From NCBI GenBank assembly GCA_947460235.1, contig CANHGK010000009.1, positions 41,809-105,808 on the forward strand: 64,000 nt of DNA. The letters are read 5' to 3'. A program made the translations under genes and the position numbers. The notes under the pieces were generated by a model. That model was not told the DNA's origin. It ran no database searches and saw nothing but the letters and a program-made list of their open reading frames with translations. Each line of letters starts with the position of its first letter. Position 1 is the stretch's first letter. Source of the stretch: Paenibacillaceae bacterium (GTDB taxonomy: Bacteria > Bacillota > Bacilli > Paenibacillales > CANHGK01). Below are positions 1 through 64,000 of this stretch, piece after piece.

Positions 1-397
1 GCTTCATCATTGGACGTGAAACCGCTTTGACGCCATTAAATACACCTTTAAGATTTGTTTCGATGACCGCATCAAAATCATCCTCTTTCATACGGATCAA
101 TAAACTATCTCGTGTAATTCCAGCATTATTTACTAGAATATCTAACCGTGACCAGCGCTCAAGCACTGCACTTACCATCGTTTCAAATTCCGCAGATTTA
201 CCGACGTTTCCACGAATCAAGAATGCTTCGCCGCCTGTAGCTTCAATGGCTTCAATCACCGATTGTGCCGCCGCTTCGTTACCAGCATAATTAATGGCTA
301 CTTTCGCTCCTTCTGCCGCCAAAGCGATCGCAATTGCACGACCAATACCGCGAGATCCGCCTGTTACTAACGCAACTTTACCAACCAATCGACCCAT
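1..397 (-). CDS. fabG: 3-oxoacyl-ACP reductase FabG (N-terminal part; truncated by window edge)
   Basis: Minus-strand translation starts MGRLVGKVALVTGGSRGIGRAIAIALAAEG..., SDR Rossmann motif TGGSRGIG; AGGAGG SD; start overlaps fabD stop (TAATG). Confidence 0.93.
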   Translation of the reverse strand, partial: MGRLVGKVALVTGGSRGIGRAIAIALAAEGAKVAINYAGNEAAAQSVIEAIEATGGEAFLIRGNVGKSAEFETMVSAVLERWSRLDILVNNAGITRDSLLIRMKEDDFDAVIETNLKGVFNGVKAVSRPMMK

Positions 398-1353
398 TAG
401 ACTGAAGCCTCCTGCCTATCAGATAACGCTTGAATCGTTTGATTAAGCGCATCTATGCTATTAATGTTGTAACATGTCACGGATTTATCTATTTTCTTAA
501 TCAATCCAGACAAAACATTGCCTGGTCCGATTTCGATAAATGTGTCAACACCGTCAGAAACCATCTGTTGTATACTATCTTCCCACAACACTGGAGAAAC
601 TACTTGCCGTTTCAACAATTCAGCAAACTCACTTGCACTCGTAACTGGTAATGCAGTTACATTTGAGACAACAGGAACGCTCGGTTGATGCCACACTAAT
701 GCTCCTAAAGAATCTGCAAGTGCATTAGCTGCAGATTGCATCATCGATGAATGAAACGGTCCACTTACTTCAAGCACAATCGCACGTTTTGCGCCAATGG
801 ATTTTACTTGATCAGCTACTGCTTGAACCGCGGCTGTTTCTCCGGAAATAACAATTTGACCAGGACAGTTTACATTTGCAAGTTCAACGCGACCAACGGA
901 ATCACTAACTTGTGCACACAATCCCGCAAGCGCTTCGCGTTCAGCGCCCAATATTGCCGCCATGCCGCCTTGTCCTGCAGGTACTGCCTGCTCCATAAGC
1001 AACCCGCGCCGACGAACCGTACGCACCGCATCAGCAAACGATATGGCACCTGCTGCTACAAGTGCTGAATATTCTCCCAAACTATGACCCGCCATGACAT
1101 CAGCGTGCACACCAGCTTGGTTTAACAAAGTCCAATACGCAACGGATGCAGTAAGCAGCGCCGGTTGTGTATTTGCGGTCTTTTTCAATTCCGCTTCTGT
1201 GCCTTCAAAGATTAGTCCACTTAAAGATTCCGCAAGCTCAGCATCAGCTTGTTCAAAAACACCTCGCGCAAGTTCTGACTGTTCATACGCATCTCGTCCC
1301 ATCCCAATCGATTGCGCACCTTGCCCCGGAAAAACAAACGCAATTTTACTCAT
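397..1353 (-). CDS. fabD: Malonyl CoA-ACP transacylase FabD
   Basis: FVFPGQGAQSIGMG start and GHSLGEYSALVAAGA active-site motif. Confidence 0.97.
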   Translation of the reverse strand: MSKIAFVFPGQGAQSIGMGRDAYEQSELARGVFEQADAELAESLSGLIFEGTEAELKKTANTQPALLTASVAYWTLLNQAGVHADVMAGHSLGEYSALVAAGAISFADAVRTVRRRGLLMEQAVPAGQGGMAAILGAEREALAGLCAQVSDSVGRVELANVNCPGQIVISGETAAVQAVADQVKSIGAKRAIVLEVSGPFHSSMMQSAANALADSLGALVWHQPSVPVVSNVTALPVTSASEFAELLKRQVVSPVLWEDSIQQMVSDGVDTFIEIGPGNVLSGLIKKIDKSVTCYNINSIDALNQTIQALSDRQEASV

Positions 1354-1370
1354 AAGTTATAACGCTCCTT

Positions 1371-2357
1371 TTACCAAGTCAAAACACAAGCTGCCCACGT
1401 TAATCCGCCGCCAAATCCAACAAGTACAATTTGATCACCTGATTTAACTCTACCTTGCTCTACCGCTTCTGCGAGCGCAATCGGAATTGTCGCTGCGGAT
1501 GTGTTTCCATAACGGTCTAGATTGATCATCACTTTATCTTTTGACAATTCGAGGCGTTCCATCGCCGCTTCGATAATCCGTATATTCGCTTGATGTGGAA
1601 TAAATAAATCAATATCTGCCTTGCTGAGACCCGCTTTTGCAATTGCCTCTTCAGCAGCATTTCCCATAATCCGAACCGCAAACTTAAACACTTCTTTACC
1701 ATTTTGATAGATAAATTGTTTGCGATCATTAATATTTTCGAGCGTTAAAGGATCACGGGTTCCGCCATTAGCAACTTGCAACAGCTTACCGCCGTTACCG
1801 TCCGCTCCCATGACAAAAGACTTAATTCCCTTACCTTGTTCAACGGGACCTAAAACAGCTGCTCCAGCGCCATCACCAAACAAAATGCATGTGTTACGAT
1901 CTGTGTAGTCTGTGATTCTAGATAATGTTTCAGCGCCAACAACCAATACATGCTTATACTGGCCGGTCGCGATATACCCATAGGCGCTTGATAATGCATA
2001 AACAAAACCTGAACAAGCCGCTTCTAGATCAAAAGCGGCAGCTTTCGTAGCTCCCAGCCGAGCTTGTACAAGACAAGCAGTAGAAGGAAATACATGGTCT
2101 GGAGATAACGTTGCAACAATAATTAAGTCAATGTCTGCAGCAGTTAACCCTGCCATTTCCATTGCTTTTAATGATGCTTCATATGCCAAATCCGAGGTTG
2201 CCTGTTCAGGTGCTGCAATCCGTCGTTCTCGGATTCCAGTACGCGAAACGATCCACTCGTCATTCGTATCGATCATTTTTTCTAGTTCTGCGTTCGTTAA
2301 TATTTTTTCAGGTACGTATTTACCAGTACCCAAAATCCCAACGGGAATTAATTGCAT
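1371..2357 (-). CDS. fabH: Beta-ketoacyl-ACP synthase III FabH
   Basis: DTNDEWIVSRTGIRERRIA, AACSGFVYAL, FIPHQANIRI, GNTSAATIP motifs. Confidence 0.97.
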   Translation of the reverse strand: MQLIPVGILGTGKYVPEKILTNAELEKMIDTNDEWIVSRTGIRERRIAAPEQATSDLAYEASLKAMEMAGLTAADIDLIIVATLSPDHVFPSTACLVQARLGATKAAAFDLEAACSGFVYALSSAYGYIATGQYKHVLVVGAETLSRITDYTDRNTCILFGDGAGAAVLGPVEQGKGIKSFVMGADGNGGKLLQVANGGTRDPLTLENINDRKQFIYQNGKEVFKFAVRIMGNAAEEAIAKAGLSKADIDLFIPHQANIRIIEAAMERLELSKDKVMINLDRYGNTSAATIPIALAEAVEQGRVKSGDQIVLVGFGGGLTWAACVLTW

Positions 2358-3355
2358 ACATTGCCTCCCTCTATGCGGACGATTTGATCGGTAATTGAAT
2401 CAATTAACCGATGTTGAACAGCTTTTCTTGCCTGTCCAATCGTCTTATGGATCATTCTAGCATTGGAGGAACCATGACTTTTAATACATACGCCATTGAC
2501 TCCAAGCAGTAATGCTCCTTCATGTTCTGTGTAGTCAAACGCTTTCTTAAATTTCCGAAACGAATTCTTGAGAAGTAATGCACCTAACTTACTAAACCAA
2601 TTGCTTGTTAACTCTCGCTTCAACACAGACATCGCCGCAACGACGGCGCCTTCCATGGACTTAAGTAAAATATTACCTGCAAATCCATCGCATACTACAA
2701 CATCACAACCGCCATTTAGAAGATCGCGCGCTTCTACATTACCAATAAAAGAAAGTGATGAATTTTCGAGCAATTCATAGGTTGCCTTCGTTAATTCATT
2801 TCCCTTTTTCTTTTCAGAACCGACATTTAATAACCCAACGCGTGCAACTTCCCCGCTGTGGATAATTTGCTGATATAAAGCCCCCATGATGCCATATTGA
2901 AGTAAATGTTGCGGAGAAGCATCCATATTCGCGCCCAAATCAAGCACAAGCACGCCACGTCCATCAAGCGTTGGCATCGTTGAAGCAAGACCTGGCCGTT
3001 CAATACCATCAATTCTCCCTACAACCAGTAATCCGACTGTCATTAGTGCACCAGTATTTCCTGCAGAAATCATTGCATCAACCTGTTTGTTTTTCAACAA
3101 ATCTCCAGCCAATACCATCGAAGCTTGTTTTTTGCGACGCACAGCCCGCACTGGTTCTTCTGTTGCGTCAATCCGTTCTTCGGTATGTATAATTTCTAAA
3201 CGGGGATGGGACTCCTTCAGGTGCAGACGAATTTGTTGTTCGTCACCGATCAGAACCAAATGGACATCATCCCACTGATTCAAAGAAGCAATTGCTCCCT
3301 CGACGACAACACGTGGTGCATCATCGCCGCCCATCGCATCCAATGCAATTCGCAT
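2348..3355 (-). CDS. plsX: Phosphate acyltransferase PlsX
   Basis: MRIALDAMGGDDAPR start; GGGGG SD upstream of this ATG (ORF track start 3376 is 5' extended). Confidence 0.95.
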   Translation of the reverse strand: MRIALDAMGGDDAPRVVVEGAIASLNQWDDVHLVLIGDEQQIRLHLKESHPRLEIIHTEERIDATEEPVRAVRRKKQASMVLAGDLLKNKQVDAMISAGNTGALMTVGLLVVGRIDGIERPGLASTMPTLDGRGVLVLDLGANMDASPQHLLQYGIMGALYQQIIHSGEVARVGLLNVGSEKKKGNELTKATYELLENSSLSFIGNVEARDLLNGGCDVVVCDGFAGNILLKSMEGAVVAAMSVLKRELTSNWFSKLGALLLKNSFRKFKKAFDYTEHEGALLLGVNGVCIKSHGSSNARMIHKTIGQARKAVQHRLIDSITDQIVRIEGGNVCN

Positions 3356-3512
3356 CTTCGTTCCCCCTTCTATCAAACAACGTAAATTATAATGTTTAGA
3401 TGACAGAAAGAAAAGACTTGACTAAAAATAATCAAAGGATTTTGTATATTAAATGTCGAACCTTTTTGTAATATAATGAATAATTAACTCAATTGATCAA
3501 GGAGGTACCGTC

Positions 3513-5420
3513 TTGAACAACGCCGATCAATCTAATGTATCGTTAGAAAAAAACAAATTAATCACAAAAAAATGCGTTTGGCTTGTCGATGACGAACCAA
3601 TGAATGCTCAAGTATTCTCCACATTTTTGTTGCATGGGGGATATCAAATAAAAACATTTCACTCCGGTAAAGAAGTCATGGAAGAATTGTCACATCCTGA
3701 AACATTGCCTGATCTGCTTGTCGTGGATGTGATGATGCCGCAAATGTCAGGAATTGAATTAACCCGTTTGGTTCGAAACATTTATTCACGCCAAGAGCTA
3801 CCAATTGTCTTTTTAACTGCTAATGAACGCCTTGACGACATTATTGAAGGGTTAGAGGCAGGTGGCAATGATTATCTAGTTAAGCCTATTACGCGCGCGG
3901 AGTTACTAGCTCGAATTCGTGTACATTTGCATTTAGCAGATCGAAACAATATTCTCGAAGATGAAAAAAATCGCCGTACGCAACATATGAGATTTTTACT
4001 TGATTATGTATCTCAAGGATTATTGACCGTAAACTCAACATTTAAGGTTGATCCTGAGTGCAGTGCGTCATGTTATCGTTTACTTGGAGGATCTCCTGTC
4101 GGCCAAAATATTACTGCCGTTTTGTCCAACAATGACCCCATCCAAATGGAATGGATGGAACCACTCGTTGCAAATTTGTTTTTAATGAATGATTTGTCTC
4201 AATTTAATTTATATGCTTCTCTTCTCCCGCTAGAAATCGAACGTAACGGTAGAATATTAAAAATAAGCGTACAAGCTATTCCAGACCGTTTCGGAAAACT
4301 TGATCGATTACTTTTTGTATTTAATGACTTTACCGATCAACGAAATTTAGAAGATCAACTCGAAGAAGAGCAACAATTATTGAAAATGATCGTAAGCGTA
4401 CTTTCGCGCGCTCGTGATTATTCCGAATTAGTGAATGATTATCAGCGGTTTGTACAAATTGAACTACCGTCTTTACTTACCATCGATACTGAAGGAGAAT
4501 CAATTGACTCGGTACTTGCGCGAAGTGTACATACGTTCAAAGCAAGTTTTCAGCAATTGAATTCCTATGTACTTGCACCTCACTTACATCAGCTTGAAAG
4601 TTCAATCAAAAAAATGTCAAATGAATCGTGGTTAGCATGGCACGATCGGGTGTGCGGTTTTGATTGGTTAGGGCCGTTCGTTGATGAACAAAATCGTATG
4701 TTCCGCGCGCTTCCAACACATCATTGGAATGTTCATAAAGATGCGATCCCTGTTAATAGAGAAACACTATTGCAGCTTAAACAATACATTCTAGATTATT
4801 TGCCGGGTAACCAGGCACTTGAATTAGTGCGTGAAGTTGAAAAACTTTATCATCAACCATTTTACAAAGTATTTGAGGGATTAACGAATACGGCTGAACA
4901 ACAAGCAAAACGACTAAATAAAAAAGTGTCCGATATTGATATCGTTGGTGGTGAATGGATCATTGACGTTGAATCTTGGCGCGATTGGGGGAAATCCCTT
5001 ATTCATGTTGTTCGAAACCAAATGGATCACGGCATTGAACTTCCAGAAGATCGCACCAAAGCAAGCAAACCTGAACTTGGACACCTCACCATTAACATCG
5101 AACAAACGGAATCAGCCATTATCGTTGATATGAGCGACGATGGTGCCGGTATAGATTATGAAAAGTTACGCAAAAAAATTCTTGATAAAGCACTGTTAAC
5201 GTCCGATCGGATTGCGGAATTACCGAATGATGCACTTCACCCATTTTTGTTTATGGATAACTTCACGACAAAAGAGCAAGTTTCTGAATGGTCAGGACGT
5301 GGTGTCGGTCTCTCAAAAGTACTAGAAGAAACCGAACATCTTGGCGGAACGATCGATATCATCTCACAAAAAGGAAAAGGCACCATTTTCCGCTTTCGAT
5401 TCGCCTTAAATGCAATTTAA
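3513..5420 (+). CDS. Soluble REC-Hpt-CheA-like ATPase signalling protein (response regulator/histidine kinase hybrid)
   Basis: TTG start with AAGGAGG SD; receiver domain VWLVDDEPMN...DLLVVDVMMPQMSG...PIVFLTAN...YLVKP; Hpt-like SVHTFKASFQQLN; CheA-like HATPase HVVRNQMDHGIELPEDRTKASKPELGHL / DDGAGIDYEKLRKKI / GRGVGLSKV; no TM segment seen. Confidence 0.88.
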   Translation: MNNADQSNVSLEKNKLITKKCVWLVDDEPMNAQVFSTFLLHGGYQIKTFHSGKEVMEELSHPETLPDLLVVDVMMPQMSGIELTRLVRNIYSRQELPIVFLTANERLDDIIEGLEAGGNDYLVKPITRAELLARIRVHLHLADRNNILEDEKNRRTQHMRFLLDYVSQGLLTVNSTFKVDPECSASCYRLLGGSPVGQNITAVLSNNDPIQMEWMEPLVANLFLMNDLSQFNLYASLLPLEIERNGRILKISVQAIPDRFGKLDRLLFVFNDFTDQRNLEDQLEEEQQLLKMIVSVLSRARDYSELVNDYQRFVQIELPSLLTIDTEGESIDSVLARSVHTFKASFQQLNSYVLAPHLHQLESSIKKMSNESWLAWHDRVCGFDWLGPFVDEQNRMFRALPTHHWNVHKDAIPVNRETLLQLKQYILDYLPGNQALELVREVEKLYHQPFYKVFEGLTNTAEQQAKRLNKKVSDIDIVGGEWIIDVESWRDWGKSLIHVVRNQMDHGIELPEDRTKASKPELGHLTINIEQTESAIIVDMSDDGAGIDYEKLRKKILDKALLTSDRIAELPNDALHPFLFMDNFTTKEQVSEWSGRGVGLSKVLEETEHLGGTIDIISQKGKGTIFRFRFALNAI

Positions 5421-5433
5421 TTCAGTTCATCTC

Positions 5434-5480
5434 GGACAACACGGTCGCGCAGTGCGCGCGGGTGTTGTCCTTCTTTTTTC
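5434..5480 (+). terminator. Rho-independent terminator of the plus-strand REC/CheA-like gene
   Basis: GGACAACAC ... GTGTTGTCC 9-bp stem with internal GCGC/GCGC pairing followed by TTCTTTTTT. Confidence 0.85.
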
Positions 5481-5483
5481 TAA

Positions 5484-5521
5484 CAAAAAAAAGACATCCC
5501 CCTATTTCTAAGGGACATGTC
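5484..5521 (-). terminator. Rho-independent terminator downstream of rpmF
   Basis: Minus strand GACATGTCCCTTAGAAATAGGGGGATGTC then T8. Confidence 0.75.
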
Positions 5522-5538
5522 TCCATATTTGTTGAATA

Positions 5539-5715
5539 CTAGTCTTGCTTTACTACTTCTACACCTTTGTATGATCCGCATGAAGCACATACGTGGTGGC
5601 TCTTTTTCATTTCTCCGCACTGTGGGCATTTAACCATGCCTGGAACAGTCAAACGGAAATGGTTACGACGCGTGTCACGGCGTGTTTTGGATGTTCTACG
5701 TTGTGGTACAGCCAT
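5539..5715 (-). CDS. rpmF: 50S ribosomal protein L32 (C+ form)
   Basis: 58-aa translation [58 protein letters not shown] (below the ORF track length cut-off). Confidence 0.97.
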
Positions 5716-5730
5716 TTTATTGCACCTCCC

Positions 5731-6270
5731 TCATGATTGATCTTCCGGATGTTGGTCTATCCAATCCGCAAGGCCCATTAGGCGCGGATCGATCCGGGTG
5801 TTGGAACAGCGACAGCGACTCAGATTGCGGTTGCTGCCGCACTCCGAACAAAGACCTAAACAGTCAGGCTTACAGATCGGAATAAATGGCAACGCCAGCA
5901 AAAAGCTCTCTTCAAGCCATGGAGTCAAATCAATTTGATCTTCCTTCACAGCATTCACATGGTCCAAGTCATCGTCCGGTTCATTCACTGCTTGAAAAAA
6001 AGATTCATCAAACGGAATGTCGTACGATTCAGAAAACGACTCAAGACATCTCGAGCACGTATAGGACACTTCATTCGTCAAAGATCCTCTCACCACAACC
6101 ATGCCCGCTTCCGGCCATAGCTTCAGTTTCGCAACGATTGGTGTACTCGAAAGTACAGCCTTATTGTTTGCAAAAAGTGGTGAAGATTCAACTGAGGTCT
6201 CGACTTCCACCGGCTCCACGCGATGCATGATATCCAGAAAGTGAAAACGCATAAGATTCACCTCAGACAA
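5731..6270 (-). CDS. YceD/DUF177 family protein
   Basis: Directly upstream of rpmF in transcription; YTCSRCLESF and CSECGSNRN motifs typical of DUF177; real start may be the internal Met (MRFHFLD). Confidence 0.9.
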   Translation of the reverse strand: MSEVNLMRFHFLDIMHRVEPVEVETSVESSPLFANNKAVLSSTPIVAKLKLWPEAGMVVVRGSLTNEVSYTCSRCLESFSESYDIPFDESFFQAVNEPDDDLDHVNAVKEDQIDLTPWLEESFLLALPFIPICKPDCLGLCSECGSNRNLSRCRCSNTRIDPRLMGLADWIDQHPEDQS

Positions 6271-6330
6271 ACAAATGTATTATATCGATTGAAAGTATGC
6301 ATTGTCAATGCAAAACAAACGATCTTCGAT

Positions 6331-6361
6331 AAAAAACACTCCCTCATGACAAGGGAGTGTC
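6331..6361 (-). terminator. Rho-independent terminator after yqeY
   Basis: Minus strand ACACTCCCTTGTCATGAGGGAGTGTTTTTT. Confidence 0.85.
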
Positions 6362-6397
6362 TCTTTCAGGCTCATCCCTAAAACCGGCGGCTTCCGC

Positions 6398-6850
6398 TCA
6401 CCCTAGTGAGGCCAGTTCGCTTTGTACTAATTGGTTGACAAGTTTGCCATCCGCACGCCCTTTGACTTGCGGTAGTACAGCACTCATCACTTTTCCCATG
6501 TCCGCTTTGGTAGCAGCGCCAACTTGTTGAATCGCAGCTTGTACGACTGAACGAATTTCATCTTCACTGAGTTGTTGAGGCATATAACCTGCCAACACTT
6601 CAAGTTCTAATTTCAATTGATCAGATAAGTCAGTACGTTCTGCTTTATCAAATTCGACCATTGCATCTTTGCGTTGTTTGATTTCGCGTTGAACGATATC
6701 TTGCACTTCACCTTCTTCAAGAGGGCGACGAAGATCGATCTCCACATTTTTTACTGATGCGCGCACCATCCGAATCACTGAAAGGCGAAATTTGTCCTGA
6801 GACTTCATTGCCACTTTCATATCATCGTTTAATTGCTCCAATAAACCCAT
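6398..6850 (-). CDS. yqeY: GatB/YqeY domain-containing protein
   Basis: LNDDMKVAMKSQDKFRLSVIRMVRASVKN ... GKVMSAVLPQVKGRADGKLVNQLV; adjacent to rpsU. Confidence 0.95.
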   Translation of the reverse strand: MGLLEQLNDDMKVAMKSQDKFRLSVIRMVRASVKNVEIDLRRPLEEGEVQDIVQREIKQRKDAMVEFDKAERTDLSDQLKLELEVLAGYMPQQLSEDEIRSVVQAAIQQVGAATKADMGKVMSAVLPQVKGRADGKLVNQLVQSELASLG

Positions 6851-6859
6851 AGCAACCTC

Positions 6860-7033
6860 CTAGAATTTACGCTTGCGGGCTGCCTCCGATTTTTTCTTCC
6901 GTTTCACACTCGGCTTTTCGTAGTGTTTGCGTTTTTTGACTTCCGCCAACACCCCATCCTTGGCAATCGAGCGCTTAAACCGGCGGAGAGCTGCATCTAT
7001 GGTTTCATTTTTACGTACGCGAGTTTCAGACAT
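6860..7033 (-). CDS. rpsU: 30S ribosomal protein S21
   Basis: [60 protein letters not shown] track start extended by 10 codons. Confidence 0.97.
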
Positions 7034-7123
7034 TGTTATCCCTCCCTCCGCGAATCCGATCACAACGATAGCTTCTAAACCATCAAACTAGATTATAGCG
7101 AACTCTATATGTGTAAGTCAATG

Positions 7124-7468
7124 CTAATTTGGAACTAATCCCCCAAGAGTTTGACCACCCAACAAATGGATATGGTAGTGAAAGACAACTTGCCCTGCAT
7201 CAGCACCGCAATTGTTGATTAAACGGTAACCGGACTCGGTTACGCCCGTTATTTTTGCTACCTCTTTAGCTGCAAGCATCAATTCACCAAGTAATGCAAC
7301 ATCGACTGTATCCCACTCGTTATGCGAAGCAATGTGTTTTTTGGGAATGATCAAAGTATGCACTTCCGCTGCAGGTTGAATGTCATGAAATGCAAGTACA
7401 TGCTCATTTTCATATACTTTCTTACTTGGAATAATTCCTTGTGCGATTTTGCAAAAAATACAATCCAC
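7124..7468 (-). CDS. HIT family protein (HINT-like)
   Basis: DCIFCKIAQGIIPSKKVYE ... GQVVFHYHIHLLGG. Confidence 0.95.
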   Translation of the reverse strand: MDCIFCKIAQGIIPSKKVYENEHVLAFHDIQPAAEVHTLIIPKKHIASHNEWDTVDVALLGELMLAAKEVAKITGVTESGYRLINNCGADAGQVVFHYHIHLLGGQTLGGLVPN

Positions 7469-7470
7469 GA

Positions 7471-8109
7471 TTATCCCTCTTTCTCTGCTTCGCTAATATA
7501 AAATGCCAAACTTTGTAATTCCGTTGTAAAATCTGCATAATGCACACGAATCGCAGATGGTACCCGCAAAATCGATGGTGCAAAATTCAAAATTCCTTTT
7601 ACTCCAGCATCGACCAAATGATTCGCAACATTTTGCGCTTCACCTGCAGGCACAGCAATAATCCCAATTTGAACATTATCGCGCGTAACAATTTCTTTAA
7701 GCATATCCATCGGCATCACTTCAAGCTGATTAATATTTTGTCCAACTTTATCTGGCATGACATCGAATAATGCACAAATATTCATTTGCTCTTGAAAGTA
7801 CATATTGTAATTACAAAGTGCACGCCCCAGATTTCCTGCTCCAATCAATACAATCGGCATTCTGCGATGTAGATTCAAGATATGCCGAATATTTTGAATC
7901 AAAAAAGGCACATCGTATCCAATCCCCTTTTTTCCGAATTCACCAAAGCAAGCAAGATCTTTACGGATTTGGGCAGGATTTAAATTCAACCGTAGACCGA
8001 GGTCTTGAGACGAAACGGTTAACACATTTTTACTTTCGAGATCGGCCAAAAAACGTAAATATATCGGTAGGCGTTTGACAACTACTTCTGAGATATTTGG
8101 GGTTTTCAC
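7471..8109 (-). CDS. rex: Redox-sensing transcriptional repressor Rex
   Basis: KRLPIYLRFLADLESK...SSQDLGLRLNLNPAQIRKDLACFGEFGKKGIGYDV, GAGNLGRALCNY; GTG start overlapping dinG stop (GTGA). Confidence 0.95.
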   Translation of the reverse strand: MKTPNISEVVVKRLPIYLRFLADLESKNVLTVSSQDLGLRLNLNPAQIRKDLACFGEFGKKGIGYDVPFLIQNIRHILNLHRRMPIVLIGAGNLGRALCNYNMYFQEQMNICALFDVMPDKVGQNINQLEVMPMDMLKEIVTRDNVQIGIIAVPAGEAQNVANHLVDAGVKGILNFAPSILRVPSAIRVHYADFTTELQSLAFYISEAEKEG

Positions 8110-11024
8110 GATGAAGCGCCCCCTTTGGTGGCTAGCCAATTTCGGATCTGTAGAACCATTTCGCTCGTGTTCATTTTCGCGATCGAGGGGCTAGGTAATG
8201 AATTCAAAAAGTATTTACCATATCGGGTATGCTCAACCCGCGTATCATATAAAATTACGATACCATGATCTTTTGCTGAACGTACCAATCGACCAAAGCC
8301 TTGCTTAAAACGAATAACCGCTTGTGGTACTGAATAGGACATAAACGCATTTTTATGTTGTCTTTCTAAGAACTCTGACTTTGCCTCCACAATCGGATGA
8401 GTTGGCGGTTGGAATGGTAACTTCACAATTGCTAAACACGTCAATGAGTCTCCAGGTATATCGACACCTTCCCAAAAACTACTTGTGCCTAGTAATACAG
8501 CTCGATCATGATCTTTGAACCAACGTGTCAATTTTGTACGATTGTTTGTATCCACGCCTTGTCCGATCAACTGAATGTTTTGTTGTGTTAACATACTTTT
8601 TAGTGGACCATATACACTCCGCAACATCTTATAAGACGTAAATAAAACAAGCATACGCCCCTTCGTTTCTGTGGCCACCTCTGCAAGCGAATGGATTAAT
8701 TGTTGGATAAACTGCGTTTCATTCGATGACCCGCGTAACATTGGAAAATCAACAGGAATACATACGAGTGCTTGTTTCTTGTATTCGAAAGGTGACGGCA
8801 ATACAACTGCTTTCACTTTATCTGTATCTGGTTTCGGTAACCCAAGCGGTGCACAAAAATGTTCAAATCCGCTAGAAACTGATAAAGTTGCTGACGTCAT
8901 CACAACGCTATCTTTTGCCTTAAACATTAAATCTTGGAGTGCCCCGCTCACATCGACCGGCATCATAAACAAATGAATAGAACGACTTGCGTACTGTGGA
9001 TTCGCTTCAATCCAATATATCGCATTTCCATCGGACAATTGTGCAAATACATTTAATCCATCACGCAAGCGCATAAACTGTTTAATCGTCCCGCTCAGAT
9101 CTGTCAATATACCTTGAATATCAAACGATATGGCTGATTCATCTTCGAGCATTTCACTCATTAATGTTTCGAGTGTGCGAATTGCAACTCCCCACTGATC
9201 GTAAACAGAATTCACGAGCACTTGAAATTCATTCCAACGGCCAGGTGGCCGCTCCGGACGAAGACGAACTTGAAGTTGCGGCAACTCTGCATTGGAATCC
9301 ATACGCGTACGACTCAACAATGCATATAACCATTCACAACATTGATCCCACGCTTCTTTTTGCATGACCCAATCACCGCACCAAGAATCCAACCTTGCAA
9401 CCCATTCGCTTTTTTGCGGATGCATTCCGCGAAGTAACGCATGTTTTAGTTGACCGACTTGTCCATTACGTCCGTCTTTATATAAACGGTACATCCTAGC
9501 CAAGATCGAAAAATACGTGATCTCCAACCCGAGATGCCTACTCGCAACATCCTCAAAATGATGGGCTTCATCGATCACAACATGTTGATATGCCGGTAAC
9601 AATCGATGATCTGTCATAAAATCAGTCATTAACAAAGAATGATTAGTGATAACGACGTCAGCTTTTTGCGCATGAGCCTTCGCCCGATGATAGAAGCATT
9701 TACGGAACCAAGGACACGCGCGGTTCAAACATGAATCACTATCACTTGCGACTGTCTGCCAAAATTCGTTGCCACGGTTGCCCCAGTTAATTTCTTCTTC
9801 ATCTCCAAATTTCGTTTCACTGAGCCACACCAGCATTTGTGCTGCAGCAACTGCATCGTCTTTCATGGATTCAAAATCATTTGTGTTTATTTTTTGTTCG
9901 AATTTGCGTAAACATAAATAATGATTGCGTCCCTTTAACACCGCTGCATCAAACGAAAGAGGAAATACAGATTGCAGAAAAGGTACATCTCTTTGGCGAA
10001 GTTGTTCCTGTAGTTGAACGGTATGTGTACTGACGATGACTTTTTGCTTAGTAAGTAAACCGAAAAATAAACCCGGTATCAAATAAGCAAGCGATTTCCC
10101 CGTACCGGTTCCGGCCTCAATGACGAGATGACGGTTATTGCGAAACGATTCCCACACTTCATGGATCATTTGACGCTGAGATGGCCGTTCTTCAAAATCA
10201 TCTAACTGCAATCTCACTTGCTTATATAACGATTCCAAAAACGGATCAAATGGTTCTTCGTTTAAAAGTAAAGGTTCTGTTTCTTCCTCATTCTCATCGC
10301 GATCCGTGGGTGTGACCCAATCATCAACATTTAATACAAATTGGCGATATGTACGTACGTTTTGCGCGGATTCCGGCGTCACGGCACCATCTGCTACCGC
10401 ATCCAATTTTGATTCGATCACCAATTCAAAAAACCATGACATATCCGCACCATTTGTCACAGCATTCGCTCTCAAAATGGACACTACATCACGAATTCGT
10501 TGCACCAGTAATAAAGGCATCGACTCCAGTCGCGCCAAACAATGCAACCATACAATCGCGGTTGCTTCTGCGTCTGCATCAGCTCGGTGTGCTTGTACGA
10601 GCGGAATTCCAAATTGCTCGCATATCATACCTAATTGATAAGACGTTAAACTCGGAAATAACATTCGAGTAAAATCCAATGTATCTAAAACTCGACCTAC
10701 AAACGGATCAAGTCCAACTTGTTCAAATGAACGTTGTAAAAATCCAAGATCAAATCCAATATTATGACCAATTAGCACAGTATCTTCGAGCATCGGTCTA
10801 ATTTCTTCACAAACCGTTAGCAAATCTGGTGCATATTGTACCAGATCATTCGTAATTCCGGTAAGTTGTTGAATAAATGCAGGAATTGAATGGTTTGGTT
10901 TAATAAATGAACTATAAGTAGAAGTCACCTGACCGCCTTCAACGATCGCCAATCCGACTTGGATCATTTCGTCATTGGCACCTGACCCAGTGGTTTCCAC
11001 GTCGACCACAGCAAAGCGGATCAT
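8106..11024 (-). CDS. dinG: DinG-type ATP-dependent helicase with N-terminal DEDDh exonuclease domain
   Basis: FAVVDVETTGSG exonuclease motif; IEAGTGTGKSLAYLIP Walker A; VIDEAHH DEAH box; Cys cluster region; start chosen at MIRFAVVDVETTG with GGAGCG SD. Confidence 0.94.
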   Translation of the reverse strand: MIRFAVVDVETTGSGANDEMIQVGLAIVEGGQVTSTYSSFIKPNHSIPAFIQQLTGITNDLVQYAPDLLTVCEEIRPMLEDTVLIGHNIGFDLGFLQRSFEQVGLDPFVGRVLDTLDFTRMLFPSLTSYQLGMICEQFGIPLVQAHRADADAEATAIVWLHCLARLESMPLLLVQRIRDVVSILRANAVTNGADMSWFFELVIESKLDAVADGAVTPESAQNVRTYRQFVLNVDDWVTPTDRDENEEETEPLLLNEEPFDPFLESLYKQVRLQLDDFEERPSQRQMIHEVWESFRNNRHLVIEAGTGTGKSLAYLIPGLFFGLLTKQKVIVSTHTVQLQEQLRQRDVPFLQSVFPLSFDAAVLKGRNHYLCLRKFEQKINTNDFESMKDDAVAAAQMLVWLSETKFGDEEEINWGNRGNEFWQTVASDSDSCLNRACPWFRKCFYHRAKAHAQKADVVITNHSLLMTDFMTDHRLLPAYQHVVIDEAHHFEDVASRHLGLEITYFSILARMYRLYKDGRNGQVGQLKHALLRGMHPQKSEWVARLDSWCGDWVMQKEAWDQCCEWLYALLSRTRMDSNAELPQLQVRLRPERPPGRWNEFQVLVNSVYDQWGVAIRTLETLMSEMLEDESAISFDIQGILTDLSGTIKQFMRLRDGLNVFAQLSDGNAIYWIEANPQYASRSIHLFMMPVDVSGALQDLMFKAKDSVVMTSATLSVSSGFEHFCAPLGLPKPDTDKVKAVVLPSPFEYKKQALVCIPVDFPMLRGSSNETQFIQQLIHSLAEVATETKGRMLVLFTSYKMLRSVYGPLKSMLTQQNIQLIGQGVDTNNRTKLTRWFKDHDRAVLLGTSSFWEGVDIPGDSLTCLAIVKLPFQPPTHPIVEAKSEFLERQHKNAFMSYSVPQAVIRFKQGFGRLVRSAKDHGIVILYDTRVEHTRYGKYFLNSLPSPSIAKMNTSEMVLQIRNWLATKGGASS

Positions 11025-11046
11025 ATCATCAACGCTCCTTTCAATG

Positions 11047-11442
11047 CTATGATTTAGACGGCCAAACCGTACCATGCGGTTCTTCGGTGTCTTCTTTCCA
11101 AATCTGATTACATTCATCTAAAATTGCAATTTTGGGTTCATACGCGCGGGCATCCGTTTCACTCATCATTACATAGGAAATAATGATCACGACATCGCCT
11201 GGATGGGCCAATCTTGCTGCCGCGCCATTCAAACAAATCACGCCACTTCCCTTCGCTCCGGGGATGACATATGTTTCAAAGCGTGCGCCGTTATTGTTAT
11301 TTACGACATGAACTTGTTCATTTGGAAGCAAATCCGCCGCTTCCATCAAAGCGGTGTCAATTGTAATGCTGCCAACGTAATTCAAATTTGCTTCAGTTAC
11401 CGTCGCGCGGTGAATTTTTGATTTCATCATCGTTCTAAACAT
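11047..11442 (-). CDS. panD: Aspartate 1-decarboxylase PanD
   Basis: [39 protein letters not shown]. Confidence 0.96.
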
Positions 11443-12331
11443 CGATTTCACTTCCTTTATCTGAACCAATAAGCAAATTATCAATTAATCGGGTACGTCC
11501 AAAACGCACCGCGAGTGCAAGCAAAATCATATCTTTTGTATCATATTTAATCAAGTAATCAGCAAATACCGGATGTAGTGATGGGTAATGCCGCACCTCA
11601 ACATAATCAATGACCGCATCCGTCTGATTAGAAATCATATCTTCTGCAAGTGCGCGGATATCCAAAGCTGGGATGCCTTGTCTTTGTTCAATTAGTATAT
11701 GTTGAACCTCTCGCAAAGCGCTGGACAAAATAAGTGCCTGAGTCCGTTCTTCGTTCGTTAAATATACATTTCGAGAACTCATTGCAAGTCCATCTTTTTC
11801 TCGAATAATTGGACAACGAACAATTTCCACAGGAATATTCAAATCGTTCACTAATTGCTCAATCACCGCAACTTGTTGAGCATCTTTCATCCCAAAACAA
11901 GCAAAATCGGGTTGAACAATATTAAATAATTTCACGACGACAAACGCTACCCCATCAAAATGTCCAGGACGCGATGCCCCGCATAATGATTCACTAACGG
12001 ATCGAACTTGAATGCTCGTCATTGGCTTCGCCGGATACATTTCATCTGCCGAAGGTAAAAACACCGCATTTGCGCCTGCTTGTTGAGCCATTTGCAAATC
12101 ACGAGCTTCATCACGAGGATACACAGAAAAATCTTCGTTAATACCGAATTGTAACGGGTTTACAAATATACTCACAATAACATAATCAGCACGACTTAAC
12201 GCCTCTGCGATTAAAGAAACATGTCCGTCATGTAAATACCCCATCGTCGGAACAAATCCGACTTTTTTTTGTTGAGCGCGTAATTTAGCTCGCCAAGCGT
12301 TTACTTCGCGAATCGTGCGTAATACGTGCAC
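11435..12331 (-). CDS. panC: Pantothenate synthetase PanC
   Basis: [38 protein letters not shown]. Confidence 0.96.
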
Positions 12332-12365
12332 GGATGTTCCTCCCCGTTCTCAAAACGTTCTTTAA

Positions 12366-13235
12366 TTAAATTCGCTCACTCGTTTCAGGATTTACTGTAT
12401 GTGCGTCAAGTTGTGTTTTCGTTTGATCATCCATCCCGAACACATGACTTGCATCAGGAAAATCCTTGGATTTGACCTCTTGGACATATTGTCTAATCGC
12501 CACAGTAATTTGATCCCCAATCGAAGCGTACGCTTTCACAAATTTCGGTTTTACGGGAGACGCATATTGCAATAAATCATGATATACAAGCACTTGTCCA
12601 TCGCATAACCTACCAGCACCAATTCCGATCACAGGAACAGAAATCAATTCAGTCAATTTTGCGGCCAGAGGTTCAGGGATCAATTCAAGCACAATTGCAA
12701 ACACCCCCGCTTGAACGAGCGCTTGTGCATCTTCGAGCATCTTTTTTGCTGCATCGAATTCACGACCTTGCACACGATATCCACCAACTTGATGAACCGA
12801 TTGCGGTGTGAGTCCAAGATGTCCCATGACCGGAATACCAGCTTGAACACAAGCTTGCACCATTGGGACAATTTCGGCGCCACCTTCCATTTTAACTGCC
12901 TTTGCGCCCGCCTCTTGCATTAGACGGCCCGCATTTTTGAGTGTGTCCTTACGGTCACCATGGTAGGTAAGAAACGGAAGATCTGCAACAACTAGTGCTT
13001 GTTTCGCCGCACGTGATACCGCCTTCGTATGGTGTACCATATCGTCTATCGTAACAGGGATCGTGGAGTCATAACCAAGCACCACCATGCCAAGTGAATC
13101 ACCGACTAATAAAATATCCGCTCCAGCTTCTTCCGCTAATTTTGCCGCAGGAAAATCATACGCAGTAATCATTGCGATCGGTTCTTTCCCTTTCATATGC
13201 CTGATTTGATGTGTCGTCATTGCACGTGGTTGCAT
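12366..13235 (-). CDS. panB: 3-methyl-2-oxobutanoate hydroxymethyltransferase PanB
   Basis: MITAYDFPAAKLAEEAGADILLVGDSLGMVVLGYDST; GHLGLTPQSVH; start at MQPRAMTTHQIRHMKG. Confidence 0.96.
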   Translation of the reverse strand: MQPRAMTTHQIRHMKGKEPIAMITAYDFPAAKLAEEAGADILLVGDSLGMVVLGYDSTIPVTIDDMVHHTKAVSRAAKQALVVADLPFLTYHGDRKDTLKNAGRLMQEAGAKAVKMEGGAEIVPMVQACVQAGIPVMGHLGLTPQSVHQVGGYRVQGREFDAAKKMLEDAQALVQAGVFAIVLELIPEPLAAKLTELISVPVIGIGAGRLCDGQVLVYHDLLQYASPVKPKFVKAYASIGDQITVAIRQYVQEVKSKDFPDASHVFGMDDQTKTQLDAHTVNPETSERI

Positions 13236-13277
13236 GGAAATCACCCCTTTAATGTTGAGAAAATTTTCACAAATAAA

Positions 13278-13303
13278 CCCCTTAGCCGATTGGCTAAGAG
13301 GCG
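13278..13303 (-). terminator. Hairpin in birA-panB intergenic/panB leader
   Basis: Minus strand CCTCTTAGCCAATCGGCTAAGGGGTTTATTT. Confidence 0.5.
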
Positions 13304-13426
13304 AAATTTCACGCATCTTCACGCCGTCTCGGTCCACTGATGGATCCAAGCAGGATCAGGTCGTATACGTCCGATCTTTTGAATGAGTTTATTATAACAA
13401 AGATTGAATCACATTTGCACCTATGA

Positions 13427-14260
13427 TCATTCCCAAGCGATTAAGGAACCATTCGGTTCAATCCAAAAACGTGAGCCGTTTTCTTTTTCAATAAGTAACC
13501 GCATTGAAGTATCAAGGTCAAGCGGCGTTGCCATCACAATTCCTTCTCGCGTACGAAATGGTAAGTTGATTGGCATCCGCGGCATCGATTGTTTTATATA
13601 GTGTCTCATTGCTTCTACATCTACGTTCGCGCTCGCATAAAACCGATTCATCACCTTCATCAATTCTTCATGACATGCCGCTAGAAGTACTTCTCGTTGC
13701 GGAGGCTCTACGCCAAGACGAACCCAAGATGTTGTTTTATCACGCATTTCCATAGGGAAATCTGATGCTTGATGATGAATACTAATACCAACTCCGATAA
13801 TTGCATATTCAACTTCATGATGATTTAGTAAGGAGTCAACGAGAATACCACCAATTTTTCGGTTGCCAACAAACAGATCATTAGGCCATTTCAAGATCAA
13901 CGATAATCTAGTTGATTCTTTCGCTAGTGTACGGATTGCTCCGCATAATGCCGCTGCTGCGATCATTTGCATCCATGGCATCCATTGCGAACATGCATCC
14001 GGACGAACAATCCAACTTACATATAATCCATGTTCCGAGGGCGATTGCCATACCCGACCATCACGACCGCGTCCACTTGTTTGTTCATCTGCTCCAACAA
14101 ATGTACCATGTGGTGCACCTCGCTTGGCAAGCTCAATCGCTCGTTCTTGTGTCGAATTAATTGTTGCATGCCATTCCCATTGTCTTGGCCGGATCCACGA
14201 TAGAAACGATGAGTTAATCCAATCTTCATTAATGTGCATGGCCATCGTCTGCTGATTCAC
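13427..14260 (-). CDS. birA: Biotin--protein ligase (catalytic and C-terminal domains only, no N-terminal HTH)
   Basis: ADEQTSGRGRDGRVWQSP, LKWPNDLFVGNRKIGGILVD, IIGVGISIH; start overlaps end of cca, leaving no room for an HTH domain. Confidence 0.93.
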   Translation of the reverse strand: MNQQTMAMHINEDWINSSFLSWIRPRQWEWHATINSTQERAIELAKRGAPHGTFVGADEQTSGRGRDGRVWQSPSEHGLYVSWIVRPDACSQWMPWMQMIAAAALCGAIRTLAKESTRLSLILKWPNDLFVGNRKIGGILVDSLLNHHEVEYAIIGVGISIHHQASDFPMEMRDKTTSWVRLGVEPPQREVLLAACHEELMKVMNRFYASANVDVEAMRHYIKQSMPRMPINLPFRTREGIVMATPLDLDTSMRLLIEKENGSRFWIEPNGSLIAWE

Positions 14261-15578
14261 CCCATGTTAATTGAATATATGATTCAAGCACATCGAGATG
14301 ATTTGGTATTTCACCGATTGCTGTTACGTCAATTAAATGATTGATCACTTCTGATAGCCAAGGTCCTGGTGTTTTCTTTAAAATTTGCATTACTTGATGT
14401 CCGGAAATCGCAAGTTCACGTGCATTTGTAACCTTAACTTCTTCATCCCAAACTTTGGACGACGATATCACGAATTCGATTCTGGAACAATCTAATAATT
14501 CAATTGAAAAGGGCCCATAAAATGATTCGCTATTCATACGATGAAATATTTGAATCATCTCAAGAACTGCGCACATACAAACCCGTTCATATTTTACAAT
14601 TCCACGTTTCCATTGTAGTTTAACTGCATCCTCTTCATGTAGATGATTACAGATAAATTCATACCATTCCAAAAATGCCTGCAATGACTTTACTATATCA
14701 TTTGCTTGATGTTTCGAACATGTCATTCGTTGCAATTGCGTTCGTAGAACACCCGGAGAAAGTTCACTCGCCCACGCCCAAATCCCCCAACGTCCTAAAC
14801 CAATCGGCATTTGATCAATCCAGCTCGTAATGATCCGAATTCGTTCATTCCATACAAACCGGTACGCCAGCTCATTACGTGTTCGCTTCAACATCCCACT
14901 GTCTGCTAACAATTGGATCGCCAATCCTGCTTCTTTACTTTGAAGCATTAATTCCCATTCTGTGCGAACTCGTTCCATTGCAATATGCTCCATCAAAGGT
15001 GCAAGCATAAGTGCCGCTTTCCAGGTATCATCTTCGATACGAAAACGGAACCGTGCGGCAAAACGAATAGCTCGCATCATCCGAAGCGCATCTTCTTCAA
15101 ACCGCTCATGTGCATTTCCAACACAGCGTATGATGCCACGTTTAATATCTTCAAGTCCATCATAGGGATCAATCAACTGAGCATCCACATCAAGCGCCAT
15201 TGCATTGATTGTAAAATCTCTTCTCAATAAATCTTCATGTAATTCATCAACAAACTGAACCGTTTTTGGGTGACGATGATTAACATACTCATTTTCTTTT
15301 CGAAACGTTGTTACTTCATAGGAAAATTGTTTGTACAATACGGTGACGGTACCATGCTGCAAACCAGTCGGAATCACTTTATCAAACAATTCAAGCACCG
15401 TTTCCGGTGCCGCTGAAGTTGCAATATCAATATCTTTAACCTGCACGTTCATTAATCGATCGCGAACACATCCGCCGACCATGAATGCCCGGTGTCCTTT
15501 TCCTAGTAATACTTGCATTACATGCAGAGCACCTTGCTCCATTAATTCTACCCAATGGGAATCTAAATGATTGCTCAT
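14229..15578 (-). CDS. cca: CCA tRNA nucleotidyltransferase
   Basis: AFMVGGCVRDRLMNVQVKDIDIATSA; RRDFTINAMALD; RMMRAIRFAARF. Confidence 0.95.
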   Translation of the reverse strand: MSNHLDSHWVELMEQGALHVMQVLLGKGHRAFMVGGCVRDRLMNVQVKDIDIATSAAPETVLELFDKVIPTGLQHGTVTVLYKQFSYEVTTFRKENEYVNHRHPKTVQFVDELHEDLLRRDFTINAMALDVDAQLIDPYDGLEDIKRGIIRCVGNAHERFEEDALRMMRAIRFAARFRFRIEDDTWKAALMLAPLMEHIAMERVRTEWELMLQSKEAGLAIQLLADSGMLKRTRNELAYRFVWNERIRIITSWIDQMPIGLGRWGIWAWASELSPGVLRTQLQRMTCSKHQANDIVKSLQAFLEWYEFICNHLHEEDAVKLQWKRGIVKYERVCMCAVLEMIQIFHRMNSESFYGPFSIELLDCSRIEFVISSSKVWDEEVKVTNARELAISGHQVMQILKKTPGPWLSEVINHLIDVTAIGEIPNHLDVLESYIQLTWGESADDGHAH

Positions 15579-16708
15579 ATTTGAAAATCTCCCTGAACAA
15601 CTTGCCTATATAATTGCTCATATTCCGAAGCAATTTTATGAGCATTAAATACTGTAGTAGCACGTTCGACTGCAAGTTCCGAGAATCGCTGACGAATATT
15701 TTGATGAGTAATTAATTCACGCGTATAACGAGTTAATTCATCCAAATCACCGAGTTCTGTTAAAAATCCAGTTTTGCCATGAACAACAACTTCAGGAATT
15801 CCGCCAACATTTGTACCGACGACAGGAACACCACATGCCATTGCCTCAAGTGCAACCAATCCAAATGATTCTTTTTCCGAAGGTAATAATAATACATCTG
15901 CCATGGCAATAATTTCAGACACGTCATCTTGCTTTCCCAAGAAAATGACGTCTTCAAGCAAACCTCTTTCCATAACTGCGTTAGTCAGTTTGGACAATTC
16001 AGGTCCTTCCCCAACAAACAATAATTTAAGTGGCCGTTCTTTGCGAATTCGCTCAAACACTTCAAGAACATCATGCGTCCGTTTTACCGGGCGATAATTA
16101 GATACATGCATTAAAATTGGTTCATCATTTCTCGCAAATTCTCGACGAAGCGATTCATTTACGCGTGGATAATAATATCGGTTATCAATAAAATTATAGA
16201 CACGATGAATCGGTCGTTTTGTGCCAAATTGTTCAATCGTTTCACGTATTAAATCATCCGAAACTGCAGTTACGGCATCACTTTGATTGATCGCAAGTTT
16301 AATCATGTCTCTTAGTGATTCATCTTGTGCAAGTACTGTTATATCCGTTCCATGTAACGTTGTAATCAATTTTAATTGCGGACCAACCAATTGTTTAGCA
16401 AGCCAAGCACATATCGCAAATGGAATCGCATAATGTACATGCAATACATCCAAATGCTGTGTCTTTGCTACATGTGCGATTTTACTTGCGAGTGAGATAT
16501 CATAAGGCGGATACTTAAAAACATAATAATCACTTACTTCAACCTCATGATAAAAGATATTCCGATAAAACTTACCGAGTCGAAACGGCATGCCAAATGA
16601 AATCATATGTACTTGGTGCCCCCGCTCAGCCATCATTTTTGCTAGTTCGGACGCCACAACGCCTGAACCACCAAGTGACGGGTAACAACAAATCCCGATT
16701 TTTAACAT
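15575..16708 (-). CDS. bshA: N-acetyl-alpha-D-glucosaminyl L-malate synthase BshA (bacillithiol biosynthesis)
   Basis: MLKIGICCYPSLGGSGVVASELA; GT4 C-terminal LLLPSEKESFGLVALEAMACGVPVVGTNVGGIPEVV; next to bshB1. Confidence 0.94.
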   Translation of the reverse strand: MLKIGICCYPSLGGSGVVASELAKMMAERGHQVHMISFGMPFRLGKFYRNIFYHEVEVSDYYVFKYPPYDISLASKIAHVAKTQHLDVLHVHYAIPFAICAWLAKQLVGPQLKLITTLHGTDITVLAQDESLRDMIKLAINQSDAVTAVSDDLIRETIEQFGTKRPIHRVYNFIDNRYYYPRVNESLRREFARNDEPILMHVSNYRPVKRTHDVLEVFERIRKERPLKLLFVGEGPELSKLTNAVMERGLLEDVIFLGKQDDVSEIIAMADVLLLPSEKESFGLVALEAMACGVPVVGTNVGGIPEVVVHGKTGFLTELGDLDELTRYTRELITHQNIRQRFSELAVERATTVFNAHKIASEYEQLYRQVVQGDFQI

Positions 16709-16729
16709 ACCGCACCTCCCATTACTCAT

Positions 16730-17440
16730 TTAAAAATCAAATATGATCATTGGGTCGTTCGTTGTAAACGCTTCTGCGTGCGTCACACCAATCCGATATC
16801 CCCATAACTGATCACGTGATTCTACTTGCTCCAAAAATTTCTGATTAATCGGAGTACTTACACGATCCACACCATCGTTAACTGAAACAGGTGTGAATTG
16901 AGTTGCATAACAACGAAGTGCTTCACGTTTTGTATCGTAGGAAGACGTTACATCAATAAAAAACTTTGGATCATTCCATTGGTGGATATGGTACTGCCAG
17001 ACTGCATCAACCGTCCAGACTGGAATTTCAGGCATCACTTTCCGTAATCGGGCATTTAATACAGCTTCTGCAACCAACTCAGATGTGCGTACGTGGTCAG
17101 GATGACGATCCGTATTCACAGGACAAAAAATAATTTTCGGTTGAGCATCGCGAATGACACGAGTAATTGCATCAATATGTTCTCGTGTACCATACAACCC
17201 TCGATCAGGCAAACCTAAATTCAATCGTTTTTCGATACCAAGCACACTTGCCGCCGCGGTCGCTTCATATTGACGAGTTACAGGATCACCATTTGAAGAC
17301 ATTTCTGCAAGCGTCAGATCGCAAATAACAATTTTCTTCCCTAACATTGCAAAGCGGGCAATCGTCCCACCCATACCAATCTCAGCATCGTCCGGATGCG
17401 CACCAAAAATCAACCAATCCACGCCTTGGCGTTCACTCAT
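16730..17440 (-). CDS. bshB1: Bacillithiol biosynthesis deacetylase BshB1
   Basis: [26 protein letters not shown] motif of PIG-L deacetylases. Confidence 0.95.
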
Positions 17441-17850
17441 GCTTGTTCACCTCGCTGAATGACTTCACGCCATTTTAAATCCCCACGTTCAAAAGATTTA
17501 ATTAACATTTCAGCAGTTGCAATATTTGTTGCAAGTGGGACCCCATATACATCACAAAGCCGAAGCAATGCGATAATATCTGGTTCATGTGGTTGCGCGG
17601 TAAGCGGATCACGAAAAAAGAGCACCATATCCATGTCATTCGTAGCAATCATTGCCCCAATTTGTTGATCCCCGCCAAGCGGTCCCGATCGAAAGCAATG
17701 AATCTGTAATGCTGTTTGTTGCATAATTCGCGTGCCTGTAGTACCCGTCGCATACAACTTACAATGTTTTAAAACTTGTTCATATGCAATTGCAAAATTG
17801 ACCATTTGATCCTTTTTACGATCATGTGCGATTAGTGCGACATTAAACAT
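17437..17850 (-). CDS. mgsA: Methylglyoxal synthase MgsA
   Basis: [37 protein letters not shown] motifs. Confidence 0.96.
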
Positions 17851-17875
17851 GTGTAACCCTCCGTGACGGTTTCAA

Positions 17876-18673
17876 TTAAGACATTATTAAATGTTCAAAT
17901 CCATAAACGAAACCGGTATACCCAACGACTTTTTCAATTGCGAGTTTAACACCTGGCATATAACCCGCTCGATCATATGAATCATGACGAATCTTTAATG
18001 CCTGTCCGTTACCTGCAAAAATAACTTCCTGCTGCGCAAAAATTCCTGGTAACCGAACGCTATGCACCCGAAATCCTTCGAACAATCCACCGCGTGAACC
18101 AGGTAAAGTCTCTTCTTCTTTTAGATTTCCTTGGTGTTTGAATTCTCGATTTTCCGAAATCCATTGTGCCGTTTTTAATGCAGTACCTGAAGGCGCGTCT
18201 AATTTTTGATCGCCATGGAATTCGATAATTTCAACATCAGGAAAATATTTCGCAGCTTCAGCAGCAAATTTCATCATCAAGATTGCACCAATCGAAAAGT
18301 TTGGTGCAAATAATCCACCGATCCCCTTTTCTTTACAACGGTTATCCAAATCAACGATTTGATCATTGGTTAAACCAGTTGCGCCAATAATAGGGCGCGT
18401 TCCATTATTGATCGCTATACATGCATTCGAATAAACTGAATTAGGATCTGTGAAATCAACAACAACATCAGCACCCGTTCGAGCTAGCGAAGTTTGTAAC
18501 TCACTTTCAATTAAAACGCCACACGGTTGATTGAACAACACCGCCCCAACATCGTTTCCAAGCATATCGCGATCAATTGCGGATACCAATTCTAAGTTTT
18601 CTGCATCGATTACCATTTTAACGACTTCACGTCCCATACGTCCACGTGCACCAATGACTGCTACTTTAATCAA
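17876..18673 (-). CDS. dapB: 4-hydroxy-tetrahydrodipicolinate reductase DapB
   Basis: IGARGRMGREVVKM; GATGLTNDQ; IIEFHGDQKLDAPSGTAL. Confidence 0.96.
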   Translation of the reverse strand: MIKVAVIGARGRMGREVVKMVIDAENLELVSAIDRDMLGNDVGAVLFNQPCGVLIESELQTSLARTGADVVVDFTDPNSVYSNACIAINNGTRPIIGATGLTNDQIVDLDNRCKEKGIGGLFAPNFSIGAILMMKFAAEAAKYFPDVEIIEFHGDQKLDAPSGTALKTAQWISENREFKHQGNLKEEETLPGSRGGLFEGFRVHSVRLPGIFAQQEVIFAGNGQALKIRHDSYDRAGYMPGVKLAIEKVVGYTGFVYGFEHLIMS

Positions 18674-18721
18674 CGACTTCGCCCTCCAAAAATAAATAAA
18701 ATAAATCCGCTGATCGAATGG

Positions 18722-19051
18722 TTAATCCATACGCGTCCAGCGGTTTGCATCTCTCGTTTGAAACTTATGCATCACACGTTGGTGAATGTCCGCTAAGTCA
18801 ATATTCATAGAATTTGCATAACAAGTAATGATGAAAAGAATGTCCCCTAATTCCATTTCAATAGAATTTTCTTTTTCATCATCTTTCTTTTTCTTTGGTC
18901 CATACACATGATTAATTTCTCGAGATAACTCCCCAACTTCTTCCGTTAAACGAGAAAGCATCACAAATGGTTCAAAGTAGCCTTCCTTAAACTGCGAAAT
19001 ATAAGCATGTACCTGATCCTGCATGCCACGAAGCGTTAATTGTTCAGACAT
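18722..19051 (-). CDS. MazG-like nucleotide pyrophosphohydrolase (YpjD-like)
   Basis: LTEEVGELSREINH...EMELGDILFIITCYANSMNIDL; position next to dapB as in Bacillus. Confidence 0.92.
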   Translation of the reverse strand: MSEQLTLRGMQDQVHAYISQFKEGYFEPFVMLSRLTEEVGELSREINHVYGPKKKKDDEKENSIEMELGDILFIITCYANSMNIDLADIHQRVMHKFQTRDANRWTRMD

Positions 19052-19065
19052 ATTATAACCTCCAA

Positions 19066-19530
19066 TTATTGCGAAACGTTCGTAATAATATGGAACACAT
19101 TTTTCGTAGGACCCGGAACATAAATAATATATAACAACAAATAAACTGTAACTCCTGTAATTGCAGTGAAAAGCCAACATGTCGCTGTAATTGGTCCAAT
19201 TTTGCGATGTTTAGAGAAATTTTTCTTATATGCAAGCACCAATGTGATGATTCCCAGAACCGCAGAGAAAAGCGCTAGTGAAATATGAAAAATTAAAAAT
19301 GTAAAATAAAATGGTTTAATCCAATCAGGTCCACCAAATGCAGTATTTCCCACTATTACGGTACGTGTTGCATAAATTAAAAAGAACAGAACCGCACAAA
19401 TCGCACCAATAACCATTTTTTGCATATGTTGTTGCATCTGCTTATTACGAATATCTCGCCATCCAAAAGCGACAAAAATTGCACTTAAGACAATAAACGA
19501 CGTACTGATCGCAGGTAAAATTGTATTCAT
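19066..19530 (-). CDS. DUF420 membrane protein (YozB/CtaM-like, cytochrome oxidase-associated)
   Basis: Four hydrophobic segments, FTFLIFHISLALFSAVLGIITL; follows ctaG. Confidence 0.85.
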   Translation of the reverse strand: MNTILPAISTSFIVLSAIFVAFGWRDIRNKQMQQHMQKMVIGAICAVLFFLIYATRTVIVGNTAFGGPDWIKPFYFTFLIFHISLALFSAVLGIITLVLAYKKNFSKHRKIGPITATCWLFTAITGVTVYLLLYIIYVPGPTKNVFHIITNVSQ

Positions 19531-20384
19531 GCTTCTCCTCCGTTCGGAAACACCATAGTAATTGATGCTATTTCTTCTTTATCCTTCGCTCGTTCCACGC
19601 GATGCCAAGCAAAAAATGTCGTTGCAAGTACAATTCCATATGATAATTCTTGAATGATTTTCATCAATACTCCGCCCAATTGTTGGTCATCCATAGGTGA
19701 TAACCATTGTAGCGATGGATCAATATTGCTATACGTATTGTACAAAACATGATCGGCAAAAACAATTAATGCACAAGCGGGCGTCAAAATAACCCCATTT
19801 CCAAAAATATAAGCAATCTTTTTCAAATCAGATAACCGCGATTGTTCAGGAATTGGTGTCAACATGGACCACCACATTTGAAAACTTGTTACTTGTAATA
19901 ACAAATGATAACCCGTATGCAAAATTGGATGACTCATTGCTGTATCAAACACAATCGGAAAATGGTAAAACGAAAACAATGCATTAAACCCGAGAACGGT
20001 TACAAGTGGTCTAGTCATCAACCGGAATAAACGATCTACACTCGGAATTTTCATCCAATGTGCATACCAATTTGATGGAACTCCGACCAAAAACAAACAA
20101 GGAAAGACCATATACATTAATGACTGTTGAAACATATGAGCACTAAATGAAGCCATATGTCCCAAATATGCCAATGGACTGCACATTGCAAAAAAATACG
20201 TTGTCATCGAAAATGTAAACGCGAGTAATTGCTTACGGGTTGCGTTCAAAGCGTTTACATGAAACCATCGATAGATCAAAATCATAACGATTCCTATGAC
20301 AATTGAAAAATAACTCCAAGCTTGCGGTCCATACCAAACTTGCCCCGCGTTCATTGCATGATCAGTCATAAAAAAAACCCCCAT
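19527..20384 (-). CDS. ctaG: Cytochrome c oxidase assembly factor CtaG
   Basis: Multi-TM protein, CtaG caa3-type family features; downstream of ctaF. Confidence 0.9.
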   Translation of the reverse strand: MGVFFMTDHAMNAGQVWYGPQAWSYFSIVIGIVMILIYRWFHVNALNATRKQLLAFTFSMTTYFFAMCSPLAYLGHMASFSAHMFQQSLMYMVFPCLFLVGVPSNWYAHWMKIPSVDRLFRLMTRPLVTVLGFNALFSFYHFPIVFDTAMSHPILHTGYHLLLQVTSFQMWWSMLTPIPEQSRLSDLKKIAYIFGNGVILTPACALIVFADHVLYNTYSNIDPSLQWLSPMDDQQLGGVLMKIIQELSYGIVLATTFFAWHRVERAKDKEEIASITMVFPNGGEA

Positions 20385-20397
20385 TGTGAAAAACGAG

Positions 20398-20422
20398 AGG
20401 CGTCGCCGCCTCTCGTCTACAA
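20398..20422 (-). terminator. Hairpin between ctaF and ctaG
   Basis: Minus strand GAGAGGCGGCGACGCCTCTCGTTTTTC. Confidence 0.55.
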
Positions 20423-20426
20423 CCTA

Positions 20427-20774
20427 TTACCAACCCAACCAATATACAGTTGCAATTACCGCAGTAAATGCAATAAATCCACCTAAAGCAATACCCATTG
20501 CAGGAAACAGATGACCTTTTTCATTCATATGCATCCAGAAAATCAATTGAAACAACGCCTGTACAATGGCCAATAACGTAATAAACGGCAAACCAAACGT
20601 CCAAGAAGTAATTGCATATTCTCTAGCAGGATCAATGATGTTTCCTACAATATAGAATGAAATTACCGTTAAGATCATGGAAAGCGAAAACGTTAAATAA
20701 TGAAGCTTAGCAGAATGCTTTGATTTTGCCTTTTTGTAATCTACTGCATGAGACTCATTGGAATGAGATGCCAT
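20427..20774 (-). CDS. ctaF: Cytochrome c oxidase subunit IV (CtaF/CoxD)
   Basis: Three TM segments; FQLIFWMHMNEKGHLFP. Confidence 0.92.
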   Translation of the reverse strand: MASHSNESHAVDYKKAKSKHSAKLHYLTFSLSMILTVISFYIVGNIIDPAREYAITSWTFGLPFITLLAIVQALFQLIFWMHMNEKGHLFPAMGIALGGFIAFTAVIATVYWLGW

Positions 20775-20777
20775 TAT

Positions 20778-21401
20778 TTACGCCACCTTTCCCATCAAGT
20801 AAACGACTGTAAAAATGAATACCCACACTAAGTCAACAAAATGCCAATACAATGCAGCAACATACAATTTTGGAGCAGTAACAACAGTTAACCCTTTACG
20901 AGTCAATTGTAACAACAATAAACTAATCCAAAGTGTCCCAAACAATACGTGAGCACCATGGAATCCAACTAGCGTGTAGAAAGATGATGCATATGCAGTT
21001 TGAGTAAAATGGAAGCTATCATGATTCGTATAGTTACTAAACTCCATAATTTCAAGCCCTAAGAACGACAAGCCTAAAAGAACGGTAACTGTAAACCACA
21101 AATAAATTTGCTTCGTATTTCGTTTATGCATACCAAGAATTGCAAGCACAGATGTCAAACTACTTACTAGGAGAATCACAGTAGACCAAGCAACTGTCGT
21201 TAAATCAAAAAACTCAGCAGGATTTTTTGCGAGCAAATCATCTGAGTGACCGCGCAATCCTAGGAATGTTGCAAATAAACAACCGAACAATACGGACTCT
21301 CCACCAAGGAAGAGCCAAAAACCCATTAATTTATTACGACCCTCAAGCGTTGCACTTTCTGGGTGTGGAGGTAAAACCCCAGGATGTGAATGAGCACTCA
21401 T
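20778..21401 (-). CDS. ctaE: Cytochrome c oxidase subunit III (CtaE)
   Basis: GFHGAHVLFGTLW, YWHFVDLVWVFIFTVVYL. Confidence 0.95.
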   Translation of the reverse strand: MSAHSHPGVLPPHPESATLEGRNKLMGFWLFLGGESVLFGCLFATFLGLRGHSDDLLAKNPAEFFDLTTVAWSTVILLVSSLTSVLAILGMHKRNTKQIYLWFTVTVLLGLSFLGLEIMEFSNYTNHDSFHFTQTAYASSFYTLVGFHGAHVLFGTLWISLLLLQLTRKGLTVVTAPKLYVAALYWHFVDLVWVFIFTVVYLMGKVA

Positions 21402-23293
21402 GCGTTTTCCTCCTGATCCACATGGATTTCTTCGATAGGAATGTGAAATCCTTGATCATCATAAACAGATCTAAGAAACATTCCAAATAGGAATACTGCA
21501 ACACCTGCTGCCGCAAGAATATAATGTTCAAAAACAAATCCAACCACAGGTAACGATGTTGCTTTCGTGTTTCCATTAAACATAAATCCATAACCAGCAA
21601 TAAACAATCCAAGTGCTTTAACAAAAGGCATAATTGAAGGTGAAGGCATATGAATTTCGGCAAGCGGTTCAGCAGGAATCATACCTTTGTTACCAGCCAT
21701 TTTCTCAATCCATAATGCATCCAAGCCTCGAACTCGAGGTAATTGAGCAAAATTATACTCTGGTGCAGGAGATGAAATTGCCCACTCCAATGTGCGTCCA
21801 TCCCACGGATCCGCAGGTGCATCCGCTTTCTTCATTTGAGTAACAATAATATTTATCATCATCACAATAATACTAACGCCCATTAACATTGCACCAATTG
21901 TACTTATGAAATTCCCTTTTTCAAACCCTTGACCAGCAAGATACGTATACACACGGCGTGGCATTCCATCTAAACCTAACCAGTGTTGAATAAAGAAAGT
22001 CATATGGAATCCAACAAAGAAAAACCAGAAACTGATTTTGCCCATAGTTTCATTCAACATACGTCCAAACATTTTAGGCCACCAGTAGTACATTCCAGAG
22101 AACATACCGAAAATTAACCCACCGACAATTGTATAATGGAAATGTGCTACGACAAAATAGCTATCTTGGAACTGAAAGTCAGCAGGTGGCAATGTCAACA
22201 TAATACCTGTCATCCCACCAATAACAAAAGTCGGGATAAATCCAATTGCATAAAGACTAGCCGCTGTAAAACGAATATGTCCGCCCCACATCGTTAATAA
22301 CCAGTTGAAAATTTTGATCCCCGTTGGAACCGCAATCAACATCGTAGCAATTGCAAAGATCGCGTTCGCAATTGGACCTAAACCAACAGTAAACATATGA
22401 TGAACCCAAACCATGAAGCCTAAAAATCCAATTAATGCTGTAGCAAATACCATTGTTCCATACCCGAACAATCGCTTATGTGAGAACGTTGATAATACCT
22501 CGGAAATTATTCCAAATGCTGGTAAAATCAAAATGTATACTTCTGGATGTCCAAAAATCCAGAAAATATGTTCCCAAAGTACAACGTTACCGCCGCCTGC
22601 AACTTCAAAAAATTGTGCGTTGAACAACCGATCAAACATTAATAATACAAGTGCAACTGTAATCGCAGGAAAAGCGAACAATACAAGTGCCGAGGTAACG
22701 AATGATGCCCATGTAAACAATGGCATACGCATAAACGTCATTCCAGGAGCACGCATATTAATAATCGTAACAAGGAAGTTAATTCCCCCGATTAACGTAC
22801 CTAACCCAGCAATTTGCAATCCAAGTACGTAGAAATCAACGCCTGAACCACTATATGCTTTTGTTGATAATGCAGCGTATGCTGTCCAACCTGCATCGGG
22901 TGCTCCGCCTAATAAATACGAAGTGTTCAGCAACACACCACCAAACAAAAACAACCAAAAACTAAGTGCATTAACGTATGGAAATGCAACGTCACGTGCT
23001 CCAATTTGCAATGGAACAATCGCATTCATTAATGCAAAGATTAATGGCATCGCCGCAAAGAAAATCATCGTCGTACCATGCATTGTAATCAATTGGTTAA
23101 AAATTTCTGCAGTATTTTCTCCAAATAAATTTTGTTCTGGAAAAAACAATTGCAAACGGATTAGTAATGCCTCAACGCCACCAAACAAGAAGAAAATCCC
23201 AGCAGAAATCAAGTAAAGAATTCCGATCTTCTTGTGGTCAACCGTTGTTAACCAATCCATAAGCCCGCTATAACGTTTCACAGCTCCGGCCAC
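21398..23293 (-). CDS. ctaD: Cytochrome c oxidase subunit I (CtaD)
   Basis: ITMHGTTMIFFAAMP; WIFGHPEVYILILPAFGIISE; HFHYTIVGG. Confidence 0.98.
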   Translation of the reverse strand: MAGAVKRYSGLMDWLTTVDHKKIGILYLISAGIFFLFGGVEALLIRLQLFFPEQNLFGENTAEIFNQLITMHGTTMIFFAAMPLIFALMNAIVPLQIGARDVAFPYVNALSFWLFLFGGVLLNTSYLLGGAPDAGWTAYAALSTKAYSGSGVDFYVLGLQIAGLGTLIGGINFLVTIINMRAPGMTFMRMPLFTWASFVTSALVLFAFPAITVALVLLMFDRLFNAQFFEVAGGGNVVLWEHIFWIFGHPEVYILILPAFGIISEVLSTFSHKRLFGYGTMVFATALIGFLGFMVWVHHMFTVGLGPIANAIFAIATMLIAVPTGIKIFNWLLTMWGGHIRFTAASLYAIGFIPTFVIGGMTGIMLTLPPADFQFQDSYFVVAHFHYTIVGGLIFGMFSGMYYWWPKMFGRMLNETMGKISFWFFFVGFHMTFFIQHWLGLDGMPRRVYTYLAGQGFEKGNFISTIGAMLMGVSIIVMMINIIVTQMKKADAPADPWDGRTLEWAISSPAPEYNFAQLPRVRGLDALWIEKMAGNKGMIPAEPLAEIHMPSPSIMPFVKALGLFIAGYGFMFNGNTKATSLPVVGFVFEHYILAAAGVAVFLFGMFLRSVYDDQGFHIPIEEIHVDQEENA

Positions 23294-23322
23294 TAGAATT
23301 ACCTCCTAACATATTGATTCAA

Positions 23323-24372
23323 TTACTTTTTATAAACGTGCAATGATTCCAAATATGCTGCCAATGCATCTAAATCATCATCAGAGAAATTTGGATAAGG
23401 TGAATATCCTTTAAACATGGTATTTCCTGGTTTAATGGAGTTCGGGTCTTTAATCCAAGCTTTCACGTTTTCAGTCGTGTTTTTACGAATGCTTGCAACC
23501 ATTTCACGATCCGCAAAGTTGGTCAAGTTTGGACCAAGTACCCCGCCATTACCCCCAACAGCATGACAACTGATACATGAGTTTTTCGTAAACAACTCTT
23601 TACCTTTTGCAGCAAGCGGAGATAAATCCATAGGTTCAGGCTTAGCTCTCATTTTTTGTGACCATGTATTGAAATCATTCTCATCCAAGACAATTACCTT
23701 AAAATCCATTAATGCATGAGAAGGTCCGCACAATTCTGCACATTTCCCTTTAAATACACCCTCTTTTTCAGCTAAAAGAGTCATTTTATTAATCAACCCA
23801 GGGTTATTATCGCGTTTACCACCAATTGCTGGAACCCAAAAAGAATGGATTACATCCTTTGATGTTAATTCAAATTGAATTTGTTTTCCTTTTGGAATAT
23901 ACAAATCTTGTCCTGTTGTAAATCCGTACTGCGGATATTCAAATTCCCACCAGAATTGATGTCCTGTAACTTTTACTTGAATTGCCTCAGAAGCAGAATA
24001 CACTTTTTCAAACTTAAATGTATACATGATAGTAGGGATTGCCAAAACAAAAAGCATAATAAAAGGAATTACCGTCCAAATGATTTCTAATGTGTGGTTA
24101 CCTTCAACTTGTTCTGGAATACCAGTTTGACCTTTACGTTTACGATACTTTACAAGAACATAGAAAAACACCGCAATTACGACCACGAATACGATTAACA
24201 TGACGCCCAGACTAAATTTCATGAGCCATAATTGCTCGCGAGCAACTGGACCTGCTGGAATTAATGTCGATAGGTTCTCTTGACTACAACCAGTCATCAA
24301 CCAAATCATTAATGGAAGCAACGCTCCCAAACGCCAACGGCTCCGCCATTTCTTAAACATTCGCAACTTCAA
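23323..24372 (-). CDS. ctaC: Cytochrome c oxidase subunit II with fused cytochrome c domain (caa3-type CtaC)
   Basis: Lipobox MTGCSQ; CuA motif CAELCGPSHALM; heme motif CISCH. Confidence 0.97.
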   Translation of the reverse strand: MKLRMFKKWRSRWRLGALLPLMIWLMTGCSQENLSTLIPAGPVAREQLWLMKFSLGVMLIVFVVVIAVFFYVLVKYRKRKGQTGIPEQVEGNHTLEIIWTVIPFIMLFVLAIPTIMYTFKFEKVYSASEAIQVKVTGHQFWWEFEYPQYGFTTGQDLYIPKGKQIQFELTSKDVIHSFWVPAIGGKRDNNPGLINKMTLLAEKEGVFKGKCAELCGPSHALMDFKVIVLDENDFNTWSQKMRAKPEPMDLSPLAAKGKELFTKNSCISCHAVGGNGGVLGPNLTNFADREMVASIRKNTTENVKAWIKDPNSIKPGNTMFKGYSPYPNFSDDDLDALAAYLESLHVYKK

Positions 24373-24394
24373 CTCCTTGTGCTCATTTTACTCT

Positions 24395-24418
24395 AAAAAA
24401 CCTGACAACATGGTCAGG
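24395..24418 (-). terminator. Terminator-like hairpin between qcrC and ctaC
   Basis: Minus strand CCTGACCATGTTGTCAGGTTTTTTAG. Confidence 0.65.
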
Positions 24419-24449
24419 TAGGCCTTTCGCAACGAAAACTTCATTACAA

Positions 24450-24487
24450 TTACAGATAGGCAAGAATAAATCTTACCTATTCTGTAA
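24450..24487 (-). other. Long intergenic hairpin between qcrC and ctaC
   Basis: Minus strand TTACAGAATAGGTAAGATTTATTCTTGCCTATCTGTAA, about 16 bp stem with one bulge and one G-U pair. Confidence 0.7.
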
Positions 24488-24516
24488 TCGCAGAAAATTT
24501 TGTTATTCAATTGCCA

Positions 24517-25368
24517 TTAAGGTGTCTTCTTTTGTTTAGACAACCACTCTGCCAACTGATTCATTTCATCCGGTGTAATACCGTTGTTAATGTTCGAATC
24601 ATATTGAGCAGACATTTTTTTATTTTCTGAACCATTCTTGATAATATTCATAATTGCAGCCTGATCAAGTTTATCCCCAACACCAAGCAATGCAGGAATT
24701 CCGGCAGCAGACATACCTTTCATATCGGCACCATGACAAGATACACAAGTAGCTTTCTTGAATACTGCAAATCCAGGATGATCCTTAGCCATAACACCCA
24801 TTTTTTCTTCTTTCTTTTTACCGCCACCTGTAGCATGTTTCTCAGGTTTCAAGCCTTTTGCTTCAAGTTCTTCTTCATAATGCATCCACGAAACGTTTGT
24901 CAAGAAAATAATAGCAGCAATAGACAATAACATTAGACCAGTTGAAATTGGCCTTTTGTAAAAACGACGTTCTTTTCCTGTATCCAAAAATGGAGCCAAT
25001 GTTAACGCACCGAATGCGATAGTTGGTATTACGATCGTTCCAAATACAACAAATTTATTTGCAAGGTAAGGATATTTCAACATTTGGTACAAAAACAAGA
25101 AATACCAATCTGGCATTGGAATAAATTGAGCATTTGTTGGATCCGCAATTTCTCCCAGCGGTGCAGGATCAACCAAAATTAATACAAGGAATCCAACCAT
25201 AAATACCGATGCGACCATCCACTCTTTCAATAAAAAGTTAGGAATAAACACTTCGGATTTCCCAGGATACGCCATATAATCACGCGGGACTGATTCATGA
25301 TTTTTTTGTGGGACACGAGAATCACCAACATATATAATCTTTTCATCTTTATTATGAGATGAGGCCAT
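24517..25368 (-). CDS. qcrC: Menaquinol:cytochrome c reductase cytochrome b/c subunit QcrC
   Basis: Subunit-IV-like N-terminus, C-terminal heme motif CVSCHGADMKG. Confidence 0.95.
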   Translation of the reverse strand: MASSHNKDEKIIYVGDSRVPQKNHESVPRDYMAYPGKSEVFIPNFLLKEWMVASVFMVGFLVLILVDPAPLGEIADPTNAQFIPMPDWYFLFLYQMLKYPYLANKFVVFGTIVIPTIAFGALTLAPFLDTGKERRFYKRPISTGLMLLSIAAIIFLTNVSWMHYEEELEAKGLKPEKHATGGGKKKEEKMGVMAKDHPGFAVFKKATCVSCHGADMKGMSAAGIPALLGVGDKLDQAAIMNIIKNGSENKKMSAQYDSNINNGITPDEMNQLAEWLSKQKKTP

Positions 25369-25387
25369 TTGTACACCTCCTTTATTC

Positions 25388-26056
25388 TTATAGTGGTCCA
25401 GATATACCTTGCTTACGAATCATAAAGAAATGTCCGCCAAGCAATGCTAACATTACTGCAGGCAAGAAAAACACATGAATTGCAAAGAAACGCGTTAAAG
25501 TTTGTGCACCGACAACTGGTCCACCTTGTAGGAATTCTTTAATATATGCTCCGATTACTGGTGCAGTTTCTGCAATTTGAATACCTACTTTTGTTGCAAA
25601 ATATGCTTTATTATCCCATGGAAGTAGATATCCCGTAAATCCAAGACCTAACATAACCATGAAAATAAGCATACCGATAACCCAGTTCATCTCACGTGGT
25701 GCTTTGTATGAACCGGTAAAGAATACTCGTAATGTGTGTAAAAACATCATAACAATAACAAGACTTGCTCCCCAGTGATGCATACCGCGAACGATATCAC
25801 CAAATGCCACTTTATTTTGTAAGTAATCAACTGATGAATGTGCATTGATAATATCCGGAACATAATACATCGTTAAAAACATACCGGATAAAATTTGAAT
25901 GACGGTCACAAAAAAAGTCAACCCACCAAAACAATACACAAATGCAGAAAAGTGATGAGCAGGGTTAACGTGCTCAGGCACTTCATGATCAGCGATATCT
26001 CTCCAAAGTGGCGTAATGTCCAGGCGCTCGTCCATCCAGCTATAAACGGATTTCAT
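25388..26056 (-). CDS. qcrB: Menaquinol:cytochrome c reductase cytochrome b subunit QcrB
   Basis: HHWGASLVIVMMFLHTLRVFFTGSYKAPREMNWVIG; FTGYLLPWD. Confidence 0.97.
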   Translation of the reverse strand: MKSVYSWMDERLDITPLWRDIADHEVPEHVNPAHHFSAFVYCFGGLTFFVTVIQILSGMFLTMYYVPDIINAHSSVDYLQNKVAFGDIVRGMHHWGASLVIVMMFLHTLRVFFTGSYKAPREMNWVIGMLIFMVMLGLGFTGYLLPWDNKAYFATKVGIQIAETAPVIGAYIKEFLQGGPVVGAQTLTRFFAIHVFFLPAVMLALLGGHFFMIRKQGISGPL

Positions 26057-26076
26057 ACCTAGTCGCCTCCTTATTC

Positions 26077-26619
26077 TTATTTACTTGTTAAATGATTAGG
26101 TATAATTTGACCCAAATAGACAGAGCCATTATCAACTTTGACCGAATACTCATCTAAAGGTAGCGGTGCTACTTTCAGATTCTTACCTTCGTTTGTATAT
26201 TGTGCTCCATGACACGGACACTCGTACTTGTTGTCAGTTGAAACAAAGTTTACGGTACAGCCTAAGTGTTTACACACAGGAGATAATGCCGTAACGTTAC
26301 CCGCTTCATCTTTGCGCAACCAAGCAATTAGTTCTGGATTACTTTCAACCCAGCCATCAACTTGATTTACTTGAAACCTAATCTCAATCGGAGTTGTTGT
26401 CAACTTACTTACTTCGGTCACTTTTACGAAATCTGTAGCTTCCCCTTTTTCCAACAAAGGATCTACAGCAAATCGAATCATCGGGATCGTAATCCCAGCA
26501 GCTAAAAAACCACCTGTCGCTCCAAGGGTGTACGTTAGAAATTGTCTACGTGACATTTCTTTCTTATGGTTCGACTGTTCGGTGTGTTGGTCATGTCCTT
26601 TCGCAATCCCATCGCTCAT
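26077..26619 (-). CDS. qcrA: Rieske iron-sulfur subunit QcrA
   Basis: SRRQFLTYTLGATGGFLAAG; CKHLGCTV...CPCHGAQY. Confidence 0.97.
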   Translation of the reverse strand: MSDGIAKGHDQHTEQSNHKKEMSRRQFLTYTLGATGGFLAAGITIPMIRFAVDPLLEKGEATDFVKVTEVSKLTTTPIEIRFQVNQVDGWVESNPELIAWLRKDEAGNVTALSPVCKHLGCTVNFVSTDNKYECPCHGAQYTNEGKNLKVAPLPLDEYSVKVDNGSVYLGQIIPNHLTSK

Positions 26620-26698
26620 TATTTTGATTAACCCCCTTTGCTAAAAACATTTTCAGTTCAAATTTAAAGTACATTAAAGCCTTTTTAAGGTCAAACTA

Positions 26699-26727
26699 AT
26701 ATTATCGCTTTGAACCATTAGCGTCAA
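26699..26727 (-). promoter_or_regulatory. Putative SigA promoter of qcrABC
   Basis: Minus strand TTGACG-N17-TAATAT in the gap upstream of qcrA. Confidence 0.65.
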
Positions 26728-26777
26728 GAATACGACCAATACAGCGGGCGAATATTGGTAGAACTTTTGACAATTTG

Positions 26778-27188
26778 TCATAAATTCGATACGTCTTTTC
26801 TCCAAAGTTGAAGTATTTCTTCCTTGCATTTTGCAGAATCATCATTTCTATCATCAATAACCAAATCAAAAGCACATTCCTGTTTAATAATTACTGATGG
26901 AGCAACTACCAAAATGACAAATTTGAAACCAACACTTCTTAAATTGTTGATTAGATAATTTGTAAATTCTGAAAAACCTTCAAAACAATACTGCAACGCT
27001 GGATATGTAATGACCCGCCCTTTAAAGGGAACTTCAATCCATTCAAGACGTTCTTTCAACCCACTTAATAATTGAACAACCCGTGGAGGTGTTTCATTCC
27101 CAGTCAAACCAGAATACGGAATCACACAAGTATCATAGTATGCAGATGTTTCATTCCAAATGGATTGATTAAAATCAGTAAACTTCAA
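26778..27188 (-). CDS. DUF2487 family protein (YpiF-like)
   Basis: Size, sequence character and position upstream of qcrA as for B. subtilis ypiF. Confidence 0.8.
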   Translation of the reverse strand: MKFTDFNQSIWNETSAYYDTCVIPYSGLTGNETPPRVVQLLSGLKERLEWIEVPFKGRVITYPALQYCFEGFSEFTNYLINNLRSVGFKFVILVVAPSVIIKQECAFDLVIDDRNDDSAKCKEEILQLWRKDVSNL

Positions 27189-27847
27189 AATTTAACCTCC
27201 TTACTGCGTAACATTAAATGCCCGGCGTCGTTATAAAGTTCACATATCCAATTCCCTTTTTCAAATCGAATAAGAGTCAACGAAGCGTTCCCTAGCCAAC
27301 CTTCAGGAATCTGATGAAACCAATACAGTAAAGCAGAACGAATCCAACCTCCATGCGTTACAACTAGAACTCGTTCTCCAGTATGTCTATGTATCATTTC
27401 TGCAAACCACGACGCACAACGCTTACGCAAACTGAATTCAGACTCCATTCCAATTTCGTGTGGTCTAACTTTCCAATCAACACCGAAACGTTGGGTTCGC
27501 TCAGTAATTGTAGTCCCTTCGATTAAACCGTAATACCGTTCTCGCAGTCTTGAATCAGCCTGAACAATTAAATCAGGCGACAAACGTTGAATCGCAAGTG
27601 CAGTATCTTTAGCTCGTTTCATATCACTGCAATATAATTGGTCCCACCGCTCGGCCGAAATTCGCTCAGCAATTTTTCTCGCCTCTAATATCCCTTGATC
27701 ATTTAAAGGGATGTCTGTTTGACCTTGGATTCTTCCTTGTCGATTCCAATCTGTTTGACCGTGGCGTACAAGTCCAAGTAATATCCCATCCAACAATCTC
27801 AACCTCCAAAATAAAAACCTTCTCAGTTGAGAAGGTAATATAATCAC
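27185..27847 (-). CDS. Histidine phosphatase family protein
   Basis: LVRHGQTDWNRQGRIQGQTDIPLNDQG; VVTHGGWIRS; likely start at MDGILLGLVRHG. Confidence 0.92.
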   Translation of the reverse strand: MIILPSQLRRFLFWRLRLLDGILLGLVRHGQTDWNRQGRIQGQTDIPLNDQGILEARKIAERISAERWDQLYCSDMKRAKDTALAIQRLSPDLIVQADSRLRERYYGLIEGTTITERTQRFGVDWKVRPHEIGMESEFSLRKRCASWFAEMIHRHTGERVLVVTHGGWIRSALLYWFHQIPEGWLGNASLTLIRFEKGNWICELYNDAGHLMLRSKEVKF

Positions 27848-27856
27848 GACATCAAA

Positions 27857-28486
27857 TTAAGCTCTTATTCTAGAAAACCAATTCATTAACATGATTACCG
27901 ATAATATTCCGACCAAAGATAAAACAAGTAAATAGTTAAGTTCTCCTTGTTCGGGTGTCGGGGTCAACTTCATTGGCAAGGTAATGCTTGCCATTGCAAC
28001 TGTATTTGATAAGTCTACAATATTATCACCTGAAGAAGCAGCTACCGGAGATAATCCGACTAACTGTTCAACCGGTGCTTCAGTGATAGGGGGAAACATT
28101 ATGGAATATGTAAAACTAACAATAAACAATGCTAAGAAAAAAGAAGAAGCAATTGCTAATTGCCGGAAAGCTTTGAACGAAAGGTTCATTCCGCGTTGTG
28201 CAACCGGTCTACGCCATGTATCAGTTGCATAGATCCTTTCCATAACTTGAGAAGAAAAATTCTGTTTCATCTTTGGCAATTCCATCTCACTATCTAATTC
28301 AATCGTTAAATCATTTTCTAATTCAAAACTATCCCGAATCAATGTATTGCTCTCCTTCCAAGCTTGGAAATCCGACATACACTCAGGACAAAGCAGAATA
28401 TGTTTATCAACAGAATGTTTACGAATATCCGTTTCGGAATAATCGCAATAACTTCCGATCCACTCTAGGATTTGTTCACATTTCAT
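27857..28486 (-). CDS. Membrane-anchored zf-HC2 anti-sigma factor
   Basis: DKHILLCPECMSDF (HxxxCxxC) and two hydrophobic segments; overlaps ECF sigma gene by 4 nt. Confidence 0.88.
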   Translation of the reverse strand: MKCEQILEWIGSYCDYSETDIRKHSVDKHILLCPECMSDFQAWKESNTLIRDSFELENDLTIELDSEMELPKMKQNFSSQVMERIYATDTWRRPVAQRGMNLSFKAFRQLAIASSFFLALFIVSFTYSIMFPPITEAPVEQLVGLSPVAASSGDNIVDLSNTVAMASITLPMKLTPTPEQGELNYLLVLSLVGILSVIMLMNWFSRIRA

Positions 28487-29076
28487 TGTCCATTCATCCT
28501 TTCATAATCTCCTGAGTAATGCCCCGAAATATAACTTTCCATTTGCGTTTTTACGCCGGCTCTTGCACGAAATAATAAAGACTTCACAGAACTAACTGTC
28601 TGACCAAGAATCGTTGCGATCTCATGGTATTCTAATTGATCATACTCACGCAATATAAGCGCTGAACGTTGTTTATCCGGCAAATTATTGATCGCATCCC
28701 TAACTCTAGATACCGTTTCTTGGCGAATCGTCTTGTTCTCAGGAGTGTGATCAGCAGGAGCTGCTAATTGATATGCCGCGTCATCCAATGTCACTGAACT
28801 GGTGCGATTTTTGCGAAGTTCACTAATCACGCTATTTCTTGCAATTGTATATAACCATGTTGCAAATGAAGCTTCGCCCTCACGAAACAAATGCAAACTT
28901 CGAAATGCTTTATAAAACGTCTCTTGGCATAAGTCCTCTGCAACCGACTCCATACCCGCACTTTTGAGCAATTGAAATACAAACGCCAACAACTTGCGTT
29001 CATAACGTTTAATTACTTCTTCAAATAGTTCGACATTACCCTCAACGATTTCACGAATCAACTGGGAATCAGTCAC
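28483..29076 (-). CDS. ECF-type RNA polymerase sigma factor
   Basis: AEDLCQETFYKAFRSLHLFREGEASFATWLYTIARN; LPDKQRSALILREYDQLEYHEIATILGQTVSSVKSLLFRAR. Confidence 0.95.
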   Translation of the reverse strand: MTDSQLIREIVEGNVELFEEVIKRYERKLLAFVFQLLKSAGMESVAEDLCQETFYKAFRSLHLFREGEASFATWLYTIARNSVISELRKNRTSSVTLDDAAYQLAAPADHTPENKTIRQETVSRVRDAINNLPDKQRSALILREYDQLEYHEIATILGQTVSSVKSLLFRARAGVKTQMESYISGHYSGDYERMNGQ

Positions 29077-29127
29077 TGACCTGCCCTCCTTGACAGTTCA
29101 TAAAACGCTCATCACAGTTACAAATGA

Positions 29128-29153
29128 ATACGTTTTAATCCTGCAAAAGTTGC
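29128..29153 (-). promoter_or_regulatory. Putative ECF-type autoregulatory promoter upstream of sigma/anti-sigma operon
   Basis: Minus strand GCAAC-TTTTGCAGGATTAAAA(16)-CGTAT, resembling the AAC-N16-CGTA class. Confidence 0.55.
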
Positions 29154-29236
29154 GGACATTCCGCATTTAAAAAATGATTTTTTGATATTCAAATCATATA
29201 TCGGAAAAGCATACAAAATCAATGAGATTATAGCAG

Positions 29237-29272
29237 AAAAAAAATACCACCTCTCCCATTCTGGGAAGGTGG
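29237..29272 (-). terminator. Rho-independent terminator after tyrA
   Basis: Minus strand CCACCTTCCCAGAATGGGAGAGGTGGTATTTTTTTT. Confidence 0.85.
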
Positions 29273-29391
29273 CTGCACAATATGCATTTATAGTTAGGAG
29301 TGGAGAGAGAACATACTATGGTTAGTATATTGAATGCGTTTTCATTCGTCAACTGTTTTTTGTTGTTTAGTAAACTTTTTAGAAAATAAAT

Positions 29392-30498
29392 TCATTTTCG
29401 ATAAATGGAATATCCGATATTTGTTAAAATAATAGTTGCTCGATCCAAATCATCCGCTGTTCTGAAAGTTAATCGAAGCACCCCAGGTACATCCGAGCGT
29501 GTTTCGTTTACATGCAAATTGCTTAAATTAATTTCATATTGACCAAGCAATGTCGCAAGTTGTCCGATGGCTCCTGGACGATCCGGTAAATCGACATAAC
29601 ATTCATGAAGTGCATGTAATAATCCGCGTTTTCGCTCTGGTACAAGCTTGCGATACGCATTTGCTTTCGCAAATTCAGCGGCAATTGAATCTCCATCCGA
29701 AGTCTGAATCCATGTTTTCCATTGATCCACTTGGCTACCCCAATCGTCAAGCATATTTAACATCACAGAACGATTTTGTAACAAAATATCTCGCCAAATA
29801 ATTGGATCACTGGATGCAATTCGCGTCACATCTCGAAAACCACCCGCTGCTAACGTACGGTACAAACATCGATCATCTTCGTAATCATTAACTTGATTTA
29901 CCAATCCTACCGCCATAACGTGCGGCAAATGACTGATCGCACCAACAACCTGATCATGTGTATTGGCATCCAACACGATAATTTGTGCACGGGTATATTC
30001 TAACAAATCACGAAGTCGTTGCAATGATGTTTCTTCGACATCAACGGGCGGAGTTAACACATAGATTGCGTTCTCAAAAAGTTCAGCAGATGCCGCCTCT
30101 ACACCTGACCGTTCACTACCAGCCATAGGATGTCCACCAATAAAACAAGCGTTATTCCATGCGATTGCTGACGCATGTTCCATAATTTTAGATTTAGTAC
30201 TACCAACATCCGTAATAATACATCCAGGTGCTAGCGATAGCTGTGATAACTTTATTAAATAATCAGGTATTTTGCCTACCGGTGCACAAACCACTACGAC
30301 ATCTGCATTTGCGGTTGCTTTTTCTAAATCATCATAAGCTTCGTCAACAACTTCTAATTGTAAATATTTTTGAATAGATGAAGGGTTTGGTGAGTATCCA
30401 ATCACTTGAATCCCATCTTTCCCTTTCCAACAGCGGGCCAATGAACCACCGATTAATCCGACGCCAAGAATGCTTATTCTGATTAAATTTGAACTCAT
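29392..30498 (-). CDS. tyrA: Prephenate dehydrogenase (with C-terminal ACT domain)
   Basis: ILGVGLIGGSLARCWK; GGHPMAGSERSGVEAA; C-terminal LPDRPGAIGQLATLLGQYEINLSNLHV. Confidence 0.95.
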   Translation of the reverse strand: MSSNLIRISILGVGLIGGSLARCWKGKDGIQVIGYSPNPSSIQKYLQLEVVDEAYDDLEKATANADVVVVCAPVGKIPDYLIKLSQLSLAPGCIITDVGSTKSKIMEHASAIAWNNACFIGGHPMAGSERSGVEAASAELFENAIYVLTPPVDVEETSLQRLRDLLEYTRAQIIVLDANTHDQVVGAISHLPHVMAVGLVNQVNDYEDDRCLYRTLAAGGFRDVTRIASSDPIIWRDILLQNRSVMLNMLDDWGSQVDQWKTWIQTSDGDSIAAEFAKANAYRKLVPERKRGLLHALHECYVDLPDRPGAIGQLATLLGQYEINLSNLHVNETRSDVPGVLRLTFRTADDLDRATIILTNIGYSIYRK

Positions 30499-31595
30499 TA
30501 ACTTACTGGGTTTGATGCCAGTGCTTCTTGTAGCGCTTTAATAAACGCTTCATTTTGATGAGGTTGGCCAACAGTTACTCGAAGATGCGTCGGATATCCG
30601 AGTTGATGTCCACCCCGTACAATGATGCCTTGGCGCATTAACGATTCAAACACTTGACCTGCAGGTTGCTTTACATCAACCATAATGAAGTTACCAAATG
30701 CCGGGAAATACTTCAAACCCATCTTATCAAAATGATCTTGTAAAAAAATTAAGCCCATTCGATTCGAATCCGCACATGCCTTGATAAACGCCTGGTCTTC
30801 AATTGCAGCAATTGCTGCAGCTTGTGCCATTCTCGTTGTGTTAAAAGGCTCTCGAACTTGTTGAATTAATCGGATCATGTCAGGTTGTCCGATACCAAAT
30901 CCAATGCGATGCGCAGCAAGTCCGTAAATTTTGGAGAACGTTCGCGTAACAATTAAATTCGGATATTGACTTAGCAGTTCTTTGCTATCTGCATAATCTT
31001 CATCTTCGATGTACTCACTATAAGCTTCATCAAGAACGATTAAACAACTTGAAGGAATTGACGAAAACATCTTTTCGATGGCTTGCTTATTTACAATTGT
31101 ACCTGTTGGATTATTCGGATTGCATATCCATATGATTTTTGTATTTTCGTTAACGAGCGCTAACATTCCATCAAGATCATGAACGCCATCTTTTAGTGGG
31201 ACTTCATGAATGATCGCACCTTCGATTGCAGCATTATGTTTATATTGAGGAAATGTCGGAGTCGCCATGATCGTTTCATCACCAGGATTTAAGAACGCAC
31301 GACAAATCATCAATATTACCTCATCAGACCCTGCACCAAAAATGAGTTGTTCAGGTTTAACGCCAATGAATGAACTAACTGCATCATTCAAAGCGACGCT
31401 ACCACCATCTGGATATAATGAACTATGCTCAATTTCATTACGCATTGCTTCTTTTGCCGCAGGAGAACAACCCCATGGATTTTCATTGGAAGCAAGCTTA
31501 ATCACTTCTTTTAGGTTATATTGTTTTTTTACTTCTTCAATCGGTTTTCCCGGTTGATAGACAGGTAAATTACCGACGGTTACTTTGGATTTCAT
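30498..31595 (-). CDS. hisC: Histidinol-phosphate aminotransferase
   Basis: IKLASNENPWGCSP; CNPNNPTGT; VLDEAYSEY; TRTFSKIYGLAAHRIGFG. Confidence 0.95.
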   Translation of the reverse strand: MKSKVTVGNLPVYQPGKPIEEVKKQYNLKEVIKLASNENPWGCSPAAKEAMRNEIEHSSLYPDGGSVALNDAVSSFIGVKPEQLIFGAGSDEVILMICRAFLNPGDETIMATPTFPQYKHNAAIEGAIIHEVPLKDGVHDLDGMLALVNENTKIIWICNPNNPTGTIVNKQAIEKMFSSIPSSCLIVLDEAYSEYIEDEDYADSKELLSQYPNLIVTRTFSKIYGLAAHRIGFGIGQPDMIRLIQQVREPFNTTRMAQAAAIAAIEDQAFIKACADSNRMGLIFLQDHFDKMGLKYFPAFGNFIMVDVKQPAGQVFESLMRQGIIVRGGHQLGYPTHLRVTVGQPHQNEAFIKALQEALASNPVS

Positions 31596-31613
31596 CTGTC
31601 TTCCTCCCCAAAA

Positions 31614-32423
31614 TTACGCATGAACTAATTGCGTTAAAAATTGACGAACATGCGCCAATCCTTGTTCGCGATCTGAATCAGATTTCAATAACTCTAAAGC
31701 TTCTTCAACGGTACGTACAATCGCACTACCAACAATAATGCCATCACACCGAGTTGAAAAATATTTGTATTGATCATGATTCGAAATTCCGAAACCGACG
31801 CAAATTGGTAAATCAGTACTTTGTCTTACAAAATCTAAAAATGAATCAATTCCTTCAAAAAACGATGTGCGTGTGCCTGTTACCCCAAGTGAAGATACGC
31901 AATAAACAAATCCACTCGCAGAACTTACGATTTTGGCAACGCGATCATTCGATGTGGGAGCTACAAGTGGAATTATATGCAATCCGCGAGCTTGCGCAGC
32001 ATCCCTAACTTCTTCGCACTCTTCCACTGGTAAATCTGGAATAATCAAGCCATCAATTTGATGAGCTAAAAACAGCTCCATCGCATTTTCGATCCCCATT
32101 TGTAAGATAGGGTTATAATATGTGAATAAAATTAATGGAATTGTTATCCCTGCTTCGCGGCAACGTTTTGCTAGACTTAGCACTACTGGGATATTGATTT
32201 CATTTTCAAGTGCGCGTTGTGCCGCACGTTGGATAATCGGTCCATCGGCTAATGGATCAGAATAGGGCACGCCAAGTTCAATGCAATCAGCACCGGCAGC
32301 TACCAATTCTTTAATTATTTCAAAACTAATATCTACACTTGGATCACCAATCGTCAAATATGGAATAAATGCAGCTTTTTTTGCTTTCCGTAATGAAGCA
32401 AAACGCTCATCAATGCGATTCAT
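31614..32423 (-). CDS. trpA: Tryptophan synthase alpha chain
   Basis: [44 protein letters not shown]; start at MNRIDERF. Confidence 0.97.
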
Positions 32424-33615
32424 TACGATTTCCTCCCAAATTACGCATAATGGTCTCAACGTCTTTGTCACCACGACCAGATAACGAAACGACAATAATT
32501 TGATCCTTGGACATTTTAGGTGCACGCTTAATTACTTCAGCAATCGCATGCGCCGTCTCAAGTGCTGGAATAATCCCTTCGGTGCGACTAAGCACTTGAA
32601 GTGCGTCAAGCGCCTCCGCATCGGTAATCGGTACGTACTCTGCACGTTCCGAATATTTCAAGTAAGCATGTTCTGGTCCAACGCCAGGATAATCCAAACC
32701 TGCAGATATTGAGTGCGCAGGTATTACTTGACCGCCTTGATCTTGCAGCAAATAACTCATTGATCCCTGAAAAACACCTTTTGTACCTTTCGTCATCGTT
32801 GCCGCGTGGAATTCAGTATCTACACCTTTACCTGCAGCTTCGCAACCAACCAAATGAACCGATGTATCATTTACAAATGGGTAGAACATTCCTATTGCAT
32901 TACTTCCTCCGCCGATACATGCGATAACGGTATCCGGCAAACGTCCTTCTTTTTTAAGAATTTGTTCGCGTGATTCGTCACCGATAATCCGCTGAAAATC
33001 ACGAACCATCATCGGGTACGGATGCGGTCCAACCGCACTTCCTAGCACATAAAATGTATCTTCAACATTGCTTACCCAGTAACGAAGTGTTTCGTTTCCT
33101 GCATCTTTGAGTGTACGCGTGCCTGAGGTAACCGGAATCACTTCTGCACCAAGTAATTTCATACGAAACACGTTCAATTGCTGACGTTTCGTGTCTTCTT
33201 CACCCATAAACACTTTGCATTCCATATTTAATAATGCCGCAACCGTCGCTGAAGCAACACCGTGTTGCCCCGCACCTGTTTCAGCAATAATTTTCTTTTT
33301 CCCCATGCGCTTTGCGAGTACTGCTTGACCAATCGTATTATTAATTTTGTGTGCACCGGTATGGTTCAAATCTTCGCGTTTCAAATAAATTTTTGCTCCG
33401 CCAAGTTGTTCCGTTAACCGCTCTGCAAAATACAAAGAAGTTGGTCGACCTGCATATTCGTTCAATAAATAACGAACTTCGGTAATAAATTCAGGATCGT
33501 CTTTATATTTTAAGTAAGCTTCTTCTAATTCGATTAGTGCATTCATTAATGTTTCTGGAACGTATCGTCCCCCGAAAGGTCCAAATCTACCTTTTGCATC
33601 AGGCCATGTTATCAT
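32410..33615 (-). CDS. trpB: Tryptophan synthase beta chain
   Basis: [48 protein letters not shown]. Confidence 0.98.
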
Positions 33616-34321
33616 TGGATTTCACCCTTTTTATGAACAAGTCTATTTTATGAATATCCTTATGTTGGTCTGTCTCTACCCCGCTTGAGATATCCACACC
33701 ATCAGGATGATACGTATCAATTAAAGTTCTAACATTATCCGGATTCAAACCACCGGCAACCCATAACGGACGCTTACATTTATTTGCTGTACGTTGTAAT
33801 TGCGGAAGGACATCCCAAGAAAAAGTTTTACCACTTCCTCCGCCATATTGCGGATCATGTGTATCAACCAAAAATAAGTCAACAAATGGGGCAAGCTTTT
33901 CAATTGTTTCGCCAATTGTATCTATGGGGACTTCTTCACCTTCCATTATGGTTAGCGCTTTCCAAACTTGAATAACCCCTCTATTTCCATTGGCTATAGT
34001 CCATTCTTTCAGTGCATCTCGGATACTACGACAAGTATCAACGGACTCTTGTCCGTGTAATTGAACAACATCCAATGAACCATTCTCAACCATCCGAAGC
34101 ACCTCATCAACCGTTGGATTCACAAACACTCCGGTTAATAATGGTGGGTTCAAGTGTTCAGGCATATGATTAATTAATGTGCGCCAAGCGAATGGAACCG
34201 TCGGATCAACCTTTCGTCGACTCGGTGCAAACACAAACCCTATCGATGTGATCCTTCCATCAAGCATTGATTCAAATCCTTGAGGTTCACGCAAGCCGCA
34301 AATTTTAATGTTAGTTTGCAT
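33599..34321 (-). CDS. trpF: Phosphoribosylanthranilate isomerase
   Basis: [45 protein letters not shown]. Confidence 0.95.
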
Positions 34322-34329
34322 TAATTACC

Positions 34330-35124
34330 TCACGAATTTAAGATTGGTCCCATGACATTCAAAACGCCATTATAAATGTCAGATTGTTTCATAAACGTTT
34401 CGCCAATTAAGACTCCTCGCACACCAAGTGCTCGTAGCCGTGTTACTTCACGCATCGTACTAATGCCACTTTCGCTGATAACAGTGACATTCTTAGGTAC
34501 CAAGGGCAACAAAATTTCAGTAGTTGCCAACTCTACCTTAAACGTGTTCAAGTTCCGATTGTTAATTCCAACAACAGAGACTCCCATTTCAAGTGCACGT
34601 TCTAATTCAGCACGGTCGTGCACTTCAACAAGCACATCCATGCCTAATTCATTGGCAAACTGGTGATACCGTAGTAATTGTGACGGCCTTAAAATCGAAG
34701 CAATCAACAAGATGGCATCTGCACCAATCGCACGAGCCTCATAAATTTGTGATTCATCAATAATAAAATCTTTACGTAAAATCGGTAATTTACAAGAAGC
34801 ACGTACACTTTGCAAAAAACGAATGGACCCTTGAAAAAACTTTGAATCCGTTAAAACAGATAGGCAATCTGCACCTGCTCGTTCGTACGTTTCTGCGATA
34901 TCAACCGGATTAAAATCTTCGCGAATAACACCTTTTGATGGTGATGCTTTTTTAATTTCTGCAATTAAACCCATTGAACGTTTTGGACGCTCGGTTAATG
35001 CTTGAATAAATTTTTTAGGTGGGTTCATATCGCGAATAATACGATCCCAACCAGCTGGAGACTGCTGTTCATTTAATGCTTGAACTTCTTTTTGTTTTAC
35101 TTTAACGATCGTATCGAGGATCAT
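34330..35124 (-). CDS. trpC: Indole-3-glycerol phosphate synthase
   Basis: LIAEIKKASPSKGVIREDF; PILRKDFIID; GINNRNL; ISESGI. Confidence 0.96.
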   Translation of the reverse strand: MILDTIVKVKQKEVQALNEQQSPAGWDRIIRDMNPPKKFIQALTERPKRSMGLIAEIKKASPSKGVIREDFNPVDIAETYERAGADCLSVLTDSKFFQGSIRFLQSVRASCKLPILRKDFIIDESQIYEARAIGADAILLIASILRPSQLLRYHQFANELGMDVLVEVHDRAELERALEMGVSVVGINNRNLNTFKVELATTEILLPLVPKNVTVISESGISTMREVTRLRALGVRGVLIGETFMKQSDIYNGVLNVMGPILNS

Positions 35125-36164
35125 TGTAAAGCCCCCGTCCATTGTATTAGCTGATTTAATTTAGTAGTTGCAAGTCCTTGATCAATGATAGACCCCGCAA
35201 ACTTCACGCCTTCTTGGAGCGTACCACACTTACCAGATAAGTAAAAGCAAGCACCCGCATTTGCTAACACGATATCTCGATTTGCACCTTTTGAACCCGC
35301 AAACACATCCAAAATGACCCGAGAATTAATATCTGCATCTCCGCCTTCAATTTCGCTGAAATTCGCAGCACGAAGACCTAGGTCGTCTGCTGTAATGGTA
35401 TATGTGCTCAATTCTCCATTTTTTAATTCCGTTATTTTCGTTGGAGAGGAAATGCTTATTTCATCAAGACCTTCTTCACTGCCAACAACCATCGCACGTG
35501 TTAAACCAAGTTGACGCAGCACTCCTGCAAGCAATTCCGTCTTGTTGCGATCGTATACACCAAGTAACTGACGGTCCGCTCCAGCAGGATTCGATAATGG
35601 TCCTAAAAAATTAAAAATCGTACGCACACCAATTTCGCGGCGAGGTCCGGCAACATGTTTCATTGATTGATGATAAAGTGGAGCAAACATAAAACAAATT
35701 CCGATCTCATGCAAACATTTTGCAGCTTGATCGTTGGTCAATTGAATGTTAACACCAAGTTTTTCAAGCACGTCCATACTTCCAGATGTTGGCTTGCTGG
35801 ACATCGCACGATTGCCGTGTTTTGCGACCCGAATTCCACCTGCTGCTGCAACAATTGCTGACGCAGTAGATACATTAAAAGTAGCTCCGCCATCACCACC
35901 AGTACCGCAAGTATCAAGAAGATTTTCACCTACAACAGGAACATGCAGCGCTTTTTCACGCATCATTTCTACGAGACCAGTTATTTCTTCTTCGGTTTCA
36001 CCCTTCATCCGAAGTGCTGTAACAAAACTTCCAATTTGAGCTGATGTGCATTCGCCGTTCATCATCGATTCCATCGTTTGTCGCGAAAACGATTTGGACA
36101 AATTTTGTTTTTCTACCAAATTCGCAATCGCTAATTGAATAACTGTTTTTTCTGTGGCGCTCAT
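35121..36164 (-). CDS. trpD: Anthranilate phosphoribosyltransferase
   Basis: LLDTCGTGGDGGATFNVSTASAIVAAAGG; KHGNRAMSS; TAGGAGG SD before ATG at 36164 (ORF track start is 5' extended). Confidence 0.96.
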   Translation of the reverse strand: MSATEKTVIQLAIANLVEKQNLSKSFSRQTMESMMNGECTSAQIGSFVTALRMKGETEEEITGLVEMMREKALHVPVVGENLLDTCGTGGDGGATFNVSTASAIVAAAGGIRVAKHGNRAMSSKPTSGSMDVLEKLGVNIQLTNDQAAKCLHEIGICFMFAPLYHQSMKHVAGPRREIGVRTIFNFLGPLSNPAGADRQLLGVYDRNKTELLAGVLRQLGLTRAMVVGSEEGLDEISISSPTKITELKNGELSTYTITADDLGLRAANFSEIEGGDADINSRVILDVFAGSKGANRDIVLANAGACFYLSGKCGTLQEGVKFAGSIIDQGLATTKLNQLIQWTGALQ

Positions 36165-36191
36165 CGATGAACCTCCTATAGACTGCAACGT

Positions 36192-36228
36192 ATAAAAAAG
36201 ATAAAAATCCTCTAGCACCGCTAAGAGG
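36192..36228 (-). terminator. Terminator/attenuator-like hairpin between aroH and trpD
   Basis: Minus strand CCTCTTAGCGGTGCTAGAGGATTTTTATCTTTTTT. Confidence 0.75.
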
Positions 36229-36250
36229 ACCAATATCTAGACATGACCGA

Positions 36251-36631
36251 TTAGGAAACCGTGCTTGTAGCTAAGTCAGGACGTAACCGTGTTGCTTCAC
36301 GTAAATACACATGTGTAATATCTCGTTGTGGTTTGTCCGTATTGACGAGTACCATTAATCGTATACAAAGCGGTAAACTATTTGTAACATTAATTTCGAG
36401 CGCGCACATAATTGGAACGAAGTCCCAACCAGCCATTTGTCTTACTGCAAGTGCTGGAAAAGTTGCCGTCAAATCATGCGTTACGGTAATAAATACACTG
36501 CACACATCATCAGGTTGCACTTCATTTGAAGTAACGATTTGATCAATTAATTCTTTCGTTGCATCCAAAATAATCGTCTGATCATCATGTGTCACAGTTG
36601 TTGCACCGCGAATTCCACGTACTTTTTGCAT
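36251..36631 (-). CDS. aroH: Chorismate mutase AroH
   Basis: VRGIRGATTV; SVFITVTHDLTATFPALAVRQ; IRLMVLVNTDKPQRDITHVYL. Confidence 0.96.
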   Translation of the reverse strand: MQKVRGIRGATTVTHDDQTIILDATKELIDQIVTSNEVQPDDVCSVFITVTHDLTATFPALAVRQMAGWDFVPIMCALEINVTNSLPLCIRLMVLVNTDKPQRDITHVYLREATRLRPDLATSTVS

Positions 36632-37728
36632 TAGACAACCTCCTCTACCAAAGAATCAACGACACGGCGAATTTCTTCTACTGGAACGTTTTTGACAATT
36701 TCAACTTCACCGATCGATAACGGTAAAATATATGTTAGCGTACCATTTTGATTTTTTTTATCATGCATCATTGCTGACATAATTGCATCAATATCAAATG
36801 AAGCAGGAATCCGAACTGGCAATCCAAAATTGCGCATCATTCGTTCTGTTTCCGTTGCAATTAGTGGATCCTTACCACGATTCACTGCAACCATAGCTGC
36901 TGCTACCATGCCCACTGCAATGGCTTCACCATGAAGCCAAGCATCATATTTTTGAACTGCTTCAATTGCATGACCAAGAGTATGACCTAAGTTCAAAATT
37001 GCACGCAAATGAGATTCCCGTTCATCTTGGGATACGATCATCGCTTTCACTCGGCAACCCTCTTGTAACGCATAAGCCAGTGCATTTGGTTCCAAGTCCA
37101 ATAACTTTTGATGATTTTCATCGACCCAATATGCAAAATCGCGATTCCAAATCAATCCATGTTTCAGCACCTCTGACAAACCCGCCCGAACTTCACGTAA
37201 CGGCAATGATTGGAGTGTATCCAAATCATAAATAACTGCAAGAGGTTGATGAAATGCACCAATAATGTTTTTGGCTAATCGATGATTAACGGCAACTTTT
37301 CCACCTACACTACTGTCATGCGCCAAAATCGTCGTCGGTATTTGCACGAAATGAATCCCGCGCATATATGTAGCAGCGAGTGTCCCTGCCAAGTCCCCGA
37401 CCACTCCGCCACCTAGTGCAAGTATCGCTGATTTACGGTCAAGTCCCGCAATTAAAGCCGCTTCAACAAGCAAGTCTAATTGTTCAAGCGACTTTGATTT
37501 TTCGCCATTAGGTACGATCGCAGTTGCAACATGATATCCCGCTTCAGTTAATGATTCTTTAAGTGAATTCAAATATAATGGTGCAACTTGAGTGTCACTT
37601 ACGATTAACAATGAAATTGGTGGTTTCAACCCTCGAGTTTGAAGTAAACTAGAAACGTTTTTTAGCAAACCAGAAGCAATCCAAATTGGATATGAACGTT
37701 CGCCTAATTCGACATGCAAAGTATTCAT
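36631..37728 (-). CDS. aroB: 3-dehydroquinate synthase
   Basis: LALGGGVVGDLAGTLAATYMRGIHFVQIPTTILAHDSSVGGK; LNLGHTLGHAIE. Confidence 0.97.
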   Translation of the reverse strand: MNTLHVELGERSYPIWIASGLLKNVSSLLQTRGLKPPISLLIVSDTQVAPLYLNSLKESLTEAGYHVATAIVPNGEKSKSLEQLDLLVEAALIAGLDRKSAILALGGGVVGDLAGTLAATYMRGIHFVQIPTTILAHDSSVGGKVAVNHRLAKNIIGAFHQPLAVIYDLDTLQSLPLREVRAGLSEVLKHGLIWNRDFAYWVDENHQKLLDLEPNALAYALQEGCRVKAMIVSQDERESHLRAILNLGHTLGHAIEAVQKYDAWLHGEAIAVGMVAAAMVAVNRGKDPLIATETERMMRNFGLPVRIPASFDIDAIMSAMMHDKKNQNGTLTYILPLSIGEVEIVKNVPVEEIRRVVDSLVEEVV

Positions 37729-38888
37729 TAGAAACGAGCCACCTGTTCTTTATAACGATTCAGGTTTTCTAAAATTTCTTCCAAGGAATCTCCGCCGAAT
37801 TTTTCCATCAATGCATTTGCGATTTCCCAAGCAACTACATTTTCCATAACAACGCTTGCCGCAGGCACAGCACAACTATCTGAACGTTCAATTTGCGCTA
37901 CGAATGGTTCTTTTGTGTCAATATCAACACTTTGCAATGGCTTGTACAAGGTTGGGATTGGCTTCATTACTCCGCGAACAATGATTGGCTCGCCTGTTGT
38001 CATACCACCCTCAAAACCACCGGAGCGATTGGAATTGCGATAAAATCCTTGTTCTTGACTATAAGCAATTTCATCGTGGACTTGAGAACCACGTAAGTGA
38101 CCCGCATCAAATCCAATTCCAAATTCTACTCCTTTAAATGCTTGAATAGAAAGAACGGACATCGCAATTCGTGCATCTATTTTACGATCCCATTGAACGA
38201 AACTACCCAAACCTACAGGTACGCCTTCGATCCGAACTTCAACAATTCCACCAATGGAATCTCCTTCGTTTTTAATGAAATCAATATGATCCATCATTTT
38301 TTGTTCAGCTTCTGGGTCTAAACAACGAACTGGTGAAGCCTCGGTGCGCTCGATTTGTTCATCAATTGACAAATCGATGCGTTTTGCTTCAACATCTCCG
38401 ATACGTAATACTTGACCCGCAACTTTAATCCCACACGCAAGTAATAATTCACGAGCAATTGCACCGCAAGCAACTCGAGCAGCAGTCTCACGAGCGCTAG
38501 AACGTTCCAAAATGTTACGCAAATCACGTTGATTATATTTTAATGCACCATTCAAATCCGCATGACCAGGACGAGGACGATGAACACGACGTTTTGCTTC
38601 ACCATCTTCAACAGGTTCCACGCTCATTACAGACGTCCAGTGCGTCCAATCGTTGTTAATTACTTCAAGCGCGATCGGAGCCCCGGTTGTTTTTCCGTGA
38701 CGCACACCGCCAACGATATTAGCAGCGTCTTTCTCGATTTGCATACGACGACCACGGCCATATCCTTTCTGACGACGTTCCAATTGATGATTGACCCGAT
38801 CGGTAGAAATCGTCACGTTACTAGGCATGCCCTCAATAATTGCTGTCAATTGTGGGCCGTGCGATTCCCCTGCTGTTAAGTACCTCAT
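37728..38888 (-). CDS. aroC: Chorismate synthase
   Basis: [58 protein letters not shown]. Confidence 0.97.
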
Positions 38889-38918
38889 GATTTTCCTCCT
38901 CAAAATAAACGCATTACA

Positions 38919-39701
38919 TTATTTTCGTAGTTTGCGATAAAAGAACGTATCCGCTGGTTCCATGTTATATTGACTCGGATTAAAAATTTGCTCCGTGCTG
39001 CCAATAAACAAAATACCACCAGGTCGAAGCGCTTTTGCGAATTTATGATATAAATTATGTTTTGCTTCTTCGGTAAAATAGATGATGACATTACGGCAAA
39101 TAATTAAATCATAATTAGAATCAAACGTATCCACCAACAAATTTTGCTTTTGGAAGCGGACAACTTGCTTTAATTGATCATTGACATGGAACATCAATTC
39201 TTTTTTTGTAAAATATTTTTGAACGTATTTTGACGGAACTTCGCGGAGTGATGTTTCCACATAAATTGCACGTTTTGCCTTCTCAATCGCACCATCATCG
39301 ATATCCGTTGCAAGCACAGTAGATGTCGTTAACAAATTCAATTCGTTTAAAACCATCGATAGTGTATATGGCTCCTCACCGGTAGAACACGCTGCACTCC
39401 ATGTTTTTAGACGACGATTTTCCTGTAATAATTCAGGAATAAAGCGTTGCATTAAAACTTCCCAACGATTCGCATTTCTCCAAAATTCTGATACATTGAT
39501 CGTCATTCGATCTAAAAACTCGTAAAACATTTCTTTATCTCGAATCATCGTATCAAAGTAAGAAACAAATGTATCAAATCCACGTTTTTGACGAAGTGTC
39601 GACAATCTTCGTTTCATTTGATTTTCTTTATATAGGTTTAAATCAATTGCTGTCATATCTTTGAATTTCTTAATAAATAGTTCCCAGTCTTTATCTTCCA
39701 A
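38919..39701 (-). CDS. cheR: Chemotaxis protein methyltransferase CheR
   Basis: WSAACSTGEEPYTLSM; DLIICRNVIIYF; GGILFIGSTEQI. Confidence 0.95.
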   Translation of the reverse strand: MEDKDWELFIKKFKDMTAIDLNLYKENQMKRRLSTLRQKRGFDTFVSYFDTMIRDKEMFYEFLDRMTINVSEFWRNANRWEVLMQRFIPELLQENRRLKTWSAACSTGEEPYTLSMVLNELNLLTTSTVLATDIDDGAIEKAKRAIYVETSLREVPSKYVQKYFTKKELMFHVNDQLKQVVRFQKQNLLVDTFDSNYDLIICRNVIIYFTEEAKHNLYHKFAKALRPGGILFIGSTEQIFNPSQYNMEPADTFFYRKLRK

Positions 39702-39779
39702 AACAATTCACGCTCCTTGGGTGATGGACACTTTTGTACAATATGCTACAATTCCATACACCAAACGAAAAATCCTGCC

Positions 39780-40223
39780 CTAGACCCAGCGAGTAATCTC
39801 ACGGGAATAGGATATCAATTCTTGCGGTGCAAACAAATTTTGGATTTCATGATTAGCATTTTGGATCGAGTCCGATCCGTGAATCAAATTCAAATTCGTA
39901 TGATGACTGAAATCTCCACGAATTGTGCCTGGAATCATGTCCATGGCATCCGTTTTACCGATCATTTTTCGGGAAAGAGCAATTACTTGATCACCTTCCC
40001 AAACCGTTGCCAGTAGCGGTGATGACGTAATAAATAAAAATAATTTTTCGAAATAGGGTTGACCAATATGTTCATGATAATGATTTTTTGCCTGTACTTC
40101 AGACATAAGCATCAATTTGCATCCAACCAATTGAAACCCTTTTTGCTCGAACCGCTTAATGATTTCGCCGGCAAGACCTCGTTGTATGCCATCTGGCTTT
40201 ACTAAAATGAGCGTACGTTCCAT
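39780..40223 (-). CDS. ndk: Nucleoside diphosphate kinase
   Basis: MERTLILVKPDGIQRGLAGEIIKRFEQKGF; HGSDSIQNANHEI. Confidence 0.98.
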   Translation of the reverse strand: MERTLILVKPDGIQRGLAGEIIKRFEQKGFQLVGCKLMLMSEVQAKNHYHEHIGQPYFEKLFLFITSSPLLATVWEGDQVIALSRKMIGKTDAMDMIPGTIRGDFSHHTNLNLIHGSDSIQNANHEIQNLFAPQELISYSREITRWV

Positions 40224-40261
40224 GGGGACTCCTCCTTGCTATCATAAGAATATGTAATGTC

Positions 40262-41236
40262 CTAATTTGAGCGATTAATCACAAAATTAGCCAAATGAAT
40301 TAAATCGTCTCGTTCTTTTTGTGCTGGCAACTGCGCGATTCTGCTCAATGCCCTGGCAATCACTCGTTCTGCAATTTCACGTGACGTTTCAATCGTGCCT
40401 GATGTTTTAATGATTTCAATGACCTGCTTAATTGCCGATGGACTTTGGGTTTCTTTAATTACTGCAATGCCAGAAATCAACGATTCACGTAAATTTGGCA
40501 TGCGTAATGCAAGCAAAACCGGCAACGTTAAATTTCCTTGCTTCAAATCATTTCCCGGAGGTTTTCCAATTTGCTTCTCCGTCCCTGTTAAATCAAGTAA
40601 GTCATCCATGATTTGAAATGCCATACCAATGTCATAACCAATCTGATATAACAACGAAGAAACGACTTCATCCGCACCAGCTGCCATCGAACCGAGTTGA
40701 CAACTTACCGCAATTAATAAGGCAGTTTTCCGTTTGATACGTCTCCAATATTCAATTAATGGCTGATTCAAATCAAAAAAACGACGCATTTGTGCAAACT
40801 CACCGCGGCACATGTGAACAATTGATAAACTTAATATTTGATGCAATTGCGGATTACGAATCGTGCATGCAATTCGAAGCGCATGTGCAAAAATAAAATC
40901 ACCGGTATACATCGCGGTACGTGCATCCCACTTTGCCATCACCGTTAATTGCCCACGACGGGTTCTTGCTTCATCAATGACATCATCATGTACCAAAGTA
41001 GCCATATGAATCAACTCCAGAGGTACTGCAATGTTTAGTACATCAGATGATTGACGATTCCCAAATCTAGCTCCTAACAAAGCTAGCATTGGCCGAAGTC
41101 GTTTCCCACCGGCTTTTAACAAATGCGTTGCGGACTCTTTCAACGTCGTCTTTTCTTGTCCGAACACATCAAGTAACGCTTGCTCAACAGCTTTCATGTC
41201 CGATTGATAGCGCATAAATAATGAAATGACATTCAT
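40262..41236 (-). CDS. hepT: Heptaprenyl diphosphate synthase component II / polyprenyl synthetase
   Basis: GGKRLRPMLALL; HMATLVHDDVIDEARTRRG; QIMDDLLDLTG; position upstream of ndk. Confidence 0.93.
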   Translation of the reverse strand: MNVISLFMRYQSDMKAVEQALLDVFGQEKTTLKESATHLLKAGGKRLRPMLALLGARFGNRQSSDVLNIAVPLELIHMATLVHDDVIDEARTRRGQLTVMAKWDARTAMYTGDFIFAHALRIACTIRNPQLHQILSLSIVHMCRGEFAQMRRFFDLNQPLIEYWRRIKRKTALLIAVSCQLGSMAAGADEVVSSLLYQIGYDIGMAFQIMDDLLDLTGTEKQIGKPPGNDLKQGNLTLPVLLALRMPNLRESLISGIAVIKETQSPSAIKQVIEIIKTSGTIETSREIAERVIARALSRIAQLPAQKERDDLIHLANFVINRSN

Positions 41237-42108
41237 CGTTCCACCTGCAAACTGACGAACTCAGCGTCCGATCCGATGTGCGGAATATCCAGTAATGCCC
41301 CGGATTCATAGCACCGCTTCAAATACCATCGTAAATCTTCTCGTTGTTTTTCATCAAAATTATAGTCTAAACCTGCGAAGTAATCACGCCAAAATTGCTC
41401 ATCCCCACCAAGTTGTTGCTGAGAAATTTGAATAATTTTAGTTAAATCGTGAAAAGCAGCATGACAGTTTTCTTTCAATGCCTTTTGCAATATCGAAACG
41501 ACTTGCGGTTCACGTTCACTGAACCTTTTATTCACTGCCCATACCGCATATGTCATCGAACGATCTTCGAGTTTTTTCCACCACTGTCCAAGATCTGTAA
41601 TCATCATATTTAGACGAGGTTTGATTAATAATTCCAAAGCATCATCTCCAATAAGTAGTGCCGCATCATTCAAAGCGAGCATTTGATCTACATTAGGACT
41701 ACATGTCACATATTCAATGGTCACATTTGGCAACGATGAAATTAGAATTTTTAACAATTGAACCGATGTTTCAGAGGATGATGTTAACGCAATTCGCACA
41801 TGTTTCCATGTACTCAATGGTTGGTGATGCAGCAATAAAATCGATCGTACTTCACCTGGCGAAGATACCGATAGTCCCGGCAACAACTCGTAATTCATCC
41901 AATTCCTTGCATATGCCAATGATGATATTGGCGCTACATCAAGTTCATCATTTTCAAGCAATTTATTCAATTGTGTAGGTACACCTTGAACCATTTGAAC
42001 ATCGAATGCATTTTGATGTCGAAGACGCTCATCTAATCCATGAAAAAAGGGCAATACATTCACGTAATCAATTTGACCGATCCTCACTACCGTTTTTCGA
42101 CTTGTCAT
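41233..42108 (-). CDS. mqnA: Menaquinone biosynthesis protein MqnA (chorismate dehydratase, futalosine pathway)
   Basis: RIGQIDYVNVLPFFHGLD; LDVAPISSLAYARN; LIGDDAL; YAVWAVNKRF. Confidence 0.88.
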   Translation of the reverse strand: MTSRKTVVRIGQIDYVNVLPFFHGLDERLRHQNAFDVQMVQGVPTQLNKLLENDELDVAPISSLAYARNWMNYELLPGLSVSSPGEVRSILLLHHQPLSTWKHVRIALTSSSETSVQLLKILISSLPNVTIEYVTCSPNVDQMLALNDAALLIGDDALELLIKPRLNMMITDLGQWWKKLEDRSMTYAVWAVNKRFSEREPQVVSILQKALKENCHAAFHDLTKIIQISQQQLGGDEQFWRDYFAGLDYNFDEKQREDLRWYLKRCYESGALLDIPHIGSDAEFVSLQVER

Positions 42109-42715
42109 TTTCGTCCGCCCCCCACCGAGTAAATAAGGCGTGTTCGATACCCATTCGATCTAACAATTTGCCCGTTAAAAAATCTACGATGTCCATAACT
42201 GACTTCGGTTGATGATAAAATGCTGGCATAGCTGGTACAATGGAAACACCGATTCTCGATAACTTTAACATATTTTCAATATGAATCGCATGCAGGGGTG
42301 ATTCTCGAGGCACCAAAATTAACGGCCTACCCTCTTTAAGCATGACATCTGCAGTTCGTTCAAGCAAATTGCGAGATGAACCGGATGCAATATTCGACAA
42401 TGTTCCCATGGAACAAGGAACAACGACCATTCCAGCTGTCAAAAATGAACCACTTGCAATGCTTGCTCCGATATCTTTTACCGGGTGTAGTATGACGTTT
42501 GCATTTTCATTCGAGCCAATGGCTTGTAAAAAATATGCATTCCGGTCATTGATAGGCCAATTTAATTCTTCATTAATAACTCGCCAACCAGCATCAGTGA
42601 TGATTACGTGAATCGGTATCTCTGCTTTTCGCAATTCTTGGCATAATCTAACTCCATAAATTGCACCACTCGCTCCAGTAATCGCAACAACCCACGGCTT
42701 TTTTTTTGCTGTCAA
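42068..42715 (-). CDS. UbiX-family flavin prenyltransferase (MqnM-like by context)
   Basis: VVAITGASGAIYGVRLCQEL; ASGSFLTAGMVVVPCSMGTLSNIASGSS; RPLILVPRESPL. Confidence 0.93.
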   Translation of the reverse strand: MTAKKKPWVVAITGASGAIYGVRLCQELRKAEIPIHVIITDAGWRVINEELNWPINDRNAYFLQAIGSNENANVILHPVKDIGASIASGSFLTAGMVVVPCSMGTLSNIASGSSRNLLERTADVMLKEGRPLILVPRESPLHAIHIENMLKLSRIGVSIVPAMPAFYHQPKSVMDIVDFLTGKLLDRMGIEHALFTRWGADENDKSKNGSEDRSN

Positions 42716-43593
42716 AATGAACGAACCCCCAAATCAATCACGGTTCCAACAAATAAAATGATACTAATTAATCCATTCATCGTAAAAAAAGCAACTTGCA
42801 ATCGAGACATATCATTTGGTTTTAACAATGCATGCTCGTATATCAAAATCCCAATACAAATGATTGCTGAAATTAGATACCAAATATGTAAATGCATATT
42901 GACATATAACGCAATTAAACATACTGCTGTCACAAAATGAAAACCTTTGGCAATTCGAAGCGCTTGAACAACTCCGAAAACAGAAGGGATCGAGTATAAT
43001 CGTTCTGAACGATCAAACGCTTCATCCTGAGTTGCATATAAAATATCGAACCCACAAATCCATGTCGCAACAATGATAAATAAAATCCATGCTGGCAATG
43101 GCAACTCTCCGGTTACGGCTAACCAACCTCCAAGCGGAGCTAGCGCGATGGTAACGCCGAGAACAACGTGACACAGCCAAGTAAAGCGTTTTGTTAGTGA
43201 ATAGAATACAAGAAAAAACACAGCTACCGGTGATAGTGTTAAGGCAAGCGGGGCCAACTGTGAGGCCGAAACTAACATTAATAAAACCGAAAAGATACTG
43301 AACAACCAAACCGATTTTACGCTTAACAATCCGGCAGGAATTGCACGTTTGGCGGTACGCGGATTTTTCGCATCAATATGACGGTCCAAAATTCGATTAA
43401 ATCCGAACGCAGCACTACGCGCCCCTGTCATCGCAAGCAGCACCCACAAAACTTGAAGCCATGTCGGCCACCCATTACCCTCTCCAAACGTTGCAAGAAT
43501 TGTCCCAAGAAAAGCAAATGGCAATGCAAAAATCGTGTGTTCGAACTTGATCATTTCCATAAACACGCCGATTTTGTGGATAACATTACGCAT
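42712..43593 (-). CDS. UbiA-family prenyltransferase (MqnP/MenA-like)
   Basis: GARSAAFGFNRILDRHIDAKNPRTAKRAIPAG; multi-TM; second Asp motif DILYATQDEAFD. Confidence 0.92.
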   Translation of the reverse strand: MRNVIHKIGVFMEMIKFEHTIFALPFAFLGTILATFGEGNGWPTWLQVLWVLLAMTGARSAAFGFNRILDRHIDAKNPRTAKRAIPAGLLSVKSVWLFSIFSVLLMLVSASQLAPLALTLSPVAVFFLVFYSLTKRFTWLCHVVLGVTIALAPLGGWLAVTGELPLPAWILFIIVATWICGFDILYATQDEAFDRSERLYSIPSVFGVVQALRIAKGFHFVTAVCLIALYVNMHLHIWYLISAIICIGILIYEHALLKPNDMSRLQVAFFTMNGLISIILFVGTVIDLGVRSF

Positions 43594-44344
43594 TCGTATT
43601 CCCTCCGGATTCTTCCGTTTGAATATCTATAGGCTTTTGCCCCATATGTAATGCAGCAATCCCGAAATTAAGTGGAAAAACACGCACATTTTCGAGGCCT
43701 TCTTCTTCAAACCATTTCCCTAGTTCCTTGTAGTCCGGAAATGCGATCAACGACTCCGGTAACCAGCGATATTGCTCATAACTTTTAACTAACCATTTAC
43801 CCAAAAGAGGCAATACCTTTTGAAAATAAAAATAATACAATTTGCGGAACCACGTTGATGCAGGTTTACTTAATTCCAACGACACAACCCACCCGCCTGG
43901 TTTTACGACGCGTTTCATTTCACGAATCACTTGACGAATATCTGGAACGTTGCGAAGTGCAAATCCAATCGTTGCAAATTCGAACGAATGATCATCCGCC
44001 GGCAACTTCATTGCGTTTCCATTAACAAGCAATACTGTTTCTTTTAAGTTCAATTGATTAATTTTCACTTGACCAACATCGAGCATATTTTGGCTAAAAT
44101 CAAGTCCAACAACAGCACCATCTGTTGAAGCTTGTGCTAGACTAATTGTCCAATCGCATGTACCGCAGCAAACGTCAATCGCATGATCTCCTGGTTGCAC
44201 ATTCATTTGTTTCATTGCAAACTTACGCCATGCGACATGTCTGCGAAAACTGAGTACATCGTTCATCACATCGTAATGATTGGCGATGCTCTCAAATACG
44301 GAATGTACAAACTGCTCTTTTTGCTCACCTTGCATCTCGTTCAT
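43586..44344 (-). CDS. menG: Demethylmenaquinone methyltransferase (MenG/UbiE)
   Basis: IANHYDVMNDVLSFRRHVAWRKFA; AIDVCCGTCDWTISLA; GFALRNV; KPGGWVVSLE. Confidence 0.95.
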   Translation of the reverse strand: MNEMQGEQKEQFVHSVFESIANHYDVMNDVLSFRRHVAWRKFAMKQMNVQPGDHAIDVCCGTCDWTISLAQASTDGAVVGLDFSQNMLDVGQVKINQLNLKETVLLVNGNAMKLPADDHSFEFATIGFALRNVPDIRQVIREMKRVVKPGGWVVSLELSKPASTWFRKLYYFYFQKVLPLLGKWLVKSYEQYRWLPESLIAFPDYKELGKWFEEEGLENVRVFPLNFGIAALHMGQKPIDIQTEESGGNTNA

Positions 44345-45138
44345 CTCCCTAATGCTGCCGTCAATTGCGTCATCCGCTGAACCGGCTGTTCAACAAGTTG
44401 TAAAAAACGTTGTATATGTTGTGAATGTTGTTTAGCTTCATTATGATTCAATGTCTGATACCAAGCATACCAATTTTTCCATTGATCCAATACAAACGTA
44501 CTCGCTGATCCATCTAAAAACGTCACCTTTGTTGATGCCCATTGTTCTGGATACAGTAAACCTTGTTGTCTAAAAACGAATTCATCCATTAACCATTCTA
44601 ACTCTGCAAACCGATGTGATAACATGGCAAACTGTATTTTATCTTCGTCAGCCAAAAGTGCTTTGAATACATTCCATAGGACACATCGAAAACTAATTTG
44701 ATCATTCGCATAATCAGACCACTGAACTTTTACCCCATTACGAAGTTGCTCATAGCGGTGAATCTTTAATTGATTCACTTCAATAATCGAATCACATAAT
44801 TGGCTAATTGCCTCAATCTTACCGGCATTTGCAAGTAACAAATAAAAGCGACTGCTATAATAATCCCCACCGAGCACATCCGCCTGCATTTGTCTTAATG
44901 CACCAAGTGAATCTGGTTTCGGAGCGGACTCCAATCGATCGTGCATCGCCAGACCTGCTTGGATTAATTCAGTTGCAACTACATTGACCCCATCAAAACG
45001 AAATCCACCTAGCCACTTCAAGCGTAACTCGGGAATATCCGGCACATTAGTGAATTGCGAAATGGTCGGTTCCTGCATTTCCATTGCAATGATTTGATTG
45101 ATCTCCGTTTGATTCATCACTTCGTCACGTTCCTTCAT
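44341..45138 (-). CDS. hepS: Heptaprenyl diphosphate synthase component I (HepS)
   Basis: LGGDYYSSRFYLLLANAGKIEAISQLCDSIIEVNQLK; position upstream of menG; actual start may be the second Met. Confidence 0.88.
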   Translation of the reverse strand: MKERDEVMNQTEINQIIAMEMQEPTISQFTNVPDIPELRLKWLGGFRFDGVNVVATELIQAGLAMHDRLESAPKPDSLGALRQMQADVLGGDYYSSRFYLLLANAGKIEAISQLCDSIIEVNQLKIHRYEQLRNGVKVQWSDYANDQISFRCVLWNVFKALLADEDKIQFAMLSHRFAELEWLMDEFVFRQQGLLYPEQWASTKVTFLDGSASTFVLDQWKNWYAWYQTLNHNEAKQHSQHIQRFLQLVEQPVQRMTQLTAALGR

Positions 45139-45171
45139 TTAGTGCAATTATTATATCATAATCAATTTTGA

Positions 45172-45210
45172 AACAAAAACAACCGTCCGGATTTCCCCAG
45201 ACGGCTGTTT
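45172..45210 (-). terminator. Terminator of hup
   Basis: Minus strand AACAGCCGTCTGGGGAAATCCGGACGGTTGTTTTTGTTT. Confidence 0.85.
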
Positions 45211-45229
45211 CCAAAATATGTACAGATAA

Positions 45230-45502
45230 TTACTTAATCACGTCTTTCAACGCTTTCCCTGCTTTAAATGTAGGGAATTTGCTTGCAGGAATTTCGATCG
45301 CTTCCTTTGTTTGCGGGTTACGACCAGTGCGAGCTGCACGCTCTTTCACTTCGAAGTTACCAAAGCCCACTAATTGAACTTTGTCTCCGGTTTGCAATGC
45401 TTCAGTAATTGATTGAATAACTGCTTCAACAGCTTTGCCAGCGTCCTTCTTGGACAACTCAGACAATTCTGCAACCTTCGAGATAAGGTCTGTTTTGTTC
45501 AC
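45230..45502 (-). CDS. hup: DNA-binding protein HU
   Basis: [67 protein letters not shown] start with GGAGGTG SD. Confidence 0.96.
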
Positions 45503-45568
45503 GAGATTCACCTCCCGACGAATGATAGACAATAGTCATCTGAAAACTTTGTCTTTTGAACAAGTCCT

Positions 45569-45597
45569 ATCTTAATACAGGTTTTCCTTGTTATCAA
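45569..45597 (-). promoter_or_regulatory. Putative SigA promoter of hup
   Basis: Minus strand TTGATA-N17-TAAGAT. Confidence 0.6.
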
Positions 45598-45619
45598 GCA
45601 TTATTTCTAGTAATTTCAC

Positions 45620-45678
45620 AAAAAAAACCAATCACAAACCACCTAATCTCTCAGGAGTTAGTTATGGTTGTGATTGGT
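45620..45678 (-). terminator. Terminator of spoIVA
   Basis: Minus strand CCAATCACAACC ... GGTTTGTGATTGG followed by TTTTTTTT. Confidence 0.85.
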
Positions 45679-45685
45679 GGAAAAT

Positions 45686-47164
45686 TTAAAGGATAATTGC
45701 GATTAAACCGCCAGACCCTTCGTTGATCATGCGTCCTAACGTTTCTTGTAATTTATAACGTGCATGATCTGGCAACATTGATAATTTCGCTTGAATCCCT
45801 TCTCGAACAATGGAATGTAACGATCGTCCAAAGATATCTGATTCCCAAATTTTCAATGGATCATTTTCAAAATCACGCATTAAATAGCTTACCAATTCTT
45901 CACTTTGCTTTTCAGATCCGATAATCGGTGCAAATTCCGACTCAACATCGACCCGAATCATATGAATTGAAGGCGCATTGGCACGTAGTCGAACGCCATA
46001 CCTTGGTCCTGATCGAATCAATTCTGGTTCATCCAGTGCCATATCTTCTAGCGCTGGTGGCGCGATTCCGTAACCTGTTGATTTGACCATTTCAAGTGCC
46101 CCAGCAAAATGATCATACTCCCGCTTTGCATGACTATACGTTTGCATTAAACGAAGTAAATGATCTTTGCCGCGAATTTCTTCACCAATAATTTCTGTTA
46201 ACACTTGATCATATAAATGGTCCGGTGAATTGATTTGAATTTCGGCAATCCCACTTCCAAGCTGCATGGATGAAAGGGTCGCCGTTTCGACATGATCGTC
46301 TTGATCTAAATTGGTAACGACTCGACCCACATCACGCAATCGACGAATGTCTTGAACTGTTTTTTGCACATGCTGTTCAAGATGCTTGCGTAACCAATGC
46401 GATTCTTGAAGCGCAACAACCCAACCGGGCATATGTACGTTTACTTCACTTACTGGAAATTCATATAATACTTCTCGCATTACGTGCATAATTTCATGTT
46501 CTTCGAGATGAGCAACACTTAGTGCCATGACTGGAATTTCATATTTTTCTTCCAAACGGGTACGCAATTGTTTCGTATCTTCACGATTCGGATGCTGTGT
46601 ATTCAAGATCATCAAAAATGGCTTTCCAACCGTTTTCAATTCATGCACGACACGCTCTTCTGCATCTTCATATGCTTCGCGCGGTAAGTCGGTCACAGAG
46701 CCATCGGTTGTAATAATAACACCCATTGTAGAATGCTCCATAATCACGCGACGCGTACCAATTTCAGCTGCTTCGTGAAACGGAATCGGTTCATCCGCCC
46801 ATGGCGTATTTACCATCCTTGCTCCATGTTCATCTTCATAACCTTTCGCTCCAGGTACTGCGTAGCCTACACAATCCACCAAACGAATATTCGCTGTCAG
46901 CCCTTCGCTCACCGCGATTTCAACAGCTTGATTTGGTACAAATTTTGGTTCCGTCGTCATGATCGTTCGACCCGCAGCACTTTGAGGCAATTCATCGATC
47001 GTTCGCATTCGAACAGAATCAGATCCGATATGCGGTATTACAATCATTTCCATAAAACGTTTAATAAATGTAGATTTCCCTGTCCGGACCGCACCAACGA
47101 CGCCCAAATACAATTCTCCACCCGTACGTTCCACCATATCTTGAAAAACATCTTTTCGTTCCAT
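45686..47164 (-). CDS. spoIVA: Stage IV sporulation protein A (spore coat morphogenetic ATPase)
   Basis: MERKDVFQDMVERTGGELYLGVVGAVRTGKSTFIKRFMEMIVIP. Confidence 0.98.
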   Translation of the reverse strand: MERKDVFQDMVERTGGELYLGVVGAVRTGKSTFIKRFMEMIVIPHIGSDSVRMRTIDELPQSAAGRTIMTTEPKFVPNQAVEIAVSEGLTANIRLVDCVGYAVPGAKGYEDEHGARMVNTPWADEPIPFHEAAEIGTRRVIMEHSTMGVIITTDGSVTDLPREAYEDAEERVVHELKTVGKPFLMILNTQHPNREDTKQLRTRLEEKYEIPVMALSVAHLEEHEIMHVMREVLYEFPVSEVNVHMPGWVVALQESHWLRKHLEQHVQKTVQDIRRLRDVGRVVTNLDQDDHVETATLSSMQLGSGIAEIQINSPDHLYDQVLTEIIGEEIRGKDHLLRLMQTYSHAKREYDHFAGALEMVKSTGYGIAPPALEDMALDEPELIRSGPRYGVRLRANAPSIHMIRVDVESEFAPIIGSEKQSEELVSYLMRDFENDPLKIWESDIFGRSLHSIVREGIQAKLSMLPDHARYKLQETLGRMINEGSGGLIAIIL

Positions 47165-47213
47165 GGCTATCCCTCCGCCTCACAGTTCAGTTCAACTTTT
47201 TATTGTCTAACAC

Positions 47214-47243
47214 AATCTATGGGCAAGGGCATTCCGTTATGAC
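47214..47243 (-). promoter_or_regulatory. Putative SigE-type promoter of spoIVA
   Basis: Minus strand GTCATAA-N15-CATAGATT. Confidence 0.45.
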
Positions 47244-47325
47244 TGTTAAAACAAAAAAAAGACATGCTGATTTGAAACGTGACTTATCACATTCACGCGC
47301 AAACCGGCATATCTTCATTTAAAAG

Positions 47326-48069
47326 CTATTTTATTACTGGGATCGGTTCATTATTTTTCAATTCATACGGAACTGACAGAACGGGTACAAAAAATGAATG
47401 ATCAACCAGCAACGTCCGAAGGTCTTTGGTATTCATAGCGTCTTTTTTTCCATTGGCAGTCAAGGTCTGCATTTGTTTCATAATCTCCGGTGCATAATCA
47501 ATAGATACCGTGCCATCTTCATCCATCATTAAACCAAGAAACTGTGAACTATAACGACTTTTAATTTGCTTTGCATCTGTTTTCAATAATTGATAATCGA
47601 TCGAATAATATCCATTATCTAAATCAATATCAATCGGCAGTTCGCCGCGCGCTTGTTTATACACATTGACTAACTGCTGAATTTCACCGATATCTTGCAC
47701 CGCTACTAAATCAAATAATTTAACTGTCGGTTTCGTCTCCACATCAACGAGCACATAAACGAATGTGCCACCTTTTTCATATGCTGTCGTTGGAATGTTC
47801 CCCAAATAACCGCCGCGCATCAACTGGTTAAAATCGATCACATATTTCTCAAAAATCGGCGTATCCATTGGTTTCGTTTTTATTGGCAACACACCTGTTT
47901 TATCATGAAAATCATTAATTGCTTGTTGAACGAGCACCATTGATTCCTTCACTTGAATCGGCGATTCTTGGACGATTTGGTTTTTATACATACAACCGCT
48001 TGTTAATGAAACCAGTAGCATAACAAAAAGTATCAAGCGAACCATCCGAAACTTATGCAAGCCAATCAT
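47326..48069 (-). CDS. Lipoprotein, YphF-like by position
   Basis: Signal peptide with lipobox LTSGC; located beside spoIVA as yphF in B. subtilis. Confidence 0.75.
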   Translation of the reverse strand: MIGLHKFRMVRLILFVMLLVSLTSGCMYKNQIVQESPIQVKESMVLVQQAINDFHDKTGVLPIKTKPMDTPIFEKYVIDFNQLMRGGYLGNIPTTAYEKGGTFVYVLVDVETKPTVKLFDLVAVQDIGEIQQLVNVYKQARGELPIDIDLDNGYYSIDYQLLKTDAKQIKSRYSSQFLGLMMDEDGTVSIDYAPEIMKQMQTLTANGKKDAMNTKDLRTLLVDHSFFVPVLSVPYELKNNEPIPVIK

Positions 48070-48421
48070 CCTCCTCTACACCTTGTTTCAACCGCTCAAG
48101 TTGCTTTCGAACAATCGATTTTAATTTATCTTCCGGAATTTGAACCGTTACTTCTTTACACACTTTGGTCTGACAAGCTAGACGGATCCCTTGCTCCAAT
48201 AGTGGACCAAGTTTTAATTCCTCTGCTCGTGTCGGCGCATTGACAGCGGATGAATCATTAATTTCAATTTTACACATCAAGCAACCTGCAACACCTTTAC
48301 ACCGCGTCGGGATGAGTACTTTGGCTTTCGCGGATAATTCCAAAATCGAACGATGACTTGGTGCTGCGATCGATTTGCCACCAGGTTGAAATGTAACCAT
48401 TGGCACATTCGACTGTTTCAA
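48053..48421 (-). CDS. 2Fe-2S ferredoxin-like protein (first)
   Basis: CKGVAGCLMC ... LACQTKV cluster-binding pattern. Confidence 0.88.
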   Translation of the reverse strand: MKQSNVPMVTFQPGGKSIAAPSHRSILELSAKAKVLIPTRCKGVAGCLMCKIEINDSSAVNAPTRAEELKLGPLLEQGIRLACQTKVCKEVTVQIPEDKLKSIVRKQLERLKQGVEEDDWLA

Positions 48422-48464
48422 AACGATATCACCTCCTACAAAACAATAAATCTGTCACTTTACA

Positions 48465-48767
48465 TTAAAAATATGGCTTGTGTATCACATGAATTGCACC
48501 TTCATTGGAACTGACTTTCAATTGACATGCAAGTCGGTATCCTTCATTTAATTCTTCTTCCGTCAACCGATCCCATTCCGCATCACTCGCTTCAGACAAA
48601 AGCGATAAACCTTCGGTCACCAAACATCTGCATCTTGCACATGATCCTCGTGTACACGAAAATCCCCATTCAACATCTGCCTTAATCATCGCATCCAGAA
48701 CAGTCCAACCAGTCGGTACATTGAGTTCAAATGTCCCTTTGCGGTTCGTAACTTGCATGAAAAACAC
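48465..48767 (-). CDS. 2Fe-2S ferredoxin-like protein (second)
   Basis: CTRGSCARCRC ... LACQLKV cluster-binding pattern. Confidence 0.88.
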   Translation of the reverse strand: MFFMQVTNRKGTFELNVPTGWTVLDAMIKADVEWGFSCTRGSCARCRCLVTEGLSLLSEASDAEWDRLTEEELNEGYRLACQLKVSSNEGAIHVIHKPYF

Positions 48768-48790
48768 TCCTTATCTTGATCCATTCCTTA

Positions 48791-48961
48791 TTAAAAAATG
48801 ACATAAACCATTAAAAAAAATGCCGGGATGAGTAATGTCCACGAAATAATGGTTAACACCCTACCCACTGCACTCGGACCCATGTTGCGTGCGATGCGGA
48901 TCAAAATTGCAGCAACTGCCATACATGCAAGACAAACAAATGAAGCCATTTCTTTACCCAA
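48791..48961 (-). CDS. Small membrane protein, DUF2768/YphE-like
   Basis: 56-aa translation MGKEMASFVCLACMAVAAILIRIARNMGPSAVGRVLTIISWTLLIPAFFLMVYVIF, TTG start with GGAGGG SD; not listed in ORF track. Confidence 0.75.
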   Translation of the reverse strand: MGKEMASFVCLACMAVAAILIRIARNMGPSAVGRVLTIISWTLLIPAFFLMVYVIF

Positions 48962-49024
48962 GACAAACCCTCCACATCAATAAAAATAACTACGATTATT
49001 GTAACACATTTTTTAGTGCATAAA

Positions 49025-49115
49025 AAAATGCGTTGCCATATTGAACTTCTCCTCGAGGAGTGGACACTTCGAAAAAGTGTACAAACCAGCGTGAGATTCA
49101 AAGGCAACGCATTTT
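49025..49115 (-). other. Large branched intergenic inverted-repeat structure downstream of spoVIF-like gene
   Basis: 13-bp perfect arms AAAATGCGTTGCC/GGCAACGCATTTT 65 nt apart, enclosing CTCCTCGAGGAG and ACACTTcgaaaAAGTGT hairpins. Confidence 0.75.
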
Positions 49116-49135
49116 AATTTATTTTCCCATTTAAT

Positions 49136-49423
49136 TTATCGGCCGAATTTTTTTAATAAAGATTGTATATGTGACATGCCGATCTTTTGCTTTTGAATCG
49201 TTTGAACAAGTTCTTTTACGGTGTCATCGCTCACCTGCACATCCGCAGTTTTCGCAATTTGTTTGATCAATTTACGCAGTGATTCCGGATCTTTCATGGA
49301 TTGATCATCAACCGATTTGGCAATTTTCATTAATGAATCCATATTCACCGAAGAACCGATGTTTTTTTGCAATTGTTTGAGTACTGACTTTATATCTTCA
49401 GACATGTTGAAACCTCCTATCAT
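49136..49423 (-). CDS. Stage VI sporulation protein F-like
   Basis: MSEDIKSVLKQLQKNIGSSVNMDSLMKIAKSVDDQSMKDPESLRKLIKQIAK; start probably 49408. Confidence 0.8.
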   Translation of the reverse strand: MIGGFNMSEDIKSVLKQLQKNIGSSVNMDSLMKIAKSVDDQSMKDPESLRKLIKQIAKTADVQVSDDTVKELVQTIQKQKIGMSHIQSLLKKFGR

Positions 49424-49504
49424 TCTTGGTGAAATTATCGATTCAAGCTAAGAATCATTTCCAAGTATGATATTCAATGAGGCCAATTCATGAATAGGCA
49501 AAGT

Positions 49505-50539
49505 TCAATCACCCAAATGGCGTTCTTCGTTTTTCTCACGTGTCATTAGATCATAAACAGCATCTCGCGGCGATTTGTTTTCGGCCATAATCAAATACAA
49601 TTCCGAGGTAATTGGCATATCTACTCCGAAACGTTTAGCCAATTGCTGGGCTGCAAACGTAGATTTTACCCCTTCAACGACCATGCCCATCTCTTGAAGA
49701 ACATCACGGAGTGCCTTTCCTTGGCCAATCTGATATCCAGCGCGCCAGTTACGAGAATGTTTGCTTGTACAAGTAACGACCAAATCACCAATGCCAGCAA
49801 GTCCGGCAAATGTTGCCGGTTTTGCACCCATAGCAACACCGAGTCTTGTCATTTCTGCCAAACCACGCGTAATTAATGCTGCTTTCGCGTTATCACCAAA
49901 ATGAAGCCCATCTGCGATCCCTGCTCCGATCGCAACAATGTTTTTAAGTGCACCTGCAATTTCTAGCCCTGCAACATCCGTATTCGTATATACTCGGAAA
50001 CGTGGTTCTGATAATAGGTCTTGTGCTATTTTGGCGATGTGTTCATGCTTCGCAGCAACTACAACGGTCGTTGGTAACCCATGTACGACTTCCTCAGCAT
50101 GACTCGGTCCAGATAACACAACAATTTGTTCTTCAAATGGTTGTCCAAGTTCTTCAGCAATGACTTCAGACATCCTTTTTAATGAATCCGCTTCAAACCC
50201 TTTGGCCGCATGAATTATGATCGTATCCGCTCGAAGTAATGGTTTGATTTGTGCTGCAATTGAACGCATGGCTGTCGAAGGAACGGCCAAAATTACGGCA
50301 CCTGCTTCGGTTAACGCCTGGACCATGTCATTCGTAGGCTGAATTGCAGGCAACAATTCTACACCCTTTAAGTACTTACTATTTTGACGAAATTCAGTCA
50401 TTGATTGAACGACTTCAGAATCGCGACTATATAAAGCAACTTCCGGAACATGCCGAGCCAAAACTTGTGCGAGTGCAGTTCCCCAACTACCCGCAACAAG
50501 CACAGCTACCTTTTGGATCGCAGAAAAATTTGTCATCAT
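49505..50539 (-). CDS. gpsA: NAD(P)H-dependent glycerol-3-phosphate dehydrogenase
   Basis: VLVAGSWGTALAQVLA; VLSGPSHAEEV; GALKNIVAIGAGIADGL. Confidence 0.97.
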   Translation of the reverse strand: MMTNFSAIQKVAVLVAGSWGTALAQVLARHVPEVALYSRDSEVVQSMTEFRQNSKYLKGVELLPAIQPTNDMVQALTEAGAVILAVPSTAMRSIAAQIKPLLRADTIIIHAAKGFEADSLKRMSEVIAEELGQPFEEQIVVLSGPSHAEEVVHGLPTTVVVAAKHEHIAKIAQDLLSEPRFRVYTNTDVAGLEIAGALKNIVAIGAGIADGLHFGDNAKAALITRGLAEMTRLGVAMGAKPATFAGLAGIGDLVVTCTSKHSRNWRAGYQIGQGKALRDVLQEMGMVVEGVKSTFAAQQLAKRFGVDMPITSELYLIMAENKSPRDAVYDLMTREKNEERHLGD

Positions 50540-51153
50540 GATTGCTCACCTGTTTTGCGAGCACCCAATTTGTTTTCTGTACCATTCATTAATTTCACAA
50601 GATTACTTCGATGTCTGAATGTTACAAGCACAAATACGAGTGTAGCAAGCAATATTTCCGTAGAATCCGTTCCATTCAACCACATGAGCAGTGGGATTAG
50701 TGCAGTTCCGATGATTGAACCAACGGACACATATCGGGTAATCGCCATGATTATTATCGCAATGACAAACGCGATCAGCGCAGGAACGAAGTTCAATGTC
50801 AACATAACACCAGCCGTTGTTGCCACACCTTTTCCGCCTTTGAATCCAAAGAAAATCGGCCATGTATGACCGCAAATCGCCGCAAGTGCAGACGCTGCAG
50901 GAACCCAAGAACTTAAATCAGGAATGATCCATTTGGCAATCACAACTGCAAGTACACCCTTCAAAATATCAAGCACTAAAACAGCAATCGCAGGACCTTT
51001 TCCGAGAACGCGCAACGTATTGGTCGCGCCGGCGTTTCCGCTGCCATGCTGACGAATATCAATTCCCTTGCTAAGTTTTGCAGTTACAATACTAAAACTG
51101 ACTGAACCTAACAAATAAGCAATAATTACAACACAAATGTCCGACAACAACAC
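50536..51153 (-). CDS. plsY: Glycerol-3-phosphate acyltransferase PlsY
   Basis: YLLGSVSFSIVTAKLSKGIDIRQHGSGNAGATNTLRVLGK; GFKGGKGVATTAG. Confidence 0.97.
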   Translation of the reverse strand: MLLSDICVVIIAYLLGSVSFSIVTAKLSKGIDIRQHGSGNAGATNTLRVLGKGPAIAVLVLDILKGVLAVVIAKWIIPDLSSWVPAASALAAICGHTWPIFFGFKGGKGVATTAGVMLTLNFVPALIAFVIAIIIMAITRYVSVGSIIGTALIPLLMWLNGTDSTEILLATLVFVLVTFRHRSNLVKLMNGTENKLGARKTGEQS

Positions 51154-51170
51154 GACATCTTACCCCCTGA

Positions 51171-52499
51171 TTACTCATCTTTACGTCGAACACTAAATCT
51201 GATGGGTGTTCCTTCAAACGGAAAGCGCTCACGGATTTTATTTTCAATATAGCGTTGATAGCTAAAGTGTAATAATTCAGGGTCGTTCACGAACATAACA
51301 AACATCGGAGGCTTTACCGAAACTTGAGTCACATATTGAATACGCAAACGGCGGCCTTTATCCATTGGCGGTGGAACGCGTACAATGGCGTCTTGAATGA
51401 TTTCATTCAACGTTGACGTTGGGATTCGTAAGTTTTGTTGTTCAGATACACGCTGAATCGTCGGAAAAAGTTTTTGCAAACGCTGTTTCGTTTTTGCCGA
51501 AACCGTTTCGACGGGGGCATAATTCATAAACAAGAAGTGATCTTCAATTGAAGTGACAAAACGTTGCATCGTTTTGTCGTCTTTCTCAATGGCATCCCAT
51601 TTGTTGATCACGAATATACTTGCCTTACCTGCTTCATGTGCATATCCTGCAATATGTTTATCCTGTTCAATAATGCCTTCTTCAGCATTTAGAACAATCA
51701 ATGCGACGTCTGCCCGGTCAATTGCTGCCAATGCACGCATGACACTGTATTTCTCAACAGATTCATACACCTTACCTTTTTTACGCATCCCTGCAGTGTC
51801 GATGATGACATATTTCTGTCCATCACGTTCAAACGGCGTATCAATCGCATCACGCGTCGTACCTGCGATTTCACTAACGATGACACGCTCATAACCAACA
51901 ATCGAATTCACCATCGATGATTTGCCAACGTTAGGCCGCCCGATGACCGCTATTTTGATTACATCTTCTTCATATTCATCACCAATGTCTTCTGGGAAAT
52001 GTTCAACAACTGCATCGAGCAAATCACCAATCCCAATCGCATGTGCTCCAGAAACTGCAATTGGTTCACCTAGTCCGAGTTCATAAAACTCATAACGGTT
52101 ATCTAGCATCTGCGGGTTGTCCATTTTGTTCACGGCGACAACTACAGGTTTTTTAATGCGATACAACATTTGGGCAACTTCGCGGTCTGAATCCATCAAA
52201 CCCATTTTGCCATCGACAAGTAACACAACGACATCCGATTCGTCCATTGCTAATTCAGCTTGCATGCGCATCGAACGCATTAAATGATCTTCATCATTCG
52301 TAATTTCAATTCCGCCGGTATCAATTACTTGAAATGTCCGTCCAAGCCACTCTGCACGTGAAATCAAACGGTCACGCGTGATACCTGGTTCGTCCTCAAC
52401 AATTGCTAGGCGCTCGCCAACTAATCTGTTAAAAATCGTTGATTTACCAACATTCGGTCTTCCGACGATGGCGACAACGGGATATGCCACAACTTCCAA
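51171..52499 (-). CDS. der: Ribosome biogenesis GTPase Der
   Basis: Two GTPase domains: [14 protein letters not shown] and [14 protein letters not shown]. Confidence 0.98.
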
Positions 52500-52548
52500 C
52501 TCCTCATAAACAAAGAAGCGATCGGGATCCGACCGCTCTTCACTAATC

Positions 52549-53844
52549 TTATTTATTAAATTTTCGTAACTGATCTCCGAATCGCTCGCCCAAGTTCAAC
52601 GTCATCTCTTGTTTTTGCAATTCAGGACTGATTTCTGTCGCTTGTCGTTGCGGACGGTTGCCGCGCTCTGACCGATCTCCACTCGTACGTTCAGGACGCT
52701 CAACACGCTCAGGACGCTCTGGAGCTTCTTCTGTTTCTTTAATACTTAAGCTGATGCGCTTGTCGCCAATGGAAACTTCAAGCACTTTCGCTTTCACTTC
52801 TTGACCTTCTTTAACGACTTCTTGCGGTGTGGCAACATGACGATGTGCCAATTGTGAAATATGCACTAGCCCTTCAACGCCTGCAGCGAGTTCGACGAAA
52901 CAACCGAACGATACGATGCGTTTCACGACGCCAGATACGATATCTCCAGGCGCGAATTTATTTTGCGCTTGCTCCCAAGGACCAGGAGTCGCCGCTTTAA
53001 TCGACAAGCTAACTTTTTCAAGTGCTGGTTCGATTTTCAAAATTTTAACGCGGACTTGTTGGCCTTCTGCCAATAAATCGGCAGGCTTGCCAACGTGTTG
53101 CCAAGCAATCTCCGAAACGTGAACCAATCCATCGATGCCACCAAGGTCGATAAAAGCACCGAAATCTGTTAAGCGTTGAACCGTTCCGTCAAGTTCTTCA
53201 CCAACGGAAAACTGAGCAAGGCGTTCCTTTTTCTTTGCATTGAATTCTTGGTCCAAAACATCTTTTTGAGAAAGAATCAATTTATTTTTCTCGCGGTCCA
53301 ACTCTTTGATTTTGAGGCGTAATTTACGACCTTTGTAATCAGTGAAATCTTCTACGAAATGACGCTCAACCATGGATGATGGAATAAAACCACGAACTCC
53401 AACATCAACAACAAGCCCGCCTTTGACGATGTCGGCAACTTTTGATTCAATGATTGTGCCAGCGTCCATCAATCCTTGAAGACGATCCCAAGCTGTTTCC
53501 TGCTCATAAGCACGTTTGGAAAGTGTTAATTGTTGTTTCGCATCATCAATCGAAATGACTTTACATGTAATTGATTGACCAACCTCAACCGCATCATGTG
53601 CGTTGGCAACCGATACTGCTGAAAGATCCCGTAATGAAACGAAACCATCAAATTTGTACGCAATGTCCACAAGGACGAGATTATCTTCCACTTTGATCAC
53701 GTTGCCAGTAACGATGTCACCTTTTTTGAGTGTTTTCACATCTGCCATTGAAACTTCTTCAACGGCTGCGACCGCTTCTTGCTTAGTGTTTTCTGCATCC
53801 ACTTTCATCTCTTCCATCACGCTAGGCCTCCTCCAAATGTTCAA
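52549..53844 (-). CDS. S1 RNA-binding domain protein (YpfD/RpsA homologue)
   Basis: Repeated S1 domains; [19 protein letters not shown] low-complexity tail; probable start [10 protein letters not shown] after GGAGGAGG. Confidence 0.94.
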
Positions 53845-53908
53845 TGCTCATGATTCCATATCTTATGCTTACTGTATCATACGTATGAAGGGATGCAACT
53901 CATGCATC

Positions 53909-54529
53909 TTATAAAGCGGATTGAAGTAAATAGTTTTGCTTCAATTGTTCGATGGATGACATAATTGCATCCGCCGCACGCTGACCTTCATCCGAATTCT
54001 CGGTATTAAACGTTGTTAAATCAAGTGGTGCACCATAAACAACGCGCAGTGGTGCAAATAGTTTATATGATGAAATAATCGCAACCGGAACAACAATTGC
54101 TTTTGACTTTAACGCCAAAATTGCTGCACCGCGTTTGGCACTTCCACCGCCGCGTGTGCCTTCCGGAAAAATAACGATATGACCCCCGCCGCGAATGATT
54201 CGGATCGAATTCACAATCGTCTCCTTACTTACTGCACCGCGCTTCACTGGATATGCACCAAGCTTTGGTAATAGTTTACCGAATAACGGGATCTTAAACA
54301 ATTCTTCTTTAGCCATATAACGTAGCATTGGTTCCACTTGTGATCCAACAAAAAAAGGATCCCAATTGCTGATATGATTACTACAAAAAATGATTCCACC
54401 AGTTTCAAATGGAATTTGATCTCGGCCGATCACTTCGACCTTAAAAAACAACCGAAAAATCAGTCGGAAAATACCACGAAAAAACTTATATGTCATTGCT
54501 TGTACCGCTCCTTCAACTTGGCTTCGCAT
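53909..54529 (-). CDS. plsC: 1-acyl-sn-glycerol-3-phosphate acyltransferase PlsC
   Basis: CSNHISNWDPFF (NHxxxxD); IFPEGTRGGG. Confidence 0.95.
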   Translation of the reverse strand: MRSQVEGAVQAMTYKFFRGIFRLIFRLFFKVEVIGRDQIPFETGGIIFCSNHISNWDPFFVGSQVEPMLRYMAKEELFKIPLFGKLLPKLGAYPVKRGAVSKETIVNSIRIIRGGGHIVIFPEGTRGGGSAKRGAAILALKSKAIVVPVAIISSYKLFAPLRVVYGAPLDLTTFNTENSDEGQRAADAIMSSIEQLKQNYLLQSAL

Positions 54530-55197
54530 AACATGATAATTTCGGAAACGACTGCTTCAATCGTTTTTCCGGATGTATCAATCGTTATTGCATCATCCGC
54601 ACAAATGAGAGGTGAGGTTGAACGTGACATGTCCCGCTCATCACGAATCCGGATTTCTTCCGTTAATTGCTCGATCGTTATGTCGAGATACTTATCTTTC
54701 ATTTCGAGCCATCTTCGTTTCGCGCGTTCAGCCAAATCCGCTGTCAAAAAAATCTTAACATCTGCATTTGGTAACACTCGTGTGCCAATGTCTCGCCCAT
54801 CCATTACGACAGGTTTCGTTTCAGACAAATCTCGTTGCCACTGAATCAATTGAACACGAACGGGTTCAATCTGTGACATGGGAGAAACCATCTCATGAAC
54901 TTCTTTCAGTCGCAATTGTCCGCTAACATCTACTCCGTTCACGAACACACGCTGTCCATCCACACCTGGTTGAATATCCATCGTCATCGATTGAACGAGC
55001 GCAGCAATTTGATTGGCATCTTCAGCGATCAATCCTGCTTGCAACGCTGTCCACGTCACTGCGCGATACATTGCTCCAGTATCCACATATGTAAATGACA
55101 ATTGCTTTGCAACGAGACGTGCAACCGTGCTTTTCCCTGCACCCGCAGGGCCGTCAATCGCAACCTGAAAAGGGTATTCTGACATATACTTTGACAA
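54493..55197 (-). CDS. cmk: Cytidylate kinase
   Basis: VAIDGPAGAGKSTVARLVAKQLSFTYVDTGAMYRA; VMDGRDIGTRVLPNADVKIFLTA. Confidence 0.97.
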   Translation of the reverse strand: MSKYMSEYPFQVAIDGPAGAGKSTVARLVAKQLSFTYVDTGAMYRAVTWTALQAGLIAEDANQIAALVQSMTMDIQPGVDGQRVFVNGVDVSGQLRLKEVHEMVSPMSQIEPVRVQLIQWQRDLSETKPVVMDGRDIGTRVLPNADVKIFLTADLAERAKRRWLEMKDKYLDITIEQLTEEIRIRDERDMSRSTSPLICADDAITIDTSGKTIEAVVSEIIMLCEAKLKERYKQ

Positions 55198-55389
55198 TTC
55201 CTTTCCTGTTTCGAACGCCTGAAATTGTCAAAATTATAACATTGTTTTTTCTTCATTGCAAAAAATTACTGCTCATGAACTTCAAAACTTGTACGACTAC
55301 CAGTGCAATTCCCCACCATTTTACAAGTAACATAAAAAAGCGGGAAATCGCCTGATCCATTCGAAAAAACCAATTCCGACCCGTTTCCG

Positions 55390-56688
55390 TTAACCCGATG
55401 TCGTCCAACGGTCAATGCCTTCAACTTCACCTGACGTCGTATTGATGTCCACTTGTACTTGTTTCCCATCTAAATCACCGAACCAACGTAAACAGCGGAC
55501 TTCGTCTCCAAACTCATTTTCTCGTAAGATGTCGTATCCGATCGTCCAATCGACTTGCGGATCTAACATTTCTTGCATAGCAGATTGATCCCACAACACC
55601 CCAGGCAATTTCCGCTGATGATGATTTTCTAAATATGCAGATGCATCCAATGATAAAACACTTCCATCATCCAATGATGCTCGGACAACAATCCGATCAG
55701 ATGCTAACCAAATTCCATCTTGATCAGGAACAAGTCGGAACGTAATCCAATGATGATTCGGTTGCATTTTTTCAATATGCCAACCATTATTTGGATATAC
55801 CGCATTCATCATTTTTAACACTCGCATCTTTAATTCATTGTCTGAAAAATTTACTTTATTTGGTTCGTAGTCGCTACTGAACGTTCGAATGTGCTGACAA
55901 GTCTGATCAAACGAGATACGAATTTTAGAATCATTCAAGGTACAACCCGATTCTCCATCTGTTCGTGTCCATGGAGACGATTCGCTTCTCGAAACATTAA
56001 ATTTTCCCATGAAATATGCCGCGTCATGGATTAATCTTGTCGTTGATACTTGTTTTCTTGTCGCGTTACTAGTTGGTCTTACGGTCGATTTAGGAGATGC
56101 TGATGGCTTTGCGTTTAACATTTGAATGCCACTTTGATCCGCATCCAGTAACGCAAGACTTAATTTGGACTTTGGTTCAGATTGATCAAGTTCACTCCAT
56201 CCATCATTTCCACTCCATAAATTCGCTTGAACGTTTTCCATTGCAATTCGTATTGCTTTGGTTTTGTGATACCAGTCATGCACTTTAGAATTGACGACCT
56301 TTCCATTTGGATGAATCGCCTGTTTGTACGCTTCGGTTTGTAGATCATGTAAAAAACGCTGTGTCTGTTCCATTGGTTGATTAATCAATGGCAACACCGC
56401 TAAATCCTGCTGTGCCATTTGACTCAAGCGCCATACATGCGCCCAATAGCGTTTTTGACCGTTCGTCGAGTGAATTAACTCCATATTTTCAAATTCATCT
56501 TGCGTTCTCGACAACATATCATTCAAGTGAAAAAATGCGCGTTGATACGAGACATCTGACTGTGCTTTTACGGTTTGATGTTGCGATTGTGCTAACCATG
56601 CCGCATACCAAACCGCCAATCCGAACATTACAAACAACACGAGATTTGAATACCGAAGACGCTTCAAGTGATACGCCGTTTCACCCAA
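55390..56688 (-). CDS. ypeB: Spore germination protein YpeB
   Basis: N-terminal TM, YQRAFFHLNDML...VWRLSQMAQQDLAVLPL resembling YpeB; C-terminal PepSY-like repeats; TTG start at 56688 proposed from GGAGG SD. Confidence 0.85.
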   Translation of the reverse strand: MGETAYHLKRLRYSNLVLFVMFGLAVWYAAWLAQSQHQTVKAQSDVSYQRAFFHLNDMLSRTQDEFENMELIHSTNGQKRYWAHVWRLSQMAQQDLAVLPLINQPMEQTQRFLHDLQTEAYKQAIHPNGKVVNSKVHDWYHKTKAIRIAMENVQANLWSGNDGWSELDQSEPKSKLSLALLDADQSGIQMLNAKPSASPKSTVRPTSNATRKQVSTTRLIHDAAYFMGKFNVSRSESSPWTRTDGESGCTLNDSKIRISFDQTCQHIRTFSSDYEPNKVNFSDNELKMRVLKMMNAVYPNNGWHIEKMQPNHHWITFRLVPDQDGIWLASDRIVVRASLDDGSVLSLDASAYLENHHQRKLPGVLWDQSAMQEMLDPQVDWTIGYDILRENEFGDEVRCLRWFGDLDGKQVQVDINTTSGEVEGIDRWTTSG

Positions 56689-56690
56689 AC

Positions 56691-56731
56691 AAAAAACCTC
56701 CTTTTTCGCTAGTTTGGCGAAAAAAGAGGTC
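56691..56731 (-). terminator. Terminator of gdh, overlapping the ypeB SD
   Basis: Minus strand GACCTCTTTTTTCGCCAAACTAGCGAAAAAGGAGGTTTTTT. Confidence 0.85.
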
Positions 56732-56751
56732 TTCCATACATACAAATACAA

Positions 56752-58002
56752 TTAAATCCAACCACGCAATCGCGCTGCTTCCGCCATTTTACGAACGCCG
56801 GTCATATAGGCAGCCAAACGCATGTTTACATCTCGTTTCAAATGCGTATCATATATTTTTTCAAATGCACCAATCAAAATCGCTTCGAGTTTTTGATGCA
56901 CTTCTGCTTCGCTCCAGTAATAACCCTGATTATTCTGTACCCACTCAAAATACGAAACGATCACACCACCTGAGTTTGCAAGGACGTCAGGAACAAGTAG
57001 AATACCTCGTTCTGTTAAAATCTTTGTCGCTTCTGGTGTCGTCGGACCATTCGCCGCTTCCACGATAATTTTGGCTTGGATTTTATCTGCATTTGCCATC
57101 GTAATTTGATTTTCGATTGCAGCAGGCACCAGAATATCGCAGGGTAACTCTAACATTTCATTATTTGAGATCGTTTGTGGAAAATATTTTGTAATCGTAC
57201 CGAAGGAATCTCGTCGGTCAAGCAAATCCTCAACATCTAAACCATTTTCGTTATAAATTGCACCATATGCATCCGAAATCGCGATGACTTTGGCTCCTTT
57301 TTCTTTCATAAATCGTGCCAAGTATCCGCCTGCATTCCCAAACCCTTGAATCACAACACGCGCACCTTCAACGGGAATGTTTTTACGTCGTAACGCTTCA
57401 TGAATCATAATTGTTACTCCATATGCAGTTGCTGTTTCACGGCCTTGAGAACCACCAAGTACGATTGGTTTGCCCGTAATAAATGCAGGCGAGTCAAACT
57501 CCCGAATCCGACTATATTCATCAAACATCCACGCCATAATTTGTGAATTTGTCATGACATCTGGTGCCGGAATGTCTTTTGTTGGTCCTACCAATTGGCT
57601 AATCGCACGCACATATCCGCGGCTTAATCGTTCCAACTCCCCGAATGACATTTTTCGAGGGTCACAGATGACGCCACCTTTTCCGCCGCCATAAGGTAAA
57701 TCGGCAATTCCACATTTCAAACTCATCCAAATCGATAACGCTTTCACTTCATCTTCCGTCACATCTGGGTGAAAACGTACACCGCCTTTTGTTGGACCAA
57801 CTGCATCATTATGCTGTGCACGATAACCGGTAAACATTTGCGTTTTTCCGTTATCCATACGAACCGGGATCCGAACTGTCAATACACGAAGCGGCTCTTT
57901 TAACAGTTCATACATCTCTTCACCGAATCCCATTTTGATAAGTGCCTCTCGAATGGTATGTTGCGTGGAGTTTAGTACATCCATTGCATCGTTTGTACTC
58001 AT
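56752..58002 (-). CDS. Glu/Leu/Phe/Val dehydrogenase (glutamate dehydrogenase, RocG/GudB-like)
   Basis: GPTKGGVRFHPDVTEDEVKALSIWMSLKCGIADLPYGGGKGGV; PAPDVMTN. Confidence 0.96.
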   Translation of the reverse strand: MSTNDAMDVLNSTQHTIREALIKMGFGEEMYELLKEPLRVLTVRIPVRMDNGKTQMFTGYRAQHNDAVGPTKGGVRFHPDVTEDEVKALSIWMSLKCGIADLPYGGGKGGVICDPRKMSFGELERLSRGYVRAISQLVGPTKDIPAPDVMTNSQIMAWMFDEYSRIREFDSPAFITGKPIVLGGSQGRETATAYGVTIMIHEALRRKNIPVEGARVVIQGFGNAGGYLARFMKEKGAKVIAISDAYGAIYNENGLDVEDLLDRRDSFGTITKYFPQTISNNEMLELPCDILVPAAIENQITMANADKIQAKIIVEAANGPTTPEATKILTERGILLVPDVLANSGGVIVSYFEWVQNNQGYYWSEAEVHQKLEAILIGAFEKIYDTHLKRDVNMRLAAYMTGVRKMAEAARLRGWI

Positions 58003-58029
58003 GTAATCTCCCCCTTTTTCGAAGCAAGT

Positions 58030-59454
58030 TTACCCTAATTCCAACTCTCCGCGCATTCCGGCGCGATTTTTGACAACTTGGATTCGCCAACCATTCGATG
58101 GTCTACGGAATACTTCGGCAGCAAAATCGGTCGTCGCCAATAATGGTGCTGGAACTGTCCAATTTGAATCGGGAATTGGTAAACCAGCTAACACAACGAT
58201 GTCCCATAGTTGACTCCATGTTTTCAGCACATAGCCAAGCGTGATTAGCGCTGAATTACTATAGGGATCCATCGAAGGGTTAATCAGTCTGAGCATTTGA
58301 TCGACAACGATGACAGGTGCCTGACCGGTCGCGCGAACAATTTGTTCTACTGCATTACTAACATCTTCTGCTGATGTATCGATTTTGCCTTCCATTGTCC
58401 ATAGCATCGTCGCAATCGCTTGATATGCTTTATTCGCATCTGATACTAATTCCGCCTCAACCAGTCCACGTTGCATCGCTTGAAGCGGAACTTCAAGCAG
58501 CCGTGAAATACTATACTGCCATAGTTCATAACTGCTATTGTCCCAACTTAGATACAGCACCGGCGTACCTTGAAGCGCTAACTCATCTGCGATTGATTTC
58601 ATAAGTGCGGTTTTGCCGCATTCACTTTTTCCATACCATAAATAAAATCCTTCTCGAATGCCCCCGCCCGTCCATTCATCAAGGACATCATATCCACTCG
58701 ACCACCACTGCACGACATCTTCTTTGGTCAGTTTTGCATATTCTTCGGTATATGCCGTTAAATATTTCACATCAGGATTCATTGGCGTAACCATTTGTTC
58801 TTGAACCGAATGCTGAATAATTGCAATAAACGTTTGTGTTGGGTCCTCTACGCGAAGGAAAAAATCGTTCACGTCACGGAAGCCCTCCGGTAATTGAATG
58901 ACCATCCCACTAATTCCACTTGATTCAATTAATTCTGCAATACGAGCACTTTCACGCCGGCCCATTTCATCATTTCCCATACAAATTAAGACGCGATGAC
59001 CTTCTAACATTTTTGCATGTGTATCCTTAAACAACATCACATTCGGCATACAGATTGCAGCAATACCCGATTGGTGTAGTGTAATTACGTCAAATACACT
59101 TTGACAAAACACCAAATCTTCCGAAGCTCCTAGTACACCATGATTAAAAAAAATAAGATTTTCTCCAATAAGAACTTTATACTTTGGTTCACGATGATCA
59201 AGCGCACGACCAATTAAATCGACGATTTGCTCTGATGTATCAATAACTGGGAATACGACGCGATGTTCAAAAAAGTGATCAATTAATTTCGACTCGTTCG
59301 GGCTCACAAATCCAATTTCACCAGGATCGTAACCAATACGAAACAACTCAATCGTTTCTTCTGTCAGACCGCGTTCAATTAGGTATTCATATGCCTCGTT
59401 ATTTAATGACTTTTGAAAGGCTAGCGTTAGTGCATCCAAATCAAATTGCATCAT
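58030..59454 (-). CDS. Twinkle/T7-gp4-like protein: DnaG-type Toprim region (catalytically degraded) fused to DnaB/RecA-type ATPase
   Basis: YLIERGLTEETIELFRIGYDP (Toprim_N-like); VVFPVIDTSEQIVDLIGRALDHREPKYKVLIGENLIFFNHGVLG (DnaG core-like); Walker A GKSECGKT; Walker B APVIVVDQMLRLI; VVKNRAGMRGELELG C-terminal DnaB-like motif; ATG at 59454 preceded by GGGGAGG. Confidence 0.85.
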   Translation of the reverse strand: MMQFDLDALTLAFQKSLNNEAYEYLIERGLTEETIELFRIGYDPGEIGFVSPNESKLIDHFFEHRVVFPVIDTSEQIVDLIGRALDHREPKYKVLIGENLIFFNHGVLGASEDLVFCQSVFDVITLHQSGIAAICMPNVMLFKDTHAKMLEGHRVLICMGNDEMGRRESARIAELIESSGISGMVIQLPEGFRDVNDFFLRVEDPTQTFIAIIQHSVQEQMVTPMNPDVKYLTAYTEEYAKLTKEDVVQWWSSGYDVLDEWTGGGIREGFYLWYGKSECGKTALMKSIADELALQGTPVLYLSWDNSSYELWQYSISRLLEVPLQAMQRGLVEAELVSDANKAYQAIATMLWTMEGKIDTSAEDVSNAVEQIVRATGQAPVIVVDQMLRLINPSMDPYSNSALITLGYVLKTWSQLWDIVVLAGLPIPDSNWTVPAPLLATTDFAAEVFRRPSNGWRIQVVKNRAGMRGELELG

Positions 59455-59504
59455 GATCGCCTCCCCGAATAAACGCAACTTGTAATGCGGGAATTTCGTT
59501 TTGA

Positions 59505-60557
59505 TTAATTTGATCCGCTCTCACTTAATCGGATGTTTTTTCGGTGTTCTGCGTACGTAGGCGCAAAATAATGTCGGTTCGTACCATCTTTGCGAGTCAC
59601 ATAGAACAAATCTTTCGTATCATCCGGATAAATAGCAGCTTTAATTGCTTCAAATCCTGGATTGGCAATCGGACCAGGTGGTAAGCCGGTATGTTTGTAT
59701 GTGTTATACGGTGAATCGATTTCCAAATCTTTGAACGTGAGACGCTCTTTTTGCTGTGCAAAGGTGTACTGAATGGTTGCGTCGATTTGAAGCGGCATTT
59801 TTGCGTGTAACCTGTTATAAATGACACTTGAGACATGTGCTCGTTCATCCGGAACTCGCACTTCGCGCTCGATCAGTGAAGCGATTGTCAATGCATCTTG
59901 GAGCGTTAAATTTGAGGCCTTCAAATGAGTTTTCCAATCTACTGGTAGTTGTCGCAATTGATGTGCCAACTCATCCCGCATTCGTTCGAGAATATCGATC
60001 GGCTTTGCTTCTTTTGGAAACGAATATGTTTGAGGAAATAAATAGCCCTCTAAGCGTCGCTTTGATTCATCCGTTGCATCTGGTAATGCTAAATCTGCTG
60101 TCGAGCTCAAGGTACGGGCCGCCACATCAAACTGCTTGTCCGTCATAAAGCCTATTTTCACAAGTCGTGTTTTAATTTGTTCGAGTGTAAACCCTTCTGG
60201 AATTGTAATTGTTTCTTCTTTTAATTGAATTTTCCCGGTCATCATTTGTTCCAATAGTTCATGCCATGTCATACCTTCGCGAAAAGTATAATTACCTGCT
60301 TGAATTTTTTTGGATTCCGGATTGAATCGCATATAAAGTGCAAATAAATATGCATCCCGAATCACATTTTCTTTTTTTAGTTGTGTTGCGATTTCCCATT
60401 GATTCGAACCGACAGCAATTGAAACGTGAATTTGTTTATTATGATCATTTCCAATCGGTTTGCTACCCCACCAAAGGTAAATACCGCCTGCGATACCAAC
60501 AACGACGACACCAACGATGAACCGCCCGATTAGCCAGCGAATCCACTTACTTATCAT
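59505..60557 (-). CDS. mltG: Endolytic transglycosylase MltG
   Basis: TIPEGFTLEQIKTRL; ASLIEREVRVPDERAHVSSVIYNRL; MPLQIDATIQY; YNTYKHTGLPPGPIANPG. Confidence 0.96.
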   Translation of the reverse strand: MISKWIRWLIGRFIVGVVVVGIAGGIYLWWGSKPIGNDHNKQIHVSIAVGSNQWEIATQLKKENVIRDAYLFALYMRFNPESKKIQAGNYTFREGMTWHELLEQMMTGKIQLKEETITIPEGFTLEQIKTRLVKIGFMTDKQFDVAARTLSSTADLALPDATDESKRRLEGYLFPQTYSFPKEAKPIDILERMRDELAHQLRQLPVDWKTHLKASNLTLQDALTIASLIEREVRVPDERAHVSSVIYNRLHAKMPLQIDATIQYTFAQQKERLTFKDLEIDSPYNTYKHTGLPPGPIANPGFEAIKAAIYPDDTKDLFYVTRKDGTNRHYFAPTYAEHRKNIRLSESGSN

Positions 60558-60635
60558 ATGTATAATATCCTCCTTACGATACAAAAAGCCCATCCGCGGA
60601 ATGCAAATATCCGAGGATGGGCATTTAAGGTCAGT

Positions 60636-60944
60636 TTACGATTCCGATTGCTGTTCGAACAACCACTCGTCCACCCATTCAGCAACTTGTTCCCATTCAT
60701 CTTCATCATCAATGGATTCTAATTGCCATTCACCGTCTGATTGTTCAATGGCATATACAAATAACCATTCATCTGCGTCTTGTTGTCCATCAGGGGACAA
60801 CACAGCATACACTTTTGAACCAACGAGCCATTCGACCATGATCCGATGTTCAACTTCGTGTCCATCATCATCAGTCAGCATCACATGTAACCCGTATTGC
60901 TCTGTCAAACGACCGCTAGGTACTCGAACTTGTTCAGTACTCAC
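60636..60944 (-). CDS. DUF1292 family protein (second of tandem pair)
   Basis: Acidic small protein, YAVLSPDGQQDADEWLFVYAIEQSDGEWQLESIDDEDEW. Confidence 0.85.
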   Translation of the reverse strand: MSTEQVRVPSGRLTEQYGLHVMLTDDDGHEVEHRIMVEWLVGSKVYAVLSPDGQQDADEWLFVYAIEQSDGEWQLESIDDEDEWEQVAEWVDEWLFEQQSES

Positions 60945-61255
60945 TTAGAATCATCCTCAGTAGCAATTAAAGTATTGAACGTTTGTTCGACAATTGCCCA
61001 CTCTTCTGGATCTTCGATTGGGGACAATTGAAGGACACCATCTTCGTCTTCTTCTTCACGGAATGCAACAACTTCATCTGCATCTTCGTCATCATATGGT
61101 AATAACATTACATATGTTTTTCCATTTGAATCGACTTCGAAACGCATAATTACTTCAAATGCAATTTCTTCATCTGTTTCTTCATCTTGAATATAAATAA
61201 TTTCCGGTTCCATTTCTTCCATGTCAAACTCGTGTTGCTCTGTCATCGGATTCAT
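60941..61255 (-). CDS. DUF1292 family protein (YrzB-like, first of tandem pair)
   Basis: YVMLLPYDDEDADEVVAFREEEDEDGVLQLSPIEDPEEW. Confidence 0.9.
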   Translation of the reverse strand: MNPMTEQHEFDMEEMEPEIIYIQDEETDEEIAFEVIMRFEVDSNGKTYVMLLPYDDEDADEVVAFREEEDEDGVLQLSPIEDPEEWAIVEQTFNTLIATEDDSK

Positions 61256-61668
61256 CCTTTCGGACGGGCATCAAGAAATGTTTGTAAAATCAATGCTGCC
61301 GCCACTTGATCAATTTTTTTCTTGCGTTTTACCCGACTTACGTCAGCTTCAATCATCATCCGCTGAGCAGCTGCTGTTGTTAACCTCTCATCAACAAGAT
61401 GAACATTACAGTGTGTACGGTCCTTTAATCGCTCAGAAAATTCCTTGCAATATTGTGCCTTGGGACCAAAAGAACCATTCATATTCAGGGGTAAACCGAG
61501 AACATACTCTTCAACTTCGTAAATTCGTGTTAATTCCTCGATACGAGAAACGTCTTTTTCAAAACTTTGACGGCGAATCACTTCTACAGCTTGGGCCGTC
61601 CAGCCAAATGGATCGCTAACAGCAATCCCGATCGTTTTCTCGCCCAAATCGAGCCCCATCCATCTCAT
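61252..61668 (-). CDS. ruvX: Holliday junction resolvase-like RuvX (YqgF)
   Basis: [49 protein letters not shown]. Confidence 0.95.
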
Positions 61669-61961
61669 GCTTTGGAACCGTCCGCGTTTGCCTCACGATT
61701 GTTCAGCATATACGAACGCACCAATTCTTCCATTAACTCATCTCGCTCACATTTACGAATCAAACTTCTCGCATTATTGTGACGAGGAATGAAGGCAGGG
61801 TCGCCGGATAATAAATAACCGACTAACTGGTTCACAGGATTATAACCCTTTTCCAAGAGGGCATCGTACACCGTCACCAATACTTCACGAGTCGATACTT
61901 CAACCTCGTCGGATTTACTATTAAATTTGACGGTATTATCCATTGGATTAATCTCAGCCAT
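61665..61961 (-). CDS. ireB: IreB family regulatory phosphoprotein (DUF965)
   Basis: [55 protein letters not shown]. Confidence 0.96.
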
Positions 61962-62020
61962 GAACCGTTCCTCCTACAAATGAGTAATAAAAAGCAAAAG
62001 TGGATGATGCCTATATTGTA

Positions 62021-64000
62021 CTAAATCTTTTGACTTAAGAGCAAATCGGCAACTGATTGAAGTGCACCTGCAAGCTTCGCTGGTTCCTTTGCACCTGCTT
62101 GCGCCGTATCCGGACGACCACCGCCACTACCGCCGCATGTTGCTGCAACCTCTTTGATCAATTTACCTGCATGTACACCACGTTTTTGTAAGTCTTCGGA
62201 TACACAAGCCATCAAATTCACTTTGCCATCTGAAACACTTCCGAGCACAATGACCGCAGAGGACAATTTTTGTTTGAGAGCGTCCATCATCGATCGCAGT
62301 GCGTCAACCGAGTTCGCTTCAACTTGTACTGCCAATACTTGAATATCTCCGACATATACGACCTTTGATAACAAATCTCCGGAAGCAGCTTGTTGTAGTT
62401 TCGTTAATAACGATTCATTTTCACGTGACAAATCGCGAATTTGCGTTTGTAACCCTTCAATCCGTTTCGGTAAATCTTTTGATTTTGCTTTCACTAACTC
62501 TGCCGAATCCGCAAGCAAAGTCAATTGTTGTTCAACGAATTGATATGCAAAGCGACCGGTTACTGCTTCAATTCGGCGTGTGCCAGAACCAATTCCGCTC
62601 TCGCTAACCAACTTAAACAAACCAATTTGTGAAGAGTTTTTTACATGGCAACCACCACAAAGCTCAAGGCTATAACTACCTACCGTAACAACACGTACGA
62701 TATCACCATATTTTTCGCCAAACAATGCCATGGCGCCCATTGCTTTCGCATCCGCAATTGCTTTCACAGCAGTCTGAACGTCAATTTGTTTCCAAATTTG
62801 TTGGTTCACACGTAGTTCAATCTCTTTCCATTCTTCTTCGGTCATACTTCCATAATGCGTAAAATCAAAACGCAAACGTTCTGGTTCTACAAGTGAACCG
62901 GCTTGATTAACATGATCGCCAAGCACTTCTTTCAATGCTTTATGCAGCAAATGCGTCGCTGTATGGTTACGAACGATGTCTTCACGCTCTTGTTTTGCCA
63001 CACGCGCTTCAACAATATCCCCGACGTTAATATTGCCATATGAAACTTCGACGACATGTACATGTTGACCATGCGGTGCTTTATATAAGGATTGAACAAC
63101 TGCAGAGGAACTAACTGTTGATATCGTTCCGTGATCACTCACTTGACCGCCGCTCTCCGCGTAGAACGGTGTTTTCTCAAGAATCAATTGACCTTTTTGA
63201 CCGGTGCCGATCGTTTGAACCAACTCATCACCGACCACGATTGCGATCACTGCTGTATTCACATATAACTCATCGTACCCAACGAATTGACTAGGGGCGG
63301 ACAATTCGCCCCATACGCCGCCTTGAACTTTCATACTATCAATATCTTGACGAGCGGCACGCGCACGTTCGCGTTGTTCGTTCATAGAGACGTCAAATCC
63401 TGCTCGGTCAACCGACAATCCTTGCTCCGCCGCATAATCTTCGGTTAAGTCAAACGGAAATCCGTAGGTATCGTATAACTTAAATGCATCCGCACCACTG
63501 ATGATCGCACTTCCATCTGTTTTTGTTTGCAGAACGACTTGTGCAAGTAATTGTAAACCATCCGTTAACGTTTCGTGGAAACGTTCTTCTTCAGTGCGAA
63601 TCACTTTCTCAATCCATTCACGTTTCTCATTAACTTCTGGATAATGAGCCCCCATTACTTCTCCAACAATGCCAACCAATTGGAACAAGAACGGCTTATT
63701 CAAACCAAGTACTTTCCCGTACCGAACCGCACGTCGAAGCAAACGTCGAATGACGTAACCGCGACCTTCATTAGATGGTAGTACTCCATCACCAACAGAA
63801 AATGTAACGGTACGAATATGGTCCGCGATTACTTTTAGTGCCACGTCCGTTGCTAAGTCAACGTGATATTGTACATTAGCTAATCCGCAAGTTTGCTGAA
63901 TAATCGGCTGAAAAAGATCAGTATCAAAGTTTGAATCGACATCTTGAAGAACCGATGCGAACCGTTCTAACCCGGCACCGGTATCAATATTTTTATTTGG
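62021..64000 (-). CDS. alaS: Alanine--tRNA ligase (partial; 5' end beyond window)
   Basis: Frame continues beyond ORF track to window edge (PNKNIDTGAGLERFASVLQDVDSNFDTD...); VRNHTATHLLHKAL; CGGSGGGRPDTAQAG. Confidence 0.97.
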   Translation of the reverse strand, partial: PNKNIDTGAGLERFASVLQDVDSNFDTDLFQPIIQQTCGLANVQYHVDLATDVALKVIADHIRTVTFSVGDGVLPSNEGRGYVIRRLLRRAVRYGKVLGLNKPFLFQLVGIVGEVMGAHYPEVNEKREWIEKVIRTEEERFHETLTDGLQLLAQVVLQTKTDGSAIISGADAFKLYDTYGFPFDLTEDYAAEQGLSVDRAGFDVSMNEQRERARAARQDIDSMKVQGGVWGELSAPSQFVGYDELYVNTAVIAIVVGDELVQTIGTGQKGQLILEKTPFYAESGGQVSDHGTISTVSSSAVVQSLYKAPHGQHVHVVEVSYGNINVGDIVEARVAKQEREDIVRNHTATHLLHKALKEVLGDHVNQAGSLVEPERLRFDFTHYGSMTEEEWKEIELRVNQQIWKQIDVQTAVKAIADAKAMGAMALFGEKYGDIVRVVTVGSYSLELCGGCHVKNSSQIGLFKLVSESGIGSGTRRIEAVTGRFAYQFVEQQLTLLADSAELVKAKSKDLPKRIEGLQTQIRDLSRENESLLTKLQQAASGDLLSKVVYVGDIQVLAVQVEANSVDALRSMMDALKQKLSSAVIVLGSVSDGKVNLMACVSEDLQKRGVHAGKLIKEVAATCGGSGGGRPDTAQAGAKEPAKLAGALQSVADLLLSQKI

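Follow-up and report, generated by a model that had tools for sequence, protein, structure and literature searches.

Does a chromosomal protein that joins a DnaG-like region to a DnaB-type ATPase still prime or unwind DNA, or has the ancestral machine been turned to another use? T7 gp4, Twinkle and mobile elements already show this layout, and Twinkle-like architecture is commonly regarded as a feature of phages and organelles; the losses found in the chromosomal family described here are new. The window analyzed is a stretch of 64,000 nucleotides from a Paenibacillaceae bacterium (GenBank assembly GCA_947460235.1, contig CANHGK010000009.1, positions 41,809 to 105,808). The gene in question, which we call Q, is one intact open reading frame on the minus strand (58030..59454, stop codon included), which runs from an ATG at 59454 to 58030, encodes 474 amino acids and is supported by full-length homologues. 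A Shine-Dalgarno-like GGGGAGG (59460..59466, minus strand) lies 5' of the ATG; an alternative in-frame TTG upstream, at 59478, is a less likely start.

Pfam matched one chain of Q, above curated cut-offs, in the order DNAG_N (residues 47-92, 1.3e-12), Toprim_2 (117-198, 8.8e-9) and DnaB_C (252-423, 1.3e-11). The DnaG RNA-polymerase-core/Toprim-like region spans residues 45-206 (58837..59322; this and all features of Q below are on the minus strand), as defined by DNAG_N, Toprim_2 and a phmmer match in the PDB to DnaG (5guj, 7.2e-10), and the Toprim-like domain within it covers residues 117-198 (58861..59106). The DnaB-type RecA ATPase domain (residues 250-474; 58033..58707) is delimited by DnaB_C and a profile match to DnaB (2vye, 2.1e-20). 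It contains a Walker A motif GKSECGKT (275-282; 58609..58632), an H1a motif SWDNS (303-307; 58534..58548), a Walker B motif VIVVD (381-385; 58300..58314), a shortened loop (424-440; 58135..58185) at the site of H3 and the ssDNA-binding RESG loop of DnaB and gp4, and a trans Lys/Arg finger motif KNRAG (462-466; 58057..58071), part of VVKNRAG at 460-466. The N-terminus has no Cys pair and no Cys4 zinc-binding domain, and the DnaB N-terminal helical domain is absent; Cys pairs in a few relatives apparently lie only within over-extended upstream starts. A preliminary description of this DNA had reported a DnaG-like and Toprim region fused to a DnaB-type RecA core in one 474-residue protein, both Walker motifs, and the lack of the two N-terminal domains; open reading frame, Pfam, profile and fold searches agree on the fusion, and the motifs and absences are as it stated. 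The copy in the window, with residues 460-474 encoded at 58033-58077, stops about 12 residues short of the ends of its relatives. It also has a long branch (1.93) and an unusual composition, and constraint on Q is possibly relaxed in this lineage.

When a profile of the Q family was compared with the PDB, DnaB C-terminal domains scored best (2e-20), followed by DnaG RNA-polymerase domains (4e-14), and the matches to KaiC (2e-9) and RadA (6e-8) were far weaker than those to DnaB. Kinship of the ATPase with KaiC or RadA was rejected on this ground and because RadA forms a separate clade in the ATPase tree. The AlphaFold2 model of Q is of moderate confidence (pLDDT 75, pTM 0.53), with residues 44-64 and 232-250 poorly predicted, and the model of a Paenibacillus homologue was not better (pLDDT 72.6). 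In Foldseek searches against the PDB, the best full-length matches were T7 gp4 (5ikn, 6.3e-16) and human Twinkle (7t8b, 1.4e-14), in keeping with the gp4/Twinkle-type layout proposed earlier, and viral primase-helicases were matched in BFVD. The TM-scores were low, at about 0.36-0.38, probably owing to poor prediction of how the two halves sit relative to each other. Beyond its general domains, Q is not covered by any curated family in Pfam, NCBIfam, PHROGs or PADLOC, and no description of the bacterial family was found in the open-licence papers covered. PADLOC matched Q only to the DnaG-like part of a reverse-transcriptase system; a role in defence was rejected, since the match is limited to that part and a defence context is absent.

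In a tree of ATPase domains from the Q family, DnaB, RadA, T7 gp4 and plasmid and phage primase-helicases, the Q family forms one clade (support 97/97), sister, at lower support (86/75), to plasmid and phage primase-helicases of the pSMQ308/pSTERM02 type and apart from DnaB, RadA and T7 gp4, the last on a very long branch. Among proteins that do not belong to the family, those of the type found on pSMQ308 (Streptococcus thermophilus) and pSTERM02 (Sebaldella), which carry the annotation 'DnaB-like helicase C-terminal domain-containing protein', are also the nearest homologues over the full length (E to 2e-23, with 81-94% coverage), at about 22-26% identity, within the range of about 20-30% for phage and plasmid relatives overall. 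Unlike Q, they keep EG..D, DND, SLEM, SSFNR and FKESG, and several have zinc-type Cys pairs. T7 gp4 likewise fuses a DnaG-like Toprim core to a hexameric RecA helicase core, but its zinc domain (CDNC..CYVC), EGEID and DMD acids, H1a Glu and LRGSG DNA loop all lack counterparts in Q. The N-terminal half of Q finds its top matches in DnaG RNA-polymerase domains (5guj, 2au3) yet lacks the catalytic Glu, the first Asp and the zinc domain of DnaG; the ATPase half has the DnaB C-terminal domain as its top sequence profile match yet lacks the DnaB N-domain, DNA loop, H3 (SQLSR) and catalytic Glu and belongs to a separate clade. Metazoan Twinkle resembles Q in layout, in the loss of the Cys4 zinc domain that gp4 and plant Twinkle possess, and in a degenerate primase part (PMC3610141 for Twinkle), but it is an active replicative helicase, whereas Q has no DNA-binding loop. 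The name Twinkle-like homologue, as first proposed, thus fits the layout; it does not fit a working primase-helicase, because the family as a whole has lost the primase acids and the ssDNA loop, and membership of a T7/Twinkle clade is not supported by the grouping with the plasmid type, in a tree where T7 has a long branch.

The residues of the Q family were surveyed in a full-length alignment of 53-54 homologues. At the column of the Toprim catalytic Glu (Q118 in the window), Asn, Ser, Arg, Gly, His or Gln was found and Glu in 0/53 members; at the first Asp of the DxD motif (G160), Gly occurs in 41, Pro in 8, Ser in 3 and Ala in 1, and Asp in 0/53. The second Asp of DxD is retained in 53/53, the Asp of an FDV motif is also invariant, and NDExGRRES, D122 and D162 are conserved family-wide. 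DnaG of the same genome keeps EGYVD and DGDEAG, and the plasmid relatives keep both Toprim acids. With the Glu and the first Asp missing in all 53 members, priming by Q appears very unlikely.

The ATPase half has been altered more selectively. The Walker A Lys is present in 54/54 members, the Walker B Asp in 53/53, and the trans Lys and trans Arg each in 51/53; the equivalent DnaB residues K418 and R420 complete the ATP site (PMC6391071, PMC8421360). The linker before the motor domain is strongly conserved. At the H1a position, where E262 of E. coli DnaB is the catalytic base (PMC6391071), Q of the window has Asp305, and the family has Asp in 46, Glu in 5, Gln in 2 and Gly in 1 (n = 54), so that Glu is replaced in 49/54; Asp at this position can leave some ATPase activity. 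R381, E382 and G384 of the RESG loop of DnaB contact ssDNA phosphates (PMC6391071, PMC8421360). The stretch comprising H3 and this loop is 10-18 residues long in Q, as against 21-27 in the comparison proteins. In 17/17 DnaB proteins the H3 Gln/Arg was present and the RESG loop intact or nearly so, and KESG was found in 9/11 mobile relatives, but RESG or KESG in 0/19 Q members, all 19 of which have the H3 Gln/Arg deleted or replaced. What remains of the loop has an acidic character, with a net charge of -1 to -4 in the 53-member alignment. From these changes we infer that standard DNA translocation has been lost. The missing DnaB DNA-binding loop and the two Toprim replacements (Glu to Q118, Asp to G160) go beyond the preliminary description.

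Two deep-branching relatives from other classes bear on the order of these losses. Both L129 (7845-9581, minus strand) and L130 (788-2371, plus strand) keep EG..D, DSD or DND, and SLEM or SMET, and in both the zinc domain and RESG loop are already gone; they sit outside the mecA-gdh locus described below. It is possible that they are active intermediates, and the pattern suggests that a primase-helicase of plasmid type was first domesticated and then disarmed step by step, an order drawn from these two sequences and a direction that takes the intact mobile forms as ancestral. An ancestor of the Bacillota in question would have taken into its chromosome a protein of plasmid or phage type, with a zinc domain, a DnaG core with Toprim and a DnaB-type ATPase. 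First to go would have been the zinc-binding domain and the loop by which the motor binds ssDNA, and later the Toprim catalytic Glu and Asp, in most members together with the motor catalytic Glu, now Asp; Walker A, Walker B, the inter-subunit Lys and Arg fingers and the linker would have been kept throughout.

The gene is a settled resident of the chromosome. A full-length relative was detected in 51/300 genomes at the order level (about 34-44% identity across most of the protein), a count that takes in the genome of the window and a copy split among three frames, in about 21/401 genomes at the class level, and, as two further relatives, in other classes of the phylum; across Bacillota chromosomes the identity of full-length relatives is 31–44%. 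A single-sequence search of genome contigs gave no match, and an alignment-based search gave 18 named Paenibacillaceae loci, the hosts being Paenibacillus species and one Paenibacillaceae MAG. The usual locus is mecA–Q–gdh–prsW–(sleB)–ypeB–cmk. The mecA gene lies within 2 kb upstream on the same strand in 30/35 neighbourhoods, and gdh lies a short way downstream of Q, on its strand, in 18 loci, the window among them (spacing 12-83 nt, with one slight overlap) and does not adjoin Q in about half of the loci; prsW, sleB, ypeB, a PilZ gene, cmk, plsC and rpsA are found beyond gdh. Where a genome has no Q, the gene order is otherwise unchanged and mecA adjoins gdh or prsW, so the neighbours are partly just ancestral Bacillota gene order.

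In the window, the glutamate dehydrogenase gene (56752..58002, minus strand; Pfam ELFV_dehydrog) begins 27 nt downstream of Q, and gap statistics make a common operon likely; the spore germination gene ypeB (55390..56751, minus strand; Pfam YPEB_N) belongs to the same conserved neighbourhood. Directly upstream, mltG (YceG; 59505..60593, minus strand) occupies the usual place of mecA, and mecA is on another contig (G000:C3:161723-162292), so that this genome no longer has the ancestral cluster intact. Among close Paenibacillus species, the pairwise dN/dS of Q is 0.03-0.12, and the gene is under strong purifying selection; this selection, like the residue losses, is read directly from the sequences. 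Peptide patterns specific to the Q family, run against 2.9 million viral contigs, found no relative. The conserved locus, the low dN/dS and the empty viral scan together identify a stable chromosomal gene. The earlier claim of a chromosomal, non-phage protein is borne out: Toprim homology was found, and close homologues are chromosomal rather than confined to prophages.

These observations are best explained if Q is an ATP-controlled oligomeric switch or scaffold, derived from a domesticated mobile primase-helicase, that neither primes nor translocates, and we consider this reading probable. An oligomer that binds ATP is suggested by the survival of the Walker motifs, trans fingers and linker, and the lost primase acids and DNA-contact loop speak against a functioning primase or a helicase that translocates in the standard way. 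Q most likely forms a ring and binds ATP, although oligomer formation is deduced from motif conservation and the structural model is only moderately confident. In such a ring ATP would be bound between subunits and its hydrolysis would be slow or conditional. A broader proposal, that Q represents undescribed chromosomal 'pseudo-primase-helicases' of Bacillota in which both DNA activities were lost stepwise, strong selection preserved the ATP-driven ring and the motor became a non-DNA or non-translocating switch, is plausible, and we advance it more tentatively. The probable loss of priming in Q parallels that in animal Twinkle and would most simply be regarded as convergent. A vertically inherited bacterial version with half-disarmed survivors illustrates how a replication enzyme of a selfish element can be domesticated, and makes Q a conserved gene to study in Paenibacillus and related spore formers.

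The main rival to a switch is a modified helicase in DNA maintenance, a functional Twinkle-like enzyme without priming that acts in replication restart, recombination or repair and contacts DNA through other loops. The full-length fold is nearest to gp4 and Twinkle, the Walker motifs and trans fingers are conserved, and metazoan Twinkle unwinds DNA despite a degenerate primase part and zinc fingers (PMC3610141); DNA could be held by other residues of Q. The deletion or replacement of the loop and H3 Gln/Arg in 19/19 members, the acidity of the residual loop, the replaced H1a Glu in 49/54 and the DnaB and RadA already owned by these cells nevertheless make such a helicase unlikely. An active primase-helicase that replaces or duplicates DnaG and DnaB on the chromosome would share the domain layout of Q but is barely credible, given that the catalytic Glu and Asp are missing in every surveyed main-clade member, that the zinc domain is absent, and that the genome of the window encodes separate DnaG, DnaB and RadA, the first two with intact motifs.

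Conservation of NDExGRRES, D122 and D162 in a disabled Toprim pocket would also suit a regulatory nucleotide sensor, in which the pocket binds a nucleotide such as an alarmone and the ring signals to a partner, perhaps GDH or MecA/ClpC proteolysis. The idea of an alarmone is drawn from general knowledge of DnaG. The placement of gdh after Q in 18 loci and of mecA before it in 30/35 is compatible with such partners, but the order mecA-gdh-prsW-ypeB exists without Q, about half of the loci have no gdh beside Q, and in the genome of the window mecA is found at a different place. A link to GDH or MecA would be one of genomic context, part of which occurs without Q, and we regard a sensor as rather improbable. 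Outside the family, the intact proteins nearest to Q are primase-helicases of plasmids and phages, as a recent, decaying prophage or plasmid remnant would have it; this origin is highly improbable, and recent prophage ancestry was rejected, in view of the same locus in many genera, the dN/dS values, the lack of any relative among viral contigs and the mere 20-30% identity to phage and plasmid relatives.

Individual genomes depart from the common pattern. In the complete genome of Paenibacillus sp. CC-CFT747 (L047 / L071), Q lies in three frames at the conserved locus, through a sequencing error or as a true pseudogene. In one class-level genome (L083:12417-13421), an L-asparaginase gene is antiparallel between gdh and prsW, and open reading frames of similar size and similar strand occur there in several others. 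Intact primase-helicases of 670-710 residues with mobile-type motifs (L100, L101 and L102) are present in some class members, and one genome (G321) has such a protein beside a copy of Q.
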